From NCBI RefSeq assembly GCF_014237455.1, contig NZ_JABZFL010000096.1, positions 62,001 to 126,000 of the forward strand: a stretch of DNA of 64,000 nucleotides, written 5' to 3'. Source of the stretch: Desulfobacula sp. Its GTDB lineage: Bacteria > Desulfobacterota > Desulfobacteria > Desulfobacterales > Desulfobacteraceae. Each line of letters begins with the position of its first letter. Position 1 is the first letter of the stretch. Positions 1 to 64,000 of this stretch are shown here, piece by piece. The translations under genes and the position numbers were made by a program. The notes beneath the pieces are model-generated. The model saw only the letters and a list, made by a program, of their open reading frames with translations. It did not search any database and was not told where the DNA came from.

Positions 1-534
1 TTTCACTTTTAAGGTCAGCTGATTTTCCTCAATGCTGCCTGAAATCTCCACAAAAGAAGATCGATGTTTAAATGCATTGGTAGCAAGATTCCGCAAAACC
101 TGCCTCACCTTGGCCTCATCAAGGTGAACCATTGTTTTCCAGACTTTTGGATCAAAAGACAACCTGGCACCACTGGCCTGAACCGCCTGCACTAGCTCAT
201 TATAGGTTTTAATTTTTCGAATATCCTCTGCCACGGCGGGATCAGAAAGATCAAATATTTCCATTAAGACAGATGTTACAAGAACTGAGATGGGGAAATC
301 AGAAGTGATCATGACTCCCTCCCTGGATCTTCCGAGCTCCATCACATCATTCACAAGCCGTTGGGTTATCAATGTATTTCTTATGATTCTTTTTAGCACT
401 TTTATCTGCTTGTCTGTCAGAGGGCCATAGGAACCCTGTCGATTCAAAAGTGATTTTGCCCCGGCATCTATTACTGAGATGGGAACCTTTAGATCATGGA
501 TAAGAATTTCTGTCTTAATGGTGGTATCTGGCAT
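1..534 (-). CDS. Histidine kinase, partial (cut by the left edge)
   Basis: This frame stays open from an ATG at 534 to the window edge, so the C-terminus is missing. The visible 178 residues start almost directly with a HisKA dimerisation helix: an H-box reading HDLKVP begins about residue 13, so no N-terminal sensor domain precedes it. An N-box-like LRNLATNAFKH near residue 150 marks the start of the HATPase domain. It would autophosphorylate on the H-box histidine and pass phosphate to an unseen response regulator. It is divergent from the kinase at 721, and the 186 bp between them is AT-rich with no obvious operator. A stand-alone HisKA-HATPase lacking a sensor usually takes its signal from a partner or from further domains downstream, which cannot be seen here. 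Confidence 0.8.
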   Translation of the reverse strand, partial: MPDTTIKTEILIHDLKVPISVIDAGAKSLLNRQGSYGPLTDKQIKVLKRIIRNTLITQRLVNDVMELGRSREGVMITSDFPISVLVTSVLMEIFDLSDPAVAEDIRKIKTYNELVQAVQASGARLSFDPKVWKTMVHLDEAKVRQVLRNLATNAFKHRSSFVEISGSIEENQLTLKVK

Positions 535-720
535 TTTTCTCTTTAGCCCTTAAAATCCTTGCAATTTCAATCAATGATTTTATATATTGTAGGCAATTGT
601 TACAAATTAGCTATATATTAGCAAGAACATTTAAGACCCTTTAATTTATAATATTTGGCAAATTGTAAATTTTGTTATACGAGGATCGAATACTCTTGTA
701 AAGTCTTTTGGGGTTTATTT

Positions 721-3042
721 ATGAAAAACGATGCGGATTATGTTGCTGCGCTTGAAAACAAGATAAAAAAACTGGAAGAACAGAATAAAGAGCTTAATAA
801 TATTATTTTTAAAGCCCCTATTCCCATATTTGTTGTCGATAAGAACCATACGATCACTCATTTCAACCAGGCGCTTGAAGAACTGTCCGGGCTGTCTGCT
901 AAGGATATGATCGGAACAAAGGACCAATGGAAGGCTTTTTATTCGTCAAAGCGCCCGGTTATGGCGGATCTTATCGTTGACAAATCTTCAGATGCCCAGA
1001 TTATTGAGCGTTATGGCTTAAAATATAACCGGTCATCCAAGGATAAAGGAAAATTTGCAGCCACTGATTTGTTTCCGGATCTAGGTGAAGAAGGAAAATG
1101 GCTTTTTTTTACGGCCTCCGCATATACGAACAGTCATGGTAATATTGCCGGTGCAGTTGAAACCCTTCAGGATGTCACAGAAGAAAAAATTGCCGAAAAA
1201 AAAACCAGTGAACTATACCATATCTATCGAAAAATCCTGGAATTTATTCCATATCCCATTGTTGTTTATGATGATAATGGATTGGTTTCCTACGTAAATC
1301 CATCTTTTTCAACAATTTTTGGCTGGTCTATCAAAGAACTCAAAGGCAAACCGGTTCCGTTTGTACCCGAAACGCTTGAAGCGGAAACCACTGATATAGT
1401 GAACAAATTCAAAAAGAACAAATTTATTGCCCGTTACGAAACCCAACGTCTGACACGGGATGGCAAGGTCCTTGATGTAGTGATCCGGGCAGCTTCCCAT
1501 TCAAGATATAAACCCGATTCAACGGATAACTTTGTCATTTTAAGGGACATTACCGAAGAAAAAAGGATCGAAGCAAACAATAAGACCATTATGAGAATCA
1601 GTGCTGTTCTCCCGGAATATCCTGAGCTTGAAGACCTGATGAATTATATTTCAAAAGAGGTCAAAGGGCTTTTAAATACAGAAGGCGCGCTGGTTCTTTT
1701 ATATGATGAAATTACAGATGAGTTGTTTTTCACAGGAGGCGCCTATGATGATTCAGATACAGAAAAAAGAGCAAAAACCTTCCGGTTTCCTGCTGATTCG
1801 CTCCTGGCAGGAAAAATTATTAAAACCGGTGAATATGCCCTGGTAAATGATACTGAAAAATTAATGAATGATTATCCTGAAAGGGATGGAAAATTGGGAT
1901 ATAAAACAAAAAGTCTCCTGGAAGTGCCTATTAAAAGTGAGGACAGAATCATTGGGGTTCTTTGTGCCATTAACAAAAAACAGAACCTGTTTAATTATAA
2001 AGATATGGAACTGATGACAATGATTGCAGGGACCGTTGCCATCTCAATTGAAAATGCAAGGTTTTCAGAAGCCGTCAGGGAGGCATACAGGGATGTGGCT
2101 TCCATGAACCGGGCCAAAGGAAAAGCCATTAACCACCTCTCCCATGAACTGAAGACGCCGGTCGCTGTCCTTACTGGTTCCCTGCAAATATTAAATAAAA
2201 AACTTGAGTCCGTGCCCGGTATAAAAGTCGATGCCACATTGAACAGAATTGAAAGAAATCTGGACAGGATTGTTGATATCCAGGATGAAGTGGCAGATAT
2301 TATGAAAGACAAAACCTATTCCGCCCAAAAACTTTTACTAAAAATGTTTGAGACCTGTCAGGACGAACTGGAGACACTTGTCCAGCAGAGCCTGGATGCA
2401 GGCCCTCTTGAACATTCGATCAGGCAATTGATTGATGAAAAATTCGGTCCCAGGTCCATTAGTTACAGATCGATTAACTTTGCTGAATATTTTAACGACC
2501 TTTACGCTTCCTCTAAGCCTGAGTTTGAATTCAGGGATATTAACATTGAGATTTACAGTGATGATAATCTGCCATCTCTTCTGCTGCCGGAAGAAATCTT
2601 GAATAAAATGGTAAACGGGCTTGTTAAGAATGCCATTGAAAACACCCCGGACAAAGGGGATATTCATATTTCCATTGAAACAAAAGATTCCGGCATTCTT
2701 TTGAGTATCCATGACTTTGGAGTAGGGATTGAAGCAGATGCCCAAAAAAGGATCTTTGAAGGTTTTTTTACTACCCAGGATGCGTTATTGTATTCAACCA
2801 AAACACCTTTTGCGTTTAATGCCGGTGGAAAAGGTGCAGACCTGTTGAGGATGAAAATATTTTCAGAGCGTCTTGGTTTTACACTGAAAATGGAATCAGA
2901 GCGATGCCGTTTCCTTTTGGAGAACAGGGACACCGAATGTCCAGGTGACATTGAAGCGTGTCACTTTTGTCATACCCATCAGGATTGTTTGAATTCCGGA
3001 TACTCCATTTTTAAGATATTCTTCCCTTCTGGAAAAAAATAA
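721..3042 (+). CDS. Multi-domain sensor histidine kinase (PAS-PAS-GAF-HisKA-HATPase)
   Basis: Predicted 773-residue soluble sensor kinase with no membrane segment. A short coiled coil (about 5-25) is followed by two PAS domains (about 25-145 and 165-290), a GAF domain (about 310-450), HisKA with the H-box SHELKTP (phospho-acceptor near His475), and an HATPase domain with N-box NGLVKNAIENT and G-box DFGVGI. I chose the ATG at 721, preceded by a GGGG-containing stretch, over the upstream in-frame TTG at 655, because the extra residues look unlike coding sequence. The last 35 residues hold four cysteines (about C740, C747, C750, C756) spaced x6, x2, x5, unusual for an HATPase domain and suggestive of a metal or redox site. 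No response regulator gene is adjacent. The ligand is unknown. Confidence 0.88.
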   Translation: MKNDADYVAALENKIKKLEEQNKELNNIIFKAPIPIFVVDKNHTITHFNQALEELSGLSAKDMIGTKDQWKAFYSSKRPVMADLIVDKSSDAQIIERYGLKYNRSSKDKGKFAATDLFPDLGEEGKWLFFTASAYTNSHGNIAGAVETLQDVTEEKIAEKKTSELYHIYRKILEFIPYPIVVYDDNGLVSYVNPSFSTIFGWSIKELKGKPVPFVPETLEAETTDIVNKFKKNKFIARYETQRLTRDGKVLDVVIRAASHSRYKPDSTDNFVILRDITEEKRIEANNKTIMRISAVLPEYPELEDLMNYISKEVKGLLNTEGALVLLYDEITDELFFTGGAYDDSDTEKRAKTFRFPADSLLAGKIIKTGEYALVNDTEKLMNDYPERDGKLGYKTKSLLEVPIKSEDRIIGVLCAINKKQNLFNYKDMELMTMIAGTVAISIENARFSEAVREAYRDVASMNRAKGKAINHLSHELKTPVAVLTGSLQILNKKLESVPGIKVDATLNRIERNLDRIVDIQDEVADIMKDKTYSAQKLLLKMFETCQDELETLVQQSLDAGPLEHSIRQLIDEKFGPRSISYRSINFAEYFNDLYASSKPEFEFRDINIEIYSDDNLPSLLLPEEILNKMVNGLVKNAIENTPDKGDIHISIETKDSGILLSIHDFGVGIEADAQKRIFEGFFTTQDALLYSTKTPFAFNAGGKGADLLRMKIFSERLGFTLKMESERCRFLLENRDTECPGDIEACHFCHTHQDCLNSGYSIFKIFFPSGKK

Positions 3043-3051
3043 AAAAAGTCT

Positions 3052-3080
3052 TTGACAAACCAGAACAAATTAAATTATTA
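3052..3080 (+). promoter_or_regulatory. Sigma70-type promoter of the 3186 ligase-like gene
   Basis: TTGACA at 3052-3057, then 17 bp, then TTATTA at 3075-3080. The layout matches the promoter at 20495: in both, a GAGCGCTC palindrome begins about 17-20 bp after the -10 box. Confidence 0.5.
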
Positions 3081-3098
3081 CTGATAACGTATTAAGAC

Positions 3099-3108
3099 CG
3101 AGCGCTCG
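3099..3108. promoter_or_regulatory. TetR-type operator, site 1
   Basis: Perfect palindrome CGAGCGCTCG just downstream of the promoter at 3052. The same GAGCGCTC core is found at 20373-20380 in front of the tetR gene and at 20539-20546 in front of the acyl-CoA dehydrogenase gene. Control by the TetR protein encoded at 19663-20313 is inferred from this sharing. Confidence 0.6.
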
Positions 3109-3185
3109 TTTGGTTTGTTAAAGCTGAACAAAAGTTGCGTTCTTAAATTTTTATGTTTTATCCTTTTTCCAAGGAGTACTGTTTT

Positions 3186-4688
3186 ATGAATAGTCTTCAT
3201 AACTTTACCTTTTTTGACATTTATGAAAAAAATGCGCTCTATAAAGGTTCCTCCTGTGCTATTCAATGGGAAGCTGAGGATATCACGTATTCCGATCTTT
3301 TTTTGCAGACTGCCAAACTTGCCAATGGCCTCAAAAATTTGAACCTTCCTGCCGGCAGCAGAATAGCCGTTCTCTGCAAAAACCATCCTGTCTTTTTTCA
3401 TCTGTTTGGTGCCGCATCGGCGCTCAATCTGACGCTTGTTCTCATCAACCGGCGGTTAAGTGGGGATGAAGTATCATATATTATCGAGGACACCACACCC
3501 TCTTTAATTTTTTGTGACAAAGAAATGGCGGATCAAGCCAGAACACTTAAAAAATCATTTTCATGCCTCGAACATTGTTATGTTGTTGATGAAAATGATA
3601 CGGATTTTTCAAATCTGTATCACTCTTCTCCTCTTAAAATCCCGGTACCCTGCCGCCCAAATGATCCTTTTATTATTATCCATACGGCAGCCATGCAGGG
3701 AAAACCAAGGGGCGCTGTTCTTGGACAGGAAAATATCATCTTAGCAAACCAGCAAATCATCCACGCTTTTGGGCTTGATGAAACCAAAACCTATTTGAAT
3801 ATTTTGCCAATATTTCACATTATGGGAATTAACTTAGGTTTAGGGACTCTTCAGGCCGGTGGTAAAAATGTAATACAAGAAAAATTTGATCCCCCCAAAA
3901 CCCTAGAACTTATCCAGGAACAAAAAGTCAATTTTTTTGGTTCCTTCCCACCTATATTAACAAACCTTATAGATGCCATGGAAGACGGTAATTATGATCT
4001 GTCAAGCCTTGAAATAGCTGCCGGGCTTGAGATGCCTGATACAGCAAAAAAATGGGAGTCCTGTACGAATTCCAAATTCTGGACCATGTACGGACAGACT
4101 GAAACGTCAGGCCTGATTACCTTTACCGAATACTTTACAAAATCTGGTTCAGCAGGTGTTATCTCACCGCTTGCCAATATTAAAATTGCAGATGACTTTG
4201 ATACGCTTTTATCTGTCGGTGAAACCGGGGAAATCCTTGTCAAAGGACCATTGGTTTTCCAGGGATATTGGAATGCCGATGAACTGAATGCCCACACCTT
4301 CAGAGGTGGCTGGCACCATACCGGAGACCTTGGAATGATTGACGCTGACGGATTCTTGTTTTTTAAGGGCCGAAAGGCAGAAAAAGAACTCATCAAGCCG
4401 GGTGGAGAAAATGTTTTTCCCGCAGAGGTGGAAAAAGCCATTCTTGAGCATGATGCCGTCAAAGAAGTCTGTGTGTTTGGTGTACCTGATCCCAAATTTG
4501 GGGAAGGCATAAAAGCGGTTTGTTCGCTGAACCCTGGCTGTAGCCTGACAAAGGATGATCTGATCAAGTTTTGCGGATCACTCATTGCAGGGTACAAAAA
4601 ACCAAGATATGTTGAGTTCATCAACGAGTTGCCCAAGACAGAGAATAACGCAATTGACCGTGAAAAAACAAAAGCGAAATACGCCTGA
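3186..4688 (+). CDS. Acyl-CoA synthetase-like AMP-binding protein with degenerate active-site motifs
   Basis: A 500-residue member of the adenylate-forming superfamily, which activates carboxylic acids as acyl-AMP and then acyl-CoA. The ATG at 3186 is chosen because AAGGAG sits 9 bp upstream; an in-frame ATG at 3153 lacks this. Recognisable motifs are YGQTET (about 305), HTGDLG, and GGENVFPAEVE in the C-terminal subdomain. Two motifs are abnormal. The phosphate-binding loop, normally SGTTGxPKG, reads AAMQGKPRG, and the terminal loop that normally carries the catalytic lysine (GKI) reads ENNAIDR. The fold is therefore clear but ATP-dependent ligase activity is not. It has its own promoter and a GAGCGCTC operator, which links it to the TetR regulon at 19.6-20.6 kb. 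Confidence 0.8.
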   Translation: MNSLHNFTFFDIYEKNALYKGSSCAIQWEAEDITYSDLFLQTAKLANGLKNLNLPAGSRIAVLCKNHPVFFHLFGAASALNLTLVLINRRLSGDEVSYIIEDTTPSLIFCDKEMADQARTLKKSFSCLEHCYVVDENDTDFSNLYHSSPLKIPVPCRPNDPFIIIHTAAMQGKPRGAVLGQENIILANQQIIHAFGLDETKTYLNILPIFHIMGINLGLGTLQAGGKNVIQEKFDPPKTLELIQEQKVNFFGSFPPILTNLIDAMEDGNYDLSSLEIAAGLEMPDTAKKWESCTNSKFWTMYGQTETSGLITFTEYFTKSGSAGVISPLANIKIADDFDTLLSVGETGEILVKGPLVFQGYWNADELNAHTFRGGWHHTGDLGMIDADGFLFFKGRKAEKELIKPGGENVFPAEVEKAILEHDAVKEVCVFGVPDPKFGEGIKAVCSLNPGCSLTKDDLIKFCGSLIAGYKKPRYVEFINELPKTENNAIDREKTKAKYA

Positions 4689-4723
4689 AAATAACTCAAT
4701 TTTTTGGGAACACGGTTTTTGTC

Positions 4724-4752
4724 TTGACACTCTATGGTTGATTTACTATGGA
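4724..4752 (+). promoter_or_regulatory. Possible promoter of the ABC importer operon
   Basis: TTGACA at 4724-4729, 17 bp spacer, TATGGA at 4747-4752, in the 267-bp gap before livG. If used, the 5' leader is about 200 nt. No GAGCGCTC operator is present in this gap. Confidence 0.35.
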
Positions 4753-4955
4753 TAATTTTAGGGCCATCCTGAGTTATAAATCGGATTATAAAGGTTCCTA
4801 ACGCTTTATCCATCAATAGAGTCAAGGCATATTAATGAATGATTTAATGATAGGATTAGGAGGAGAGTGTTAGCTTCAACCGTTTTTCATCAAGCAATTA
4901 ACTTTTTTGGGGATACAAGGTTTCTTTAATTTGACTTAAAGAATTTGGATTTTAT

Positions 4956-5717
4956 ATGGCATATTTAAATATTTCAAACGTTACACTCGCTTTTGGCGGA
5001 CTTAAAGCTCTTTCCAATGTAGACATGAAAATTGAGCCGGGTCTGATCACATCAATTATTGGCCCCAATGGTGCCGGCAAAACCAGTATGCTTAACTGTA
5101 TATCAGGTTTTTACCACCCCACCCGTGGTGACATTTATTACAAGGAAAAAAAGCTGACCCATGCTTCCCCCCACCAGGTGTCGAATATGGGGATTTCAAG
5201 AGCATTTCAAAATCTTGAACTTTTTTCCGGCCTTTCGGTTTTGGACAATCTTCTGTTGGCCCGCCACCAGAATTTGAAATACAGCTTTCTGCATGCTGTC
5301 TTATTTTATGGGAAGGCCTCAAGGGTTGAAGCTGAAAACAGGGCCTATGTGGAAGGCGTTATTGACTTTATGGAGCTGGAAGCCCACAGGAAAAGCCTTG
5401 TAGGAAACTTAAGCTATGGTATCCAGAAAAAGGTCGAAGTGGCCCGGGCATTAACCCTTGGACCGGATATCCTTCTTCTGGATGAACCCATGGCTGGAAT
5501 GAACCAGGAGGAAAAAGAGGATATTGTCCGGTTTGTCATGGATATTCAAAAAGAGCGCAACATTACTGTGGTGCTTGTAGAACATGATCTTGGTGTTGTC
5601 ATGGATATTTCAGATATAATCTATGTCCTGGATTTTGGTGAAGTAATAGGTTCCGGCACACCTGAAGAAATTGCCCAGAATTCTAAAGTAATTGAAGCCT
5701 ATATTGGAGAGGATTAA
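4956..5717 (+). CDS. livG: Branched-chain-type ABC importer ATPase (LivG-like)
   Basis: A 253-residue cytoplasmic ATPase subunit of a HAAT-family importer. It shows Walker A GPNGAGKTS (about 37), signature LSYGIQKK (about 152), Walker B ILLLDEP (about 170) and H-loop VEHD. The LivG-type C-terminal extension ending in EAYIGED is present. It opens a tightly packed operon with the ligase at 5723, livH, livM, livK and livF. No strong ribosome-binding site precedes the ATG. Family knowledge gives branched-chain amino acids as the commonest substrate, but a ligase in the operon suggests a carboxylic acid, perhaps a branched or aromatic one, that is activated on entry. Confidence 0.9.
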   Translation: MAYLNISNVTLAFGGLKALSNVDMKIEPGLITSIIGPNGAGKTSMLNCISGFYHPTRGDIYYKEKKLTHASPHQVSNMGISRAFQNLELFSGLSVLDNLLLARHQNLKYSFLHAVLFYGKASRVEAENRAYVEGVIDFMELEAHRKSLVGNLSYGIQKKVEVARALTLGPDILLLDEPMAGMNQEEKEDIVRFVMDIQKERNITVVLVEHDLGVVMDISDIIYVLDFGEVIGSGTPEEIAQNSKVIEAYIGED

Positions 5718-5722
5718 TATAT

Positions 5723-7648
5723 ATGACTACCAATGACAAACTACTTGAATACTCCATCCCCCAATTGCTTCGCTGGCGGGTTAAAAAAACACCTCAGCGC
5801 CCGGCATTAAGAGAAAAAGATTTTGGCATCTGGAATACTTATGCCTGGGAAGATTACTATGATTATGTTAAAAAAACTGCTTTGGGCCTTAAAGCAATCG
5901 GTCTTGGCAAAGGCGATACCATTGCCATCATCAGTGACAATATCCCTGAAATTTTGTTTGTGGCCATCGGCGGGCATTCCATTGGTGCCATTTCTGCCGG
6001 CATATACCAGACCAGCATGCCCCATGAAATTGCCCAGATCCTTCAATATCTTAAAGTCAGTGTGGTATTTTGTGACAACCAGGAACAGGTGGATAAAGTT
6101 CTTGATGTCAGAGATCAGATCCCCAATGTTAAAAAAGTTATTTTTGAAGATCCAAGGGGCATGCGAGAGTATATGTCAGATGACTGGTTCATTGACATTA
6201 CAGATCTTTACAAACTGGGTGAGAAAGAGCATGAAAAAAATCCTGATCTTTTTGAAACCCTTGTGGACAAAGGAAAACCGGATGATATCTGTCATTTGTG
6301 CCTTACATCAGGGACAACAGGGCTGCCAAAAGGCACAGAGCTGACCCACAAAAATTATATCAATATGGGATTGCAGATCACCGAAGTTGATCATCTTGAA
6401 CCCACTGACGAATATGTCTCTTTTCTGCCCTTTGCCTGGATCGGGGAACAGATGAATTCTTTCGGGGTTGCCATGGCAACCGGGATAACGCTTAATTTTC
6501 CTGAATCCGTTGAAACAGCCATGTCGGATCTAAAAGAGATCGGGCCCCACTTCATGTTTGGTGCCCCCAGGATTTATGAAACCATCCGGTCTGAAATATG
6601 GTTAAAAATTGATCAGTCATACTGGCTGAACAAACTTTTTTATAATTATTTCATAAAAGTGGGGTTAGAAGCTGCTGATTACAAAATGACAGGAAAATCC
6701 ATGCCTTTTGGGTTAAAAATAAAATCATGGCTGGGCACACAATTGATATTCAGACCTCTTGTTAACCAAATTGGTTTTCTTCGGTTAAGAAGAGCTTACA
6801 CGGGTGGTGCGGCCTTAGGGCCGGAACTTTTCACCTTTTACCAGGCAATCGGTGTTAACTTAAAACAAATCTATGGACAGACAGAGATAGTCGGCATTGC
6901 GTACATGCACAGAGACGGCGATGTAAGACCGGAGACAGTCGGAAAACCCCTGCCCGGAACTGAGTGTAAAATTGCTGAAGACGGGGAAATACTTTCCAGA
7001 TCTGATTCTGTTACGCCAGGCTATTATGATCTTCCGGAAAAAACCGAAGAATTGCTTGAGGGTGGTTGGCTTCATTCAGGAGATGCAGGGTTCATAGATG
7101 AGAATGGGCATCTGGTTGTTATCGACCGTCTCTCCGATGTCATGCACAGCAATAAAGGGGAAATGTTTTCCCCCATGTTCCTTGAAAATTCCCTTAAATT
7201 CAGTCCTTATATAAAAGAAGCGATTATTTACGGGAACAAGGAAGATTTTGTGGCCTGCCTGATCAACGTTGATCCCGTTGTTGTGGGCAAATGGGCGGAG
7301 GACCGGGGCATTTCCTTTACTACCTATATGGATCTTTCAAGCAAGCCTGAGGTTGCCAAACTCATGATGGAACAGGTGCTGGATGTCAATTCACGGGCTG
7401 AAAAAGAACATTTTAAAATTAAACGGTTTGCACTGCTTTATAAACTGCTTGATACGGATGACGGGGAGTTGACCAAGACCGGCAAGATCCGCCGTAAATT
7501 TGTACAGGAAAGATACCAGAACCTGTATGATTTCCTTTATGATGAATCTGTTGATAAAAAAGAGGTTGAGGCATCCTTCCAATATCAGGACGGGCAGTCC
7601 ACAACGGTTAAAACAAATATTGAATTTTACACGGTGAAAGGAATCTGA
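5723..7648 (+). CDS. Long-chain-type acyl-CoA ligase within the liv operon
   Basis: A 641-residue AMP-forming acyl-CoA ligase with intact motifs: TSGTTGLPKGTELTH (about 195), YGQTE (about 390), HSGDAGFIDENG (about 450) and the terminal TKTGKIRRK loop that carries the catalytic lysine. Length and architecture fit the FadD/FAA1-like long-chain group. GAGAGGA upstream of the ATG supports the start. It begins 5 bp after livG and its stop shares one base with the livH start (TGATG), so it is co-translated with the permeases. This points to coupling of import with CoA activation of a carboxylate. The true substrate cannot be told from sequence. In contrast to the ligase-like gene at 3186, nothing here suggests loss of activity. 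Confidence 0.88.
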   Translation: MTTNDKLLEYSIPQLLRWRVKKTPQRPALREKDFGIWNTYAWEDYYDYVKKTALGLKAIGLGKGDTIAIISDNIPEILFVAIGGHSIGAISAGIYQTSMPHEIAQILQYLKVSVVFCDNQEQVDKVLDVRDQIPNVKKVIFEDPRGMREYMSDDWFIDITDLYKLGEKEHEKNPDLFETLVDKGKPDDICHLCLTSGTTGLPKGTELTHKNYINMGLQITEVDHLEPTDEYVSFLPFAWIGEQMNSFGVAMATGITLNFPESVETAMSDLKEIGPHFMFGAPRIYETIRSEIWLKIDQSYWLNKLFYNYFIKVGLEAADYKMTGKSMPFGLKIKSWLGTQLIFRPLVNQIGFLRLRRAYTGGAALGPELFTFYQAIGVNLKQIYGQTEIVGIAYMHRDGDVRPETVGKPLPGTECKIAEDGEILSRSDSVTPGYYDLPEKTEELLEGGWLHSGDAGFIDENGHLVVIDRLSDVMHSNKGEMFSPMFLENSLKFSPYIKEAIIYGNKEDFVACLINVDPVVVGKWAEDRGISFTTYMDLSSKPEVAKLMMEQVLDVNSRAEKEHFKIKRFALLYKLLDTDDGELTKTGKIRRKFVQERYQNLYDFLYDESVDKKEVEASFQYQDGQSTTVKTNIEFYTVKGI

Positions 7649-8541
7649 TGAGTTATTTTTTTCAAATTGTAGTCAGCGGTATTGTGGTGGGCTCCATCTA
7701 TGCATTGGCTGCTCTTGGACTTGTACTGGTCTATAAATCAAGCCGGGTGGCAAACTTTGCCCATGGGCAGATTATTGCAGCCGGTGCTTTTATCACCTAT
7801 TATTTAACTGTATCTATCGGGGTTCCCGTTTTCTTTTCATTTTTGGCCAGCATGATTATTACCTTTTTCCTAGCCATGAGTGTGGAAAAAATTTTCTTAA
7901 GGCGTCTGATCGGAGAACCCATTATATCCGTTATTATGGTCACCATTGGATTGGGATCAATCCTTGACGGCCTGATTTATCTGACACCCTTTGGAAGTGA
8001 AAATTTTTCATTCCCGGTCTTTCTTCCCCAGCAACCCCTGTCTCTCGGCGGTGTTTCCATATCCTGGACACAGCTTGTGGGGGTCATCATAACCTTTATT
8101 TTGATCGGGGGACTCTCCTGGTTCTTTAAAAAATCAACCATTGGAATATCCATGAGAGCCGTGTCTGACGATCAATTTGCTTCCATGTCCGTGGGGATCT
8201 CAGTCCCAAGAGTTTTTGGCCTTGCCTGGGCCCTGGCTGGATTGTCTGCTGCTGCTGCAGGGTGTATTATCGGCAATATAACAGGGCTTAATTTTGATAC
8301 CCTCCATGCATTTGGGATTGTCGTGTTCCCGGTTATCATTCTGGGGGGGCTTGATTCCATCCTTGGCGCAGTTGTGGCAGGAATCATCATTGGATTGATC
8401 CAGCAGTTTTCCAGCGGATACCTGGACGGCAACTGGGGCTTGAGCGGTACAGGTGAAGTCATGCCCTATATCATCCTGGTAGTTGTACTTTTTTTTAAAC
8501 CACATGGATTATTTGGAATCCATGAAATTGAGCGAGTGTAA
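7648..8541 (+). CDS. livH: Branched-chain-type ABC importer permease (LivH-like)
   Basis: A 297-residue integral membrane protein with about eight hydrophobic segments. Family hallmarks are the N-terminal VVGSIYALAALGLVLVYK, the NFAHGQI motif near residue 40, and MRAVSDDQFASMSVGI in the cytoplasmic loop that contacts the ATPases. It overlaps the upstream ligase stop by one base (TGATG), indicating translational coupling, and lies 3 bp before livM. It would form the inner-membrane channel with LivM. Confidence 0.92.
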   Translation: MSYFFQIVVSGIVVGSIYALAALGLVLVYKSSRVANFAHGQIIAAGAFITYYLTVSIGVPVFFSFLASMIITFFLAMSVEKIFLRRLIGEPIISVIMVTIGLGSILDGLIYLTPFGSENFSFPVFLPQQPLSLGGVSISWTQLVGVIITFILIGGLSWFFKKSTIGISMRAVSDDQFASMSVGISVPRVFGLAWALAGLSAAAAGCIIGNITGLNFDTLHAFGIVVFPVIILGGLDSILGAVVAGIIIGLIQQFSSGYLDGNWGLSGTGEVMPYIILVVVLFFKPHGLFGIHEIERV

Positions 8542-8544
8542 TCT

Positions 8545-9639
8545 ATGTCAGCAAATTCATGGTTAGCAACAGGAAATTTTTTTACGAAGTATAAACAGGA
8601 ACAACGGACATTTCTCACAAGCCTGGACAGATCGTTTTTCACCTTTTTTCTGGTCCTCCTGTTTGGATGGCCCCTGCTGTTTGAGTTGAGCAATAAATAC
8701 ATGCTGGTGGTTGACAATATTCTCATTGCCATTGTTGCCGTCATGGGTTTGAACCTTGTGACAGGGTTTGCCGGCCTGATATCAATAGGTCATGCCGCCT
8801 TTGTGGGGATTGGTGCGTATACCATAGCATCTTTTTGTCGGACAATGGGAGATTCCCATATTATTATTACCCATTTCTGGCCGGTATTGATCGTTGTAAG
8901 CGGCCTTGTGGGAGCTGTATTTGGCGCAATTGTCGGCCTGCCGGCATTGAGGCTTAAGCATTTGTATCTTGCCATTGCCACACTTTCCTTTCAGATGATT
9001 TTTGAATGGACGATTCAATTCATGACCTTTTTTAACCAGGGACAGACCATTTATGTTGGCAGAGTTTTCTGGTTTACCGGTAAGGTCGGAAGAAAGGATC
9101 ATTACCTTTTCTGGTATTTCGTTATACTGACCATTGTAATTCTTTTAGGATTCGGGATCAGAAATCTTTTAAAAACCCGATATGGTAGAAGCCTTGTAGC
9201 TGTCAGGGACAATGACAGGGCGGCAGATGCCATGGGAATGAATCCCGGACTTACAAAGGTCTATGCTTTTGCCCTGGCCGGTTTTTTTGCAGGAATAGCC
9301 GGTGCGTTGCATGCCTATGTTTATCGGGGTGTCGGATTTGAATCCTTTACCCTTCATGAATCCATCGGTTATCTTGCCATGGCCATTGTCGGAGGATTGG
9401 GAACTTTGAATGGGTCTTTCTGGGGGCCGGTAGCCTTAAAATTTCTTGATCTACAGGTGGAAACCCTGGCTGAAACCGTTGGTCAATACATGCCGTCAGG
9501 TATGAATCTGGCAACGGCATTAAAACCCTTTACATTTGGCCTGGTCATTGTCCTGTTTTTAATATTTGAACCCCGGGGGATTGCAAACTGGTGGAGGATC
9601 ACAAAATCATACACCAAATTATGGCCATTTAGGTATTAA
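8545..9639 (+). CDS. livM: Branched-chain-type ABC importer permease (LivM-like)
   Basis: A 364-residue membrane protein, second permease of the importer. A hydrophilic N-terminus of about 25 residues precedes the membrane segments. Hallmarks are GLNLVTGFAGLISIGHAAFVG (about 70), the loop TRYGRSLVAVRDNDRAADAMG (about 210), and AIVGGLGTLNGSFWGP near residue 285. It pairs with LivH. The gene starts 3 bp after livH and is followed 61 bp later by the binding-protein gene. Confidence 0.92.
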   Translation: MSANSWLATGNFFTKYKQEQRTFLTSLDRSFFTFFLVLLFGWPLLFELSNKYMLVVDNILIAIVAVMGLNLVTGFAGLISIGHAAFVGIGAYTIASFCRTMGDSHIIITHFWPVLIVVSGLVGAVFGAIVGLPALRLKHLYLAIATLSFQMIFEWTIQFMTFFNQGQTIYVGRVFWFTGKVGRKDHYLFWYFVILTIVILLGFGIRNLLKTRYGRSLVAVRDNDRAADAMGMNPGLTKVYAFALAGFFAGIAGALHAYVYRGVGFESFTLHESIGYLAMAIVGGLGTLNGSFWGPVALKFLDLQVETLAETVGQYMPSGMNLATALKPFTFGLVIVLFLIFEPRGIANWWRITKSYTKLWPFRY

Positions 9640-9700
9640 GGTTACTTTACACCTTTAATATATTTTTTTTAGTAATAAACCCAACAGGAGGAGAAGAAAC

Positions 9701-10924
9701 ATGAAGAGTAAAAGTTTTTTAACCGCGTTACTGATTCTTGTCGTTATGTTTGCATTTACAGCATCTGTAAATGCAGGAGGAAAAGTCTACAAACTGGGTA
9801 TGTCCCTGGCAATCACAGGGCCGACATCTGATGCAGGCAATCCTTATGCAAAAGGTACGGAAGATTATTTTAAATTTGTTAACGAGACCAAAATTCTGGG
9901 TGATGACACGATTGACTGCACCATCAGGGATGATCAGTACAAAACTGATGTCACTAAAAGAAATTTTGAAGAGTATCTTGACGATGGCATTGTCATGTAT
10001 CTCAACTATTCAACCGGATCAACCCTGGGCTTGAAAAGAGATTTTGAAGAAGAAGAGATTGCTGTTCTTTCTGCCTCCTATCATGCAGGCAACCTGGATG
10101 ATTCAAACTATATTTTTCTTCCCATTGCATCCTATTCAGACCAGCTTGTAAATCTTGCTGAATATGTTGCAAAGAATCATAAAGGCGGAAAAGCAAAAGT
10201 GGCTCTTTTTGTCCATCCTTCTGCCTTTGGCCGTGGTCCTGTTTCTGACGTAGAAAAAGCCGTTGCAGCAGGCCTGAATATAGAGCTTGTTGAAGTTGTT
10301 GAACATGGTAAAGATCTTGATAATACCGCCATGTTAAAACGTCTCATGAGCAAAAATGTTCAGTATGTGATCAGCCAAACTATTCAATCACCCGTTGCAA
10401 CCATGATTAAGGATTCACAGCGTCTCGGGCTTACTGCATCTTCTTTTGGGGAAGCAGGCAAACTGACTTTCATGGGTGCTCATTACACTGGGGGTAATGA
10501 TCTTATTGCCCTGGCAGGGAATGCAACTGAGAATTATTTCTGGATAACTGCTTTCAATATTACTTCAGTTCCAGGCGAAGGAACTACAAAACAATTGGCC
10601 CTGGCAAAATTATTCGGCCGGGATCAAAAAGCTGCTGATTCTCATAATTATGCAGCTGGCATCATGGTTGCCCAGGTGGCAACAGAAGCCATAAGAAGAG
10701 CTAAAGCTGCCGGACTTGAAGTCAACAAAGCAAACCTTTACAAAATGCTCAATGGAATGAATGGTGCCAATGCATACAGTCCCTATACAACAACCGGTCC
10801 GGTAACCTATTCTAAAACAGACCGCATGGGTGTTGATATGCTCCAGATTTACAGTGTACAAAATGGTGTATTTAGAGCCGTCGGAGAACCGGTGGAGTCT
10901 GAATACATGAAAAAAATCAAATAA
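9701..10924 (+). CDS. livK: ABC importer periplasmic substrate-binding protein (LivK-like)
   Basis: A 407-residue secreted binding protein. The first 25 residues form a Sec signal peptide (MKSKSFLTALLILVV...) with likely cleavage after SVNA-GG. The mature part has the type I periplasmic fold: KLGMSLAITGPTSDAG at the start and a SASYHAGNL segment about residue 125. The ribosome-binding site is strong (AGGAGGAG 7 bp upstream), fitting the excess of binding protein needed over permease. A 13-bp hairpin follows it and may protect the livK message or reduce read-through into livF. The bound ligand is unknown. This group of binding proteins includes ones for aromatic and other carboxylates. Confidence 0.87.
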   Translation: MKSKSFLTALLILVVMFAFTASVNAGGKVYKLGMSLAITGPTSDAGNPYAKGTEDYFKFVNETKILGDDTIDCTIRDDQYKTDVTKRNFEEYLDDGIVMYLNYSTGSTLGLKRDFEEEEIAVLSASYHAGNLDDSNYIFLPIASYSDQLVNLAEYVAKNHKGGKAKVALFVHPSAFGRGPVSDVEKAVAAGLNIELVEVVEHGKDLDNTAMLKRLMSKNVQYVISQTIQSPVATMIKDSQRLGLTASSFGEAGKLTFMGAHYTGGNDLIALAGNATENYFWITAFNITSVPGEGTTKQLALAKLFGRDQKAADSHNYAAGIMVAQVATEAIRRAKAAGLEVNKANLYKMLNGMNGANAYSPYTTTGPVTYSKTDRMGVDMLQIYSVQNGVFRAVGEPVESEYMKKIK

Positions 10925-10996
10925 ATAGTTTGAATTGAGCTAAGAATCAATTGAAATAAGTCCAATAAATTTGATCCAGGACTTAAGCGCAACCTT

Positions 10997-11045
10997 AACT
11001 TACCGGAAACCTGAATTCACAAAAATTCTTGCTTTCCGGTAAGTT
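10997..11045 (+). terminator. Intercistronic hairpin between livK and livF
   Basis: Perfect 13-bp inverted repeat AACTTACCGGAAA (10997-11009) and TTTCCGGTAAGTT (11033-11045), loop of 23 nt. No long U-run follows, so it is more likely an attenuating or 3'-end-protecting structure than a full terminator. Confidence 0.6.
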
Positions 11046-11072
11046 TAACTCAAAAACATAAAGAAAGTGCAT

Positions 11073-11879
11073 ATGGAAAACAATCTGCTTGAAGTCAATA
11101 ATATTGAAGTGGTCTATAACGACATTGTTCAAGTACTGCGTGGTGTCAGTCTTAATGTGCCAAAGGGAAGTATTGTCGCATTGCTTGGAACAAACGGTGC
11201 CGGTAAAACCACTACTTTAAGAGCCATCAGCGGCCTTTTAAAACCGGAGAATGGTGCTATCAAGGAAGGATTTATAAAATTTAACGGCACAGACACGACC
11301 CAGCTTTTAGGGACGGATGTTGTAAAACTGGGTGCTGTCATGGTGCCTGAAGGCAGGCGTGTATTTAAACACCTGACGGTTAACGAAAATATCCTTGTGG
11401 GTTCCATTACCCGTAAAGACGGATCAAAAAAAATCCGTGAAGACAACGAACTGATGTACAAACATTTTCCAAGGCTTTCAAATGTCACAAACAGAATGGC
11501 TGGATACAGTTCCGGTGGTGAGCAGCAGATGATTGCCATTGCAAGGGCATTGATGGCTGCCCCTGAAATGCTGATGCTGGATGAACCGTCTCTTGGGCTT
11601 GCACCCATTCTTGTCAAAGAAATATTTGACAATATTAAAAAAATTAACAAAGAACTTGATACCACCATCCTGGTTGTTGAACAGAATGCCAAGGTGGCGC
11701 TAGCCGTGTCTGATTATGCCTATATCATGGAATCGGGGAAAATTGTTCTGGAAGGCCCGTCTGACGAACTTCAGGACAACCCGGATGTAAAAGAATTTTA
11801 TATGGGGATTACCAAGGGCGGCGGAAGAAAATCATTTAAAGACGTAAAATCTTATAAACGACGCAAACGCTGGATGTAG
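11073..11879 (+). CDS. livF: Branched-chain-type ABC importer ATPase (LivF-like)
   Basis: A 268-residue second ATPase of the importer. Walker A is GTNGAGKTT (about 40), the signature is YSSGGEQQM (about 147), and Walker B is MLMLDEPSLGLAP (about 168). The ATG at 11073 is chosen over the GTG two codons upstream because AAGAAAG then lies at a better distance. The C-terminus carries an extra basic tail (KSFKDVKSYKRRKRW) beyond the usual LivF end, with no function I can assign. It closes the importer operon, and the gene at 11902 follows after 22 bp. Confidence 0.9.
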   Translation: MENNLLEVNNIEVVYNDIVQVLRGVSLNVPKGSIVALLGTNGAGKTTTLRAISGLLKPENGAIKEGFIKFNGTDTTQLLGTDVVKLGAVMVPEGRRVFKHLTVNENILVGSITRKDGSKKIREDNELMYKHFPRLSNVTNRMAGYSSGGEQQMIAIARALMAAPEMLMLDEPSLGLAPILVKEIFDNIKKINKELDTTILVVEQNAKVALAVSDYAYIMESGKIVLEGPSDELQDNPDVKEFYMGITKGGGRKSFKDVKSYKRRKRWM

Positions 11880-11901
11880 ACTGCAATTTTAGGAGTTCAT
11901 T

Positions 11902-12804
11902 ATGAAGATACTGGTTGGATATAATGGTGGAGAAGTTGGCAGGCTTTCTTTATCCCTTGCAAGGGATTTTGCAAAGACCCATAATGCTTTTGTTTATATT
12001 GTCACTTCAATGGAAGGCGGGGCTTCTGAAAAACAGTCGGATATTATAGCGGCAGAACAAGGTCTTGATTTTGCCGGAAAACTCATGGAAGATTCGGGCA
12101 TTGAGTATGATGTCCAGCAAAGTGTCAGAGGACTTTCTCCTGCTGAAGATCTGGTTAAGTTTGCAGAAGAAAATGAAATTGACCAAATCTTTCTTGGCCT
12201 AAAGAAAAAATCCAAGGCTCAGAAAGCTATCTTAGGTTCCACATCACGATATGTTATCCTTAAAGCCCCCTGCCCTGTTACCACAATAAAATTCGACTTG
12301 AACAATATTAAGGCCGAAGGTTTATTAAAAGACCGGCGGGTCCTGGTGGTTGATGATGAGCCTGATATTCTGGAAACCGTTGAAGAACTGTTGGATATGT
12401 GTTCTCTTGATACGGCTGCCACTTTTGATGAAGCCAAAAAACTTCTTGAAAACAACCCATATGATATGGCGATCCTGGATATCATGGGTGTCAGCGGATA
12501 TGATGTCCTTGAACTTGCCCGCAAAAAAGATATTCCTGCACTCATGCTCACAGCCCATGCCCTGACCCCTGAAAATTTAAAGGAATCCATTCAAAAAGGT
12601 GCGGATTCCTATATTCCCAAAGATGAACTGGCCAATCTTATCAGCCATGTAGCAGATGTCATTAAGGCTCGGATACAAGGCAAACAGGGTTATGGTGTCT
12701 GGTTCTCGATTCTGAAACCCTTCTTTGATAAATCCTTTGGAAAAGGCTGGAGAGACAGGGACAGATCCTTCTGGAATTCCTTTGATGACAAATATGGTAG
12801 ATGA
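11902..12804 (+). CDS. Universal stress protein fused to a response-regulator receiver domain
   Basis: A 300-residue cytoplasmic fusion. Residues 1-135 are a UspA domain (start MKILVGYNGGEVG; end APCPVTTIKF; nucleotide-loop-like GSTSRYVI). Residues 147-265 are a receiver domain with acidic pair D151/D152, phospho-acceptor D193 in AILDIMG, T217 and K240, so all phosphorylation residues are present. No output domain follows; the last 35 residues are rich in aromatic and basic residues (WFSILKPFFDKSFGKGWRDRDRSF). A ribosome-binding site (AGGAG) precedes the ATG. It follows livF by 22 bp, so it may be the last gene of the importer operon and tie uptake to a phosphorelay. The partner kinase is unknown. 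Confidence 0.88.
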   Translation: MKILVGYNGGEVGRLSLSLARDFAKTHNAFVYIVTSMEGGASEKQSDIIAAEQGLDFAGKLMEDSGIEYDVQQSVRGLSPAEDLVKFAEENEIDQIFLGLKKKSKAQKAILGSTSRYVILKAPCPVTTIKFDLNNIKAEGLLKDRRVLVVDDEPDILETVEELLDMCSLDTAATFDEAKKLLENNPYDMAILDIMGVSGYDVLELARKKDIPALMLTAHALTPENLKESIQKGADSYIPKDELANLISHVADVIKARIQGKQGYGVWFSILKPFFDKSFGKGWRDRDRSFWNSFDDKYGR

Positions 12805-12821
12805 ACGATCGGATGATCTGC

Positions 12822-14021
12822 TTATAATATTGTTATCTTGTCACTGAATGTTGTCAGGGATTCAAGACCATTATCAGTTACCAGAAATGAGTTTTCTATC
12901 CCTACCACCCCAATTCCCGGGAAGACGGCTTTGGGTTCAAGGGCAATCATCATGCCTTTTTCAAGGGAAAGTTTCTGGCCTTTGGCAATAAAAGGAAATT
13001 CATCCAGTTCAAGGCCTATACCATGACCTGTAAACCGGATTCGTCTGTTGCCTGCGCCCATGAAATAATCTTTGTATCCCCTATCTTCAGCCATGGACAT
13101 CATCATATCGTACAGATCTCCGGTAATACTTCCCGGAGTTGCAGTCTTTATTACCATCTCCTGGATTTCCAACATGACGTCATGGGCACTTAAAAGATCA
13201 TCCGGTAAATCACCAAGAGAGAAAATCCTTGTATGATCACTGATATAGCCATTCAAGGCAAAAACGTAATCAACAAGAATCGGTTCATTTCGTTTGATTG
13301 TATTAAATCCCGGCCCCTGGGCAATACTGGGATTGACGCCTTTGCCGCCCGTGGGTGAGGCAAAGCAACTGGGGATAGCAGCTCCCGGCCCTGACATGAT
13401 ATGGCCGTAGAAAAGATCATTGTCCCACATTCGCATCCGGATCAGGCCCTGATGGCCAAGGCTTCTGGCATAGGCTTCAACCAATCCCGCAAACTCGATC
13501 TCGGCCATTCCTTCCTTGATTAAATCAGGCACTCTGGCTGCAACTTTATCTGCCATGTGTGAAGCCTCACGCATCAAGTCAATTTCATAATCTGATTTTA
13601 CAGCCCGTTGCATCCTGATATGAAAAGAAATATCAATAATATTGGAATCGGAAAATATCTTTTGAAATAACAGATACTGATTGCTTGCCAATACATCCAG
13701 CTCAAGACCCAGATTTTTTGGAATTGAATATCCGAATGTCGCCATGGTCTCAGGAATTTCTTTGGGACTTACAAGGGAAACAACTTGTTTAAGTTCTGAT
13801 TCTTCTTTGGCCCGATGGAACTCTTTAAACACCATCAGCAATGGTTCTCCATGATTCGGGATATACAACCATCCCTGCTGCGCCGTCCCTGAATAATAGA
13901 ACATATCTGCTTTCTGTAAAATCAGGGCCCCGTCAACATGGCACTTCTCAAGTCTTTCCTGAAAGCCGATAATTCTTGATTGCAGTTCCTTTTCAGGTGT
14001 GCTTTGGTCATATTGAACCAT
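12822..14021 (-). CDS. M24-family metallopeptidase (Xaa-Pro peptidase/creatinase-like)
   Basis: About 399 residues: an N-terminal creatinase domain (about 1-135) and a pita-bread M24 domain. All five metal ligands are visible in context: the two aspartates in DYVFALNGYISDHTR, the histidine in GHGIGLELDE, and glutamates in ALEPKAVFPG and GIENSF. This supports an active dinuclear metallohydrolase acting on Xaa-Pro peptides or a related C-N bond. I prefer the ATG at 14021, with AAGAG upstream, over a GTG at 14030. It converges with the stress/receiver gene, and a terminator for the hbd operon lies just upstream. The exact substrate is not predictable. Confidence 0.85.
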   Translation of the reverse strand: MVQYDQSTPEKELQSRIIGFQERLEKCHVDGALILQKADMFYYSGTAQQGWLYIPNHGEPLLMVFKEFHRAKEESELKQVVSLVSPKEIPETMATFGYSIPKNLGLELDVLASNQYLLFQKIFSDSNIIDISFHIRMQRAVKSDYEIDLMREASHMADKVAARVPDLIKEGMAEIEFAGLVEAYARSLGHQGLIRMRMWDNDLFYGHIMSGPGAAIPSCFASPTGGKGVNPSIAQGPGFNTIKRNEPILVDYVFALNGYISDHTRIFSLGDLPDDLLSAHDVMLEIQEMVIKTATPGSITGDLYDMMMSMAEDRGYKDYFMGAGNRRIRFTGHGIGLELDEFPFIAKGQKLSLEKGMMIALEPKAVFPGIGVVGIENSFLVTDNGLESLTTFSDKITIL

Positions 14022-14040
14022 GTGTTTCACTCTTTTTTAA

Positions 14041-14101
14041 ATAAAATAAAAAAGCTGTGGCAAAGCGGTTGATTTTTTTATTTATGCTTTGCTACAGCTT
14101 T
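14041..14101 (-). terminator. Terminator of the hbd operon
   Basis: Inverted repeat AAAGCTGTGGCAAAGC (14051-14066) and GCTTTGCTACAGCTTT (14086-14101), 15 of 16 positions pairing, the other a G-U pair. On the minus strand it is followed by TTTATTTTAT, so it ends transcripts from the hbd gene. Confidence 0.8.
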
Positions 14102-14124
14102 AATTTAGGATAACTATCGGTTAC

Positions 14125-14976
14125 TTATTTGTAATCATAAAACCCTTTTCCGGTCTTTCTTCCAAGCCAGCCGGCCTCAACATATTTTCTCAAAAGCGGG
14201 CAGGCCCTGTATTTTGAATCTTTGAAACCGTCATACAATGTCTCCATGATAGCAAGACAGGTATCCAGACCAATCAAATCTGCCAAAGCAAGCGGACCCA
14301 TGGGATGGTTGGCACCCAGCCGCATAACCGTATCAATATCTTCGGGTTTTCCCACGCTCTGGTAGAGGCAGAAAACGGCTTCATTGATCATGGGCATCAA
14401 TATCCTGTTGGCAATAAACCCGGGGAAATCATTGGCCTCTGCAGGGGTTTTCCCAAAGTCTTCGCAAAGTTTCCACGTAATATCAAATGTTTCACTTGAT
14501 GTGGCAAGACCCTTAATGACCTCAACCAGTTTCATCACAGGAACCGGATTCATAAAATGCATTCCGATCACCTTATCCGGCCGGGATGTTCTGGCCGCAA
14601 TTCTTCCAATGGGGATGGAAGATGTATTGGTGGACAAAATCACTTCAGGCGGGCATATTTTATCTAAGTCCTCAAAAATTTTAAATTTTAGATCTTCTCT
14701 TTCCACGGCTGCTTCAACGACAAAATCGACAGATTCCATATCTTTTAAATCAGTGGTGGTAGCGATTCTTCCAAGAATTGCAGCTTTATCATCCTCAGAT
14801 ATTTTCTCTTTTTTCACCATCCTGTCAAGATTTTTTGAAATGGTAGCCATACCATTTGCACAAAATTCTTCTTTAATATCGCTCATTACTACTTCAAGGC
14901 CGCTTGCGGCCACAACCTGTGCAATACCGTTACCCATCTGACCGGATCCGATAACACCAAATCTCTTTACTTCCAT
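14125..14976 (-). CDS. hbd: 3-hydroxybutyryl-CoA dehydrogenase
   Basis: A 283-residue NAD(P)-dependent enzyme that interconverts acetoacetyl-CoA and 3-hydroxybutyryl-CoA. It shows the Rossmann motif GSGQMGNGIAQ at residues 8-18, NTSSIPIGRIA, the catalytic histidine in IGMHFMNPVPVMKLVE (about 140), and the short-form C-terminus GRKTGKGFYDY. Length is typical of Hbd/PaaH. The ribosome-binding site is GAGGAGGAGA. It lies downstream of the thiolase gene, separated by a 95-bp gap almost filled by a 64-bp palindrome, and is closed by a terminator at 14041-14101. Together with the thiolase and the enoyl-CoA hydratase at 21828 it completes beta-oxidation of C4 units. Confidence 0.93.
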   Translation of the reverse strand: MEVKRFGVIGSGQMGNGIAQVVAASGLEVVMSDIKEEFCANGMATISKNLDRMVKKEKISEDDKAAILGRIATTTDLKDMESVDFVVEAAVEREDLKFKIFEDLDKICPPEVILSTNTSSIPIGRIAARTSRPDKVIGMHFMNPVPVMKLVEVIKGLATSSETFDITWKLCEDFGKTPAEANDFPGFIANRILMPMINEAVFCLYQSVGKPEDIDTVMRLGANHPMGPLALADLIGLDTCLAIMETLYDGFKDSKYRACPLLRKYVEAGWLGRKTGKGFYDYK

Positions 14977-14993
14977 TATTTCTCCTCCTCAGT

Positions 14994-15057
14994 GGGGTCA
15001 GGCTTTCCTTATTGTCGTTATTGAGTTCAATAACGACAATAAGGAAAGCCTGACCCC
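14994..15057. repeat. 64-bp near-perfect palindrome (REP-like)
   Basis: Two 31-nt arms, 14994-15024 and 15027-15057, are exact reverse complements around a 2-nt centre (GT). The outer ends read GGGGTCAGGC and GCCTGACCCC. The latter end also occurs at 28075-28084 in a second imperfect palindrome. It lies between hbd and the thiolase gene, immediately upstream of the hbd ribosome-binding site. Confidence 0.9.
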
Positions 15058-15071
15058 GTTCTTATCTCATA

Positions 15072-16247
15072 TTACCTGTTGACAACAAGCGCAACAGCTT
15101 CTCCGCCACCCAGACAAAGAGAAGCAAGTCCCTTGTTTACATCTCTTTTTTCCATTTCATACAATAACGTGGTCAATACCCTGGCACCGGATGCACCGAT
15201 GGGATGGCCCAGAGAAACGCTGCCGCCATTGACATTTACTTTTTCAGGATCCAGCTCCAATACCTTGTTAATGCCGGAAGAGCTTCCAGCAAAGGCTTCA
15301 TTGATTTCAAACAGATCAATATCTGAAATTGAAATCCCCTCTTTTTTCAATACCTTGGGAATGGCATAAATGGGTGCCATCAGGACGTGTTTCATATCAA
15401 TGCCATAGGAGGCTTGCGAACAAACGGTGGCCATGATGGTACACCCAAGTTCTTTGGCTTTCTTTTCACTCATGACAACCAGGGCTGAAGCACCGTCACT
15501 GATAATGGATGCATTCCCGGCAGTTCCCACTCCATCCTTTTTAAAGGCAGGTCTCATCTTTGAAAGAAATTCAAAACTTGTCTCCATAGGACATTCATCT
15601 GTATCAAAAATTTTGGAATCACCTTTTCTCTGGGGAATCTTAACCGGTACAATTTCATCTTTAAACCGGCCCTGGGCAATTGCTACATTAGCTTTTATAT
15701 AGGATTGGGCTGCAAATTTGTCCTGAACTTCCCTTGATACTTCCCATTTTTCAGAACAAAGTTCATTGGACATACCCATGTGAAAATCATTGATCACATC
15801 CCAGAGTCCGTCATGGACCATATGGTCTTCGATACGCCCTGGTCCCATGCGGTGGCCCCATCTGGCCTTATCCATATAGTAAGGCGCCATACTCATATTT
15901 TCCATACCGCCTGCAACCACCACTTCCGCATCACCGCACTGGATCGCCTGGGCTGCCAGCATGACAGATTTCAATGATGATCCACAGACCTTATTCACAG
16001 TAATGGACTCGACGTCCCAGGGGAGACCCGCTTTAACCGCAGCAAGTCTTCCCGGGTTCTGGCCATAACCGCAGGGCAGGACCATACCCATGATACACTC
16101 ATTGACTTCTTTGTCATCAATACCTGCCCTTGTAATGGCTTCACGTATCACATGTGCTCCAAGATCAGTTGCACCGATTTTACTTAGTGTTCCGCCAAAG
16201 CTCCCCAAAGGAGTCCTTGTGGCACTGACGATAACTGCTTTATTCAT
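15072..16247 (-). CDS. Acetyl-CoA C-acetyltransferase (thiolase)
   Basis: A 391-residue thiolase, cleaving or forming acetoacetyl-CoA. Start chosen at MNKAVIVSATRTP, with AGGAG upstream, instead of a 21-residue longer frame. The nucleophilic cysteine lies in NKVCGSSLKSV (about 88), the catalytic histidine in GHPIGASGAR (about 346), and the second cysteine in CLGGGEAVA near the end. The gene lies 28 bp after icmF and before hbd. In this context it would split acetoacetyl-CoA to two acetyl-CoA as the last step of C4/C5 acid oxidation. Confidence 0.93.
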   Translation of the reverse strand: MNKAVIVSATRTPLGSFGGTLSKIGATDLGAHVIREAITRAGIDDKEVNECIMGMVLPCGYGQNPGRLAAVKAGLPWDVESITVNKVCGSSLKSVMLAAQAIQCGDAEVVVAGGMENMSMAPYYMDKARWGHRMGPGRIEDHMVHDGLWDVINDFHMGMSNELCSEKWEVSREVQDKFAAQSYIKANVAIAQGRFKDEIVPVKIPQRKGDSKIFDTDECPMETSFEFLSKMRPAFKKDGVGTAGNASIISDGASALVVMSEKKAKELGCTIMATVCSQASYGIDMKHVLMAPIYAIPKVLKKEGISISDIDLFEINEAFAGSSSGINKVLELDPEKVNVNGGSVSLGHPIGASGARVLTTLLYEMEKRDVNKGLASLCLGGGEAVALVVNR

Positions 16248-16275
16248 ATGTATAACTCTCCTTAAAATTATTTTT

Positions 16276-19200
16276 TTACATATTTCTTCTGTATTTTCCG
16301 CCCACTTCATACAATGCCTGGGTGATAGTCCCTAAACTGCAAACCTTGGCGGTCTCCATTAATCTTTCAAACATATTTTCATCATTCAGGGCGGTCTGTT
16401 TCAATTTTTCAAGTGCTTCCTCTGACTTATCCATATTTCTTTCTTTAAATTTACTCAATCTTTCAAGCTGGGCATCTTTCTGCTCATCTGTGGCTCTTGA
16501 AAGCTCTAAATGATTTGCCATTTCAGCATAATCTGCATCAGGATCTTCAAATGTATTGACACCAATAATAGGGTGCTTGCCTGAATGTTTCAGGTATTCA
16601 TAATACATGGATTCTTCCTGAATCTTGCCCCGCTGGTATCCAGTTTCCATGGCACCCAGCACACCACCTCTTTCCGTAATTTTTTCAAATTCAATGAGTA
16701 CGGCCTCTTCCACAAGATCTGTGAGTTCATCCACAATAAAACTTCCCTGCAAAGGATTCTCATTCTGGGTCAGCCCCCATTCCCTGTTGACAATCAACTG
16801 AATGGCAAGAGCACGTCTCACAGATTCTGCAGACGGCGTGGTAATGGCTTCATCAAATGCATTGGTATGCAAGCTGTTGCAATTATCATAAATGGCGCAC
16901 AGTCCCTGAAGTGTAGTACGGATATCATTAAACTGGATATCCTGACAGTGCAGAGATCTGCCGGAGGTCTGAATATGGTATTTCAGCTTCTGGGATTTTT
17001 CATTTGCCTTGTATTTATATTTCATGGCCACAGCCCAGATCCTTCTGGCCACCCTTCCGATAACCGTATATTCCGGATCCATTCCATTGGAAAAGAAAAA
17101 GGAGAGGGAGGGTGCAAAACTGTTAATATCCATACCGCGGGAAAGATAATATTCTACATAGGTAAACCCGTTTGCCAAGGTCAATGCAAGCTGGGTAATG
17201 GGATTGGCGCCTGCTTCTGCAATATGATACCCTGAAATGGAAACCGAATAAAAATTTCTCACCTGGTGATCAATAAAGTATTGCTGGATATCCCCCATCA
17301 TTCTCAAGGCAAATTCAATGGAAAAAATACAGGTATTCTGTCCCTGATCTTCCTTTAAAATATCTGCCTGAACCGTTCCCCTCACATTGGACAGGGCAAA
17401 CTGCTTGATCTCTGTAAATTCTTCTTCAGAGGGATCATGACCGTTTTCCGCTTTAAACTTGTCCATCTGCTGTGCAATGGCTGTATTGATAAACATGGCC
17501 AGCATCATTGGCGCCGGACCGTTGATGGTCATGGAGACCGACGTGTTGGGGGCACACAGGTCAAACCCGCCATACAGCACCTTCACATCATCCAGGGTAC
17601 AGATACTCACCCCGGATGTTCCGATCTTACCGTATATATCAGGGCGAGTGTCCGGGTCAAATCCATAAAGGGTAGCTGAATCAAAGGCTGTGGACAATCT
17701 TTTGGCAGGATAACTGCCAGAAAGCAATTTGAACCGCCGATTGGTATCCTCAGGCCCACCTTCGCCTGCAAACATTCTAGTGGGATCTTCATCTGCCCGT
17801 TTTAAAGGAAATACCCCTGCTGCATAGGGAAAGTTCCCGGCAAAATTCTCTTTTCTCATCCACTTATACTGTTCACCCGGATCTTTGAACTGTGGCAGGG
17901 ATATTTTTGGAATTTTTGAATGGGAGAGTGATTCGCTGTATAAAGGCGCCCTGAATTCCTTGCCACGGACATAATACACCAGTTCATCCTTCTCATATAT
18001 CTCTTTGCAGGTATTGAATTCATTAATGCTCTTATCGGTCTCCTCTTCTATGAGAGACTGGGCATCTGCAACCGCCCCCTTAAATTTTTCCAGGGCCTCG
18101 GGCAATTGGTCAAGGCCCATATCCTCCATAGCCTTTGAAGCCTCAATCAAATGCCACCGTTTGCGTACAGCTTCAGCCTGTTCTTCGGTTGTTTTGTGGT
18201 ATTGCCTTACCGTATCGGCAATCTCGGCAAGGTATCGTGTTCTCTCTCCCGGGATAATAATAGTTTTTGAAGAAGATTCTTTTCTGCCCGTCCTCGGAAT
18301 ACTGGACTCATACTTAATATTTTTCTTTTCTGCGATGAGATCCAGAAGCTCATGATAAAAGGCGGTTATCCCGTCATCATTAAACTTGGATGCAATCGTT
18401 CCATACACCGGCAGATCTTTCGGGTCTATATTCCAGGCCTTCCGATTTCTCTGAACCTGTTTCCGTACATCCCTTAACGCATCTTCACTGCCTTTTTTCT
18501 CATACTTGTTTACCACAACAATATCAGCGTAATCCAGCATATCTATCTTTTCCAGCTGGGAGGGGGCACCAAATTCTGCTGTCATGACATAAATGGACAT
18601 ATCCACCAGGTCAACCACCCTTGAATCCCCCTGACCAATACCGGCAGTTTCAACAATAATAATATCATAACCGGCTGCCTTGACCACATTGATTGCATCC
18701 AACAAAGCCTCGGGAAGCTCTGTCTGGGATCGTCTGGTTGCTAAAGACCGCATATAGACACGACCTGTTTCTATGGAATTCATCCTGATTCTGTCACCCA
18801 GGAGGGCGCCGCCTGTTTTCCTTCTGGACGGATCACAGGAAATAATGGCAATATTGACATCTTTAAGATCGTGCAGAATCCTGATAATCAATTCATCTGT
18901 CAAAGACGACTTGCCTGCTCCACCGGTTCCGGTTAACCCGATGACGGGAACATCACTTTTATCTGCAATTTTGGAAATAATTGAAATAATTTTTTCAAAT
19001 GTATCCCGGTCGTTTGCTTTGGCCTCCTGAACCGCAGAAATAAAATTTGCCGTCACATATTTATTATCGATATTCAGATTCTCATAATCAAGATTCTCAT
19101 AATCAACCGAAGGAAAATCCATGGTTCGCATCATATCATTGATCATACCCTGAAGCCCAATTTTTGCGCCGTCTTCAGGAGAATAGATCCGGGTCACACC

Positions 19201-19545
19201 ATAGGCATGCAGATCATCCATTTCTGAAGGAATGATAACACCGCCTCCGCCGCCAAAAATTTTAATATGCGAAGCGCCTTTTTCTTTTAAGAGATCCACC
19301 ATATACTTAAAATATTCGACATGCCCGCCCTGGTAACTGGATACGGCAATGCCCTGTGCATCTTCTTCTATTGCGGCATCCACAACTTCTTTTGCAGACC
19401 GGTTATGACCGATATGGATCACTTCCGCACCGGAATCCTGCAAAATTCTTCTCATTATATTTATGGAAGCATCATGACCGTCAAAAAGTGATGTGGCGGT
19501 AACGATTTTAACTGAATGCTTGGGTTTGTAACTCTGGGTTTCCAT
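16276..19545 (-). CDS. icmF: Fused isobutyryl-CoA mutase (IcmF): B12 domain, G-protein chaperone and mutase in one chain
   Basis: A 1089-residue adenosylcobalamin enzyme interconverting isobutyryl-CoA and butyryl-CoA; family members also act on isovaleryl/pivalyl-CoA. Domain order: cobalamin-binding (about 10-145, base-off histidine in [15 protein letters not shown], then FGGGGGVI), MeaI-type GTPase (about 185-420, P-loop GTGGAGKSS), linker, and mutase TIM barrel (about 560-1089). In the mutase part RMFAGEGG has phenylalanine where methylmalonyl-CoA mutases have tyrosine, and [10 protein letters not shown] matches IcmF. This separates it from methylmalonyl-CoA mutase. The ATG at 19545 has AAGGAG upstream. 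It sits between tetR and the thiolase gene and is probably co-transcribed with both. With the dehydrogenase, hydratase, Hbd and thiolase encoded nearby it gives a route from isobutyrate to acetyl-CoA. Confidence 0.9.
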
Positions 19546-19662
19546 ACTTATTCTTTCTCCTTTTAAAAACATTCGGGAGTTTGATAAAACTAAACAAAGT
19601 TTATACGCTATATTTTAACTGTCACAAAATTAAAAAAAAATAAATAAAAAAATTTATTTTTA

Positions 19663-20313
19663 TTAAAATATAAGTCCAAGAATAAAATCGGTTTGAATTT
19701 TAATATATTCCTCGATGGTAAAATTTCTTTGTAGATGCCAGCGCCGAAAGGCCCACATCTGGCCCAGTACAGATATGTTGTGACCCACAAGATTTAATAT
19801 TTTTTCATCAAGCTTTGGGAAATTATTTTTCCCGGAGAGAGAAGAAAGCGCATTAATAAAAATGTCTGTTATATTCAACTCATTTACCAGGATTCTTGCT
19901 TTCCATTTTTCCGGCAGAAATTGAGTCACCTGGTACATCATGAGAATATGGTCTCCCATCTTATCACAAACATAAAAATAATGACGAATAACCCGGGCAA
20001 GTCTCTCTTCTTCTTTATCTGTATCTGATAACGCATTTTCAACAGCATCCCAGACCTCCTCATGAATGGTTTTACACACCAGATAAAGAAGATCCTCTTT
20101 AGAACTGACATATTCATATAAAGAACCGATGGAAAAGTTGGCAGCCTTTGCAATCATCCGTGTCGTGGTCTTGTGGTACCCGTGTTCAATGAAAAGCGTA
20201 ACCGTAGAATCAATGATCTGGCGTCTTCTTTCACGAACCAGTTCAGGATTTTTTATTTGTGTCGGGACTTCTATGTCAGATATTGGAGTTTTGGATTTTT
20301 TAATTTTTCTCAA
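19663..20313 (-). CDS. TetR-family regulator of acyl-CoA catabolism
   Basis: A 216-residue repressor-type protein. The N-terminal helix-turn-helix (about residues 27-75) shows RRRQIIDSTVTLFIEHGYHKTTTRMIAKAA and the SIGSLYEYVSSKEDLLYLV recognition region; the C-terminal part fits acyl-CoA-sensing TetR proteins. The start is a TTG at 20313 with GGGAG 7 bp upstream; the next in-frame ATG is inside the DNA-binding domain. Its own upstream region holds a GAGCGCTC palindrome (20373-20380), shared with the dehydrogenase operon (20539) and the ligase-like gene (3100), which suggests autoregulation and a small regulon. The inducer is probably a short-chain acyl-CoA, by inference only. Confidence 0.88.
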   Translation of the reverse strand: MRKIKKSKTPISDIEVPTQIKNPELVRERRRQIIDSTVTLFIEHGYHKTTTRMIAKAANFSIGSLYEYVSSKEDLLYLVCKTIHEEVWDAVENALSDTDKEEERLARVIRHYFYVCDKMGDHILMMYQVTQFLPEKWKARILVNELNITDIFINALSSLSGKNNFPKLDEKILNLVGHNISVLGQMWAFRRWHLQRNFTIEEYIKIQTDFILGLIF

Positions 20314-20366
20314 ATGACCACTCCCTTCCCTTTAATAATTTTAATCATAATTGTCATTGACAGCAC

Positions 20367-20386
20367 TTGAACGAGCGCTCAGTCAA
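20367..20386. promoter_or_regulatory. TetR-type operator, site 2 (tetR promoter side)
   Basis: Palindrome TTGAacGAGCGCTCagTCAA with symmetric TTGA/TCAA outer arms. It lies 54 bp before the tetR start codon. On the minus strand a TTGACA (revcomp of 20415-20420) stands upstream, so the operator sits between the -35 box and tetR. Confidence 0.65.
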
Positions 20387-20494
20387 AACTTTTTGTTGCA
20401 TTTATTCCAATTCTTGTCAAGAAATTATCTAAAGAGTTCCTTTGAATTTTTATCTTTTATTATTCAAGAATAAAACAAAACCTTTAAAAAACAT

Positions 20495-20522
20495 TTGACA
20501 AATTAATCTCTTTAAATATAGT
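20495..20522 (+). promoter_or_regulatory. Promoter of the acyl-CoA dehydrogenase operon
   Basis: TTGACA at 20495-20500, 16-bp spacer, TATAGT at 20517-20522, within the 322-bp tetR-acd gap. The operator at 20539 covers the early transcribed region. The rest of this gap is AT-rich with no other signal I can name. Confidence 0.6.
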
Positions 20523-20538
20523 ATTTTAAATATAGACT

Positions 20539-20546
20539 GAGCGCTC
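20539..20546. promoter_or_regulatory. TetR-type operator, site 3 (dehydrogenase promoter)
   Basis: GAGCGCTC core flanked by GACT and GATC, about 17 bp beyond the -10 box at 20517-20522. Position relative to the promoter matches site 1 at 3099. Binding there would block transcript initiation or clearance. Confidence 0.62.
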
Positions 20547-20635
20547 GATCAGTTTCTTGAATTATCGAGCAATTTTATGGCTAAAAAAACCATAAGCAAA
20601 AATAAAAATAACTCATAATATGAAGGAGGCGCAGG

Positions 20636-21784
20636 GTGGATTTTGACCTTACCAAAGAGCAGGAAATGATCCGTAAGGAAGTTAGAAAGTTTGCCCAAAA
20701 AGAGATTGCCCCCATTGCGGGAGAGCTTGATGAAAAAGAAGAATTTTCAGAAAAGCTGACCCTGCAAATGGGAGAAATCGGTCTTTTCGGCATGTTTGTT
20801 TCAGAAAAGTATGAAGGCCAGGAAATGGACTATATTTCCTACATTATCGGCGTTGAAGAAATTGCAAGAATTGACGGTTCCCAGGCTGCCACCATTGCTG
20901 CAGCCAATTCGCTGGGCATCGGTCCGATCTACTATTTTGGTACTGAAGAGCAAAAACAAAAATATCTGCCCAAACTTTGCGCAGGGGAAGGCCTGTGGGG
21001 ATTTGGCTTGACTGAACCCACTGCCGGATCTGATGCCGGCGGCAGCAAAACAACCGCTGTCCTGGATGGAAACGAATGGGTTATCAATGGATCAAAAATA
21101 TTTATCACCAATGCTGCCTGTGATATGACCATGGGCGTAACGGTCCAGGCAATTACCGGCACAAGGGACAGCGGCAAACCTGAATATTCCTGTATCCTTG
21201 TTGAAGCGGGCACACCAGGATTTAAGGCCATCCCCATGCACAAAAAATTGATGTGGCGATCCTCCAACACAGCGGAACTCTATTTTGATGATGTCAGGGT
21301 CCCCAAAGAGAATATACTGGGTCAAAAAGGCGACGGGTTCCATCAGATGCTGTCAACCCTTGACGGAGGAAGGCTTTCCATCGGTGCCATGGGCCTTGGC
21401 GGTGCCCAGGGGGCCTATGACCTTGCTTTGAAATATGCCAAAGAAAGAAAACAGTTTGGACAGCCCATTTCAAAATTCCAGGCCATTGCCTTTAAACTGG
21501 CAGACTGTGCCATGGAAATAGAGTGTGCCAGGAATCTTTTATACAAAGCCTGCTGGCTCAAAAGCAATAAACGTCCCTTTGAAAAGGAAGCTGCCATGGG
21601 CAAACTTTATTGTTCTGAAGTCATGTCCAGGGTTGCGGATCATGCTGTCCAGATTCATGGAGGATATGGTTTGATGAAAGAATACAATGTGGAAAGATTT
21701 TACAGGGACCAGAAGCTCTTGGAAATCGGTGAAGGGACTTCAGAAGTTCAACGCATTGTGATTTCACGTCATATTGGCTGCTGA
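20636..21784 (+). CDS. Short-chain-type acyl-CoA dehydrogenase
   Basis: A 382-residue FAD enzyme oxidising an acyl-CoA to the 2-enoyl-CoA and passing electrons to ETF. Start is GTG at 20636 with AAGGAGG upstream. FAD-binding segments are GFGLTEPTAGSDAGG (about 123) and INGSKIFITNA; the C-terminal motif is LLEIGEGTSEVQR. The glutamate just before GTS (about E366) is the catalytic base position of butyryl- and medium-chain enzymes. True isovaleryl-CoA dehydrogenases usually have alanine there and a base elsewhere. So, despite leucine-pathway neighbours, a butyryl-CoA or 2-methyl-branched substrate is at least as likely. First gene of the operon, behind a TetR operator. Confidence 0.9.
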   Translation: MDFDLTKEQEMIRKEVRKFAQKEIAPIAGELDEKEEFSEKLTLQMGEIGLFGMFVSEKYEGQEMDYISYIIGVEEIARIDGSQAATIAAANSLGIGPIYYFGTEEQKQKYLPKLCAGEGLWGFGLTEPTAGSDAGGSKTTAVLDGNEWVINGSKIFITNAACDMTMGVTVQAITGTRDSGKPEYSCILVEAGTPGFKAIPMHKKLMWRSSNTAELYFDDVRVPKENILGQKGDGFHQMLSTLDGGRLSIGAMGLGGAQGAYDLALKYAKERKQFGQPISKFQAIAFKLADCAMEIECARNLLYKACWLKSNKRPFEKEAAMGKLYCSEVMSRVADHAVQIHGGYGLMKEYNVERFYRDQKLLEIGEGTSEVQRIVISRHIGC

Positions 21785-21827
21785 TATTCCGCCTTTATTT
21801 ATATTTGGTAATTCATAGGAGAACATT

Positions 21828-22613
21828 ATGAGCACAACCGATCTTCTGTTAGTTGAAGAAAAAAGAAAGGCTGTCATCCTGACCATGAACAGACCCAAAG
21901 TGATGAACTGCCTGAATTTTGATCTTTTATATGCCATCAGAGACAAAATTGATGATCTTCAATACAGAAACGATATCCGAACAGTCATTATTACCGGCGC
22001 AGGTGAGAAATCATTCTGTGCCGGCGCTGATTTAAAAGAGAGGGTTTCTCTGACCCCGGATGAGGTAAAAAAATTTATTATCACCATCAGAAATCTTTTG
22101 ACATCTATCCAGAATCTTCCCATACCGGTCATTTCGGCCGTGAATGGGATTGCCCTGGGCGGCGGCACTGAAGTGGCCCTGGCATCGGACATTCGCATTG
22201 CCTCTGAAAACGCAAGTATGGGACTGACAGAAGCAAGGCTTGCCATCATCCCGGGAGGCGGCGGTACCCAGCGGCTACCGAGAATCATTGGAGTAGCAAA
22301 AGCCAAGGAACTGATCTTTACGGGCAAGCGTGTTAACGCAAAAGAAGCCCTTGATATCGGCCTTGTTAACAGGGTCACAACGCCTGAAACCCTTTTGGAT
22401 GACTGCATGGAAATGGCAGACATGATTGCCGAAACCGGTCCCATTGCCGTTGAAATGGCCAAATATGCCATTGATAGAGGTATTGAAACCGACCTTGCCA
22501 CAGGGCTTGCCATTGAATCCAATGCATACAGGGTAACCATACCCACTGAGGACAGAATCGAAGGACTGACCGCTTTTAAAGAAAAGAGAAAACCTCGTTA
22601 CAAAGGGAGATAA
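21828..22613 (+). CDS. Enoyl-CoA hydratase, methylglutaconyl-CoA hydratase-like
   Basis: A 261-residue crotonase-fold enzyme. Oxyanion-hole segments are FCAGADLKER (about 64) and GIALGGGTEVALASDIR (about 105). Both catalytic glutamates are present, in GGTEVA and GLTEARLA. The stretch LAIIPGGGGTQRLPR is typical of the AUH/LiuC group, which hydrates 3-methylglutaconyl-CoA to HMG-CoA, though these enzymes can also hydrate crotonyl-CoA. GGAG precedes the ATG. It lies between the dehydrogenase and carboxyltransferase genes, which supports the leucine-pathway reading. Confidence 0.87.
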   Translation: MSTTDLLLVEEKRKAVILTMNRPKVMNCLNFDLLYAIRDKIDDLQYRNDIRTVIITGAGEKSFCAGADLKERVSLTPDEVKKFIITIRNLLTSIQNLPIPVISAVNGIALGGGTEVALASDIRIASENASMGLTEARLAIIPGGGGTQRLPRIIGVAKAKELIFTGKRVNAKEALDIGLVNRVTTPETLLDDCMEMADMIAETGPIAVEMAKYAIDRGIETDLATGLAIESNAYRVTIPTEDRIEGLTAFKEKRKPRYKGR

Positions 22614-22621
22614 AAAAACCC

Positions 22622-24211
22622 ATGACTGAAAATAAAAAATTTTGGGAAGCCGAAGAAAAAAAACTTGAAGAACGGCGACAGGAAGCCATATGGCCTGGCG
22701 GGCAAAAGGCGGTTGACAAGCTTTCCAAAAGAGACAAACGCCCTGTCAGAGAATTGATAACAGACGTGATAGATCCTGACACCCCGTTTTTTGAACTTTC
22801 CACACTGGCAGGATTCGGCATGAATTATCCAGGTGTTGATGATGTTCATTGTGCAGGGATTGTCACAGGGATAGGCAAAGTTCACGGGAACTGGACCATG
22901 ATCATGGGAAGTGACAGCCGGGTTAAAGCAGGCACTTATTTTCCCATTACCTTAAAAAAACATATGAGAGCCCAGGCCATTGCAGAAAAATGTGGTTTGA
23001 ACTGCATTTATATCGCTGACTCCGGAGGGGTTTTCCTCCCCATGCAGGCAGATGTATTTCCTGATGACCAGCATTTTGGGTCCATCTTTTATAACATGGC
23101 CAGAATGTCAGCCATGGGACTTCGTCAGGTCACCTTAAGTACGGGTGGAAATACGGCAGGCGGTGCCTATATTGTATTTATGGCCTGTGAATCCATCATG
23201 ATTGACAAACAGTCCTTTTCATTTCTCGGCGGTCCTCCCCTTGTAAAAATGGCCACGGGAGAAGAAATTTCTGCAGAGAATCTTGGGGGCGCCAGGGTTC
23301 ATACTGAGATCTCCGGGGGTGCAGACCATCTATGTGCTGACCAGACCCAGGCCGTTGCAAAAGTAAGAGAGCTGCTCTCCCTGACTGCACCGCAAAAAAT
23401 CCATCTTCACAGATATGAACCTCAGGAGCCTGAAGTATCTCCTGATACCATCTATGATATATTGCCCACGTCCCCCCACCAGGGAATTAATGGATTAAAA
23501 TTTATTGAAGCTATTGCAGATGGATCTGAGTTCATTGAAAGCAAGAAAAATTTTGCCCCGGGCCGGGGTTCCAATATTCTGACTGGAAAAATCAGAATAT
23601 TGGGGCTTCCCATCGGGGTTGTCTGCTCTAATGCAGCAGGAATTATCTTTCATGAAGCTGCCAAAAAAGTAGCGGAGTGGGTGGTTCGATGTTCCTATGA
23701 AAAAATCCCTTTACTGTTTATCCAGAGTTCACCCGGATACATGATTGGCTCTGACTCGGAACATGCCGGAATCGGTAAATTTGGTGCGGATATGGTTCGG
23801 GCTGTCTCCTGTGCCCAGGTGCCAAGGATTCAGCTGGTTATCGGCCCTGATAACGGGGCGGCCAATTACGGTATGTGCGGAAGAGCTTACAAACCCAACT
23901 TTCTGTTTTCAACAATGAGAGCCAGAACCGGGGTTATGAGCGGGAGAAGTGCCGGCGGCGTTCTATTAAGCATTGAGCAGGCAAAACGGAAAGCCAAAGG
24001 GACTCCCATGACACCAGAGGAAGTAGGTGAATTTCAACAGAAAATGATTGATAAATATGATGGCGAAGCCCACCCCTTTTTCTGTGCATCACGGCTTTTA
24101 AATGATCGTGTGATTAAATTTTGTGAGATCAGGGACTGGCTTGCCATGGCTTTTGAAGTCAGCCTTATCAAACCCATTGATGATCCAACATTTGGAAATT
24201 TCAGATTTTAA
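22622..24211 (+). CDS. Acyl-CoA carboxylase carboxyltransferase subunit (methylcrotonyl-CoA carboxylase beta-like)
   Basis: A 529-residue carboxyltransferase with N- and C-terminal crotonase-like halves. FLGGPPLVKMATGEEISAENLGGARVHT (about 200-227) and TGGNTAGGAYIVFMACE mark the acyl-CoA site; GRGSNILTGKIRILGLPIGVVCSNAAG and GANYGMCGRAY-type segments mark the biotin half. The length fits MccB (about 535). It would transfer CO2 from carboxybiotin to 3-methylcrotonyl-CoA. No biotin carboxylase or biotin-carrier gene is in the window, so the partner must be encoded elsewhere, or the protein works in another complex such as a decarboxylase. It starts 8 bp after the hydratase gene. Confidence 0.87.
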   Translation: MTENKKFWEAEEKKLEERRQEAIWPGGQKAVDKLSKRDKRPVRELITDVIDPDTPFFELSTLAGFGMNYPGVDDVHCAGIVTGIGKVHGNWTMIMGSDSRVKAGTYFPITLKKHMRAQAIAEKCGLNCIYIADSGGVFLPMQADVFPDDQHFGSIFYNMARMSAMGLRQVTLSTGGNTAGGAYIVFMACESIMIDKQSFSFLGGPPLVKMATGEEISAENLGGARVHTEISGGADHLCADQTQAVAKVRELLSLTAPQKIHLHRYEPQEPEVSPDTIYDILPTSPHQGINGLKFIEAIADGSEFIESKKNFAPGRGSNILTGKIRILGLPIGVVCSNAAGIIFHEAAKKVAEWVVRCSYEKIPLLFIQSSPGYMIGSDSEHAGIGKFGADMVRAVSCAQVPRIQLVIGPDNGAANYGMCGRAYKPNFLFSTMRARTGVMSGRSAGGVLLSIEQAKRKAKGTPMTPEEVGEFQQKMIDKYDGEAHPFFCASRLLNDRVIKFCEIRDWLAMAFEVSLIKPIDDPTFGNFRF

Positions 24212-24237
24212 AAATATAACTTAAGGAGAAAACAAAC

Positions 24238-25362
24238 ATGACAGAATATGATTACTGGAAAATCTTTCCAAGGATGCCCAAAAAGGTCACCCTTGGCGAT
24301 ATTACAATCCGTGACGGATTCCAGCATCTTGAAAAATTTATTTCTACGCCTGCTAAAATCACTTATCTTGAAGAATTGATTTTTGCAGGATGCCGCAACA
24401 TTGAAGTCACCAATCTGGGGAATCCGAGAAGTATGCCCCAGTTCAGTGATGCCGAAGAACTTCTGGCCCATCTCAAAGGCGATAATTTTATCAGCCGGGC
24501 GGCCAAAAAAGGCATTAACATGGACGATGTGGTCTTGACCGCCATCACCATTCGCGAACCATCCGTTGACCGGGCCATTGAACTTAAAAAAAGAGGTGTC
24601 GGCCCGGACAGGGTATTAATGATGGTCTCCACCGAAGAAGAACACCATTTTGCCAATTCCGGCACCACCCTTCCAAACTATTGGAAAGAGGCTGAAAGAT
24701 CTATTAAAAAATGCTCCGATGCCGGTATTAAAATGTGCGGTACGGTCAGTACCATCTGGGGAAGCCCCATTGGCGGTGCCACTGAACTAAAGGATGCCGT
24801 GGAATTTACCAAACACTGGCTTGATATTGGGGCCAGTGATATTGAGCATGCCGATCATGACGGGTCTGCATCTGCGGCAGACGTCTATCGGTATTTTTCC
24901 ATGATCCTTGATGATATCCCGGACACAAGCCTTCACATTGCCCATTTTCATGAAACAAAAAGAGTGGCCGCAGCCTCGGTTCTTGCGGCTCTCCAGGCAG
25001 GCATCTGCCATTTTGAAGCAACCCTTGGTGGTCTTGGCGGACAGCCGGCCAACTTCCTGGGTGACAGGCCCATTAAAGGCACAGGCGATTATTATTATGA
25101 TGATGCAAGATATGTGGGATTGGTCTGCCTTGAAGATACGCTTGTACAAATTGATGAAATGGGTATAGAACATGGATATGATGTTGACAGAATCCTGTGG
25201 CTGGGTAAACAGATGGAAAAAACTGTTGGCACAAGATTAAGAAGTGAGGCTATGATCAACGGCAGAACCCTTAAGGAAGGGCATATGCAGTATGCCAGAC
25301 CCGGACTTGCAAAAATTAAAAAAAAACTGGGTGAATCGCCGGATCAAAGTTTTCCCGAATAA
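24238..25362 (+). CDS. HMG-CoA-lyase-like DRE-TIM protein lacking the catalytic cysteine loop
   Basis: A 374-residue TIM-barrel protein of the HMG-CoA lyase/isopropylmalate synthase superfamily, longer than the usual 300. RDGFQH (about 22) supplies the arginine and metal aspartate, and AHFHETKRVAAASVLAALQAG supplies the two metal histidines. In true HMG-CoA lyases a GGCPYAxGASGN loop follows and carries the catalytic cysteine and a metal asparagine. Here it reads GLGGQPANFLGDRP, with glutamine for cysteine. By position it should cleave HMG-CoA to acetoacetate and acetyl-CoA, and an acetoacetyl-CoA synthetase gene follows, but chemistry or substrate may differ. AGGAG upstream supports the start. 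Confidence 0.8.
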   Translation: MTEYDYWKIFPRMPKKVTLGDITIRDGFQHLEKFISTPAKITYLEELIFAGCRNIEVTNLGNPRSMPQFSDAEELLAHLKGDNFISRAAKKGINMDDVVLTAITIREPSVDRAIELKKRGVGPDRVLMMVSTEEEHHFANSGTTLPNYWKEAERSIKKCSDAGIKMCGTVSTIWGSPIGGATELKDAVEFTKHWLDIGASDIEHADHDGSASAADVYRYFSMILDDIPDTSLHIAHFHETKRVAAASVLAALQAGICHFEATLGGLGGQPANFLGDRPIKGTGDYYYDDARYVGLVCLEDTLVQIDEMGIEHGYDVDRILWLGKQMEKTVGTRLRSEAMINGRTLKEGHMQYARPGLAKIKKKLGESPDQSFPE

Positions 25363-25380
25363 TGATGACAAGGAGACATT

Positions 25381-26016
25381 ATGGACAAACAAGACAAAAT
25401 ACCTCATATCAATCTAGATTATTTTGAAGATCTTACCGGAAATATAAAAAATGGTGAGAAAGGTGATGTGGATGAAGTGGGAAAACGCATCAAGCAAGTG
25501 AGAGAGGAAAGGGGCATTTCCATTGAAAACCTTTCCGATCTGACGGGGTTTGACGTTTCCCGGCTTCAGGACATTGAAAGCGGCAGGGTAAAACCCCAGC
25601 TCGGAACCGTGATGAAACTTTCAAAGGCTCTGGATTCTGCTGTGGGCCGCCTGGTATCCGACATGGGAACCAAGCTGTATGCCATTACAAGGAAGGATGA
25701 AAGGAAACAGATTTCCCGTTCCACTTCAAAAACCGGCAAGCAGAATGTTTATTCTTACATGAGCCTTGCCCCTGAAGTCCAGGGCCGTCACATGGAAGCT
25801 TTGATCGTACAATTGGAAAAAAGCAAAGACAAAGAAATATCCGTCCATAACGGAGAAGAATTTGTTTTTGTTCTTAATGGTGTTGTCAATCTGACCATTG
25901 GAAAAGACACCTATGATCTTGAACCGGGTGACAGTGCCTACTACTTGTCCACAACTGCTCATTTTATTACTGCAAAAACTGAAAAAGCCACCATACTTGC
26001 TGTTCTGTATGAATAA
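25381..26016 (+). CDS. XRE-cupin transcriptional regulator
   Basis: A 211-residue regulator: a charged N-terminus, an XRE helix-turn-helix (about 35-90; VGKRIKQVREERGISIENLSDLTG) and a C-terminal cupin (about 130-211) with HNGEEFVFVLNGVVNL and DLEPGDSAYYLSTTAHF. Such proteins often sense a small metabolite in the cupin. It lies inside the operon, 18 bp after the lyase-like gene and 11 bp before acetoacetyl-CoA synthetase, which suggests local control of the pathway alongside TetR. RBS AAGGAG precedes the ATG. Confidence 0.88.
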   Translation: MDKQDKIPHINLDYFEDLTGNIKNGEKGDVDEVGKRIKQVREERGISIENLSDLTGFDVSRLQDIESGRVKPQLGTVMKLSKALDSAVGRLVSDMGTKLYAITRKDERKQISRSTSKTGKQNVYSYMSLAPEVQGRHMEALIVQLEKSKDKEISVHNGEEFVFVLNGVVNLTIGKDTYDLEPGDSAYYLSTTAHFITAKTEKATILAVLYE

Positions 26017-26027
26017 GGAGATAAAAA

Positions 26028-27977
26028 ATGCCAAAACTTTTGTGGCAGCCGTCTGAGGAGAGAATTAAACGTACCAACATGTATCGTTTCATGAATCTTG
26101 TGAATGAAAAATTTAACAAGGATTTTAAAGAATATGCATCTTTGTGGGAATGGTCTGTGGACAACCTTGAGGATTTCTGGGCAACCGCCTGGGATTTTCT
26201 TGATATCAAGGCCTCCCAGTCCTATGACAAGGCCATTGATGATCCAACCAAAATGCCCGGGGCAAAATTCTTTGTCAACTCCAAACTTAATTTTGCCGAA
26301 AACCTTTTACAATTTAAAAATGACCATCCGGCCTTAATTTTCAGGGGAGAAGATTCAGTTCGAAAAACCCTGACCTACCATCAACTTTATGATGAAGTGG
26401 CAAAAACTGCCGCCGCTTTAAAATCACTTGGCATAGAAAAAGGCGACCGGGTAGTTGGCTTTGTCCCCAATATGCCCGAAAGCATCATCGCCATGCTGGC
26501 CGCCACAAGTCTTGGCGCCGTCTGGTCTTCCTGCTCACCGGATTTTGGGATCAAAGGGGTCTTAGACAGATTCGGTCAAACCCGACCCAAAGTATTGTTT
26601 ACGGCTAACGGATATTTTTTTAAAGGCAAGGCCCTGGGCAGCATTGAAAGAATCGCCGGTATTGTCAAAGAGATCCCTTCCATAGAAAAAATTGTTGTGA
26701 TCCCCTATGTATCTGAGGAACCCGATATCAGCTCCCTGCCAAATGCAGTGCTGTTCAAAGATTTTAAAGATCCTGATGCCACCCAAATTGAATTTGAGCA
26801 GATGGATTTTGATGATCCGCTTTATATCATGTATTCTTCAGGGACCACAGGACTTCCAAAATGCATGGTACAGAGTGTGGGCGGCGTTCTTTTACACCAG
26901 AAAAAAGAACTGGTACTCCATACGGATCTGAAAGAAGAAGACACCATTTTCTATTTTACCACCTGTGGCTGGATGATGTGGAACTGGCTGACCACGTCCT
27001 TAAGTGTGGGGGCAACCCTTGTTCTTTTTGACGGTAATCCGTTCCATCCCGGACCTGATGCGTTATGGAAAATGGCCCAGGATGAAAAAATAACGGTTTT
27101 CGGCACCAGCGCAGGATATATTGAAGCTTTGAAAACCGCAGGGGTTAAACCCGGGAAACAATTTGACCTGTCTGCCTTAAAATCAGTTCTTTCAACCGGA
27201 TCACCCCTGTCGGATGAAAACTTTGAATATATATACAATGAAGTGAAAGAGGACCTCCAGCTGGCTTCCATATCCGGTGGATCAGACCTTAACGGCTGTT
27301 TTGCCCTGGGCAATCCCATCGGTCCTGTGTATACCGGAGAACTCCAGTGCCGCGGCCTTGGCATGAAAGTCTATGCCTATGATGGAAGCGGCAACCCTGT
27401 AGTGGAAGAACAGGCCGAGCTTGTCTGTACCGCGCCCTTCCCGTCCATGCCCATATTTTTCTGGGGGGACGAAGACGGCTCCAAATACCATTCCGCCTAT
27501 TTTGACGAATACCCGGGGATCTGGACCCATGGGGATTTTATAATGGTAACCGAACGAGGCGGCGTGATCATGTTCGGCAGATCAGATGCCACACTCAACC
27601 CTGGCGGTGTGAGGATCGGTACAGCTGAAATCTACCGCCGCCTTGATGCCATGGAAGAACTTGAAGACTCTGTTATTGTGGGACAATCCTGGAACAATGA
27701 TGTCAGAGTCATTCTCTTTGTTAAAATGGCCCAGGGGTTTGAACTTAACGACGAGCTTCGAAACAAGATCAAGTCAGACATCAGGGCCAATGCATCACCA
27801 AGGCATGTCCCGGCTAAAATCATTGAATGCCCGGATGTTCCCTACACACTTAACATGAAAAAAGTGGAGCTGGCCGTTAAAAAAATGATCGAAGGAAAAG
27901 AGGTGAAAAACAAGGATGCATTAAAGAATCCTGAAGCCCTTAATTTTTTTGGCAGTCTTGAAGAACTCAAATCATAA
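26028..27977 (+). CDS. Acetoacetyl-CoA synthetase
   Basis: A 649-residue AMP-forming ligase converting acetoacetate to acetoacetyl-CoA. The N-terminus LLWQPSEERIKRTNMYRFM and LNFAENLL are characteristic of AacS. The phosphate loop is YSSGTTGLPKCMVQ (about 267), the adenine site TGSPLSDENF/SGGSDLNG region, and the terminal loop PYTLNMKKVE retains a lysine. It takes up the acetoacetate expected from the HMG-CoA-lyase step and feeds the thiolase encoded at 15072. It ends the plus-strand operon, followed by a hairpin at 27997-28029. Confidence 0.92.
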   Translation: MPKLLWQPSEERIKRTNMYRFMNLVNEKFNKDFKEYASLWEWSVDNLEDFWATAWDFLDIKASQSYDKAIDDPTKMPGAKFFVNSKLNFAENLLQFKNDHPALIFRGEDSVRKTLTYHQLYDEVAKTAAALKSLGIEKGDRVVGFVPNMPESIIAMLAATSLGAVWSSCSPDFGIKGVLDRFGQTRPKVLFTANGYFFKGKALGSIERIAGIVKEIPSIEKIVVIPYVSEEPDISSLPNAVLFKDFKDPDATQIEFEQMDFDDPLYIMYSSGTTGLPKCMVQSVGGVLLHQKKELVLHTDLKEEDTIFYFTTCGWMMWNWLTTSLSVGATLVLFDGNPFHPGPDALWKMAQDEKITVFGTSAGYIEALKTAGVKPGKQFDLSALKSVLSTGSPLSDENFEYIYNEVKEDLQLASISGGSDLNGCFALGNPIGPVYTGELQCRGLGMKVYAYDGSGNPVVEEQAELVCTAPFPSMPIFFWGDEDGSKYHSAYFDEYPGIWTHGDFIMVTERGGVIMFGRSDATLNPGGVRIGTAEIYRRLDAMEELEDSVIVGQSWNNDVRVILFVKMAQGFELNDELRNKIKSDIRANASPRHVPAKIIECPDVPYTLNMKKVELAVKKMIEGKEVKNKDALKNPEALNFFGSLEELKS

Positions 27978-27996
27978 CTTCCCCAGACAAAAGCCC

Positions 27997-28029
27997 CCTT
28001 TGGATTTGTCTTGACCTCATCCAAAGGGC
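27997..28029 (+). terminator. Hairpin after acetoacetyl-CoA synthetase
   Basis: Inverted repeat CCCTTTGGAT (27997-28006) and ATCCAAAGGG (28020-28029) just after the stop codon. No clear U-run follows, so termination strength is uncertain. Confidence 0.45.
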
Positions 28030-28038
28030 GTCAACAAG

Positions 28039-28084
28039 GTCAAGCTTGACTTATTACTCAATCAATAAGCCAGGCCTGACCCCA
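28039..28084. repeat. REP-like imperfect palindrome related to the 14994 element
   Basis: Arms GGTCAAGCTTGACTTATT (28039-28056) and AATAAGCCAGGCCTGACC (28065-28082) pair at 15 of 18 positions. The GCCTGACCCC end is shared with the 64-bp palindrome at 14994-15057. An inner 12-bp perfect palindrome GTCAAGCTTGAC lies at 28040-28051. The same family may occur elsewhere in this genome. Confidence 0.55.
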
Positions 28085-28116
28085 CTTTAGCCACCTAAAA
28101 TATTAAAGTATTTATT

Positions 28117-28953
28117 ATGGAATCAGAAATAAAAGACCACTATAATTCAGACCATCTCACTCAAGACATCAAAACAGCATTAATCAACGCCGGTTTTAAC
28201 CTTTCAGCTCTTGAATTAAAAAACCTTTCCCCCATTGATCAGCTTCATACCGGCGGAGCCCCGGCCAGTATTAACCTATTCAAAAAAACAAACTTCTCTC
28301 CCGACGCATTGGTCCTTGATGTCGGCTGTGGTCTTGGAGGATCTTCAAGACTCCTTGCCAAACAATTTAACTGCAAGGTTATCGGCGTTGACCTGGCAGA
28401 CAAATTTATCGAAGCTGCAACCTTTTTGACCCAGTGTACCAAACTTGAAAACAACGTTTCTTTCCAACAGGGTTCCGTTCTTGATCTGCCCTTTGAAAAC
28501 AATACGTTTGATGCCATTATATGTCAGCACCTTTTAATGAATATTGAAAACAAATCAAAGGGTATCAAAGAGATTTTCAGAGTCCTGAAACAGAATGGAA
28601 AGCTGATTTTACATGAGATCACAAAGGGTGAAAATGACACGCTTCTCCTTCCTGTTCCATGGGCAGACAAGACTTCCATCTCATTTCTTGAACCCTGGGA
28701 TATCCTATCCACCATCCTTGAAAAACAAGGCTTTGAAACCCAATCCTATTCAGATGGAACCCACACGGCATGTTCATGGTGGGAAAAGGTCAACCTTGTA
28801 TCTCAAACAAGAAGCCCCCGACCCAATTCCTTAGGCCCTGGCCTTGTTTTTGGCGACATTGCAAAATTTTTCGGCAAAAACATGTATGCAAACTTTAAAA
28901 ATAATTCAATTTGTCTTGTTGAAGCTATCCTAAAAAAAAGCTATGCTACATAA
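28117..28953 (+). CDS. Class I SAM-dependent methyltransferase
   Basis: A 278-residue methyltransferase with motif I VLDVGCGLGGSSRLLA (about 67), acidic loop VIGVDLADKF, and post-motif LPFENNTFDAIICQHLLMNI. It resembles small-molecule (UbiE/sarcosine-dimethylglycine type) methyltransferases, not RNA or DNA enzymes. No substrate can be assigned. No clear Shine-Dalgarno stands before the ATG. It follows a REP-like repeat, and its end lies 47 bp before the lipoprotein start. Confidence 0.78.
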   Translation: MESEIKDHYNSDHLTQDIKTALINAGFNLSALELKNLSPIDQLHTGGAPASINLFKKTNFSPDALVLDVGCGLGGSSRLLAKQFNCKVIGVDLADKFIEAATFLTQCTKLENNVSFQQGSVLDLPFENNTFDAIICQHLLMNIENKSKGIKEIFRVLKQNGKLILHEITKGENDTLLLPVPWADKTSISFLEPWDILSTILEKQGFETQSYSDGTHTACSWWEKVNLVSQTRSPRPNSLGPGLVFGDIAKFFGKNMYANFKNNSICLVEAILKKSYAT

Positions 28954-28999
28954 ATCTTATTTTTTATCATTCAACAACTTAAAGAAAAAGGATACAAAA

Positions 29000-29683
29000 A
29001 TGAAATGTTTTAAGATGGGTATTGTGATTTCTTTTGGACTTTTTTTTCTGGCAGGTTGCCATACAGTAGGGGTTGGTGTCCAGATACCGGGAACCCCACA
29101 TCATCAAACAAAATACCATAAGCCGGGACCTCCTCCCCATGCTCCGGCCCATGGATACCGTCATAAACACCGTCACGGCCACGACCTTGAATATCGATCG
29201 GGACTGGGGGCTTATGTTGTTGTAAATATACCGGAAACCTACTTTGGCAACAACCTGTATATCAGGATGTCAACCGATGGGAGATGGATGGTATCCGCAA
29301 GGCTTGAACACGGATGGCGTGTTGCTGTCGGCAATGAAGTGCCGTATAAATTAAAGAAACATAAAAAATATAAAAAGAAACATAAAACAAAATACCATAA
29401 GCCGGGACCTCCTCCCCATGCTCCGGCCCATGGATACCGTCATAAACACCGTCACGGCCACGACCTTGAATATCGATCGGGACTGGGGGCTTACGTTGTT
29501 GTAAATATACCGGAAACCTACTTTGGCAACAACCTGTATATCAGGATGTCAACCGATGGGAGATGGATGGTATCCGCAAGGCTTGAAAAAGGGTGGCGTG
29601 TTGCTGTCGGCAATGAAGTGCCGTATAAATTAAGGGAACATAAAAAATATAAAAAGAAATCCAAGAAAAGGAAAAAGACATAA
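29000..29683 (+). CDS. His-rich lipoprotein with an internal 93-residue duplication
   Basis: A 227-residue exported protein. A type II signal ends in the lipobox FFLAGC, giving a membrane-anchored cysteine at about residue 19. The mature part is two nearly identical 93-residue units, each with a Pro/His-rich head (KYHKPGPPPHAPAHGYRHKH), a compact middle (GLGAYVVVNIPETYFGNNL), and a Lys-rich tail (KKHKKYKKK). The start at 29000 is preferred over an in-frame upstream ATG at 28943 because AAGGA and a proper signal peptide then follow. The many histidines suggest metal binding, but function is unknown. The gene precedes ferritin by 41 bp. Confidence 0.8.
   Translation: MKCFKMGIVISFGLFFLAGCHTVGVGVQIPGTPHHQTKYHKPGPPPHAPAHGYRHKHRHGHDLEYRSGLGAYVVVNIPETYFGNNLYIRMSTDGRWMVSARLEHGWRVAVGNEVPYKLKKHKKYKKKHKTKYHKPGPPPHAPAHGYRHKHRHGHDLEYRSGLGAYVVVNIPETYFGNNLYIRMSTDGRWMVSARLEKGWRVAVGNEVPYKLREHKKYKKKSKKRKKT
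29106..29661 (+). repeat. Tandem duplication, two units of 279 bp
   Basis: Units at about 29106-29384 and 29385-29661 are offset by exactly 279 bp (93 codons) and nearly identical at the nucleotide level, silent sites included. A few changes, such as the His/Lys codon in the RLEHGWR/RLEKGWR region, separate them. Such identity implies a recent duplication or ongoing gene conversion. Confidence 0.92.
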
Positions 29684-29724
29684 TAAACATGATGACTAAC
29701 TGCTTTCCATTATAAGGAGGATAT

Positions 29725-30231
29725 ATGATTTCACAAAAGCTGCAGGATGCGATCAATCACCAGATAAACCGTGAATTATATTCAGAATATTATTACCTTT
29801 CCATGGCATCATATTTCAATTCAGCAGGCTTAAGTGGTTTTGAAAACTTCTTTCTTATCCAGGTGGAAGAAGAAAGATTCCATGCCATGAAAATGTATCG
29901 GTTTTTAAACGAAAGGGGTGGAAGGGTTTATCTTCAGGCAATTGAAGCGCCTAAAACAGAATTTAAATCCGCCCTGGAAGTCTTTGAACTGGCCTATGAA
30001 CATGAAAAATTGGTTTCAAAACTTATCAATGACTTAATGGATCTTGCGATCAAAGAAAATGATCATGCTGCCACAAACCATCTAAACTGGTTTGTGGAAG
30101 AACAGGTGGAAGAGGAGGCATCCATGGATACCATTGTGAACAAATTAAAACTGATTGGTGGTGAAGGCCATGGCCTTCTCATGCTGGATAATGAACTTGC
30201 CCAGCGGACATTTACTCCGCCCTCAAAATAA
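29725..30231 (+). CDS. ftnA: Non-haem ferritin
   Basis: A 168-residue four-helix ferritin storing iron as a mineral in a 24-subunit shell. Ferroxidase ligands are in place: E in INRELYSEYYY (about 17), the glutamate and histidine of QVEEERFHAMKMY (about 50-53), E94 in YEHEKLV, and glutamates with Q in WFVEEQVEEE (about 127-131). The ribosome-binding site is AAGGAGG. A Rho-independent terminator follows at 30254-30300. Confidence 0.93.
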   Translation: MISQKLQDAINHQINRELYSEYYYLSMASYFNSAGLSGFENFFLIQVEEERFHAMKMYRFLNERGGRVYLQAIEAPKTEFKSALEVFELAYEHEKLVSKLINDLMDLAIKENDHAATNHLNWFVEEQVEEEASMDTIVNKLKLIGGEGHGLLMLDNELAQRTFTPPSK

Positions 30232-30253
30232 AACACTTCTATTTCCCCGAACT

Positions 30254-30300
30254 AAGCCCGGGACTGATATCCATAAAACGGTATCCGTCCGGGGCTTTTT
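30254..30300 (+). terminator. Terminator after ferritin
   Basis: AAGCCCGGGAC pairs with GTCCGGGGCTT, with an inner GATATCC/GGTATCC stem, and is followed by a run of five T. Typical Rho-independent form. Confidence 0.85.
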
Positions 30301-30405
30301 AACTTCGACTTAATATTCTCTACATTTTATAAAATATTGTGTATACTCAAGAATTATTAACTCATATAGAGTCAATTTCTTAAGCTTAATTTTAGAGACC
30401 GTAAA

Positions 30406-31209
30406 ATGGATACGTTTGGATTTACAAAAAAAAAGCTGCTATCACTTTGCCTCGAAAACCAAAACAAGCATATTATCAACTGGTTATCCGGCTTTTATCA
30501 AAAGTTAATCACCAATCGTATCAACCGGGCCTCTTTAGATCTCTTTACACACCAGTATAACGAAATCCTTAACTGGACAGGAATGAATCCTTTTGTTAAA
30601 CCGGATTCCAACACTATAAGAGTGTGGATTGAAACGATTTCCGACAGAATTCACTATCACCGGTCTGCCACAGTCGTCATAGTCCGTGACCATGATTTAT
30701 TTGAAAAAGTTCAAACAAATGATTTGCCCCTTTCTTATAATCAAACTGATTTTCATTGTCACGTGGCCTTGGATGGTTTAAGAAGCCTTTTCAATGTAGG
30801 TTCTATTTTCAGGACCTGTGAAGCGGCCGGGTTTAAATCCGTTATTCTCGGGAACACTTTAGGGAAAGAACATCCGGGTGTCCAAAAAACTGCCATGGGC
30901 GCTCATAAATGGATTGAACAGGAAAAATCAACCGACCTTGCCCAAACCCTGCTTACAAAAAAGAAAAAAGGATTCCAGATCATTGGGGTTGAGACCATTG
31001 AAGGTGCCCGTCCTTTTTATGACATTGCATGGAAGAAGAAAACCATTATTGTATTCGGAAATGAAGAATATGGGATCTCATCACATGTCATGGAAACATG
31101 TGACGACTTTACTCATATTCCAATGTTTGGCAGAAAAAATTCCATTAATGTTGCCAACGCAGCCTCTGTTATCTGCTTTCAGGTTGCAAGATCATTGTGT
31201 GTTAAGTAA
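30406..31209 (+). CDS. SpoU/TrmH-family RNA 2'-O-methyltransferase
   Basis: A 267-residue SPOUT methyltransferase. The three family motifs are in the C-terminal half: LDGLRSLFNVGSIFRTCEAAG (about 127), IVFGNEEYGIS (about 213) and IPMFGRKNSINVANAASV (about 240), which form the trefoil SAM site and dimer. The N-terminal 110 residues are not a known RNA-binding domain that I recognise. Target (tRNA or rRNA ribose) is unknown. Its end overlaps the convergent S4-domain gene by 31 bp. Confidence 0.87.
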   Translation: MDTFGFTKKKLLSLCLENQNKHIINWLSGFYQKLITNRINRASLDLFTHQYNEILNWTGMNPFVKPDSNTIRVWIETISDRIHYHRSATVVIVRDHDLFEKVQTNDLPLSYNQTDFHCHVALDGLRSLFNVGSIFRTCEAAGFKSVILGNTLGKEHPGVQKTAMGAHKWIEQEKSTDLAQTLLTKKKKGFQIIGVETIEGARPFYDIAWKKKTIIVFGNEEYGISSHVMETCDDFTHIPMFGRKNSINVANAASVICFQVARSLCVK

Positions 31210-31421
31210 CTTTGTATTTCAAGAACAAGACCGCCTGTTTCGATTGTATCCCCGGGATATATTTTTTTTCGTTTTCGTGTTTCAATGCTCCCGTTGACTT
31301 TCACAAAACCATCCACAATCATAAATTTTGCTTCCCCGCCGCTTGAAGCAAGATTTTCAAATTTTAAAATTTTATAAAGTTCAACAGGTACCTTTTTTAT
31401 CTTAACAATTCTTTTTTCCAT
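31179..31421 (-). CDS. Small S4-domain RNA-binding protein (YbcJ/YaaA type)
   Basis: An 80-residue protein that is essentially one S4 RNA-binding fold: LYKILKFENLASSGGEAKFMIVDGFVKVNG followed by ETRKRKKIYPGDTIE. I start it at MEKRIVKIKK (31421); the 30 upstream in-frame residues lack S4 character. Its 3' end overlaps the methyltransferase gene tail-to-tail by 31 bp. The role is probably in ribosome or RNA handling; the partner is unknown. Confidence 0.8.
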   Translation of the reverse strand: MEKRIVKIKKVPVELYKILKFENLASSGGEAKFMIVDGFVKVNGSIETRKRKKIYPGDTIETGGLVLEIQSYLTHNDLAT

Positions 31422-31522
31422 TTTCCATCTATTAACAGATATGATCTGATCCCTCAACAAAGGATCTTGCATTACAGGCAAAATATTTATAATAAATAAA
31501 AAACAATGCAAGGATTGAATAA

Positions 31523-32563
31523 ATGAAACTTTTAAAAATCATCATTTTTTACCTTTTTTTCTCTTTTCTTATTTTCCACTTAACAGGGACAACAGGGCTT
31601 GCTTCTAATTTTAACAGACAGTACACGATTTCAGGCAAGACCATGGGTACGCTTTACACCATAAAATTCATCTCACGAAAAAAAGAACCCTTGTCATTGT
31701 GGAAGCTCAAGGTGGATACCCGCCTGAAGGAAGTGAACAAAAAACTGTCCATGTACGATCCTAAAAGTGAACTTTCTCTTTTTAACCATCAAAAAATTTC
31801 AGACCCTGTCCATATCTCTTCTGATTTTTATACCATCCTGTTAACAGCTGAAAAATTATACCGCTTAACTGACGGTTCCTGGGATGGAACAGTGAAACCC
31901 CTGGTTGACCTCTGGGGATTCGGGACAAAAAAAAGAATAACTCAAATTCCTGAAGCCGATAAAATAACCCTGGCATTATCAAAGACCGGCTTTGATCACA
32001 TTCATATCAAAAAACCAAAGATGATTTATAAAACCTCAGACGTAACCCTTGACCTTGGCTCCATTGCAAAAGGATACGGGGTGGACGCCATTGCAGCTCT
32101 TTTTACCTCATCCGGCATCCATGATATTCTTGTGGAAATAGGCGGAGAGCTTTATGCTTCAGGCAAAAACAAAAAAGGGGAATACTGGTCAGTGGGCATC
32201 AGCAGGCCTGATAAACAATTTGCAAGCCAGGGCTTATATAAAATTGTCCGCTTAAATAACCAGGCCCTTGCCACCAGTGGGAATTACAGGAATTTTTTTG
32301 AAATAAACGGGAAAACCTTCTCCCATATCATTGATCCCAAAACAGGGTTTCCGGTTGACAACCAGATCATCAGTGCATCTGTCATTTCAAAAGACTGTAC
32401 TTTTGCCGACGGTCTTGCCACAGCCCTGATGGTCATGGATGTACAAGAGGCAATCAAACTTGTGAACAGCCTCGAGCGAACAGAATGCCTGATCATCCAA
32501 AAAAAAGAGCAGAAACTTGTCAGCCACATGTCTGAAAAATTTGATGCTTTTGTTGTAAAATAA
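31523..32563 (+). CDS. apbE: ApbE, FAD:protein FMN transferase
   Basis: A 346-residue exported enzyme that attaches FMN to a threonine of target proteins such as Rnf or Nqr subunits. A hydrophobic N-terminal signal segment (about 5-25) precedes the ApbE fold: GKTMGTLYTI, DLGSIAKGYGVDAI (about 174), EIGGELYASG, TSGNYRNFFEINGKTFSHIIDPKTG (about 253), and the C-terminal CTFADGLATALMVM that binds metal and FAD. Divergent from the S4 gene. No Rnf or Nqr gene is in the window. Confidence 0.92.
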   Translation: MKLLKIIIFYLFFSFLIFHLTGTTGLASNFNRQYTISGKTMGTLYTIKFISRKKEPLSLWKLKVDTRLKEVNKKLSMYDPKSELSLFNHQKISDPVHISSDFYTILLTAEKLYRLTDGSWDGTVKPLVDLWGFGTKKRITQIPEADKITLALSKTGFDHIHIKKPKMIYKTSDVTLDLGSIAKGYGVDAIAALFTSSGIHDILVEIGGELYASGKNKKGEYWSVGISRPDKQFASQGLYKIVRLNNQALATSGNYRNFFEINGKTFSHIIDPKTGFPVDNQIISASVISKDCTFADGLATALMVMDVQEAIKLVNSLERTECLIIQKKEQKLVSHMSEKFDAFVVK

Positions 32564-32567
32564 CTGC

Positions 32568-33488
32568 TTATTCTCTGTATCGTTTACCCTGAAAAGAGTC
32601 TCTGTTTTCAAGAGTATGCTGGATATAATTAAAAGTTTCCCTGTACCGGTCTGCCCACAGGGGCGCTCTTAATTCATCAGAATGCGGGTCTCCTGTAATT
32701 CTCTGGATAATCATCTCTTTTGGCAGAACTTCCAGAAAATCACAAACCATGTCCACATATTCTTCCTGTTCCATGGGGATATAATCATTGTTTTTCCACA
32801 TTTTATCGAGAATCGTCCCCTTGATGACATAAAGAAGATGAATTTTCACCCCGTTAATACCACTGCCAGCCAATATTTTTGCAGTTTCAAGCATCATGTT
32901 TTTATCTTCCCCGGGAAGCCCGAGAATAACATGGGCACAAATATTTATCCCCCGGCCCCGGGTTAACCGGACAGCGCTGGAAAAATCTTTAAACGTATGC
33001 CCCCTGTTAATTGTCTTAAGCGTTGCATCATGAACCGATTGAAGCCCATACTCAAGCCAGACCAGGTATTTTTTTGTATAGGACTCTATGAGATCAAGCT
33101 TTTGGGCATCAATGCAGTCGGGCCGTGTTCCAATGGCCATTCCCACCATACCCTCGCAGGAAAGTGCTTCATCAAACATCAGCTTCATGTGTTCGCAGGT
33201 GGTGTAGGTATTTGAATAGGATTGAAAATAGGCCAGAAATTTTTTGGCCTTATATTTTTTTATCATTCCGATTTTACCGGTTTTAATTTGCTCTTTTATG
33301 GAAAGCCCTTTTACAAACATACCGGAACCCGACCCTTTTGAATTGCAGTAAATGCACCCTTTCTTTGAAAGCAACCCATCCCTGTTGGGGCATGACAGTC
33401 CTGCATCAATTGAAATCTTCTGTACCCTCTGGCCATACAATTGTCTTAAATAGGTATTATAGTCTGAATATCTCTTTTTTTTTTCCAT
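32568..33488 (-). CDS. Radical SAM protein, TIGR01212/YhcC family
   Basis: A 306-residue radical SAM protein. The unusual cluster spacing SCPNRDGLLSKKGCIYCN (C-x12/14-C-x2-C, about residue 28) is that of the YhcC group, not the common CxxxCxxC. YNTYLRQLYGQRVQKISID at the N-terminus and HVILGLPGEDKNMM are also family features. Function is unknown in the family. The ATG follows directly on the TAA stop of the integron integrase gene (TAAATG), with no ribosome-binding site of its own, so expression may depend on coupling or on a promoter inside the integrase gene. It converges with apbE, 4 bp apart. Confidence 0.88.
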   Translation of the reverse strand: MEKKKRYSDYNTYLRQLYGQRVQKISIDAGLSCPNRDGLLSKKGCIYCNSKGSGSGMFVKGLSIKEQIKTGKIGMIKKYKAKKFLAYFQSYSNTYTTCEHMKLMFDEALSCEGMVGMAIGTRPDCIDAQKLDLIESYTKKYLVWLEYGLQSVHDATLKTINRGHTFKDFSSAVRLTRGRGINICAHVILGLPGEDKNMMLETAKILAGSGINGVKIHLLYVIKGTILDKMWKNNDYIPMEQEEYVDMVCDFLEVLPKEMIIQRITGDPHSDELRAPLWADRYRETFNYIQHTLENRDSFQGKRYRE

Positions 33489-34499
33489 TTATATGCTGTC
33501 CAGATCATCCAGCGGACTTCCCAGTGTTTCAAAATTTGTACTCATCACATGCGTATAAATCATGGTTGTCCGTACGTCTGCATGCCCTAAGAGTTCCTGC
33601 ACACGCCGAATATCCTTACCGGCTTCCAGCATATGCGTTGCAAATGAATGACGCAGGGTATGCGGACTCACCCGCTTATGAATGCCTGCCTTTTTAGCCG
33701 CATTTGCCACTGCTTTCTGTAACCCGGTTTCATGGGCATGGTGGCGGCGCACTTTTTGGGTTCTCGGATCTTTCGACCGATTCTTTGCCGGGAACACCCA
33801 TTGCCATACCCACGATTTCCCCGCCCCGGGATATTTCTTTACCAGTGCATGCGGCAGATATACATCTGCCCGCCCCTCAGCCAATTCCTGCTCAAAAAGC
33901 TTTCGAACTCCCTTTAGATGAAACCGCAAGTCTTGCTGCAGGGTCTTTGGCAAAACCGTTGCCCTGTCTTTTCCACCTTTGCCGTCCCGTACAATAATCT
34001 GATGATTTTCAAAATCCACATCCTTGACCCGAAGCCGGATACATTCCATCAACCGCAGACCTGCACCGTACAAGAGCTTTGCCATCAGTTCATTTGTCCC
34101 GCTGATATGGTGAAACAATTGACTGACTTCTGACGGGCTCAATACGGTCGGAAGTCTTTTCTGCTTTTTTGAACGGACAGCATCAATATCATCATTCAGC
34201 GGCATGTCCAACACATATTTATACAGAAAAAGAATCGCATTCAGCGCCTGATTCTGTGTTGACACTGCCACATTCCTGTTAAGCGCCAGATGACTTAAAA
34301 ATCGTTCAACCTCCGGTTTTCCCATTTCCTGCGGGTGCCGGGTCCCATTAAAGCGGATATAATCCAATATCCATTTTATATAGGTTTGTTCTGTCCGGAT
34401 GGCGTAATGATGATACCGCATTACCTCCCGTACCTGATCCAAAAGCTTACCCGGTTTTGGACGGAACCTTTCCTTTACATGTTCTCTCTTATATGCCAT
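33489..34499 (-). CDS. intI: Integron integrase (IntI family tyrosine recombinase)
   Basis: A 336-residue tyrosine recombinase that recombines single-stranded attC hairpins with attI. The SAM-like N-terminal core (LLDQVREVMRYHHYAIRTEQTYIKWI) and catalytic residues are in place: R in GAGLRLMECIRLR (about 168), HTLRHSFATHM, LGHADVRTTMIYTHV with the tyrosine nucleophile. The decisive feature is the IntI-specific extra segment between catalytic boxes: LPHALVKKYPGAGKSWVWQWVFPA then DPRTQKVRRHH, closely parallel to class 1 IntI1 and absent from Xer proteins. No frameshift or stop is seen, so it may be active. It is divergent from the cassette array beginning at 34598, the usual integron layout. Confidence 0.93.
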   Translation of the reverse strand: MAYKREHVKERFRPKPGKLLDQVREVMRYHHYAIRTEQTYIKWILDYIRFNGTRHPQEMGKPEVERFLSHLALNRNVAVSTQNQALNAILFLYKYVLDMPLNDDIDAVRSKKQKRLPTVLSPSEVSQLFHHISGTNELMAKLLYGAGLRLMECIRLRVKDVDFENHQIIVRDGKGGKDRATVLPKTLQQDLRFHLKGVRKLFEQELAEGRADVYLPHALVKKYPGAGKSWVWQWVFPAKNRSKDPRTQKVRRHHAHETGLQKAVANAAKKAGIHKRVSPHTLRHSFATHMLEAGKDIRRVQELLGHADVRTTMIYTHVMSTNFETLGSPLDDLDSI

Positions 34500-34597
34500 A
34501 ATATAGACCTTAAAACTGTATTATGTACTCTAATATCATATTATAAAGAAAATATATAGGGTTAATATGCAGATTTTTTTCTGCTTAATACAATACG
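34500..34597. other. attI region and intI/cassette promoter region
   Basis: AT-rich 98 bp between the intI start and the first cassette core site GTTATAC (34597-34603; strand exchange expected after the G at 34597). This is where attI, the integrase promoter and the cassette promoter Pc should lie. AT-rich -10-like hexamers exist on both strands, but I cannot fix Pc with confidence. Confidence 0.6.
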
Positions 34598-34620
34598 TTA
34601 TACGTAAAAAATTATGAGAT

Positions 34621-35403
34621 ATGAAAAATAATTTGAAGGAATTTCGTTTTTTCGAAACATATGAAACAGCGTCTTGGCTAGAGCACGCTGTAACATCGCC
34701 TGATACATTCATAGAGCTTCCTTGGGAAGACGATGATGTAAGAAAATCTCTATGTAAGTACTCTAAAGTTTCAGTACTCGAACAATATATATTTTCTATG
34801 TTGGCTGTTGAAAAACGAATAAGTTACCGAAAAAATATATATGATTTAATGCCTGATGATATAGCCGAATTCAAATCAATTTTTAGTGAATATGGGATTG
34901 AATTACGTAACGAAAATAGTTTCAACCCTTTTGGTGATGAATACGACGAATATGACCATTTTTATTTATGGTTTGAATATCAAGAGGATAGTTTTGTTCA
35001 TCTCTGGGAGCAGATAACAGAAGAAGTATTTCATTTGCTTTTTTCTAACCGAGGTTTTTTGTTAGATTTCAACAAATCGTTATCAACTTACATAGAAAAT
35101 AACTCAGATATTGTACCGGCCAATTACAGGAATGATAACGGAAAAATAAAAAGAGCCAGCAATTTGCCTGCTTGGGTAAAAAAAGCTGTATTTTTTCGAG
35201 ATCAAGGAAGATGTGTGTTTTGTCACAAAGATTTATCTGGGTTGTTGAGTACTGATAGAGTTATTCACTATGACCATATGGTTCCTTTAAATCGTTGGGG
35301 TGTTAACGATCCCTCTAATATTCAGCTTCTATGTGAAGAATGTAACTTGAAAAAAGGTGGAAATCATCTATCTACAAGTACTAGATATAAAGAATGGTGG
35401 TAG
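34621..35403 (+). CDS. Cassette 1: HNH endonuclease with a novel N-terminal domain
   Basis: A 260-residue protein, the first integron cassette gene (cassette 34598-35524). The C-terminal 80 residues form an HNH nuclease: RDQGRCVFCHKDL supplies two cysteines, HYDHMVPLNRWG the histidines, PSNIQLLCEECNLKKG the asparagine and second cysteine pair. The first 175 residues are acidic and aromatic with no domain I recognise. The start ATG lies only about 20 bp into the cassette, typical of cassette genes. Possible roles are phage defence or DNA restriction, by analogy only. Codon use is more AT-rich than the chromosome around it. Confidence 0.8.
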   Translation: MKNNLKEFRFFETYETASWLEHAVTSPDTFIELPWEDDDVRKSLCKYSKVSVLEQYIFSMLAVEKRISYRKNIYDLMPDDIAEFKSIFSEYGIELRNENSFNPFGDEYDEYDHFYLWFEYQEDSFVHLWEQITEEVFHLLFSNRGFLLDFNKSLSTYIENNSDIVPANYRNDNGKIKRASNLPAWVKKAVFFRDQGRCVFCHKDLSGLLSTDRVIHYDHMVPLNRWGVNDPSNIQLLCEECNLKKGGNHLSTSTRYKEWW

Positions 35404-35410
35404 TAATTAC

Positions 35411-35530
35411 GTATAACAATACAATAAACTCTGACAATTTACAGCTTTGTTTGGCTGTGCATGTCTCTATCGCGCCATTTTTGCACAGCCAAACAAAGCT
35501 GTAAATTGCAGGTTATTGCAGACGTTCGCT
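35411..35530. repeat. attC site of cassette 1
   Basis: R'' GTATAAC (35411-35417) is the exact complement of the cassette's own first core GTTATAC at 34597. L'' CAATAA (35422-35427) and L' TTATTG (35513-35518) pair. Between them a perfect 27-bp stem (35435-35461 with 35482-35508) and 20-nt loop. The site ends at GACG|TTCGCT, the strand-exchange point being after the G at 35524. Confidence 0.85.
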
Positions 35531-35554
35531 GGAATAAATAAGGAATAGAATGAT

Positions 35555-36286
35555 ATGGCAACGTTTAATGAAAATGATTTGTCGGCCTTGTTCTCGGAAA
35601 ACTCTATCATCAGGTTAGTTGAGCCCAATATATACTCTGTTCTCCCAGACAATGAATCTGGCAATGAGTATGACACTCAATTTGGGTTTATATATGACTG
35701 GGTAGCGTGTAATCCAATTTATAATCGTCTTATTTGGGGTTATTCAGTCAAAATATTTCCTCAGATAGCCAATGATGCACTTCTATCTTCCGCTGATGGT
35801 AAAGTTTTGGATCTTGGCTGTGGTTCTCTTGCATTTACTGCAGAAACATATAGCCAATATTCCGAGCGGCCAGTGGTTCTGGTCGATCAGTCGCTGAAAA
35901 TGCTCAGAATGGCCAAATCAAGGTTAATAAAACGGAATGGCAATGTTCCAGGCAACTTAGTTTTTCTTCACTCCGACGCTCTTCAGCTCCCATTTCGTGC
36001 AAAAGCATTCAAAACAATTCTTTCTGAAAACCTACTTCACTGCCTTGACGACACAAGCATTCTCCTGAAACAATTAGAAAAAATCCTATTGAAAAACGGC
36101 AAGATGTTTTTCACGACGTTGGTAAAAAACAACCGCTTTGCCGACAAATACCTTGAGTCTTTAGCGGATAGCGGCAAATTAGTTTCAAGAACTGTGGTGG
36201 ACCACAAAAAAGTATTTGATCAACTTAGCATGTCTGCAAAATACGAAACTAAGGGCAATATATTGTCGATTTGTTGCGAAAATTAG
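35555..36286 (+). CDS. Cassette 2: SAM-dependent methyltransferase
   Basis: A 243-residue class I methyltransferase carried by the second cassette (35525 to about 36477). Motif I is VLDLGCGSLAFTAETY (about 87), then VVLVDQSLKMLRMAKSRL and the LPFRAKAFKTILSENLLHCL strand, as in UbiE-like small-molecule methyltransferases. The first 80 residues are not recognised. The AAGGAATAG upstream of the ATG supports the start. Substrate unknown. It could modify an antibiotic or metabolite, but nothing in the sequence says so. Confidence 0.82.
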   Translation: MATFNENDLSALFSENSIIRLVEPNIYSVLPDNESGNEYDTQFGFIYDWVACNPIYNRLIWGYSVKIFPQIANDALLSSADGKVLDLGCGSLAFTAETYSQYSERPVVLVDQSLKMLRMAKSRLIKRNGNVPGNLVFLHSDALQLPFRAKAFKTILSENLLHCLDDTSILLKQLEKILLKNGKMFFTTLVKNNRFADKYLESLADSGKLVSRTVVDHKKVFDQLSMSAKYETKGNILSICCEN

Positions 36287-36292
36287 AAAATC

Positions 36293-36483
36293 AGCGAACC
36301 AGGCGCTTGAGATGGACTGGGCAAAGCCGTGCCGTTTTTGAAAGGTAGCATTTGACCGATAGTTTTTATCTTTATCATAGTTTTTCGGTTTTCGTTGCCC
36401 AGCCACTCAGCTTTACGATAATCTGACCGCTCCGCGGCCAGATTATCGGCGGCTGTTATTCTCAACGCCATGGCAGGCTATGC
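36293..36483. repeat. attC site of cassette 2, interrupted by a 55-bp insertion
   Basis: R'' AGCGAAC (36293-36299) complements the cassette's first core GTTCGCT at 35524-35530. L'' GGCG (36302-36305) matches L' CGCC (36466-36469). The stem TGAG-a-TGG-a-CTGGGCAA (36308-36324) pairs with TTGCCCAGCCACTCA (36395-36409), leaving two extrahelical A bases on one arm, as attC sites need. The final core is GCTATGC (36477-36483), a one-base variant of GTTATGC. Confidence 0.72.
36410..36464. mobile_element. Possible 55-bp hairpin insertion within attC
   Basis: Bounded by a CTCA direct repeat (36406-36409 and 36461-36464). Inside is a hairpin CGATAATCTGACCGC/GCGGCCAGATTATCG (36416-36430 and 36434-36448, one mismatch). 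Removing 36410-36464 restores a regular attC right arm reading CACTCAACGCC. This looks like a small MITE-like or REP-like insertion with a 4-bp target duplication; that is inference. Confidence 0.5.
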
Positions 36484-36544
36484 AGGTACTAGGAACTGCA
36501 ATATCAAAAAAAGCTAATAACCACATATATAGTAGAGGTAAAGA

Positions 36545-36982
36545 GTGAGTGCATCGTTTAAAATAAGGGAAATTGACCCAGATGAGTATTCAGAAATTGA
36601 AAAAATCTTTGAAGCGCAAGGATTAGAGAACAATAAAAGCGGAGTTACAATTTTAAAGGGATATGCGGTTGAAACAGGAGACGAGCTAATAGGTGGCGCA
36701 GAAATAATGCTTCAAGATGGAGAATACACTTTTTCAGTTGCAGTAGATGATGATTTTAAGATTCTGGGAATTGGAAAATCTTTATTTAAAATGGTGAAAA
36801 AAGAAATTCTGAGTTTAGGAACCACGAGGATAATGATTCAGGCAAAAACTCCTAAATATTGGGCAAAATTTGGATTTGTGGAAGTTGTTGATCTTAACGA
36901 TGTCCCAAAAACGTTTCGGTGTGATGATTGCCCTCAATATGGGAAAGATTGTTTTCCAAAGATAATGATTTTGAGTTTATAA
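36545..36982 (+). CDS. Cassette 3: GNAT-family N-acetyltransferase
   Basis: A 145-residue GNAT protein. Core motif A is FSVAVDDDFKILGIGKSLFKMVKKE (about 77-101), where GIGKSL binds the acetyl-CoA pyrophosphate, followed by RIMIQAKTPKYWAKFGFVEV. GTG start at 36545 with AGAGG 8 bp upstream. The C-terminal CDDCPQYGKDCFPK has four cysteines and could bind metal. Acetyltransferases are common cassette cargo, including resistance genes, but the substrate is unknown. The stop overlaps the start of the next attC-like site. Confidence 0.83.
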   Translation: MSASFKIREIDPDEYSEIEKIFEAQGLENNKSGVTILKGYAVETGDELIGGAEIMLQDGEYTFSVAVDDDFKILGIGKSLFKMVKKEILSLGTTRIMIQAKTPKYWAKFGFVEVVDLNDVPKTFRCDDCPQYGKDCFPKIMILSL

Positions 36983-37033
36983 CAAATAAAGGATTAGTAA
37001 CCGTGCCGAGGCACGAGGCTCGGTACTAATCCT
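36977..37033. repeat. Truncated attC-like site after cassette 3
   Basis: TTATAAC (36977-36983) resembles an R'' box. AGGATTAGTA-a-CCG (36990-37003) pairs with CGGTACTAATCCT (37021-37033), leaving one extrahelical A. The expected L'/R' right end is missing; the sequence instead runs into the repeat at 37041. Confidence 0.4.
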
Positions 37034-37040
37034 ATGGTTC

Positions 37041-37150
37041 AATCGGGTAGCCGGGGGTTTTATAAACCCCCAGCCCCCACAACACCCTGCATGCGGGTCT
37101 GCACAGGGCGTTTCACCAAGATTAGCGGGCACAAGCCGGGTAATGTATTT
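37041..37150 (-). mobile_element. Probable 3'-end remnant of a group II intron (domains V-VI)
   Basis: Read on the minus strand, a hairpin GCCCTGTGC/GCATGCAGGG with a two-base TG bulge resembles domain V (about 37081-37114). It is followed by a GGGGGTTT/AAACCCCC stem (37053-37071) as in domain VI, and the end CTACCCGAT carries the AT expected at an intron 3' terminus. No reverse transcriptase reading frame remains. Assignment rests on memory of such intron ends and on folding by eye. Confidence 0.45.
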
Positions 37151-37210
37151 TCACCCACTGTTCTTTGACAGATATTAACCTTATGGGCGTATGTTCCCCT
37201 AAAACAGTAC

Positions 37211-37240
37211 TTGCATGTACCATTAGTTGTGCGTTATACT
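37211..37240 (+). promoter_or_regulatory. Promoter of the toxin-antitoxin cassette, overlapping a core site
   Basis: TTGCAT (37211-37216), 18 bp, TATACT (37235-37240). The same bases include GTTATAC (37233-37239), identical to the cassette 1 core, so this is also the probable left boundary of cassette 4 (strand exchange after 37233). Confidence 0.55.
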
Positions 37241-37267
37241 GTACAAAATTTATTTGAGAGGTGCAAA

Positions 37268-37549
37268 ATGCAAAAGCTACGAATTGATCAAGATATAAAA
37301 CCACTATCTGAAGTCAGAAGTAGTATGGCAACGTATATTAGACAAATTCATGAAACTAGAAGGCCTTTGATCATTACTCAAAGAGGTAAAAGTGCTGCTG
37401 TACTAGTTGATGTTCAAGAATTTGAAGCGATGCAAGAAAAGATTGAACTCTTATCTGACATTCATTCTTCTCTAAGTCAATTGGAAAAAGGGGAGGGAAT
37501 CAACCATAAAGATGCTAAAAATATGCTGCTCGAGCGAATTTCTGAATGA
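37268..37549 (+). CDS. Phd/YefM-type antitoxin
   Basis: A 93-residue antitoxin: KPLSEVRSSMATYIRQIHETRRPLIITQRGKSAAVLVDVQEFEAM is the Phd/YefM DNA-binding and dimerisation fold; the C-terminal acidic helix (about 55-93) would wrap the toxin. The start at 37268 (GAGAGG upstream) is preferred to a longer frame from 37211, which would run through the promoter. It overlaps the toxin by 4 bp (ATGA). The complex is expected to repress the promoter at 37211. Addiction modules with their own promoters are known to stabilise integron arrays. Confidence 0.88.
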   Translation: MQKLRIDQDIKPLSEVRSSMATYIRQIHETRRPLIITQRGKSAAVLVDVQEFEAMQEKIELLSDIHSSLSQLEKGEGINHKDAKNMLLERISE

Positions 37550-37842
37550 AAATAATTTGGTCTCCACTTGCTATAAATAAAGCATCAGAAATAGCTGATT
37601 ACATCGCTCAAGACAAACCATCTGCAGCCAAACGATGGATAAATGAGGTGTTCATAAAAGTCGAGCAACTTAAATCTTCCCCTCAAATTGGTCGAGTTGT
37701 GCCTGAAATTTCAGACAATAGGTTTAGAGAGCTTATTTATGGCAATTACCGAATCATTTACCGTATGGAAATAAAACGAATTTCAATTTTGACTATTCGA
37801 CACGGAAAACAAATATTACCCATAGATGAAATCAAGACATAA
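37546..37842 (+). CDS. ParE/RelE-superfamily toxin
   Basis: A 98-residue toxin of the ParE/RelE fold: IIWSPLAINKASEIADYIAQDKPSAAKRWINEVF, then PQIGRVVPEI and the C-terminal FRELIYGNYRIIYRMEIKRISILTIRHGKQ. The Arg/Tyr pattern in the last strands matches RelE/ParE proteins. Whether it cuts ribosome-bound mRNA or targets gyrase cannot be told; the spacing looks more ParE-like. It overlaps the antitoxin gene by 4 bp, and its TAA stop overlaps the 16-bp repeat at 37841. Confidence 0.88.
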   Translation: MKIIWSPLAINKASEIADYIAQDKPSAAKRWINEVFIKVEQLKSSPQIGRVVPEISDNRFRELIYGNYRIIYRMEIKRISILTIRHGKQILPIDEIKT

Positions 37843-37856
37843 TCGGGTAGCCGGGG
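37841..37856. repeat. Second copy of the 16-bp repeat aatcgggtagccgggg
   Basis: Exact copy of 37041-37056, 800 bp away in the same orientation; the two copies bracket the toxin-antitoxin cassette. If the first copy is the end of a group II intron, this one is a further truncated end. Homology stops after 16 bp. Confidence 0.7.
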
Positions 37857-37898
37857 ACTGAAGCGAATTGAGACAATGACCAGGAGTATTTTAAAGTT

Positions 37899-38145
37899 AT
37901 GCTAAAAAAAAAGTTTACCAAGGCCATTGTCCGCACGCCGTGTAAGAGCATCGTTGACGGATTAACATCAGCCCGTATGGGAAAACCAGAGTACCATAAA
38001 ACTTTGGAGCAGCATCAAGAATATATCAAGGCTTTACAATACTGCGGCCTTGATTGAATCTGCCGGATATGAGACGATTGTTGTTGACACATCAGAATTT
38101 CGGAAAATTGATGGTGGACTCAGCTGTTTATCACTGAGATTTTAA
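37899..38145 (+). pseudogene. Dimethylargininase (DDAH) pseudogene with an internal deletion
   Basis: From the ATG at 37899 (CAGGAG upstream) the first frame gives 53 residues, including AIVRTPCKSIVDGLTSARMGKP and EQHQEYIKAL, the DDAH N-terminus, then a TGA. In another frame at about 38038-38145 the DDAH C-terminus follows: ALIESAGYETIVVD then KIDGGLSCLSLRF and a stop, still with the catalytic cysteine. About 150 central residues, including the catalytic histidine region, are gone. An intact gene would hydrolyse methylated arginine to citrulline. It lies in the decayed tail of the integron region. Confidence 0.85.
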
Positions 38146-38245
38146 TAATTACCCCACTGCTAATTCAACATTTGATGTATAATAAACTGAAAATCAATGA
38201 AAACCATACTTAATCAAGTACTTAAGTTGAAAGGGGGAGAACAAG

Positions 38246-38575
38246 ATGATTAATTTTCTTGGGCTAAAAGAAAAATTTGAGATCCAGACCTACAATAATA
38301 TCAAAAATCTGAATAAAGATATCCATATTCCCTTTTCCGGGTCTCCCAGAAAGCATCCGTATGATAAAAGCCGGGTCATCTTAGTGGCAGACCCGTTTAC
38401 TGACAACACCTTTTATTATGAATTCAGAGTTGGCGATATTGCCTGTGCTGAAGAGCTGTCCAGCATCACCAATTTAAAAGGAGAATCCACTCCAATGGTC
38501 CGCATCTGGGTAAAAAAGCAGAGCGTGGCCATCCAGTGTACACCCTTTATTGTGGATACGATAAAGCATGACTGA
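38246..38575 (+). CDS. Small conserved protein of unknown function
   Basis: A 109-residue soluble protein with no signal peptide or membrane segment. It contains PFSGSPRKHPYDKSRVILVADPFTDNTFYYEF and MVRIWVKKQSVAIQCTPFIV, a pattern I associate with a small family in sulfate-reducing bacteria that is sometimes labelled inorganic pyrophosphatase without support. The AAAGGGGGAG ribosome-binding site is strong. A TATAAT at 38178-38183 upstream may be its -10 box, without a good -35. No function assigned. Confidence 0.7.
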   Translation: MINFLGLKEKFEIQTYNNIKNLNKDIHIPFSGSPRKHPYDKSRVILVADPFTDNTFYYEFRVGDIACAEELSSITNLKGESTPMVRIWVKKQSVAIQCTPFIVDTIKHD

Positions 38576-38642
38576 TACTAACAAAAAATAAGGTCAGACC
38601 TTGCGGTTGAACCGGCCACAGCCACACGCTCACTCTTATGAT

Positions 38643-39476
38643 TCATTTCGCCCTCCGGGCCGACCGGTCTTTCAGACGCTTGATACAATCACCTTCAACC
38701 AGAGAAAACAGCCGGTACAATGTCGGTTTGGTTGTCTTGAATTCTTTGATAAGGGCTCCGGTAGTTTCCCCTTTGAATTTCCGATTGATGATCTCCTCCA
38801 TCATCCCCCGGGTCAAGGCATTCCTGACCTTCCGATTTCCAGGGCTGTTGAAATAATCCTTAAGACCAAGCTTCACGGTTGCGAATAAGACAAACCAGTC
38901 CGTTGTCTCTAATTTTTCAGCAATCATCTTTCTATCTGCGCCCATGGCCAGCAGGCGTTTTAATTCTGCTCTTTTCTTTTTGGACAGTTCAAAGCAGGGC
39001 TTGGGAATTTTTTTAAACTGCTTGTATAAAGAACTTTTCGAAACTCCCAGGTCTATACTGACCCGGCCGTAACTCAGCCCGTTTTTAAATAGTATCCTGG
39101 CACGGGCATCCTGCTGTTTTGATAATCGGCCTTTGCCCCAGCTGGGATCCTTTTTTATACCCTTTATCCGGAAGGCCCTTTTTAACGTTATCACATGGAT
39201 GCCAAGAGCCTCGGCAGTGCGTTGCTGTGTTTCTCCGGATTCAAGCATCCTTATGGCTTTTTTTACAGAGGCATCTGACACGCTGGTCCTGTTCTTATAA
39301 ATATTACCGGTTTTAATTTTATAAAACGTAAAGGCGGTTTTAATGGCAAAATTTGTGAGTCCGTATTTTTTGGAGGTCTCCCGGTAGGAAGCCCCCGCCC
39401 TGATATCTCCGGACATCTTCTCCGCGAATTCACGGCTGATGGTTCTGTACTGTTTTTTGATCATAGGGGGTCTCAT
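38643..39476 (-). CDS. Protein of repeated helix-turn-helix units
   Basis: A 277-residue basic protein made of about five helix-turn-helix-like segments in a row, such as IRAGASYRETSKKYGLTNFAIKTAF, LESGETQQRTAEALGIHVITLKRAF, FKNGLSYGRVSIDLGVSKSSLYKQF and LAMGADRKMIAEKLETTDWFVLFA. They resemble resolvase- and transposase-type HTH modules, but no catalytic domain is present. It may be a DNA-binding relic of a transposase or a true multi-HTH binder. No good ribosome-binding site precedes the ATG; a second ATG lies four codons in. It converges with the 38246 gene and borders the integron region. Confidence 0.65.
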   Translation of the reverse strand: MRPPMIKKQYRTISREFAEKMSGDIRAGASYRETSKKYGLTNFAIKTAFTFYKIKTGNIYKNRTSVSDASVKKAIRMLESGETQQRTAEALGIHVITLKRAFRIKGIKKDPSWGKGRLSKQQDARARILFKNGLSYGRVSIDLGVSKSSLYKQFKKIPKPCFELSKKKRAELKRLLAMGADRKMIAEKLETTDWFVLFATVKLGLKDYFNSPGNRKVRNALTRGMMEEIINRKFKGETTGALIKEFKTTKPTLYRLFSLVEGDCIKRLKDRSARRAK

Positions 39477-39586
39477 TTAATTACATTATTTGGGGAATTC
39501 TACTATCAAGACAGATATAATAAGTTACGCTTAAGCGCAAGGTGTATTTGACAATCAAAAAGAAACAAACATTTTCAATCCTGTTA

Positions 39587-39615
39587 TTGACCAAAGCTTC
39601 AAGCAATTATATATT
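39587..39615 (+). promoter_or_regulatory. Promoter of mnmG
   Basis: TTGACC (39587-39592), 17 bp, TATATT (39610-39615). The expected start of transcription is about 39622, only a couple of bases before the mnmG ATG at 39624, implying a leaderless transcript. A second TTGACA lies at 39548. Confidence 0.5.
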
Positions 39616-39623
39616 AAAAAGTT

Positions 39624-41507
39624 ATGAATTTTAACTTTAAAGCATATGATGTCATTGTTATCGGTGCCGGCCATGCCGGATGCGAAGCTGCGCTTGCTTC
39701 TGCACGCATGGGGTGTAATACGCTCCTTTTAACCATTGATATGGATAAAATTGCTTCCATGCCCTGCAGCCCTTCAATCGGCGGTATGGCAAAAGGACAG
39801 ATGGTTAAGGAAATTGATGCCCTTGGCGGTCAAATGGCAAAAGTCACAGATTCATCCGCCATTCAATACCGGACATTAAATACACGAAAAGGCCCTGCTG
39901 TTCATTCAACGAGAACGCAAAATGATAAAGCATTGTATTCAAGAAACATGAAGGCTGCCCTTGAAAAAACAGAAAATCTTGATCTTAAGCAGGCCATGGC
40001 TCAGGAACTCGTGCTTGAAAACAACACCGTGACAGGCCTTATTGATCATACCGGTTTTGAATACTCAACCCGGACCATTGTCATTGCAACGGGAACTTTT
40101 TTAAAAGGAATGGTTCACATCGGGGCGTCAAAAATTGAGGCCGGTAGGGCTGGAGAATTTGCATCCGTCAGCCTTGCACAAAATCTTGCAACGCTTGGAT
40201 TTAACATGGGCAGGATGAAGACGGGAACCCCGCCGCGGCTCCATGCAGACACCATTGATTTTTCCAAATTTAATATCCATAATTCAGACAGCCGTCCAAA
40301 ACCCTTCTCTTTTTCGACCAGAGATATTTCCAATCCCATGCTGCCAAGTTTTATGGGCAGCACAAATCAAAAAACCCATGAAATTATCAGGCGAAATCTT
40401 AAATTCTCAGCACTTTATGGCGGCCATATCAAAGGAAAATCTGCCAGATACTGCCCTTCATTTGAAGATAAAATCGTTAAATTCCCGGACAGGGACAGCC
40501 ACCATGTCATCCTTGAATATGAAGGCATTGACTCAAAGGAAATTTATGCGTCAGGGCTTGGCAACAGTCTGCCTCTGGAAATCCAGTATAACGTTGTCAG
40601 ATCTGTCAAAGGTCTTGAGGCGGCCAAAATTATGAGACCGGCCTATGCCATTGAATATGATTATATAAACCCTCTGGAATTATCTGCCGCCCTTGAAACA
40701 AAAAAGATAAAAGGCCTGTTTTTAGCCGGACAGATTAATGGCACATCAGGGTATGAAGAAGCCGGGGCTCAAGGGTTATGGGCGGGTATCAATGCCGCCT
40801 GTATAGTACAGAACAGAGAACCCTTTATCCTTGACCGCTCCCAGGCGTATATCGGCGTTATGGTGGATGATCTTGTAACAAGGGGAACAAATGAACCTTA
40901 CCGGATGTTTACCTCAAGAGCTGAATACAGATTGCTGCTCAGAGAAGACAATGCTGACTTAAGGTTATCTATGATTGGAAATGACTTAGGTCTTGTAGAT
41001 GATGATACCTTAAACTTCTGCAAAGAAATTGCGGCCCAGACACAAAAAGAAATCCAGCGCCTTAAAAAAACGGTAGTAAAGCCCACCAAAACGGTGAATG
41101 ATTTTTTACTGGCCAATGGTACAAATCAAATAACAAACGGGGTAAAACTGGAGCAGCTTCTAAAGAGAGCACAGCTTGATTATGTCTCTTTGAAAGAAAT
41201 CTGCCCGCCGCCGGAGCCTGTTTTGGAAAGGACTGAACAACAGGTTGAAATTCAAATAAAATACGAAGGATATATCCTGCGACAGCTCAATGAAATAAAA
41301 AAATATAAAGACCTGGAAAAAATAAATATACCGAAAAATTTTGATTATTCCAAAGCCCACGGCCTTTCAAACGAACTCAGGGAGAAGCTGAATCAAATCC
41401 TTCCTAAATCGCTGGGGCAGGCATCCAGGATCGATGGGATGACACCGGCTGCCATATCTGTATTAATGGTTGGAATTTCTGCATCTCAGAGAAAAAGCAC
41501 TACTTGA
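39624..41507 (+). CDS. mnmG: MnmG (GidA), tRNA wobble-uridine modification enzyme
   Basis: A 627-residue FAD enzyme that with MnmE installs carboxymethylaminomethyl groups at U34 of tRNAs. FAD motif VIVIGAGHAGCEAALASARMG (about 12), MPCSPSIGGMAKGQMVKEIDALGG (second signature; the usual CNPAIGG reads CSPSIGG), RKGPAVHSTRTQND, and TPPRLHADTIDFS are as expected. The C-terminal helical domain ends IDGMTPAAISVLMV. Length is normal. No Shine-Dalgarno stands before the ATG. mnmE is not in the window. Confidence 0.95.
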   Translation: MNFNFKAYDVIVIGAGHAGCEAALASARMGCNTLLLTIDMDKIASMPCSPSIGGMAKGQMVKEIDALGGQMAKVTDSSAIQYRTLNTRKGPAVHSTRTQNDKALYSRNMKAALEKTENLDLKQAMAQELVLENNTVTGLIDHTGFEYSTRTIVIATGTFLKGMVHIGASKIEAGRAGEFASVSLAQNLATLGFNMGRMKTGTPPRLHADTIDFSKFNIHNSDSRPKPFSFSTRDISNPMLPSFMGSTNQKTHEIIRRNLKFSALYGGHIKGKSARYCPSFEDKIVKFPDRDSHHVILEYEGIDSKEIYASGLGNSLPLEIQYNVVRSVKGLEAAKIMRPAYAIEYDYINPLELSAALETKKIKGLFLAGQINGTSGYEEAGAQGLWAGINAACIVQNREPFILDRSQAYIGVMVDDLVTRGTNEPYRMFTSRAEYRLLLREDNADLRLSMIGNDLGLVDDDTLNFCKEIAAQTQKEIQRLKKTVVKPTKTVNDFLLANGTNQITNGVKLEQLLKRAQLDYVSLKEICPPPEPVLERTEQQVEIQIKYEGYILRQLNEIKKYKDLEKINIPKNFDYSKAHGLSNELREKLNQILPKSLGQASRIDGMTPAAISVLMVGISASQRKSTT

Positions 41508-41534
41508 CTTGAATAGATTCAAACTTACTATAAT
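41504..41534 (+). promoter_or_regulatory. Promoter of the dnaJ-like gene, with an internal palindrome
   Basis: TTGACT (41504-41509), 19 bp, TATAAT (41529-41534). A perfect TTGAAT-AG-ATTCAA palindrome (41509-41522) fills the spacer and could be an operator. Confidence 0.5.
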
Positions 41535-41583
41535 AAACATAAATAATTAAAATGATTGAATTAAATTATACGAGGATTGATGT

Positions 41584-42537
41584 ATGGCCGACAATTATTA
41601 CAAAATTTTAGGTATTGATAAAAAAGCTGGCGCTTCCCAGATCAAGAAAGCATATCGAAAACTTGCTTTGAAATATCATCCCGACAAAACAAAAGGTGAT
41701 AAGGCTTTGGAAGAAAGGTTTAAAAAAATCAGTGAAGCCTATGCTGTTTTGAGTGATCCTGAAAAAAGAAACCAGTATGACACCTATGGATCAGCTGATT
41801 TTCAGCAACGCTTCTCACAGGAAGATATTTTTCGAAACTTTGATCTGGGTGATATTTTAAAAGACTTCGGATTTGGCGGATCACGGCGTGGCGGTGGCTT
41901 TTCTTCGGCCTTTGGAAGAGGCGGACAACGAGGCGGTCCCGGCATGGGCGGCAACCCGTTTTCCCAGAATATGGGAGGCGGTGGTGGCTTTGGACAACAG
42001 CAACAGCCTCAAATGAAAGGCAAAGATATTGAATATGAAATTCCTTTAACCATCCATGAAATAATCAATGGAACCCAAAAAACGATTACCATCAACCAGG
42101 GCGGTAAGGTCAAGGCTATTGAAGTAAAAATTCCCAAAGGACTGACCCCAGGCAAAAAAATCAGGCTTGCCGGAAAAGGCGAAATGAGCCCCCACGGCGG
42201 CCCTGCAGGCAATCTCTATATTAAATCCAAACCCATCCCTTCAAACGGGTATGCCGTTGAGGGAAATGATGTCCTGTTTTCAAAAAAGGTCACCCTTACC
42301 CAGGCACTGCTCGGGGATACGATAGAAGTTGTGACACCGGACGGCACGGCCATCAACCTTAAGCTTCCGGCCGGTACAAATCACAAATCAAAAATGCGGA
42401 TTCCCCAACACGGGATTCCCCAAATGAAAGGAAAGGGTTGCGGAGATCTCTTTGTTGTGATTAATATAACCCTGCCAAAGAAGCTGACCGCAGAACAAAA
42501 AGAACTAATTCAACAATTAGGAAAAACGGGATTATAA
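41584..42537 (+). CDS. DnaJ-like co-chaperone (type II, CbpA-like)
   Basis: A 317-residue Hsp40. J domain residues 1-70 with the HPD motif in [10 protein letters not shown], then a Gly/Phe-rich and Gln-rich linker (about 95-145, [12 protein letters not shown]...), and a two-lobed C-terminal substrate domain (about 150-310) with [17 protein letters not shown]. The zinc-finger cysteines of DnaJ are absent, so it is type II. It stimulates DnaK ATPase and delivers clients. It lies 76 bp after mnmG under its own promoter and precedes hpt by 26 bp. Confidence 0.92.
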
Positions 42538-42563
42538 CCTAAAGGTCACACGTAAATTATATT

Positions 42564-43079
42564 ATGCCTGAATTTATTCCCTTAATCTCAGAACTTGAGA
42601 TAAACAAGAAAATTCAAAAACTCGGACAAAAAATCTCCAGTGATTATAAAGAAAAAGATCTGGTTTTAGTGGGTGTATTAAAAGGATCGTTTATTTTTCT
42701 AGCAGACCTTGCTCGACAGATTTCCATTGATCATGATATTGATTTTATTGGTGCTTCTTCCTATGAGGGGACGTCCTCAAGCGGACAAATCGTTTTCACC
42801 AAGCAACCGGATCTAGAGCTTGAAAACAGAGATATTCTGTTTGTGGAAGATATCGTGGATACAGGGAATACACTTTTAAAAATAATTGAGTTCATAAAAT
42901 TATTAAATCCCAAATCAATTAAAATTTGCACTTTAATTGACAAACATGAGCGACGTAATGTAAAAATTGATGTTGACTATTCATGTTTTTCACTTGAAAA
43001 AGGGTTTATTGTTGGGTATGGACTGGACTATAATGAAAAATATAGGAACCTTCCTGCCATCTATGACCTGAAACTATAG
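42564..43079 (+). CDS. hpt: Hypoxanthine phosphoribosyltransferase
   Basis: A 171-residue purine salvage enzyme converting hypoxanthine or guanine with PRPP to IMP or GMP. The PRPP-binding motif DILFVEDIVDTGNTL is near residue 91-105, VGVLKGSFIFLADLAR near 34, the flexible-loop SSYEGT near 70, and GFIVGYGLDYNEKYRNLP near the end. Length and motifs are typical. It probably shares an operon with the dnaJ-like gene and the zinc-ribbon gene 16 bp downstream. Confidence 0.93.
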   Translation: MPEFIPLISELEINKKIQKLGQKISSDYKEKDLVLVGVLKGSFIFLADLARQISIDHDIDFIGASSYEGTSSSGQIVFTKQPDLELENRDILFVEDIVDTGNTLLKIIEFIKLLNPKSIKICTLIDKHERRNVKIDVDYSCFSLEKGFIVGYGLDYNEKYRNLPAIYDLKL

Positions 43080-43095
43080 GAATAAGGAAAATCCA

Positions 43096-44463
43096 ATGAT
43101 TATTACCTGTAATAAGTGTTCAACACATTTTAACCTTGACGATTCTCTTGTCAAAGAAGACGGCTCAAAAGTCCGTTGCTCTGTCTGTAAACATGTTTTC
43201 ACAACATTTCCATTGCCTCAGGAACCGGAGCAAGCGCCTGAAGAATCATCAGACCTCAGTCTTGACTCTTTTTCGGACGATGGCGACACCTTTGAAGAAC
43301 CTTCTGATGTTGAAACGGAAGAGAGCGATTTTTCTTTAAAAAGCCCTGATCTGGAAACTGAAAGTTCTGATCTGGAGATGGAAGAGACCGATCTTGAAAT
43401 CGATGATGATTTTTCCTTTGAAGAAACTGAATTGGAAATAGATGAGGATGACGAATCCCAAGAGCTTGAATTGGAAGAAAGCCATTGGGAATTTGAGGAT
43501 GACGGCATTGAGTTTGAAGACTCTGGAGAAGAAGATTTTGACAGCATTGAATTTGAATCTGTTGAAGATGAACCTGATTTTTTAGATAGTACAGAGAGTA
43601 AAACAGATTTACAGGACCCGGATTATCAAACTTTTGAGGAACCTCTCGAAAAGGATTCATTAGCTGATGAAGATGAATTTGAGTTTGAGTTTGATATTGA
43701 GGATGATTCTGAAAATGAAGTGCCTGACATTCCTGATGATAAAACAGATGAAGGCCCCTTTGAAGAAGAGACCGAACCGGAAGATGATTTTCTTGAAGAA
43801 GAGATCTTAGAAGAAAAAGCAATCATAAAAGAAAAAGCACCGGTTAAAGAACCGGAAACCCTTATGGACACAACACAAAGATCCAGGAAAAGAAAAAAGA
43901 AACCCCTTGTCGGGGCACCTGTTCTTGTGATACTGCTGATCTTCTTTTTGGTTATAGTAGCCTATATTGCCAGTGTCATGACCGGATATAAAATACCATA
44001 TTTATCTGACATTAAAATCCCTGTTATTGAACAATACTTTAAAAAACCTGTCCCCGAAAAATTAGATGTCAGGCCTGTTCCCAATCAAAAAAGCGTGAAT
44101 GGAAGATTTGTCACCAATTCAACTGCCGGCACCCTGTTTGTCATTACAGGAAGGGTGGAAAATCTTTCAAATACTGATTACAACCATATTGAAATTCAAG
44201 GGGCATTGATCACTGAAGGCAAGGTGGAAGCAAAAACAAAAAATATCTTTTGCGGAAATATTATAACAGAAGAAATGCTTAAAACGGGAAACATTTCAGA
44301 CATTAATAAACTTCTTGCCATAAAAAAGGGGAGCCATAATTCAAACGCCACTTTAAAACCCGGAGCCAGTATTCCTTTTATGGTTGTGTTTTCAGATCTT
44401 CCTGAAAAATTACAGAATTTTACCGTTAAAGTCATCAAATTTGAAAAAACAAAAAATAATTAA
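43096..44463 (+). CDS. Zinc-ribbon membrane protein with acidic region (MJ0042/DUF3426 type)
   Basis: A 455-residue protein in three parts. Residues 1-36 are an MJ0042-type zinc ribbon (CNKCSTHF ... RCSVCKHVF, two CxxC pairs). Residues 40-265 are extremely acidic, with Glu/Asp-rich repeats such as DLEMEETDLEIDDD and no hydrophobic core. A single membrane helix (VLVILLIFFLVIVAYIAS, about 277) is followed by an extracytoplasmic DUF3426 domain to the end, containing FVITGRVENLSNTDY. The topology suggests a cytoplasmic sensor or binder linked to an envelope domain. Function unknown. It follows hpt by 16 bp and precedes tRNA-Met. Confidence 0.83.
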   Translation: MIITCNKCSTHFNLDDSLVKEDGSKVRCSVCKHVFTTFPLPQEPEQAPEESSDLSLDSFSDDGDTFEEPSDVETEESDFSLKSPDLETESSDLEMEETDLEIDDDFSFEETELEIDEDDESQELELEESHWEFEDDGIEFEDSGEEDFDSIEFESVEDEPDFLDSTESKTDLQDPDYQTFEEPLEKDSLADEDEFEFEFDIEDDSENEVPDIPDDKTDEGPFEEETEPEDDFLEEEILEEKAIIKEKAPVKEPETLMDTTQRSRKRKKKPLVGAPVLVILLIFFLVIVAYIASVMTGYKIPYLSDIKIPVIEQYFKKPVPEKLDVRPVPNQKSVNGRFVTNSTAGTLFVITGRVENLSNTDYNHIEIQGALITEGKVEAKTKNIFCGNIITEEMLKTGNISDINKLLAIKKGSHNSNATLKPGASIPFMVVFSDLPEKLQNFTVKVIKFEKTKNN

Positions 44464-44509
44464 ATATTGACAATTAAACTGTATCTGTGATATTTTTTTT
44501 GGGTTTTTT

Positions 44510-44586
44510 GGCGACGTAGCTCAGTTGGTCAGAGCATGCGGCTCATATCCGCAGAGTCCGGGGTTCAAGTCCCTGCGTCGCTACCA
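44510..44586 (+). tRNA. tRNA-Met (anticodon CAT)
   Basis: A full cloverleaf can be folded: acceptor GGCGACG/CGTCGCT (G1-U72 wobble), D arm AGCTC...GAGC, anticodon stem TGCGG/CCGCA with loop CTCATAT (anticodon CAT), T arm with TTCAAGT, and encoded ACCA end. It lacks initiator features and resembles elongator methionine tRNA. A lysidine-modified tRNA-Ile2 cannot be fully excluded from anticodon alone. A strong terminator follows. Confidence 0.93.
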
Positions 44587-44598
44587 AGATTATACAAT

Positions 44599-44630
44599 GC
44601 CCCCTTTTTAAAAGGGGGCTTCTTTTTTTT
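44599..44630 (+). terminator. Terminator after tRNA-Met
   Basis: GCCCCCTTTT/AAAAGGGGGC stem followed by TCTTTTTTTT. Strong Rho-independent form. Confidence 0.92.
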
Positions 44631-44696
44631 GATTCAGAACAAAGTTTATGGTAATGTTTATAAAATTAATCGGACGATTTATTTTAAGGAGACGGT

Positions 44697-45077
44697 ATGC
44701 CCGGCATTTATGAAATTTATGTAAAGGATCATTTTGCTGCAGCCCATGCATTAAAAGGATATGATGGAGACTGCTCCAATATGCATGGACACAATTGGAT
44801 CGTTGAAACTTATATCCAGTGCACAAAACTCAACAAGCTGGGTATTGGCGTTGATTTCATGGATGCCAAAAATGTTATAAAAGATGTGTTAAGCAAATTT
44901 GATCATACCACTCTCAATGAAGTTCCAGAATTTAGCAGCATCAATCCGACATCTGAAAATCTTTCCAGATTTTTATATACCGAGCTTTCCCAGCGTCTGA
45001 ACACCGAATACATAACTGTCAGCAAAGTGATGGTATTTGAAAGCTCGGGATGCGGATCTTCCTACCAGGAGGTGTGA
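44697..45077 (+). CDS. queD: QueD, 6-carboxytetrahydropterin synthase
   Basis: A 126-residue pterin-fold enzyme making 6-carboxy-tetrahydropterin from dihydroneopterin triphosphate, first dedicated step of queuosine synthesis. Zinc histidines and the catalytic cysteine lie in HFAAAHAL and DGDCSNMHGHNW (about 27-38). The late active-site glutamate is in VFESSGCGSSY. AAGGAG precedes the ATG. The downstream queE begins right after its stop. No preQ1 riboswitch is visible in the 66-bp leader. Confidence 0.93.
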   Translation: MPGIYEIYVKDHFAAAHALKGYDGDCSNMHGHNWIVETYIQCTKLNKLGIGVDFMDAKNVIKDVLSKFDHTTLNEVPEFSSINPTSENLSRFLYTELSQRLNTEYITVSKVMVFESSGCGSSYQEV

Positions 45078-45722
45078 TTGCAGCTTGATATTTGCGAAAT
45101 TTTCTACAGCCTTCAGGGAGAATCCACCTTTGCCGGGATGCCTTGCATTTTTATAAGACTGTCGGGATGCAACCTTAGCTGTTCGTGGTGTGATACTCGC
45201 TATGCAAACGAAGAATATCACTCCATGACCTTTGATCAGATCTTGAAAAAAGTGGCTTCCTATCATTGCAACCTGATTGAAGTCACTGGTGGTGAGCCGT
45301 TGTTGCAGAACGACACACCTGCCCTGATATCCATGCTTTTAGAAAAAAAATATAAGGTCCTCCTTGAAACAAACGGCAGTAAAAGCATTAAAAACATACC
45401 TTCACATTGCATAAAAATTATTGATATCAAATGTCCTTCCAGCAATGAATCTGACAGCTTTTTATCAGAAAATATACGTTTCTTAACTGAACGTGATGAG
45501 ATCAAATTTGTCATCGGCTCTCGAAAAGATTATGAATTTGCTAAGTCCATCATTAAAAATAAACTACCTAAGATCTCGCAAAAAAAAATTCATCTTTCAC
45601 CTGTTTTCGGGCAAATACCACTTAACGTCATTGCTGCCTGGATGATTGAAGATAATCTTTTGGCCAGGCTTTCTTTACAGCAGCACAAAATCATATGGGA
45701 ACCGGATAAACGAGAAGTTTAA
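45078..45722 (+). CDS. queE: QueE, 7-carboxy-7-deazaguanine synthase
   Basis: A 214-residue radical SAM enzyme converting 6-carboxytetrahydropterin to 7-carboxy-7-deazaguanine. The cluster motif is [17 protein letters not shown] (CxxxCxxC, about 31), after the substrate-binding [22 protein letters not shown] is the SAM-binding segment. Start is TTG at 45078, directly after the queD TGA, with AGGAGG inside the queD end, so translation is coupled. Confidence 0.93.
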
Positions 45723-45730
45723 ATAAAAAT

Positions 45731-46420
45731 ATGACCGACAAAGCCGTCGTACTTTCCAGCGGAGGGATTGATTCCACCACTGCAATGGCCATTGCAAAAT
45801 CAAGGGGCAAAGAGATTTACGCCTTAAGTTTCAGATATGGACAAAGACATTTTATAGAACTTGAAGCTGCCAAAGAAGTGGCCCGATCATTTGAGGTAAA
45901 GACCCATAAAATCATTAATATTGATTTAAGGCAATTTGGCGGCTCTGCCCTGACCGATGAAATTAATGTCCCCAAACATGACTCGGTTAATGAAATAGAT
46001 GAGGAAGGAATCCCTATTACCTATGTTCCGGCCAGAAACACTATTTTCCTATCCTATGCCATGGCCTGGGCAGAAGTTCTAAAGGCCACCTCCATTTACA
46101 TTGGTGTTACTGCCGTGGATTATTCAGGTTACCCTGACTGCAGGCCCGCCTTTATTGAGGCGTTTGAAAAAATGGCCAATCTTGCCACCAAAACCGGGGT
46201 GACAAAAGAAACCATACTGAAGATTGAAACTCCCTTAATCCATCTTTCCAAAGCCGAGATCATTAAAACCGGTGATACATTAGGGGTGGATTACGCTTTG
46301 ACCATCTCCTGCTATGATCCCGATTCAAACGGCAAGTCCTGCGGCAGGTGTGATTCTTGTCTTCACAGGATAAAAGGATTTAAAGAAGCGGGGATTAAAG
46401 ATCCTACGATTTACTATTAG
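45731..46420 (+). CDS. queC: QueC, 7-cyano-7-deazaguanine synthase
   Basis: A 229-residue ATP-dependent enzyme turning 7-carboxy-7-deazaguanine and ammonia into preQ0. PP-loop [14 protein letters not shown] (about 8), [12 protein letters not shown], and the zinc site [17 protein letters not shown] (about 192-208) are intact. It closes the queD-queE-queC set. Its end overlaps the convergent Fe-S gene by 17 bp. Confidence 0.95.
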
Positions 46421-47714
46421 CAAAAAGGGCTTCGCTGAAAATCTCCACCGGGTGTTTCACTGAAACCGGCTGTTGAAGCTTGGCCAGCATGTCAGAAATC
46501 TGCATCATACAGGCAGGACAGGAAGTGGCTACGGTCGAACATCCGGTATGAATAATATTCCCGGCTTTTTCCAGACCGATCCGAGATGAAATATCATAAT
46601 AGTTAAGATTAAAACTGCCTCCCATACCGCAGCACGTGTCACTGTCTACCATCTCTTTTAATGTGTTGCCGGAAGCAAGAATGACTTGCCGTGGCTCATT
46701 AAACACCCCAAGGGACTTTTTAAGGTGGCAGGGATCGTGATAGGTAATGATCTTTTTTTCCCCCTCACGGTCTGGAATTACTGCAGACAGGTCAAACCGT
46801 TTTTCCATCAGCCAACTGATATCCACAGTCTTTTGGGCCAGCGCTTCAATCTGTCTTAATAATTTTTTATCCAAATGTTTTAACAAGGCGGGCCATAAGT
46901 TTATAATGGTTGATGAACATGTGGCGCAGGCCGTCACAAGATAGTCAAATTTTTCTTTTGAAAAAAGGTCTACATGGGTTTTAACAAGGGCCTCAAAGGT
47001 TTCAAGATCACCTGATGCGATTGCAGGGATACCGCAGCACCCCTGATTGAAAGGAATAAAAACCTGGGCATTAAAATATTTTAACACGTCAACCACGCTG
47101 TGGGCTATGTTTGGAAAAGCTTTATCAATCAAACAGCCGACAAAAAAAGCTACCTTTACACCTTTCCCCTGGATCCTTAAATCCTGACCCTCAAGTGTTC
47201 TGTTAAAGGCTGTCTCTTTCAGCGGTACAATATGGCGATGCCGCAGCAGCGGCGACGCGATCCTGGCACAGGAGGTTCCCTGGGGGTTTTCTTCTTTTTT
47301 AAAAAAAAGTTTTTGAAATGGGGCGATCATCCCCATAATACCATTGAATGTTTCAGGATTGGACAGAATCTTTTTAAATATTATTTTTTTAGAAAACGAT
47401 AATCCAAGATATTGAGTAATAATGGCTCTCGCTTTTAAAAATATCTCAACCGCACTCACATTGCTGGGGCAGCCATGGGCGCAGGACCCGCAAAGAAGGC
47501 ATCTTTGAAGCCGTTCATTCACTCCCTTGGCATCATCAAACATCTGATCGATCAATCCATTGATCAGAACAAGCTTACCTCTTGACACATCAGCTTCTTT
47601 CCGGGTCTGGGCAAACAAAGGGCAATTTGCCTGGCACATCCCGCAACGGGTACACATGGCAAGTTGATCTTCCAGCTGTCTCACATCACGAGCAAGCTGT
47701 TTCATTCTATCCAT
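46404..47714 (-). CDS. Fe-S/CCG-domain oxidoreductase subunit (GlcF/HdrD-like)
   Basis: About 436 residues. Two 4Fe-4S motifs near the N-terminus ([12 protein letters not shown] and [12 protein letters not shown]) precede two CCG cysteine-rich domains (NQGCCGIPA with upstream [19 protein letters not shown] with [11 protein letters not shown]). This is the GlcF type, the electron-transfer subunit of glycolate or D-lactate oxidases. A flavoprotein GlcD partner is not adjacent. I choose the ATG at 47714, which overlaps the serB stop (ATGGATAG) and suggests coupling; ATGs at 47762 and 47705 are alternatives. Confidence 0.85.
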
Positions 47715-48954
47715 ATGAATACTCTGTTGTCTGCCCGACTTCCTGTTTAATCTCTCTTTCATGAAGACCGATCAGGTATAAAAGCCCGTCAAGGCCAACA
47801 CTTGAAATGGTATTGGATGCATTCTGCCGAACAACAGGTTTGGCATTAAAGGCGACCCCTAAGCCTGCAATGCTGATCATGGGAAGATCATTGGCTCCAT
47901 CCCCAACGGCAATGGTCTGTTCAAGGGCAAGGTTCTCCTTTTGAGCAAGCTGTCTTAATAATATTGCTTTTTTCTCACCATCCACAATATCACCGACAAC
48001 ATCTCCGGTCACCACGCCATTTTTTATATCCAGCTCATTGGCATACATATAATCAAACCCGAGCTGTTCCTTTAAATATTCACCGATAAAGGTAAATCCC
48101 CCGGACAGGATACCCAGTTTATATCCCAGGCCTCTCAGGGTTTTGGTAACCAGATACGCACCATCGGTCAACGGCAGATCCCTTGATATTTTGCCCAACT
48201 GCTCTTGTTTTATCCCTTTTAAAAGGGCCACTCTTTTTCTGAAGCTTTCTTTGAAATCTATCTTCCCTCTCATGGCAGATTCAGTGATTTTATCCACCTG
48301 ATCTCCGACACCGGCCAATTTTGCCAGTTCAACAATGACTTCAGCCTGAATCAATGTTGAATCCATGTCAAAGACAACCAGTTTCCTGTTTTTCCTGTAG
48401 ATATTATCCACATGGAAAGAGATATCAATCCCTGCTTTCTGGGAAATTTCCATAAATCTTTTTCGCATATCAAGAAGATTTAAAGGTCTGCCGCTGACGG
48501 AAAGCTGTACACACGCTCTTGGATTATCCCGTCGTTTCTTAAGAGAGATCCTTCCGGTAAGACGGGTGATACCGTCAATATTCAAATGATTATCTGTAAT
48601 TATCGATGCAACAGCGGAAATCTGTTGGGCTGTTAATGTTCTGCCAAGGAGGGTGATGATTCGCCTTTCTTTTCCCTGGTCACGGACCCATTTTTCATAA
48701 TTCTCAGAGTCAATCGGTTTAATGTCTATCTTAAGCCCCATGTTGTGGCCCTCGAACAGCATATCCTTGAAAATGGGCGAAAAATCTTTTGCCTTAGGAA
48801 TCCCCGCCAGGATTCCAAGGGAAATATGATCATGAATTACGGCCTGGCCGATATCCAGGATATTGACATCATATTCTGCCAGAATCCCTGTAAACTTTGC
48901 ATCAAGCCCTTTTCTGTCTCTGCCGGTAATATTTATCAATACAACATCAGTCAT
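47707..48954 (-). CDS. serB: Phosphoserine phosphatase with N-terminal ACT domains
   Basis: About 415 residues. N-terminal ACT repeats (about 1-170; DVVLINITGRDRKGLDAKFTGIL, then RIITLLGRTLTAQQ) precede a HAD phosphatase with nucleophile motif VFDMDSTLI (about 195), SGGFTFI, and motif IV GDGANDLPMISIAGLGVAFNAKP. It catalyses the last step of serine synthesis; the ACT part may give feedback control. The ATG at 48954 (AAGGATAG upstream) is preferred to a GTG two codons earlier. Probably co-transcribed with the Fe-S gene. Confidence 0.92.
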   Translation of the reverse strand: MTDVVLINITGRDRKGLDAKFTGILAEYDVNILDIGQAVIHDHISLGILAGIPKAKDFSPIFKDMLFEGHNMGLKIDIKPIDSENYEKWVRDQGKERRIITLLGRTLTAQQISAVASIITDNHLNIDGITRLTGRISLKKRRDNPRACVQLSVSGRPLNLLDMRKRFMEISQKAGIDISFHVDNIYRKNRKLVVFDMDSTLIQAEVIVELAKLAGVGDQVDKITESAMRGKIDFKESFRKRVALLKGIKQEQLGKISRDLPLTDGAYLVTKTLRGLGYKLGILSGGFTFIGEYLKEQLGFDYMYANELDIKNGVVTGDVVGDIVDGEKKAILLRQLAQKENLALEQTIAVGDGANDLPMISIAGLGVAFNAKPVVRQNASNTISSVGLDGLLYLIGLHEREIKQEVGQTTEYSYG

Positions 48955-49120
48955 TACCACTATCCTTTAATTCTTTTTTAAATATTTTAAGCACTTATAT
49001 CTTTGGTTGGTAATGGTTTGCAAGCAATTTAAAAGGATTGTTCAAATTTTACAAAATTTCAATACATAAAATTGACCTGATTCTAAAATTTCGAAATAAC
49101 CCAAAACAATCTCACCGGCA

Positions 49121-50311
49121 TTATCGGCTGTCCGCAATATTTTTTCTCTTCACTCCAAGAATCAATACAGATGAAATAAGATAAAATATGGCAAACAAGC
49201 TGAAAACAATTTTGAAATTTGAATCTGTTAGATCGAGGATTATACCTGAAGCCCACGGGCCTAAAAATCCTGCAAAAAATCCATATGCCGTAAATACCAT
49301 ACCAAAAACTCGCCCGAAATTCTCAAGCCCGAAAACCTCGGTCACCAAGGGGGCTGAAACAGTAAAAAGAGCGCCAAAGGCAAGCCCGATAAAGCAGGCT
49401 AAAAAACTGATGATATAAAGGTGGGTAAACCACGGCATTAGAAAATAAGCTCCCGATGCCATCAAAAAGACGGTCATCAATATTTTTTGTTTGGAATACG
49501 TATCTGACAGTCTGCCGCAAACCAGGCGACCAATCCCGTTTAACACATTAAAACAGGTTAATATATAGACATATTGTGTGATACCGTATCCCAGAGATAT
49601 CCCAAAAGAAGACGCAAGAACGATCAGGGAAATGCCGGCAGCTCCGGACAAAGCCCACACACACCAGAGAAACCAGAAAGATGACATCCTTATTGTCTTT
49701 TTCAACGGCAATGTTGATAATTGTTGTTTTCCCTGATCCTTTTTATAGCCGGGGATTTTTATGAACAGGGCAAATGATGTTCCCAAAAAAATAGAAATAA
49801 CTGCTGCGAAATTAGATGTAAACACATACCCTTTTGAAACAAGAAAGTATGTAAATATCGGTGACATGACTGCTGATGAACCCCCAAAGGTTAAATTGAG
49901 GACACCGGTAATCAGCCCTTTTTTTTCAGGAAACAGTCTTTGGAAAATGGTGAGACACGGAATATAGACAAATCCACAGAAAAAGCCTTCACTAAAAGCC
50001 CAGATATAAATGTGTTCAATAGTGGTTGCCCTCCCGACAAAGATCATGGCAAGAGAGCAGACAAGACTGCCTGTAAAAATAATAAACCGGCTTGGTATTT
50101 TTTCCTGTAATTTTCCGGCCAGAATCATTGAAAATCCTGTCCCGGCCAGGATAAAAAACATCAACCTCCCAATTTGCGCTTTATTCACATGAAAAAGCGC
50201 CTGCCATTCCGATGCCATGACACCGGGAAAACCAAACACAAAGGCTCCAGGGAAAAAAATAGTTAAGCAGCCGAATATGAGAATTATTTTCTTGTTTTCA
50301 AGGAAAGGCAT
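49121..50311 (-). CDS. Major facilitator transporter (oxalate/formate antiporter-like)
   Basis: A 396-residue membrane protein with 12 predicted helices. The N-terminal half has PGVMASEWQALFHVNKAQIGRLMFF and GFFCGFVYIPCLTIFQRLFPEKKGLITGV, the loop 4-5 pattern of the OFA group (TC 2.A.1.11), and the middle loop ends PLKKTIRMSSFWFLWCVW. OFA members move carboxylates such as oxalate, formate or lactate; the actual substrate here is open. Its 5' end overlaps the cca gene end by 28 bp. Confidence 0.85.
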   Translation of the reverse strand: MPFLENKKIILIFGCLTIFFPGAFVFGFPGVMASEWQALFHVNKAQIGRLMFFILAGTGFSMILAGKLQEKIPSRFIIFTGSLVCSLAMIFVGRATTIEHIYIWAFSEGFFCGFVYIPCLTIFQRLFPEKKGLITGVLNLTFGGSSAVMSPIFTYFLVSKGYVFTSNFAAVISIFLGTSFALFIKIPGYKKDQGKQQLSTLPLKKTIRMSSFWFLWCVWALSGAAGISLIVLASSFGISLGYGITQYVYILTCFNVLNGIGRLVCGRLSDTYSKQKILMTVFLMASGAYFLMPWFTHLYIISFLACFIGLAFGALFTVSAPLVTEVFGLENFGRVFGMVFTAYGFFAGFLGPWASGIILDLTDSNFKIVFSLFAIFYLISSVLILGVKRKNIADSR

Positions 50312-51609
50312 AGCTTTTTTAGATCATCATAATTGTTCAGTTCCGGGTCATCCAATACCTTTTCAAACAACATCTGCTTAATCTTACCGATATCAGGACC
50401 GGGTGCAACACCTGTGAGTTGAATAATATCATTCCCGGTGATCTCAAGATGGTTCATCTGCAAAGATTCCTGCCCGGACAATTCGTCGAACAATTTTTTC
50501 AGCCTGATGCGAATTTCAGAAACAGTATAGGGTCTTTTAGCCAAATTCCCTTTTTTATCGGCAATCCTCAGTCTCATGAAATCCCGATAATCAAGCCCGT
50601 GTTTATCCAGCATTGCCAGCAGCCTTCTGGCTGCTTTTGGCGTTGTCTGATCAGTCAACGGCCTCATGTGAGTTTTAATCAAAGCCTTGATATAGGTGAT
50701 ATCCTTGGCAGAAAATCTTAATGTTGTAAGATCATGAACCAGGGCCCGAGTATGAGTCTCATGCCCTGCAAATGTCAACTTGCCCTCATTTATTTTTGCG
50801 GCATCAAATTTGCCTGTATCATGTAAGAATCCTGCAAGCCTTAACATCGGAAAACGGGGCGATAGCGCATCACCCACCAGCATGCTGTGATCAAAAACCG
50901 TCTCACCATGATGGGGACCGCCGTCAAGGCCATGGCACCGATCAAGGCTTGGAAAAATTTTAACCAGCAGCCCGGTCTTTTTTAATGCCTTGAAAAACAG
51001 GGAAGGCTTTCCCAGGCCAAGTGCTTTCATAACTTCATGATGGAGTCTCTCTTTGGCAACAGGTCCATCCAGAAGATCCTTATTCCCAAGGATAACCTCA
51101 AGGGAGGATAAGGAAAGAGATCCGTCTATCATGGCCACAAACCGGCAGGCCCGGATCATTCTGACGGGATCTTCATGGATTCTTTTTTCAGGGTCCCTGG
51201 TAAATCTGATCATCGCATCTTCAAGGTCTTTTCTTCCATTAAAGGGATCAATGATCTTTTTTGTGATGGAATTATAGGCCATTGCATTGATGGTAAAATC
51301 TCTTTTGGCCAGATCTGATTCAGGAAAACTTGCCATATCAAACGCCGCCCGCCCGGAAGAGATCTCAACACCATTCACGATACAAATGGGGAACGTTTTT
51401 CCAACCGTTTTAACTTTTTGGTCCAAAAAAAGGGATTGTATCTCTTTTATGGATGCATTGGTCAGGATATCAAAATCATCCGGCGTTCTTTGCAGCATGA
51501 TATCCCTGACAGCACCCCCTACCAGATAGGCCTGGAATCCATTTTTCTTAAACCCGTCTAAAATAAATCGGATGGTCTCTTTACTCTTTTGATGAATCAA
51601 GATCCCCAC
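50284..51609 (-). CDS. CCA tRNA nucleotidyltransferase/poly(A) polymerase-family with HD domain
   Basis: A 441-residue class II nucleotidyltransferase. AYLVGGAVRDIMLQRTPDDFDILTNA (about 25) holds the G-box and catalytic DxD; RDFTINAMAYN and RFTRDPEKRIHEDPVRMIRACRF follow. A C-terminal HD phosphohydrolase domain shows HHGETVFDHSMLVGDA and LAGFLHDTGK. It adds CCA to tRNA 3' ends. The start is a GTG at 51609, or a TTG three codons later with AAGGTG. It overlaps the ubiX-like gene by 13 bp and the transporter by 28 bp. Confidence 0.9.
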   Translation of the reverse strand: MGILIHQKSKETIRFILDGFKKNGFQAYLVGGAVRDIMLQRTPDDFDILTNASIKEIQSLFLDQKVKTVGKTFPICIVNGVEISSGRAAFDMASFPESDLAKRDFTINAMAYNSITKKIIDPFNGRKDLEDAMIRFTRDPEKRIHEDPVRMIRACRFVAMIDGSLSLSSLEVILGNKDLLDGPVAKERLHHEVMKALGLGKPSLFFKALKKTGLLVKIFPSLDRCHGLDGGPHHGETVFDHSMLVGDALSPRFPMLRLAGFLHDTGKFDAAKINEGKLTFAGHETHTRALVHDLTTLRFSAKDITYIKALIKTHMRPLTDQTTPKAARRLLAMLDKHGLDYRDFMRLRIADKKGNLAKRPYTVSEIRIRLKKLFDELSGQESLQMNHLEITGNDIIQLTGVAPGPDIGKIKQMLFEKVLDDPELNNYDDLKKLCLSLKTRK

Positions 51610-52199
51610 CTTGATAAGAGATCATGGGCAATTTTAAGGTGGTCAAGAATTCTTGCGACAATAGTATCTACCAAATTTTCAATGGTCCTGGGAAACGTAT
51701 AAAACGAAGGACTTGGCGGCAGGATTACAGCACCGGCACGGCTTGCCCTTGTCATATTTTCAAGATGTATCAGGTTATAAGGGGTTTCTCTTGGAACAAG
51801 GATCAAAGGCCGCTTCTCTTTTAAACAGACATCAGCCGACCGTGTGATCAGGTTATCTGCAAATCCGGAAGCGATCCCTGCAAGGGTCTTCATGGAACAA
51901 GGGACAACCACCATGCCGGAATGGACAAATGAGCCACTGGCCGGCGCTTTCGATATCTCATCCTGAAAAAATATTTCAAGATCAGTTTCCTGTTTTAATT
52001 CAACGCCACAGGAGATCAAAAAATCTTTAAAAGAATCTTCTTTTTTATACCCCATCTCATGTTCAAAAACGCTTAAACCTGAGTCTGACAGGGTTACCAT
52101 TACACGGATCTTTGCTTCCAAAAGGGCCTTGATCAGTCTCACCCCGTAAATGGACCCGGAAGCGCCGGTGATAGCTACAATAACCGTCTTGTTTTTCAT
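51597..52199 (-). CDS. ubiX: UbiX-family flavin prenyltransferase (possibly MqnL)
   Basis: A 200-residue flavoprotein that makes prenylated FMN for UbiD-type decarboxylases. VAITGASGSIYGVRLIKAL (about 7), VVVPCSMKTLAGIASGFADNLITRSADVCLKEKRPLILVPRETP (about 100-145) and the C-terminal VARILDHL are typical. It overlaps the prenyltransferase gene stop by 4 bp (ATGA). In futalosine-pathway bacteria a UbiX-like protein works with a UbiD-like one on the dihydroxynaphthoate precursor, which the neighbours make plausible. Confidence 0.9.
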   Translation of the reverse strand: MKNKTVIVAITGASGSIYGVRLIKALLEAKIRVMVTLSDSGLSVFEHEMGYKKEDSFKDFLISCGVELKQETDLEIFFQDEISKAPASGSFVHSGMVVVPCSMKTLAGIASGFADNLITRSADVCLKEKRPLILVPRETPYNLIHLENMTRASRAGAVILPPSPSFYTFPRTIENLVDTIVARILDHLKIAHDLLSRWGS

Positions 52200-53062
52200 T
52201 TTAAAAAGCCCTGTGTCAGTACCCCGATAAAAAGGAGAATTGAAATCATTGAATTTATATGAAAAAATGCCATATTAATATGCGTTAAATTGTCGGGTTT
52301 AACAAGCTTATGCTCTGCAATCAAAAGGAGACCAATGACCCCCAAGAACAATAAAAAAACCGGATGCATACCAAAGGTTGCGTGCATGGCCAAAAGAAAA
52401 ATAAAGGTACAACCATGAAGTATGGAAGAGATGCGCATGGCTTTTTCCGGGCCGATTTTTGACGGCAGGGAAAAAAGCCCTTCCTTTTTGTCAAAATCAA
52501 TATCCTGGCAGGAATAGAGGATATCAAATCCGGTAATATACGTCATCAGGCCAAGGCTAAGGAAAATGATGCTCCACGACAGGGTCCCGGTAATCGCCAC
52601 CCAGGCCCCGACAGGGGCAAGGCAGATGGCAAACCCAAGGTAAAGATGACAATATTTTGTAAACCGCTTGGTATAGGAATAAAACAATAGAAAAAACAAG
52701 GCGGGAAAAGAAAGCCATAAACAAAGGCGGGACAGCATAGCTGCACAGAAAATAAATACCAGGGATGAGAGCACGACAAAAAGAAAAGATTCCTTTTTTG
52801 ACAACAGCCCTGAAGGGATTTCTCTTATCGCTGTCCGCTTATTTTTAAGATCAATATCCGCATCCACAATCCTGTTAAATCCCATGGCAGCAGACCTTGC
52901 CCCCACCATAGCCAGGAGAATCCAGATAAAATCCCAGGCTGAAGGCGGATGATTCTCCCAGGCCATCGCTACAGCAGACAGCGCAAAGGGAAGCGCAAAA
53001 ATTGTATGGGAAAATTTAATCATTCTCCCATAAACCAGTATTTTATTTTTAATATATTCCAT
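52196..53062 (-). CDS. UbiA-family prenyltransferase (menaquinone pathway, MqnP-like)
   Basis: About 288 residues, 8-9 membrane helices. The two aspartate motifs that bind the polyprenyl diphosphate are FNRIVDADIDLKNKRT (about 68) and DILYSCQDIDFDKKEG (about 188). These, and the link to UbiX and a methyltransferase, fit the futalosine-type menaquinone prenyltransferase. I start at the ATG at 53062, within the amrS end; a GTG at 53077 is possible. Neither has a clear ribosome-binding site, so coupling with the upstream gene is likely. Confidence 0.88.
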   Translation of the reverse strand: MEYIKNKILVYGRMIKFSHTIFALPFALSAVAMAWENHPPSAWDFIWILLAMVGARSAAMGFNRIVDADIDLKNKRTAIREIPSGLLSKKESFLFVVLSSLVFIFCAAMLSRLCLWLSFPALFFLLFYSYTKRFTKYCHLYLGFAICLAPVGAWVAITGTLSWSIIFLSLGLMTYITGFDILYSCQDIDFDKKEGLFSLPSKIGPEKAMRISSILHGCTFIFLLAMHATFGMHPVFLLFLGVIGLLLIAEHKLVKPDNLTHINMAFFHINSMISILLFIGVLTQGFLK

Positions 53063-54059
53063 AGGCAGTTGTGTCACATTGAGGGCATTTCCCTTGTTTC
53101 TGCAAAAAACTTTCTATCTGATAAGCATATCGTTTCACTAAAAGTTCGTTGCAGGAATGGCAATAGGTATTTTCAGACGACTGACCTGACACATTTCCAA
53201 TATAGACGTATCTAAGACCCGCAGCTTTACCTGCCTCATATGCCTTTTCCAATGCTAAAACAGGGGTGGCTGGTCTGTCCATCATGTTATAGCAGGGATG
53301 AAATCTTGAAATATGCCAGGGTGTTTCCTGACCCAGATCATTGGCAATATAGTCTGCCATTGCACAAATTTCATCATCATTATCATTCAAGCCCGGGATG
53401 AGAAGAGTAGTTATTTCCACCAGGATTCCCATGTCCTTCATTTTTTTAATATTTTCTTTAACCGGTTCAAGCCTTGCCTTGCAATAAGTCTGGTAAAACC
53501 TGTCATTAAATGCCTTTAGATCCACATTAGCCGCATCAAGATAGGGGGAAACCATTTCAAGAGCTCTTGTGCTCATATAACCATTGGTGACAAAAATATT
53601 TAACAGGCCCTGATTTTTAGCAAGCCTGGCCGTCTCAAGAGCCAGTTCAAAAAAGACGGTGGGTTCTGTATATGTATATGAGATGCTGTCGCAACCTGTT
53701 TTTATGGCTTCTTTGACAATGGCTTCAGGAAAAAAATCTCTTCCCTGGATCAGACCATCGTAATCCGACGGCATCTGGGCAATATTGGAATTCTGGCAAA
53801 AAGCGCATTTAAAATTACATCCCACTGTGGCAATGGAATAGGAACAGGACCCCGGTTTTAAATGGAAAATAGGCTTTTTCTCTATGGGATCAACGCTGGT
53901 TGAAATCACTTTTGGATATACCAGAGACATAAGCCTGCCGCCTTTATTTTCACGAACTCCGCAGATGCCCCTTTTCCCATCTTTAATCAGGCAAAAATGG
54001 CGGCAGATATGGCATTTTACTCTTTTTCCATCCAGTTTTTCATAGATCAGGGTTTCCAT
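53049..54059 (-). CDS. amrS: AmmeMemoRadiSam system radical SAM enzyme
   Basis: A 336-residue radical SAM protein. An N-terminal zinc-like cysteine set (KCHICRHFCLIKDGKRGICGVREN) is followed by the cluster motif GCNFKCAFCQNSNIAQMP (about 82), SYTYTEPTVFFE, NGYMSTRALEM and a C-terminal knuckle CHSCNELLVKRYAYQ...CPQC. This matches AmrS, partner of MEMO1 and AMMECR1-like proteins in the uncharacterised AmmeMemoRadiSam system. Those partners are not here. It overlaps the prenyltransferase gene and follows the methyltransferase by 2 bp. Confidence 0.9.
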   Translation of the reverse strand: METLIYEKLDGKRVKCHICRHFCLIKDGKRGICGVRENKGGRLMSLVYPKVISTSVDPIEKKPIFHLKPGSCSYSIATVGCNFKCAFCQNSNIAQMPSDYDGLIQGRDFFPEAIVKEAIKTGCDSISYTYTEPTVFFELALETARLAKNQGLLNIFVTNGYMSTRALEMVSPYLDAANVDLKAFNDRFYQTYCKARLEPVKENIKKMKDMGILVEITTLLIPGLNDNDDEICAMADYIANDLGQETPWHISRFHPCYNMMDRPATPVLALEKAYEAGKAAGLRYVYIGNVSGQSSENTYCHSCNELLVKRYAYQIESFLQKQGKCPQCDTTAYGIY

Positions 54060-54061
54060 GG

Positions 54062-54829
54062 TTATGATCTCATTCGTGTGGCCAGTCCTGTCGCAGGACT
54101 ATAGGCTTTTGGCTTTTTTATCTTCAGCATCAGGGGCCGGGTCCTGAATTTTGGCACCGGCTTGATCCTCATGGCGATGAGGGTTCCCAAAAATGATTTT
54201 TGAATAATTTTAATATTTTCAACAAGCGCTGCTATCTGTCCGTAGACAAAAGGAAATTGCAGGGTTGTCTTCCATCTGACAGGAACATTTCCAAGAATGG
54301 CAAACAAAATCTGTTTGAGTTCCCAGATGCTGAAAAAATGTGCGTGGGCATAAATATTGGGCACAAAAAAACTTTTAAACCGGCGGACCATGTTTAATGG
54401 TGCATATCGGTTCAGGACACAGAGAACAACTGAATCCTTTGCCACTCTGCAGGCTTCTTCAATTGCTTTGGCAGGTCTATCCGTAAATTCAAGACTTGTG
54501 AAAAAAAAAGCACCGTCAAAGGCATTGTCATCAAAGGGAAGATCCTCAGCCACACCCCGGTGAAGATCCACCTGATTTCCAAGCCTGTTTGATGCCAGGT
54601 CCAGCATATAGGGAGAAGGGTCCAACCCGGTCAGATTCAACCCCTTATCCAGTAATGGTTCCAGGCTGATACCCGTACCGCAGCCGATATCAAGAATTCG
54701 CTGTCCTTTTTCAGGGGATAAAAAATCCATCATCAATTTGATTTCAAGATCCAGGGAGTACTTATTTCTAGCCTGATCAAACCAGGCATCATATGATCCG
54801 GCCTCTTTAAAATCAAATACATATCCCAT
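54062..54829 (-). CDS. UbiE-like SAM-dependent methyltransferase
   Basis: A 255-residue class I methyltransferase with ILDIGCGTGISLEPLLDKG (about 45), GLDPSPYMLDLASNRLG, and VAEDLPFDDNAFDGAFFFTSLEF. A C-terminal basic tail (KPVPKFRTRPLMLKIKKPK) ends the protein. Lying 2 bp before amrS and in the same run as UbiX and UbiA homologues, it may be the final C-methylase of menaquinone synthesis, but it also resembles generic small-molecule methyltransferases. Confidence 0.75.
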   Translation of the reverse strand: MGYVFDFKEAGSYDAWFDQARNKYSLDLEIKLMMDFLSPEKGQRILDIGCGTGISLEPLLDKGLNLTGLDPSPYMLDLASNRLGNQVDLHRGVAEDLPFDDNAFDGAFFFTSLEFTDRPAKAIEEACRVAKDSVVLCVLNRYAPLNMVRRFKSFFVPNIYAHAHFFSIWELKQILFAILGNVPVRWKTTLQFPFVYGQIAALVENIKIIQKSFLGTLIAMRIKPVPKFRTRPLMLKIKKPKAYSPATGLATRMRS

Positions 54830-54844
54830 AATTAATCCGCCAGC

Positions 54845-55609
54845 TTAATTAATAATCTCTTTGACCTTTTCCATCATTTCCTTGACGGCGACAACTGCCG
54901 GAGAGTCATCTTCCAGTTCAAGAAGCGACCGCCTTTCCATATCAAACTCAAGAAGGTTGTTGTCATCGGGTATGGTGCAGAGTATGGGAACACCAATGCT
55001 TTCGGCCTCATCCAGGAATGCTTTGCTCAGTGTTTCCGGTGCCCGGTTAACAATCAGACCCTTATGTTTCACATCCAGTTTAAGACCATCCAGCATTTCA
55101 TTGATTCTTCCGACAGCCCTCAGGCCTCTTAAGGCATAGTCGGTAACCATTATCAGGATATCCACCTTACCACTGGTTCTGCGGCTTAAATGCTCCATCC
55201 CGGCTTCATTATCCACAAGAAGATATTTATAATCGCCTTCCAGCTTCTCGGCAAACCGGTTAAGAATATTATTGACCATACAATAACATCCCTGGCCTTC
55301 CTGACGACCCATGACCAGAAGATCAAATGCAGGCTGCTCAATCAACACCTGGTTCATGAGCATTTCAAGATATAATATTTTATCCATGCCTGAGGGGACA
55401 CCCTGTGGGTCTTTCATAAAATCTTCACGGATGTCCCCTACTGTTTTTTCAATATCCAACCCAAGGGTTTCGCCCAGGTTACTGTTCGGATCCGCATCAA
55501 TTGCAAGAAGGGGATCCTTTAGATGTTTTATAAAATATCGGGTCAAAAGTGCTGAAACCGTTGTTTTTCCAACTCCGCCCTTGCCAGCCATTGCGATCAC
55601 TTTGCTCAT
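54845..55609 (-). CDS. cooC: CooC-family nickel-insertion ATPase (MinD/ParA superfamily)
   Basis: About 254 residues. Deviant Walker A AMAGKGGVGKTTVSALL (about 6), DADPNSNLGETLG, and a conserved GQGCYC pair (about 112-114) that in CooC/AcsF binds nickel or zinc at the dimer interface. LLVDNEAGMEHLSRRT and VNRAPE complete the family pattern. It matures carbon monoxide dehydrogenase or CODH/acetyl-CoA synthase, whose genes are not in the window but fit complete acetyl-CoA oxidation by a sulfate reducer. The start is at ATG 55609 with GGAG, not the GTG two codons before. Confidence 0.9.
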   Translation of the reverse strand: MSKVIAMAGKGGVGKTTVSALLTRYFIKHLKDPLLAIDADPNSNLGETLGLDIEKTVGDIREDFMKDPQGVPSGMDKILYLEMLMNQVLIEQPAFDLLVMGRQEGQGCYCMVNNILNRFAEKLEGDYKYLLVDNEAGMEHLSRRTSGKVDILIMVTDYALRGLRAVGRINEMLDGLKLDVKHKGLIVNRAPETLSKAFLDEAESIGVPILCTIPDDNNLLEFDMERRSLLELEDDSPAVVAVKEMMEKVKEIIN

Positions 55610-55694
55610 ATTCACTCCAAATATCTATGTTTAAATCATGTTTCAATAACATAACGCAATCTTTTAAAAAAGCAAACAATCAAAGGTACGCCAT

Positions 55695-58082
55695 TTATTT
55701 TGCATATTGCATGGACAGTTCATGATATTTCTTCAGCGTTTCCTGGACTTTTCCAAAGACCGTATCTTCCGGATAGCAAGAATTTAAATCCGGTTCACCC
55801 GCCTTGACGCCGCTAAGAACCTGGATCCCCTCTTCAATGGTTCTGACCTTGTAAAGGTGAAACTGCTTTTTCTCGATGGCCTGAACAACATCTTTTCTCA
55901 ACACAAGATTTTTTACATTTGAAAATGGAATCATGACACCCTGGCTTTTGGTCAATCCTTTTTTAACACAGATATCATAAAATCCTTCTATTTTTTCATT
56001 CACGCCGCCGATGGCCTGAATTTCACCTTTTTGATTCACAGATCCTGTCACGGCAATTTCCTGGAAGATAGGAATACCGCTCAAACTGGAAAGGACTGCA
56101 TATAATTCCGTAGAAGAGGCGCTGTCACCGTCAACGCCATCATAACTTTGCTCAAATGTAATACTGATACTCACGCTTAAGGGATAATTTTGTGCAAACA
56201 TTCTGCCAAGATAGCCAGAAACAATCATCACCCCTTTGTCATGGGTTTCGCCTGAAAGATCAGATTCATGTTCAATATTAATGATCCCGGACTTGCCCAT
56301 ATAGGATTCTGCTGTAATCCTTGTGGGTCGTCCAAAGGCAATTTCACCCATATCATAAACAGCAAGCGCATTCACCTGGCCTGTCACCTTTCCTTTCACA
56401 TCAATCAGAACCGTCTGATCATCAAATTGCTCCAATACTTTTTCTTCATAAAGATTATGGCGGAACCTGTGCTGATTGACCGCCTGAATCACATATTCCT
56501 GCGAAACCACAAGCGCATCCTCTTTTTTCGCCCAGTAATCCGCTTGTTTCAAAATTCCAAGGATATGACCAAATCTAAGGGAAAGTTTTTTCTGATCAGA
56601 TACTATCCTGTTTCCATATCCAATCACAGCCCACACACCATCCGGGGTAAAACTTAACAGGTTCTCTTTTTTACAGACCCTGGCAATAAACCTGGCATAA
56701 TTGTAACCATTCTCATCTGTCAGTTCTGCTTCATAATCAAAATCCGCCCGAACTTTAAATATTTTATTAAATTTGGAATCCGCACTCTGTAAAAGCCTGA
56801 AAGGCTCATACCCGCCAACAAGAATCACCTTAACATTCAATGGTATGGGAGCCGGTTTTAAGGAGGGCATGCCGTAATCTGCCTGGCCGGGCATATCTTC
56901 AATCTGAAGCATTGAGCTCTGTAGTGTTCTTTTTAAAGATTCCCACACCGGGGAATTCATTAAAAGCGGTTCGATATTAATGACAAGGTAGCCCTTATTG
57001 GCCTTCAACAGAGAACCGGCCTGAACCATTGTAAAATCCGTCTCAAATGATCCCATAACCGGTTTTTTTTCAATTTTCCCAAAAAGATTATGAAAACTGG
57101 GGTTTGGCTCAAATACGACAGGTGCTCCTTTTTCCCGTCTTCGATCCACCAGTACATTGACCTGATATCTTTTCACAAGAGATCCTGTCATTTCAAAAAG
57201 CTTTTTTCCCTCTGTATCCTCCTGGGCCTTAACCCCCAGGAACATGGCAATATTATCAATAATATCTTCCTTAACGTTTTTCAGGTATATTTGAATATCT
57301 TTGCAATCCCTGAAATAATATCTTACAGGATCAATCTGCTCTGAAATAAGCTGATCTGTTTTTGAAGCCACAAGCGTCTTTAATACGGCTTTCATTTCCT
57401 CCCCAAATTTATTTATTTGAAGGAGAGATTCGTTTAGTCTTTCTTCAACCTGACCTGCATTTTTATCGATTTCCTGATGAGCTGCCTTATCCAGGGCCTG
57501 GTATGCCTCCTGGGACATAGGCTGTCCGTCACTGACCGGAACAACCTGGTAACCGGTTTCTGTCCTGATAATCGACAGACCTTGACTTTGAGCAAGCTGT
57601 TCAACATCATCCAATACCTCTTTTTGCCGGCTTGAGGTTTCTTTGTGAATAATATTTTGCTCTTCCTGAAAAGATGATGTTTCAAAAAAATCCGGTATTC
57701 TGATCTTTATCACTTCGATAAACTGGATCATGCTTTGACTAAAATAGACTGCTGACCCTGCCGGCATTCCAATCACAACCGGACAATACTCATCATCAAA
57801 ATTATTGACCAGACAAAGATCTTCCGATGTTTCATACTTTTGGGCATGTTCAACAAGAAGCTTTTTGATAATGGTCGATTTGCCGGTGCCTTCCAGGCCT
57901 GTAACAAAAATATTATACTCAGGGCCTTTCATATTCAACCCAAAATCAATGGCTTCAACAGCCCGTTTTTGACCGATAATGCTGTCTAAAGGATCCAGTT
58001 CAGATGTATCCTGAAAATCAAACAGACCGGAAGGATATTTTTTACTCAACTCTTTTATAGACACCTTAAATCTTTGCCCCAT
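55695..58082 (-). CDS. Lon-family AAA+ protease (LonB/YcbZ-like)
   Basis: A 795-residue ATP-dependent protease. Residues 40-75 hold the P-loop GLEGTGKSTIIKK, followed by a coiled-coil-rich insert (about 115-240), a second AAA part, and the C-terminal Lon protease domain (about 560-770). The Ser-Lys dyad is recognisable: serine in DGVDGDSASSTELYA and lysine in GGVNEKIEGFYD. The N-terminal LAN domain of classical Lon is absent, as in the AAA_32/LonB-like group. It degrades damaged or regulatory proteins. It sits 31 bp after the thioesterase gene. Confidence 0.9.
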   Translation of the reverse strand: MGQRFKVSIKELSKKYPSGLFDFQDTSELDPLDSIIGQKRAVEAIDFGLNMKGPEYNIFVTGLEGTGKSTIIKKLLVEHAQKYETSEDLCLVNNFDDEYCPVVIGMPAGSAVYFSQSMIQFIEVIKIRIPDFFETSSFQEEQNIIHKETSSRQKEVLDDVEQLAQSQGLSIIRTETGYQVVPVSDGQPMSQEAYQALDKAAHQEIDKNAGQVEERLNESLLQINKFGEEMKAVLKTLVASKTDQLISEQIDPVRYYFRDCKDIQIYLKNVKEDIIDNIAMFLGVKAQEDTEGKKLFEMTGSLVKRYQVNVLVDRRREKGAPVVFEPNPSFHNLFGKIEKKPVMGSFETDFTMVQAGSLLKANKGYLVINIEPLLMNSPVWESLKRTLQSSMLQIEDMPGQADYGMPSLKPAPIPLNVKVILVGGYEPFRLLQSADSKFNKIFKVRADFDYEAELTDENGYNYARFIARVCKKENLLSFTPDGVWAVIGYGNRIVSDQKKLSLRFGHILGILKQADYWAKKEDALVVSQEYVIQAVNQHRFRHNLYEEKVLEQFDDQTVLIDVKGKVTGQVNALAVYDMGEIAFGRPTRITAESYMGKSGIINIEHESDLSGETHDKGVMIVSGYLGRMFAQNYPLSVSISITFEQSYDGVDGDSASSTELYAVLSSLSGIPIFQEIAVTGSVNQKGEIQAIGGVNEKIEGFYDICVKKGLTKSQGVMIPFSNVKNLVLRKDVVQAIEKKQFHLYKVRTIEEGIQVLSGVKAGEPDLNSCYPEDTVFGKVQETLKKYHELSMQYAK

Positions 58083-58112
58083 CTTTGCCTCCTTTGCTAT
58101 ATTTCCCGACTC

Positions 58113-58844
58113 TCAATCCATTGGAATAATCTGGGCATCAGCATATAACATTGAATCATCAAATATATTGCATTGATACGCACCATTTGTCTTGTGCCAG
58201 CCTGATCGAATGCTTTCTTTTGCTTTGCCGATTTCATGGCAAAATCTAATTTTTATATTCTTGATCGGCTTTCCATTGCTGTTTATCGTTTTCTGATACA
58301 AGGTTTCCAGAAACCCCAGGTATATGGTATTGTTCACATGCCCGTTCACATCAAAATCCGAATATCTCAGGCTGATATCCATCGCCTGTTCCGGCTTAAT
58401 TCTCCCGCAGGTCTTCCAGTCATCAATTTCCTTATCAAACCATTTCTCTTTTTCAATCTCATAAAGCCCGGAAATTTGGGCTGGCACTTTTGAGATCCGC
58501 TTTCGGTTGAAATCAAAAAGAAGCCAGACACTTGATCCCCTGGCAACATCCCCCAAAGGAGATTGTATATGATACTCCCTGAATCCTTTATACCCCTTAA
58601 ACCCTCTTGACCATGTTGTAATTTTAATATCCTCCCCCAGCATGGGGTAACGGAAAAACTCAATTTCCAGGCGATTTAAAAACCAGACAACCCCTTTTTC
58701 AAACAACACATCCGGGCCGGCCCCAATCCCTGTTGAATGAAAAACTGCCATTTCCTGAAAAAATCGGGCAGCAGACTGAATTCTCAATTTAAACTGATGA
58801 TCTATATCAAAAAAACCTATTTTATGGTGTTTTTCTATCTTCAT
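58113..58844 (-). CDS. Acyl-ACP thioesterase (FatA/FatB-like double hotdog)
   Basis: A 243-residue two-hotdog thioesterase. The N-terminal hotdog includes FFDIDHQFKLRIQSAARFFQEMA and WFLNRLEIEF; the second has SDFDVNGHVNNTIYLGFLETL (about 172), in which the N-x-H pattern is the catalytic Asn-His of plant FatB-type enzymes. It releases fatty acid from acyl-ACP or acyl-CoA. Such bacterial enzymes are seen in anaerobes; the role here may be chain-length control or salvage. AAAGGTA precedes the ATG. Confidence 0.85.
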   Translation of the reverse strand: MKIEKHHKIGFFDIDHQFKLRIQSAARFFQEMAVFHSTGIGAGPDVLFEKGVVWFLNRLEIEFFRYPMLGEDIKITTWSRGFKGYKGFREYHIQSPLGDVARGSSVWLLFDFNRKRISKVPAQISGLYEIEKEKWFDKEIDDWKTCGRIKPEQAMDISLRYSDFDVNGHVNNTIYLGFLETLYQKTINSNGKPIKNIKIRFCHEIGKAKESIRSGWHKTNGAYQCNIFDDSMLYADAQIIPMD

Positions 58845-59068
58845 TTTTTACCTTTTTCCAGTACTTAATCCCTGCGATCTCTTTCTGACACTCAGGGCAG
58901 CGCTATCTTTCATCTTTATCTTTTCTCCCAATTATGAATTCTATAATTTTCTCCAGAATAATATTAGATAATATTTGCATATGTCCACATTAATTATTAT
59001 TTTCTTTGTGATGCAAATAAAAGCTGATATGAATCAGTCAGATAAAAAACAATCGAACAGGAGTTATC

Positions 59069-59230
59069 ATGGAACTGATTAAAATTATAATAGCGGTTAT
59101 TCTTCCACCATTAGGTGTTTTTTTACAGGTCGGCATTGGCAAACATTTCTGGCTCAACATCCTTTTAACAATTTTAGGATACATTCCGGGCATCATTCAT
59201 GCCATATGGGTGATCGCAAAAAATAAATAG
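59069..59230 (+). CDS. Small membrane protein, Pmp3/YqaE family (UPF0057)
   Basis: A 53-residue protein, MELIKIIIAVILPPLGVFLQ at the start and LLTILGYIPGIIHAIWVI at the end: two membrane helices with the diagnostic PPLGVF and GYIPGIIHA motifs. The family is linked to membrane potential and salt or cold stress. ACAGGAG stands 7 bp upstream. It is the only plus-strand gene in this stretch. The preceding 224 bp (58845-59068) is AT-rich with no recognised feature. Confidence 0.9.
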   Translation: MELIKIIIAVILPPLGVFLQVGIGKHFWLNILLTILGYIPGIIHAIWVIAKNK

Positions 59231-59288
59231 TACCCAAACAAAAACCGCCAATTTCCCGATTACTGCGTTGGGCAATAAACAAACCAAT

Positions 59289-60866
59289 TTATAAGGATAT
59301 CTTATCGCCGGGCCCGGGGATAAATGTATCATACCCTTTTTCTTGAAGATGCTTGGCAAACGCAGCACTTTGAGTCTCTTCTCCATGGACAATACCAATT
59401 TTCTTTATTCGAAGATTTGACCCTGTAACAATTCTTTCCAGTTCATGTTTGTCTGCGTGGGCACTGAATCCGCCGATTTTTTCAACTTTTGCAAGCAGGG
59501 GATAACTTTTTCCAAGTATCTTTATTTCAGGCGGTTCGCCTTTATTTCCTGATTCAGTGGTTTCAGCTCCCAGTTCCTGAATCCGTCTGCCCAGAGTATT
59601 TTCAGCCATATACCCCACCAGCAGAATGGTATTTTTCGGATTATGAATCTTATATCTAAGGTGATGCAGGATCCTTCCGGCTTCACACATTCCCGAAGCA
59701 GAGATCACCACATGGGATGAAGTGTCCTTTGTCAACTGCATGGATTCTTCCACTGTCTGAACAAATTTAATTTTATCAAAATGAAACGGATTTTCTCCCT
59801 TTTCAAGAAAAGTTTCATGGGTTTCCTTATCATATGTTTCCGGATGGTCGCCAAACACCTTGGTGATGTTGGAGGCAAGGGGACTGTCCACATATATGGG
59901 ACGTCTGGGCACCTCGCCTTTGTCATAAAGTTCATGAAGGATATAAATCAGTTCCTGGGTTCTGCCAAAAGCAAAAGAAGGAATAATCACAGATCCGCCC
60001 CTTTCAAATGTATCGTTCAGAACCTTTTTCAGGCTTGACCCCAGGTCTTCAACCGGCTCATGTTCCCGGTCCCCATAGGTACTTTCTGTAATAAACAAAT
60101 CAATGTCCCTGTCTTCTTCATCAAATATCAGGGTCGGATCTTTTAATATCGGTTTTCCAAACCGTCCCACATCTCCGGTATACAGAATCCGGGTGGTTTT
60201 ATCATTTCTTTTGATGGTCACCACTGAAAAAGCAGATCCAAGAATATGGCCTGCCACATAAAATTTTACCGTGGTATCTTTACCAATGGTTATAGGATAA
60301 TGAAAAGGATATCCATCAATAAAACCAAGGGCCTGTTTTGCTTCGTCCATGGTATACAGCGGCGTGACAATATCAAGCTCATGCTGTTTTTGAAGCTTAT
60401 GAATGGCTTCGACGTTGAGTTCATGAGCGTTCCTTTTCAACATTTTTTTTATATCATTTCTTTCCTTATTAGAAACCTTCTGTTTTACATTATTTTGTTC
60501 CAATTGACGCAAAAAGGATCTAAGTAATTTGTAATTTAAATATTGTGCATCTGATTCCTGGATATGACCGCTGTCCATCAGCATATAATCCAGGGCATCT
60601 GCCGTGGGTCGGGTGGTCACCACCCTGCCGGAAAAGCCGTTGCCTGTCAGCACGGGAATACGGCCTGAGTGATCGATATGAGCATGGGATAAAATCATGT
60701 TGGTGATCTGATGCCTATCTATGGGAAAAATTTTATTTTTTTCTTTACTTTCTTTTCGCCTGCCCTGAAACATACCACAATCAAACAGAATCCGGTCCGT
60801 ACCCGTATCCAGAAGATGCATTGAACCTGTCACTTCGCCTGCTGCGCCATAGAATGTTACATCCAT
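59289..60866 (-). CDS. Beta-CASP metallo-beta-lactamase-fold hydrolase (RNase-like)
   Basis: About 525 residues. The metallo-beta-lactamase metal site is SHAHIDHSGRIP (about 58), with a later YTGDVGRFG. The beta-CASP part shows VDSPLASNITKVF, SASGMCEAGRILHHL (about 390) and GFSAHADKHELE near the end, all typical of RNA-processing enzymes of the YsH1/RNase J relatives. An acidic/basic insert at about 120-165 is variable. No KH or other RNA-binding domain is seen. ATG at 60866 (GAGGT upstream) is preferred over a start five codons earlier. Confidence 0.88.
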   Translation of the reverse strand: MDVTFYGAAGEVTGSMHLLDTGTDRILFDCGMFQGRRKESKEKNKIFPIDRHQITNMILSHAHIDHSGRIPVLTGNGFSGRVVTTRPTADALDYMLMDSGHIQESDAQYLNYKLLRSFLRQLEQNNVKQKVSNKERNDIKKMLKRNAHELNVEAIHKLQKQHELDIVTPLYTMDEAKQALGFIDGYPFHYPITIGKDTTVKFYVAGHILGSAFSVVTIKRNDKTTRILYTGDVGRFGKPILKDPTLIFDEEDRDIDLFITESTYGDREHEPVEDLGSSLKKVLNDTFERGGSVIIPSFAFGRTQELIYILHELYDKGEVPRRPIYVDSPLASNITKVFGDHPETYDKETHETFLEKGENPFHFDKIKFVQTVEESMQLTKDTSSHVVISASGMCEAGRILHHLRYKIHNPKNTILLVGYMAENTLGRRIQELGAETTESGNKGEPPEIKILGKSYPLLAKVEKIGGFSAHADKHELERIVTGSNLRIKKIGIVHGEETQSAAFAKHLQEKGYDTFIPGPGDKISL

Positions 60867-60905
60867 AAATACCTCAATCATTGTTGTAGGGTTATAAAGG
60901 TCTTT

Positions 60906-61661
60906 TTATTTATTAAAAACCTTTTTCAAAAGTTCCGTTGTTCGCTTGGCAGAATTCTGCCGGATGGCAGCCTCTTCTTCTGCCATATAATAAAATATGC
61001 CGTCCATTCCTTTTTCAATCACATGATCGGTCAGATTAGATTTTACATCCGGCACAAACGGAAGTGCTTTGTATTCTTTCATCATATTGTCATAGGCCTG
61101 TACTGCCCCGACTTCTGACAGGCTGTCCTCTATCACGGGTTTCATTTCCCGGGCAAGATCCGGTGACATCTTCCCTTTAAAATATTGAGTAGCAGCATCA
61201 TCGGGCCCGTTATAAATCTCTTTCACATCCTGAAATGTCATCTGGGAAATGGCATTATGAAATAATTGTTTTGCCCTTGGTGTTGCAGTTTCTGCTGCCC
61301 TGTTCAGCTTTAATTCAAGATTCTCAAAAAGATACGACATCCCCACCTTATCCAGTATGGATTTCACTTTATTAAGGGTTTCCGGCAAGGGGATATGGAT
61401 ATTTGAATCATTATTAAACCCGTCTTGGGCCCCCAATTGATTCACTACATTACCTGATCCGACTTTAAGCGCTTCTTTGAGCCCGGCTCCGATTTCTTCA
61501 ATCGTCAGCTCACCTGCTTTATCGCCTATTCCAAATGACTTTAAAATCTCACTGCCCTTATTCAGCCAGGAATTACCGGCAAAAACCTGTGCCGACAACA
61601 TCAGCGTGACTACGATAACCACTTGCATCATCCATAAACAGTTAGTGTTTATGTTTTTCAT
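60906..61661 (-). CDS. Exported DUF4197 protein
   Basis: A 251-residue protein with a Sec signal (about 1-28, LMLSAQVFA-GN). The mature part is helical and carries the DUF4197 pattern: LTIEEIGAGLKEALKVG, NIHIPLPETLNKV, NRAAETATPRAKQLF, MTFQDVKEIYNGPDDAATQYFK. Family function is unknown; it is common in envelopes of Gram-negative bacteria. It overlaps the DUF4126 gene by 20 bp, so the two are translated together. Confidence 0.87.
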   Translation of the reverse strand: MKNINTNCLWMMQVVIVVTLMLSAQVFAGNSWLNKGSEILKSFGIGDKAGELTIEEIGAGLKEALKVGSGNVVNQLGAQDGFNNDSNIHIPLPETLNKVKSILDKVGMSYLFENLELKLNRAAETATPRAKQLFHNAISQMTFQDVKEIYNGPDDAATQYFKGKMSPDLAREMKPVIEDSLSEVGAVQAYDNMMKEYKALPFVPDVKSNLTDHVIEKGMDGIFYYMAEEEAAIRQNSAKRTTELLKKVFNK

Positions 61662-62325
61662 TTTCTTCCTCCGTTATCAAATCGCCGCTACTGTCCAGCT
61701 TTAACTCCCTATGTTTATTTTTCATGCCAAAAATTCTGCCCAGGAACGCAAAAAACTTTTTAATAGCCCCCCACAACCTGGGTAAAAACCATATCAATAA
61801 AAGAATAAACAGAATCAATATCACCAAAAACACCCAAGGGTGAACAAGAGCTGCCCACACCCCTGTGATCACTGCCACATCTTCAAGAACAGAGGCGGTC
61901 CAGTTGGATACCGGCTCGGGAGAAGTATTAATCAACAGGCGGGTGCCGGATTTGGCCGCATGGGTGCCGGCGGAAAGCCCTCCCCCTAAAATGCCTGCCG
62001 CAACTGCAACAGCCGGATTCACATCACCCACAGCGCCCGCAGCCAGAAGAACGCCTGCCGGGATTCTCACAAAGGTGTGCAGGGTATCCCATCCCGTATC
62101 AACTCCCGGAATCTTATCGGCAACAAATTCAACAACATACATCAGCCCTGCTGCCCCGATTACCAAGGGATTCATTAATATTTCAAGACTTTGGGGCAAA
62201 ACAATATTGTCTGTGACTCCCAAAAGTCCTAAGACCAAAACGGTGGCATATAAATTAATGCCACTGCCCCAGGCAGCCCCCATAGTCAATGAAATAGTTT
62301 CTATAATCTGATTAAAATCATCCAT
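61642..62325 (-). CDS. DUF4126 membrane protein
   Basis: A 227-residue integral membrane protein with five or six helices. LTMGAAWGSGINLYATVLVLGLLG, ADKIPGVDTGWDTLHTFVRIPAGVLLAAG and GGGLSAGTHAAKSGTRLLINTSPEPVSNW are DUF4126 features. A long hydrophobic stretch near 165-190 is followed by a basic and acidic tail. Function unknown; proposed transporter-like. Lies between the AsmA-like and DUF4197 genes, a probable envelope operon. Confidence 0.88.
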   Translation of the reverse strand: MDDFNQIIETISLTMGAAWGSGINLYATVLVLGLLGVTDNIVLPQSLEILMNPLVIGAAGLMYVVEFVADKIPGVDTGWDTLHTFVRIPAGVLLAAGAVGDVNPAVAVAAGILGGGLSAGTHAAKSGTRLLINTSPEPVSNWTASVLEDVAVITGVWAALVHPWVFLVILILFILLLIWFLPRLWGAIKKFFAFLGRIFGMKNKHRELKLDSSGDLITEEENEKHKH

Positions 62326-62346
62326 ACGTTATCAATAAGTTCTCTT

Positions 62347-64000
62347 TTAGTTAGTCAAACCCGGGAACAGGCTTTTAATCTGCTTTTTAACATCTTCCTT
62401 AACAGATTCAATTTTTTCTTCCTGGCCTTCTTTTGTGCCCAATATTTGCTTTAATCCTTCTGCATCCGGTATAACGCCGCTGTCGAGCATTCCTTTCAGA
62501 TCCGGTCGAATTTTAGGATCAGAAAAAGAGCCTGTTATCAGAACAGGTACCATCAGACCCGATCTCTGTTCGGTGTCCCCCTGGCCTTTCAGGGTGGCAA
62601 CAAATTTAGGTTCTACCCTTAAATCAAGCAACTCTTTTACAAGATTGGTCTTTCCGGTTACAATTACCCGGATCAAAGGAGAAATCAGACTGGCTCCGTT
62701 TGTATTGACCAGACCATTCTTTGCCGTAAAAGGAATCTTCAATTCTGCAAAATCCGTTCTAGGCTTTTTTGTCAGCTGCTCTCCCATTCCAAAGCTGGAT
62801 TTAACATTTCGCACCGCATTGGCAAGATCGATACCGATAATTGCACCATCCGTAAATAAGAGTTCTCCCTGCCCGGTCAATGTCTGCTTAATCATATCAG
62901 GTGTTTCACCCGTCATGGAAAGCCCTATATTGGTTTTCAGTGTTCCTTCAATCAATTCCTTTTGCAGGGCATCTTTCATCAAAGGGCCTGCCTGAATCCC
63001 TTTGGCATCAATTGTCACATTTGTCCTTGGGTTTCTTTTTTGAACATTAAACTCAAGTTTTGATGCAACACTTCCCTGGTAAAGATTCAAGCCCAACGGA
63101 TCTATGGTGATAATACCGTTTTTTGCCAGGATATGGATATCAACATTCTCAATGGTTGCGCCGTGGGCCTTTAATTTCTCGATCTTAACTTTCCCGTCAA
63201 GAACCAGTTTTCTTAAAGGACCATAATCTGTTTTTTTCTTTGCAGGCTCAGCAGATTTTGCCTTTTTCGCGGGTGTGCCTCCCGTCTGAGATGTTTCTTC
63301 TTTTGCCGGGGGTTCCGGCAGATACCGGTCAAGGTCGATTCCATCCAGGTGGACGTCAAATTTCAGGTTGGGTTTAAAAAACTCTTTGACCGAAGCGGCA
63401 ACTGCCAACCTGGAATCATCCAGAAGCAACTCACCGTCAGACAGAGATATACTGTCTTTGTTTCCTTTTATACGTACTTTTAAAGCGACTGCATCCAATA
63501 CTTTTGGATCTTTTGTCTGAACTGGAAAATCAATATTCATCACTGCCAAAAATTTTCTGGGTGAAAAAGAAGATACATTGAGCTCAAGATCAATAGTCTG
63601 GCTGACCAGGGGATCAATAAGAGTCCCTTTAAATTTTACTTCCAGCTCTTCCAGGGCTTTTAAAACAAAATCCAGAGCAATGGTCCCTTTACCGGGCTCC
63701 TTCCCAATGGGGCCGGCTGTCCCATCAAGAGAAACGGGTTTCCCGTCTATCTTGGCACTAAATGAGAGCCCTACGGGATTTTCAAGACTGATATTCTCTA
63801 AATTAAGATTCAGATCCGATATTTCTTTTTTAACACCTGATCCCTGATCAACATAAATTAACTGACCGTTTGTAATGGAGAAATTATCTACCAGCAATGC
63901 TTCAATCGGCAACCCCTGTCCTGTTGACGATTTTTCTCTCTTCTTTTCCCTATGCGCTTTTTTCTCTTGTTGTTTGCCAATCCCCTGCCAGTTGGCGTCA
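62347..64000 (-). CDS. AsmA-family envelope protein, partial (cut by the right edge)
   Basis: The frame is open from the stop at 62347 to the window end, so the N-terminus and its membrane anchor are missing. An internal TTG at 63912 is not a true start: coding continues upstream (residues DANWQGIG and a basic EKKAHREKKREK stretch). The visible 551 residues have the repetitive beta-rich AsmA pattern, such as VDNFSITNGQLIYVDQ, DLNLNLENISLENPVGLSFSAKIDGKPVSLDG and a C-terminal LLFTDGAIIGIDLANAVRN with LPVLITGSFSDPKIRPDL. AsmA proteins span or line the periplasm and affect outer-membrane lipid transport or assembly. Probably the first gene of the operon with DUF4126 and DUF4197. Confidence 0.87.
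   Translation of the reverse strand, partial: DANWQGIGKQQEKKAHREKKREKSSTGQGLPIEALLVDNFSITNGQLIYVDQGSGVKKEISDLNLNLENISLENPVGLSFSAKIDGKPVSLDGTAGPIGKEPGKGTIALDFVLKALEELEVKFKGTLIDPLVSQTIDLELNVSSFSPRKFLAVMNIDFPVQTKDPKVLDAVALKVRIKGNKDSISLSDGELLLDDSRLAVAASVKEFFKPNLKFDVHLDGIDLDRYLPEPPAKEETSQTGGTPAKKAKSAEPAKKKTDYGPLRKLVLDGKVKIEKLKAHGATIENVDIHILAKNGIITIDPLGLNLYQGSVASKLEFNVQKRNPRTNVTIDAKGIQAGPLMKDALQKELIEGTLKTNIGLSMTGETPDMIKQTLTGQGELLFTDGAIIGIDLANAVRNVKSSFGMGEQLTKKPRTDFAELKIPFTAKNGLVNTNGASLISPLIRVIVTGKTNLVKELLDLRVEPKFVATLKGQGDTEQRSGLMVPVLITGSFSDPKIRPDLKGMLDSGVIPDAEGLKQILGTKEGQEEKIESVKEDVKKQIKSLFPGLTN

Follow-up and report, generated by a model that had tools for sequence, protein, structure and literature searches.

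The window analysed here, a stretch of 64,000 nucleotides from Desulfobacula sp., encodes a homologue of HMG-CoA lyase in which glutamine stands at the position of the catalytic cysteine. We think it likely that this protein is a Cys-independent HMG-CoA lyase of the anaerobic isovalerate (leucine) pathway. Gene content, conservation and predicted fold could be followed directly, and from these we infer the substrate and the catalytic residues. The gene is one of six that follow each other closely on the same strand, 8-43 bases apart, in the order acyl-CoA dehydrogenase, enoyl-CoA hydratase, carboxyltransferase, Gln-type lyase, XRE-cupin regulator and acetoacetate-CoA ligase (Table 1). This run reads as a leucine/isovalerate route via HMG-CoA, with the Gln-type gene at the place of HMG-CoA lyase. 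Isovaleryl-CoA would be converted through 3-methylcrotonyl-CoA, 3-methylglutaconyl-CoA and HMG-CoA to acetyl-CoA and acetoacetate, and the neighbouring ligase would turn acetoacetate into acetoacetyl-CoA. To judge from its best matches, the acyl-CoA dehydrogenase is less telling for the pathway than its neighbours.

Table 1. Genes of the cluster and active-site positions of the Gln-type lyase (window coordinates).
Feature	Position	Strand	Basis
IcmF, fused isobutyryl-CoA mutase/GTPase, divergent	16276..19572	-	above cut-off
TetR-type regulator, divergent from the six-gene run	19663..20313	-	profile matches
Acyl-CoA dehydrogenase, short/branched-chain type	20636..21784	+	closest solved proteins are acyl-CoA and butyryl/short-chain enzymes, ahead of isovaleryl-CoA dehydrogenases
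Enoyl-CoA hydratase	21828..22613	+	human methylglutaconyl-CoA hydratase second-best solved match
Carboxyltransferase	22622..24211	+	among solved proteins closest to methylcrotonyl-CoA carboxylase beta (419 bits)
Gln-type HMG-CoA lyase homologue, 374 aa	24238..25362	+	Pfam HMGL-like 80.5 bits; NF004283 124.9 bits (cut-off 246); predicted fold
Arg25-Asp26, retained catalytic Arg and metal ligand Asp	24310..24315	+	alignments
His207	24856..24858	+	132/132 family rows; Thr in Cys-type rows
His236-x-His238, retained metal ligands	24943..24951	+	alignments
Gln269 codon (CAG), site of catalytic Cys266	25042..25044	+	alignments
17-residue lid insertion, residues 272-288, NFLGDRPIKGTGDYYYD	25051..25101	+	gaps in aligned Cys-type rows (17-row and 20-row sets)
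Leu295, site of metal ligand Asn275	25120..25122	+	alignments; ligand role from the available part of PMC6941031
XRE-HTH/cupin regulator	25381..26016	+	domain match
Acetoacetate-CoA ligase	26028..27977	+	above NCBIfam cut-off; sole match type at E 1e-60

The reading frame of the lyase gene (24238-25362, plus strand) is intact, begins with ATG and is preceded by AAGGAG. Its product scores well above the cut-off of 29 bits with the Pfam model PF00682 (HMGL-like) and well below the 246 bits required by the curated NCBIfam HMG-CoA lyase model NF004283. The two features that a sequence-only reading had pointed out, glutamine at the catalytic cysteine position and about 75 additional residues, were both borne out: the catalytic loop reads GGLGGQPANFLGDRPIKGTGDYYYDD, with Gln269 aligned to human Cys266, and the 374 residues compare with 295-320 in the six solved HMG-CoA lyase chains that were matched. 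Human residue numbers follow the chain numbering of HMG-CoA lyase PDB 2cw6. In residue alignments, Arg25, Asp26, Glu56 and His236/His238 correspond to human Arg41, Asp42, Glu72 and His233/His235, all of which stand unchanged in the list of critical residues given in the available part of PMC6941031. The same list includes Tyr167, Cys266 and the metal ligand Asn275, which are replaced by Thr169, Gln269 and Leu295, respectively.

These features recur throughout the family, for which 132 rows were aligned (131 loci and the window; the rows are not independent, as they include close species and the source collections may share genomes). The position of Cys266 is occupied by Gln in 130 rows and by Trp in two, and this conservation argues against chance or sequencing error. 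Asn275 is replaced by Leu in every row, and the metal ligands Asp42, His233 and His235 are retained in 131, 132 and 132 rows, respectively. The catalytic Arg41 is present in all rows and Glu72 in 131, with one gap. Thr occupies the Tyr167 site in 128 rows; this residue is a weak criterion, since it varies among Cys-type rows as well (Tyr in only 9 of 20). The alteration of all three positions, as well as a score of 125 bits against 246 for the curated model, speaks against an HMG-CoA lyase function. Since the Cys, the Asn ligand and the curated score are all missing, the window protein should not be filed as an ordinary HMG-CoA lyase.

No cysteine is invariant across the 132 rows, and a relocated cysteine is therefore not the general answer. 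The best candidate, Cys167, is found in 124 rows (Asn, Val or Phe in the remaining eight), and Cys277 in 54 rows, with Arg in the window protein; both were rejected as a general mechanism, although a moved cysteine might serve in individual species. The suggestion that the role of the cysteine has been taken over would thus survive in part: if the protein is an HMG-CoA lyase, something other than a moved cysteine should fill this role. The insertion behind Gln269, with the consensus PANFxDxxPxxGTGxYYYxD, is a gap in Cys-type rows; its Tyr286 is conserved in 130 and Tyr285 in 128 of the 132 rows.

Alignment and model show that the TIM barrel is retained, together with the catalytic residues Arg and Glu and a metal site of the Asp-His-His type; the loop with the general acid/base Cys and one metal ligand has been rebuilt as a longer lid. 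In the mechanism that we propose, the metal would be bound by Asp26, His236 and His238, with Arg25 acting as in HMG-CoA lyase. The proton for the acetyl-CoA enolate might come from a lid tyrosine (Tyr285/Tyr286) or from His207, and Gln269 might orient the substrate or fill the vacated metal position. That Gln269 simply compensates for the lost Asn275 is argued against by relatives of 337 residues, which have the Gln and keep the Asn. As the conserved family has Gln and a new lid in place of the Cys, the chemistry probably differs in detail from that of textbook HMG-CoA lyase.

An AlphaFold2 model built from 40 rows has a mean pLDDT of 92.6, the lid being least certain (block mean 69 for residues 281-290). 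On this predicted model, the protein is an HMGL-like TIM barrel with HMG-CoA lyase as its nearest fold: VIA-align superimposed it on human HMG-CoA lyase 2cw6 over 296 of 296 residues at 1.7 A with Z 40.9. Profile scores agree, with 203 bits for HMG-CoA lyase versus at most 72 bits for the other DRE-TIM families compared. An identity as isopropylmalate, citramalate or homocitrate synthase was accordingly rejected (at most 72 bits; Z about 30 or less), as was one as 4-hydroxy-2-oxovalerate aldolase (profile scores up to 49 bits; Z up to 28.6). We also rejected a partner of the carboxyltransferase of the transcarboxylase 5S, OadA or pyruvate carboxylase type: the similarity is weaker (Z 24 for transcarboxylase 5S), and the PYC_OADA domain is absent from the window protein and present in the OadA-like protein of the same genome. 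Glutamine is also found near the loop in pyruvate carboxylases, which had prompted this comparison.

The search of genome contigs confirmed 257 places, of which the best 80 were used; the remaining loci were drawn from the window's phylum. Among these best 80 of 257, the nearest relative is a Desulfobacula genome (97%), and the titles name Desulfobacula, Desulfotignum, Desulfosarcina, other Desulfobacteraceae/Desulfobacterales, Geobacter(aceae), unclassified delta/Proteobacteria and a few others. One of the 80 (L025) is titled Ignavibacteriales, yet is 90% identical to the window protein and may be mis-binned. Another locus (L078) was missed by the choice of reading frame and is outside the 131 loci, although it has the Gln. 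Within the window's genus, the 374-residue protein is matched in 22 of 26 genomes. The family is present in 96 of 395 genomes of the phylum, if matches of at least 47% identity are counted as family; the Gln was confirmed in the fetched loci. In a plasmid search for the family, 303 records matched, none of them reaching 60% identity; where a feature underlies one of the 40 matches listed, it is annotated as HMG-CoA lyase, and the one inspected has GGCPF, i.e., is of the Cys type.

A tree was built from 67 rows, 65 of them different. In it, a branch with support of 100/97 sets the 35 Gln rows apart, so by sequence the Gln-type proteins are a distinct, well-supported clade. The Gln clade and three smaller Cys-less groups are separated from the Cys-type enzymes with support of 90/78; the Cys-type rows as a single group have support of 48/92, and several branches are long. 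The idea of a distinct DRE-TIM lyase, raised from the sequence, is therefore right as far as the separate clade is concerned; by sequence and fold, however, the nearest enzyme is HMG-CoA lyase and not isopropylmalate, citramalate or homocitrate synthase or 4-hydroxy-2-oxovalerate aldolase. The smaller Cys-less HMGL-like groups comprise proteins of 337 residues with GGQPKTG (L157 5744-6754, L159 8627-9637, L161 8928-9938), whose scores of 235-249 bits straddle the HMG-CoA lyase cut-off (246); proteins of 468-529 residues with GGGQPSF or GGGQPAF (L158 7898-9484, L160 8397-9800); and proteins with GGWPANF (L155 8650-9708, L156 8296-9414).

Gene neighbourhoods were counted in the 76 loci with 4 kb on both sides, 55 of the 131 being dropped for short flanks. 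On the same strand and within 6 kb, a hydratase gene was found in 71, a dehydrogenase gene in 53, a carboxyltransferase gene of some type in 45 and an acetoacetate-CoA ligase gene in 24 loci. The carboxyltransferase is thus not nearby in 31 of the 76 loci and the ligase not in 52, which counts against the HMG-CoA lyase reading. The missing ligase would suit a cleavage of HMG-CoA at the other bond to acetoacetyl-CoA and acetate, which would save the cost of acetoacetate activation; the rebuilt lid and the lost metal ligand could conceivably turn the substrate, and the available part of PMC5109826 gives acetoacetyl-CoA and acetyl-CoA as products, with no assay there. Nevertheless, a ligase is encoded nearby in the window and in Desulfococcus multivorans as well as in the 24 loci, and we regard this variant as very unlikely.

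The window's genome (97.8% complete) has no protein above the HMG-CoA lyase cut-off. Among the 96 genomes with the family, 71 also encode another protein above this cut-off and 25 do not, three of the latter having one slightly below 246 bits (G387 243, G073 232, G176 225). Of the 299 genomes without the family, 35 have a protein above the cut-off. The lists were compiled by hand and give 106-107 genomes above the cut-off in all; G021, G200 and G223, which are outside the 96, were counted via 337-residue Gln-type relatives or same-place matches. In 10 of the 76 loci, the Gln-type gene has a Cys-type lyase gene on its own strand no more than 6 kb away, e.g., in the order dehydrogenase, Cys-type lyase, hydratase, Gln-type lyase (L131, L132). 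An identical activity would be redundant there, and this co-occurrence, like the other protein above the cut-off in 71 genomes, weighs against our reading. Together with the loss of the catalytic Cys and a metal ligand, such proximity would fit a paralogue that is inactive or serves regulation, or else a subunit that pairs with the Cys-type lyase. We consider this highly improbable in view of the conservation of the Asp-His-His site, the Arg and the Glu in 131-132 of 132 rows and of the 25 family genomes without another protein above the cut-off.

The same observations bear on the possibility that the Gln-type protein is a lyase for a related 3-hydroxyacyl-CoA, e.g., one that splits 3-hydroxyisovaleryl-CoA into acetone and acetyl-CoA with no carboxylation step, or one that acts on 3-hydroxyglutaryl-CoA, with the Cys-type enzyme, where present, handling HMG-CoA. 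In that case one would expect what the loci display: the hydratase as the most constant neighbour (71/76), an optional carboxyltransferase (45/76), compact dehydrogenase-hydratase-lyase units with no space between for a carboxyltransferase gene, and, in several lineages, a Cys-type lyase encoded within the same run of genes. Carboxyltransferases were compared in sets of 32 and 30 genomes; these sets, like one of 37 used below, were chosen by hand, not at random, and were all taken without a matched family-free control. A match to the window's carboxyltransferase of at least 56% identity was found in 8 of the 32 genomes and one of 37-38% in 4; the other 20 have no match at E 1e-60 to this methylcrotonyl type, which again favours the related substrate and disfavours HMG-CoA. 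Eighteen of the 20, however, encode a carboxyltransferase of the glutaconyl-CoA-decarboxylase type (a 119-residue piece in G393, two pieces in G141), as do 6 of the 10 other genomes among the 30 examined. In total, 28 of these 30 have one type or the other (two of the matches being contig-end pieces or short), and only G351 and G003 have neither. In six genomes (G050, G103, G159, G231, G273, G293), the gene of the glutaconyl type is the immediate same-strand neighbour of the Gln-type gene. The glutaconyl type could perform the same gamma-carboxylation. Its mere presence is weak evidence, since the D. multivorans gene of this type, at 2.82 Mb, lies near the benzoyl-CoA pathway genes, which the available text of PMC5109826 places at 2.80 Mbp. 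The acetoacetate-CoA ligase in 24 of 76 loci and the joint formation of Mcc and HmgL on isovalerate in D. multivorans (PMC5109826, available part) also argue against a related substrate, which we judge to be unlikely. A broader form of the idea, in which the family would be a class of DRE-TIM acyl-CoA lyases that work without the Cys, use the tyrosine lid as acid catalyst and split 3-hydroxyisovaleryl-CoA to acetone and acetyl-CoA in genomes without the methylcrotonyl-type carboxyltransferase, seems distinctly unlikely to us; if true, it would provide an isovalerate route by direct cleavage, without biotin carboxylation.

Several further features of these neighbourhoods were recorded. IcmF interconverts pivalyl-CoA and isovaleryl-CoA, and the lyase cluster may therefore also serve pivalate; in 14 of the 76 loci, IcmF or a related mutase is encoded no farther than 6 kb from the Gln-type lyase. 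A DUF6125 protein of about 248 residues recurs beside a carboxyltransferase (L173 3714-4457) and beside the Gln-type lyase (e.g., L043, L071, L098). A hydantoinase-A protein near L126 and L128-L130 was considered as a hint of acetone carboxylase and treated as chance, as it is encoded on the opposite strand, mostly with queuosine genes. One open reading frame near a Gln-type lyase cluster (L145 4663-5847) carries two TetR-type repressor domains in tandem. In the window's ORF 28943-29683, a 279-base unit is tandemly duplicated at 29102-29659 (97% matches), so that part of a His/Pro-rich, lipoprotein-like protein occurs twice.

The reading as HMG-CoA lyase of isovalerate degradation can be compared with a cultured organism. 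A genome assigned to D. multivorans DSM 2059 (G161) encodes a family member 81% identical to the window protein (GLGGQPANFLDDCP) at 3,210,222-3,211,340, where it forms a run on one strand with genes for a dehydrogenase, a hydratase, a carboxyltransferase, an XRE-cupin protein and an acetoacetate-CoA ligase. According to the available part of PMC5109826, the isovalerate cluster of this bacterium lies at 3.20 Mbp, and only cells adapted to 3-methylbutanoate formed AcsA6, EchA2, Mcc and HmgL. Two other HMG-CoA lyase genes of G161 above the cut-off are located at 0.12 and 1.31 Mb; GGCPYA is present in one of the encoded proteins, and for the other the motif, as far as printed, ends with GGC. The 19-kb stretches around these two genes contain no hydratase, carboxyltransferase or acetoacetate-CoA ligase of the types considered here; about 7 kb away, one of the two has a dehydrogenase-like reading frame and the other a distant AMP-ligase-like one (29%). 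Since the family member occupies the published cluster position and the other two lyases are without such neighbours, the lyase made for isovalerate in D. multivorans is very probably of the Gln type, the link being by map position, not by locus tag.

The biotin carboxylase C-domain (PF02785) has no match in the window's genome, which encodes three carboxyltransferases and three biotin carriers, one of the carriers on the OadA-like protein. PF02785 was found in 28 of 39 genomes drawn from the window's taxonomic family, including all four other members of the genus drawn, and in 25 of the 37 chosen carriers of the Gln-type lyase (24 above the cut-off). Either transcarboxylation would provide the carboxyl group, or the gene is missing from the 113-contig assembly, as the genus-mates suggest.

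We found no description of the Cys266-to-Gln exchange in the literature searched, including the available parts of PMC5109826, PMC6941031 and PMC5017805 (subscription papers lay mostly outside this search). If the Gln clade is indeed the isovalerate-induced lyase of a cultured sulfate reducer, it would represent a second solution for retro-aldol chemistry, and the transfer of names across HMGL-like proteins would conceal a change of mechanism. The breakdown of branched-chain acids by anaerobes with different carboxyltransferases, or possibly with none, would likewise become open to experiment.

Among known systems, isopropylmalate, citramalate and homocitrate synthases, 4-hydroxy-2-oxovalerate aldolase and transcarboxylase 5S share the DRE-TIM barrel with the window protein, at Z 22-30 versus 41 for HMG-CoA lyase. 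The other Cys-less groups of the same phylum, which join the Gln clade at 90/78, have Gln or Trp at the same site. Unlike the Gln clade, the GGQPKTG and GGGQPSF/GGGQPAF groups retain Asn275; the GGWPANF group has neither the Gln nor the lid tyrosines and retains His207. HmgL of D. multivorans, formed only on isovalerate, belongs by map position to the same family as the window protein; the available part of PMC5109826 names it as an ordinary HmgL and there does not mention the missing Cys. HMG-CoA lyase itself (NF004283; PDB 2cw6, 1ydo, 6nds) differs from the window protein at Cys266 (Gln), Asn275 (Leu) and Tyr167 (Thr), in lacking the 17-residue lid insertion and in being about 75 residues shorter, the window protein reaching half the curated cut-off; shared by the two are the full-length predicted fold, the pathway neighbours and the residues Arg41, Asp42, Glu72, Asp204, His233, His235, Glu279 and Asp280.
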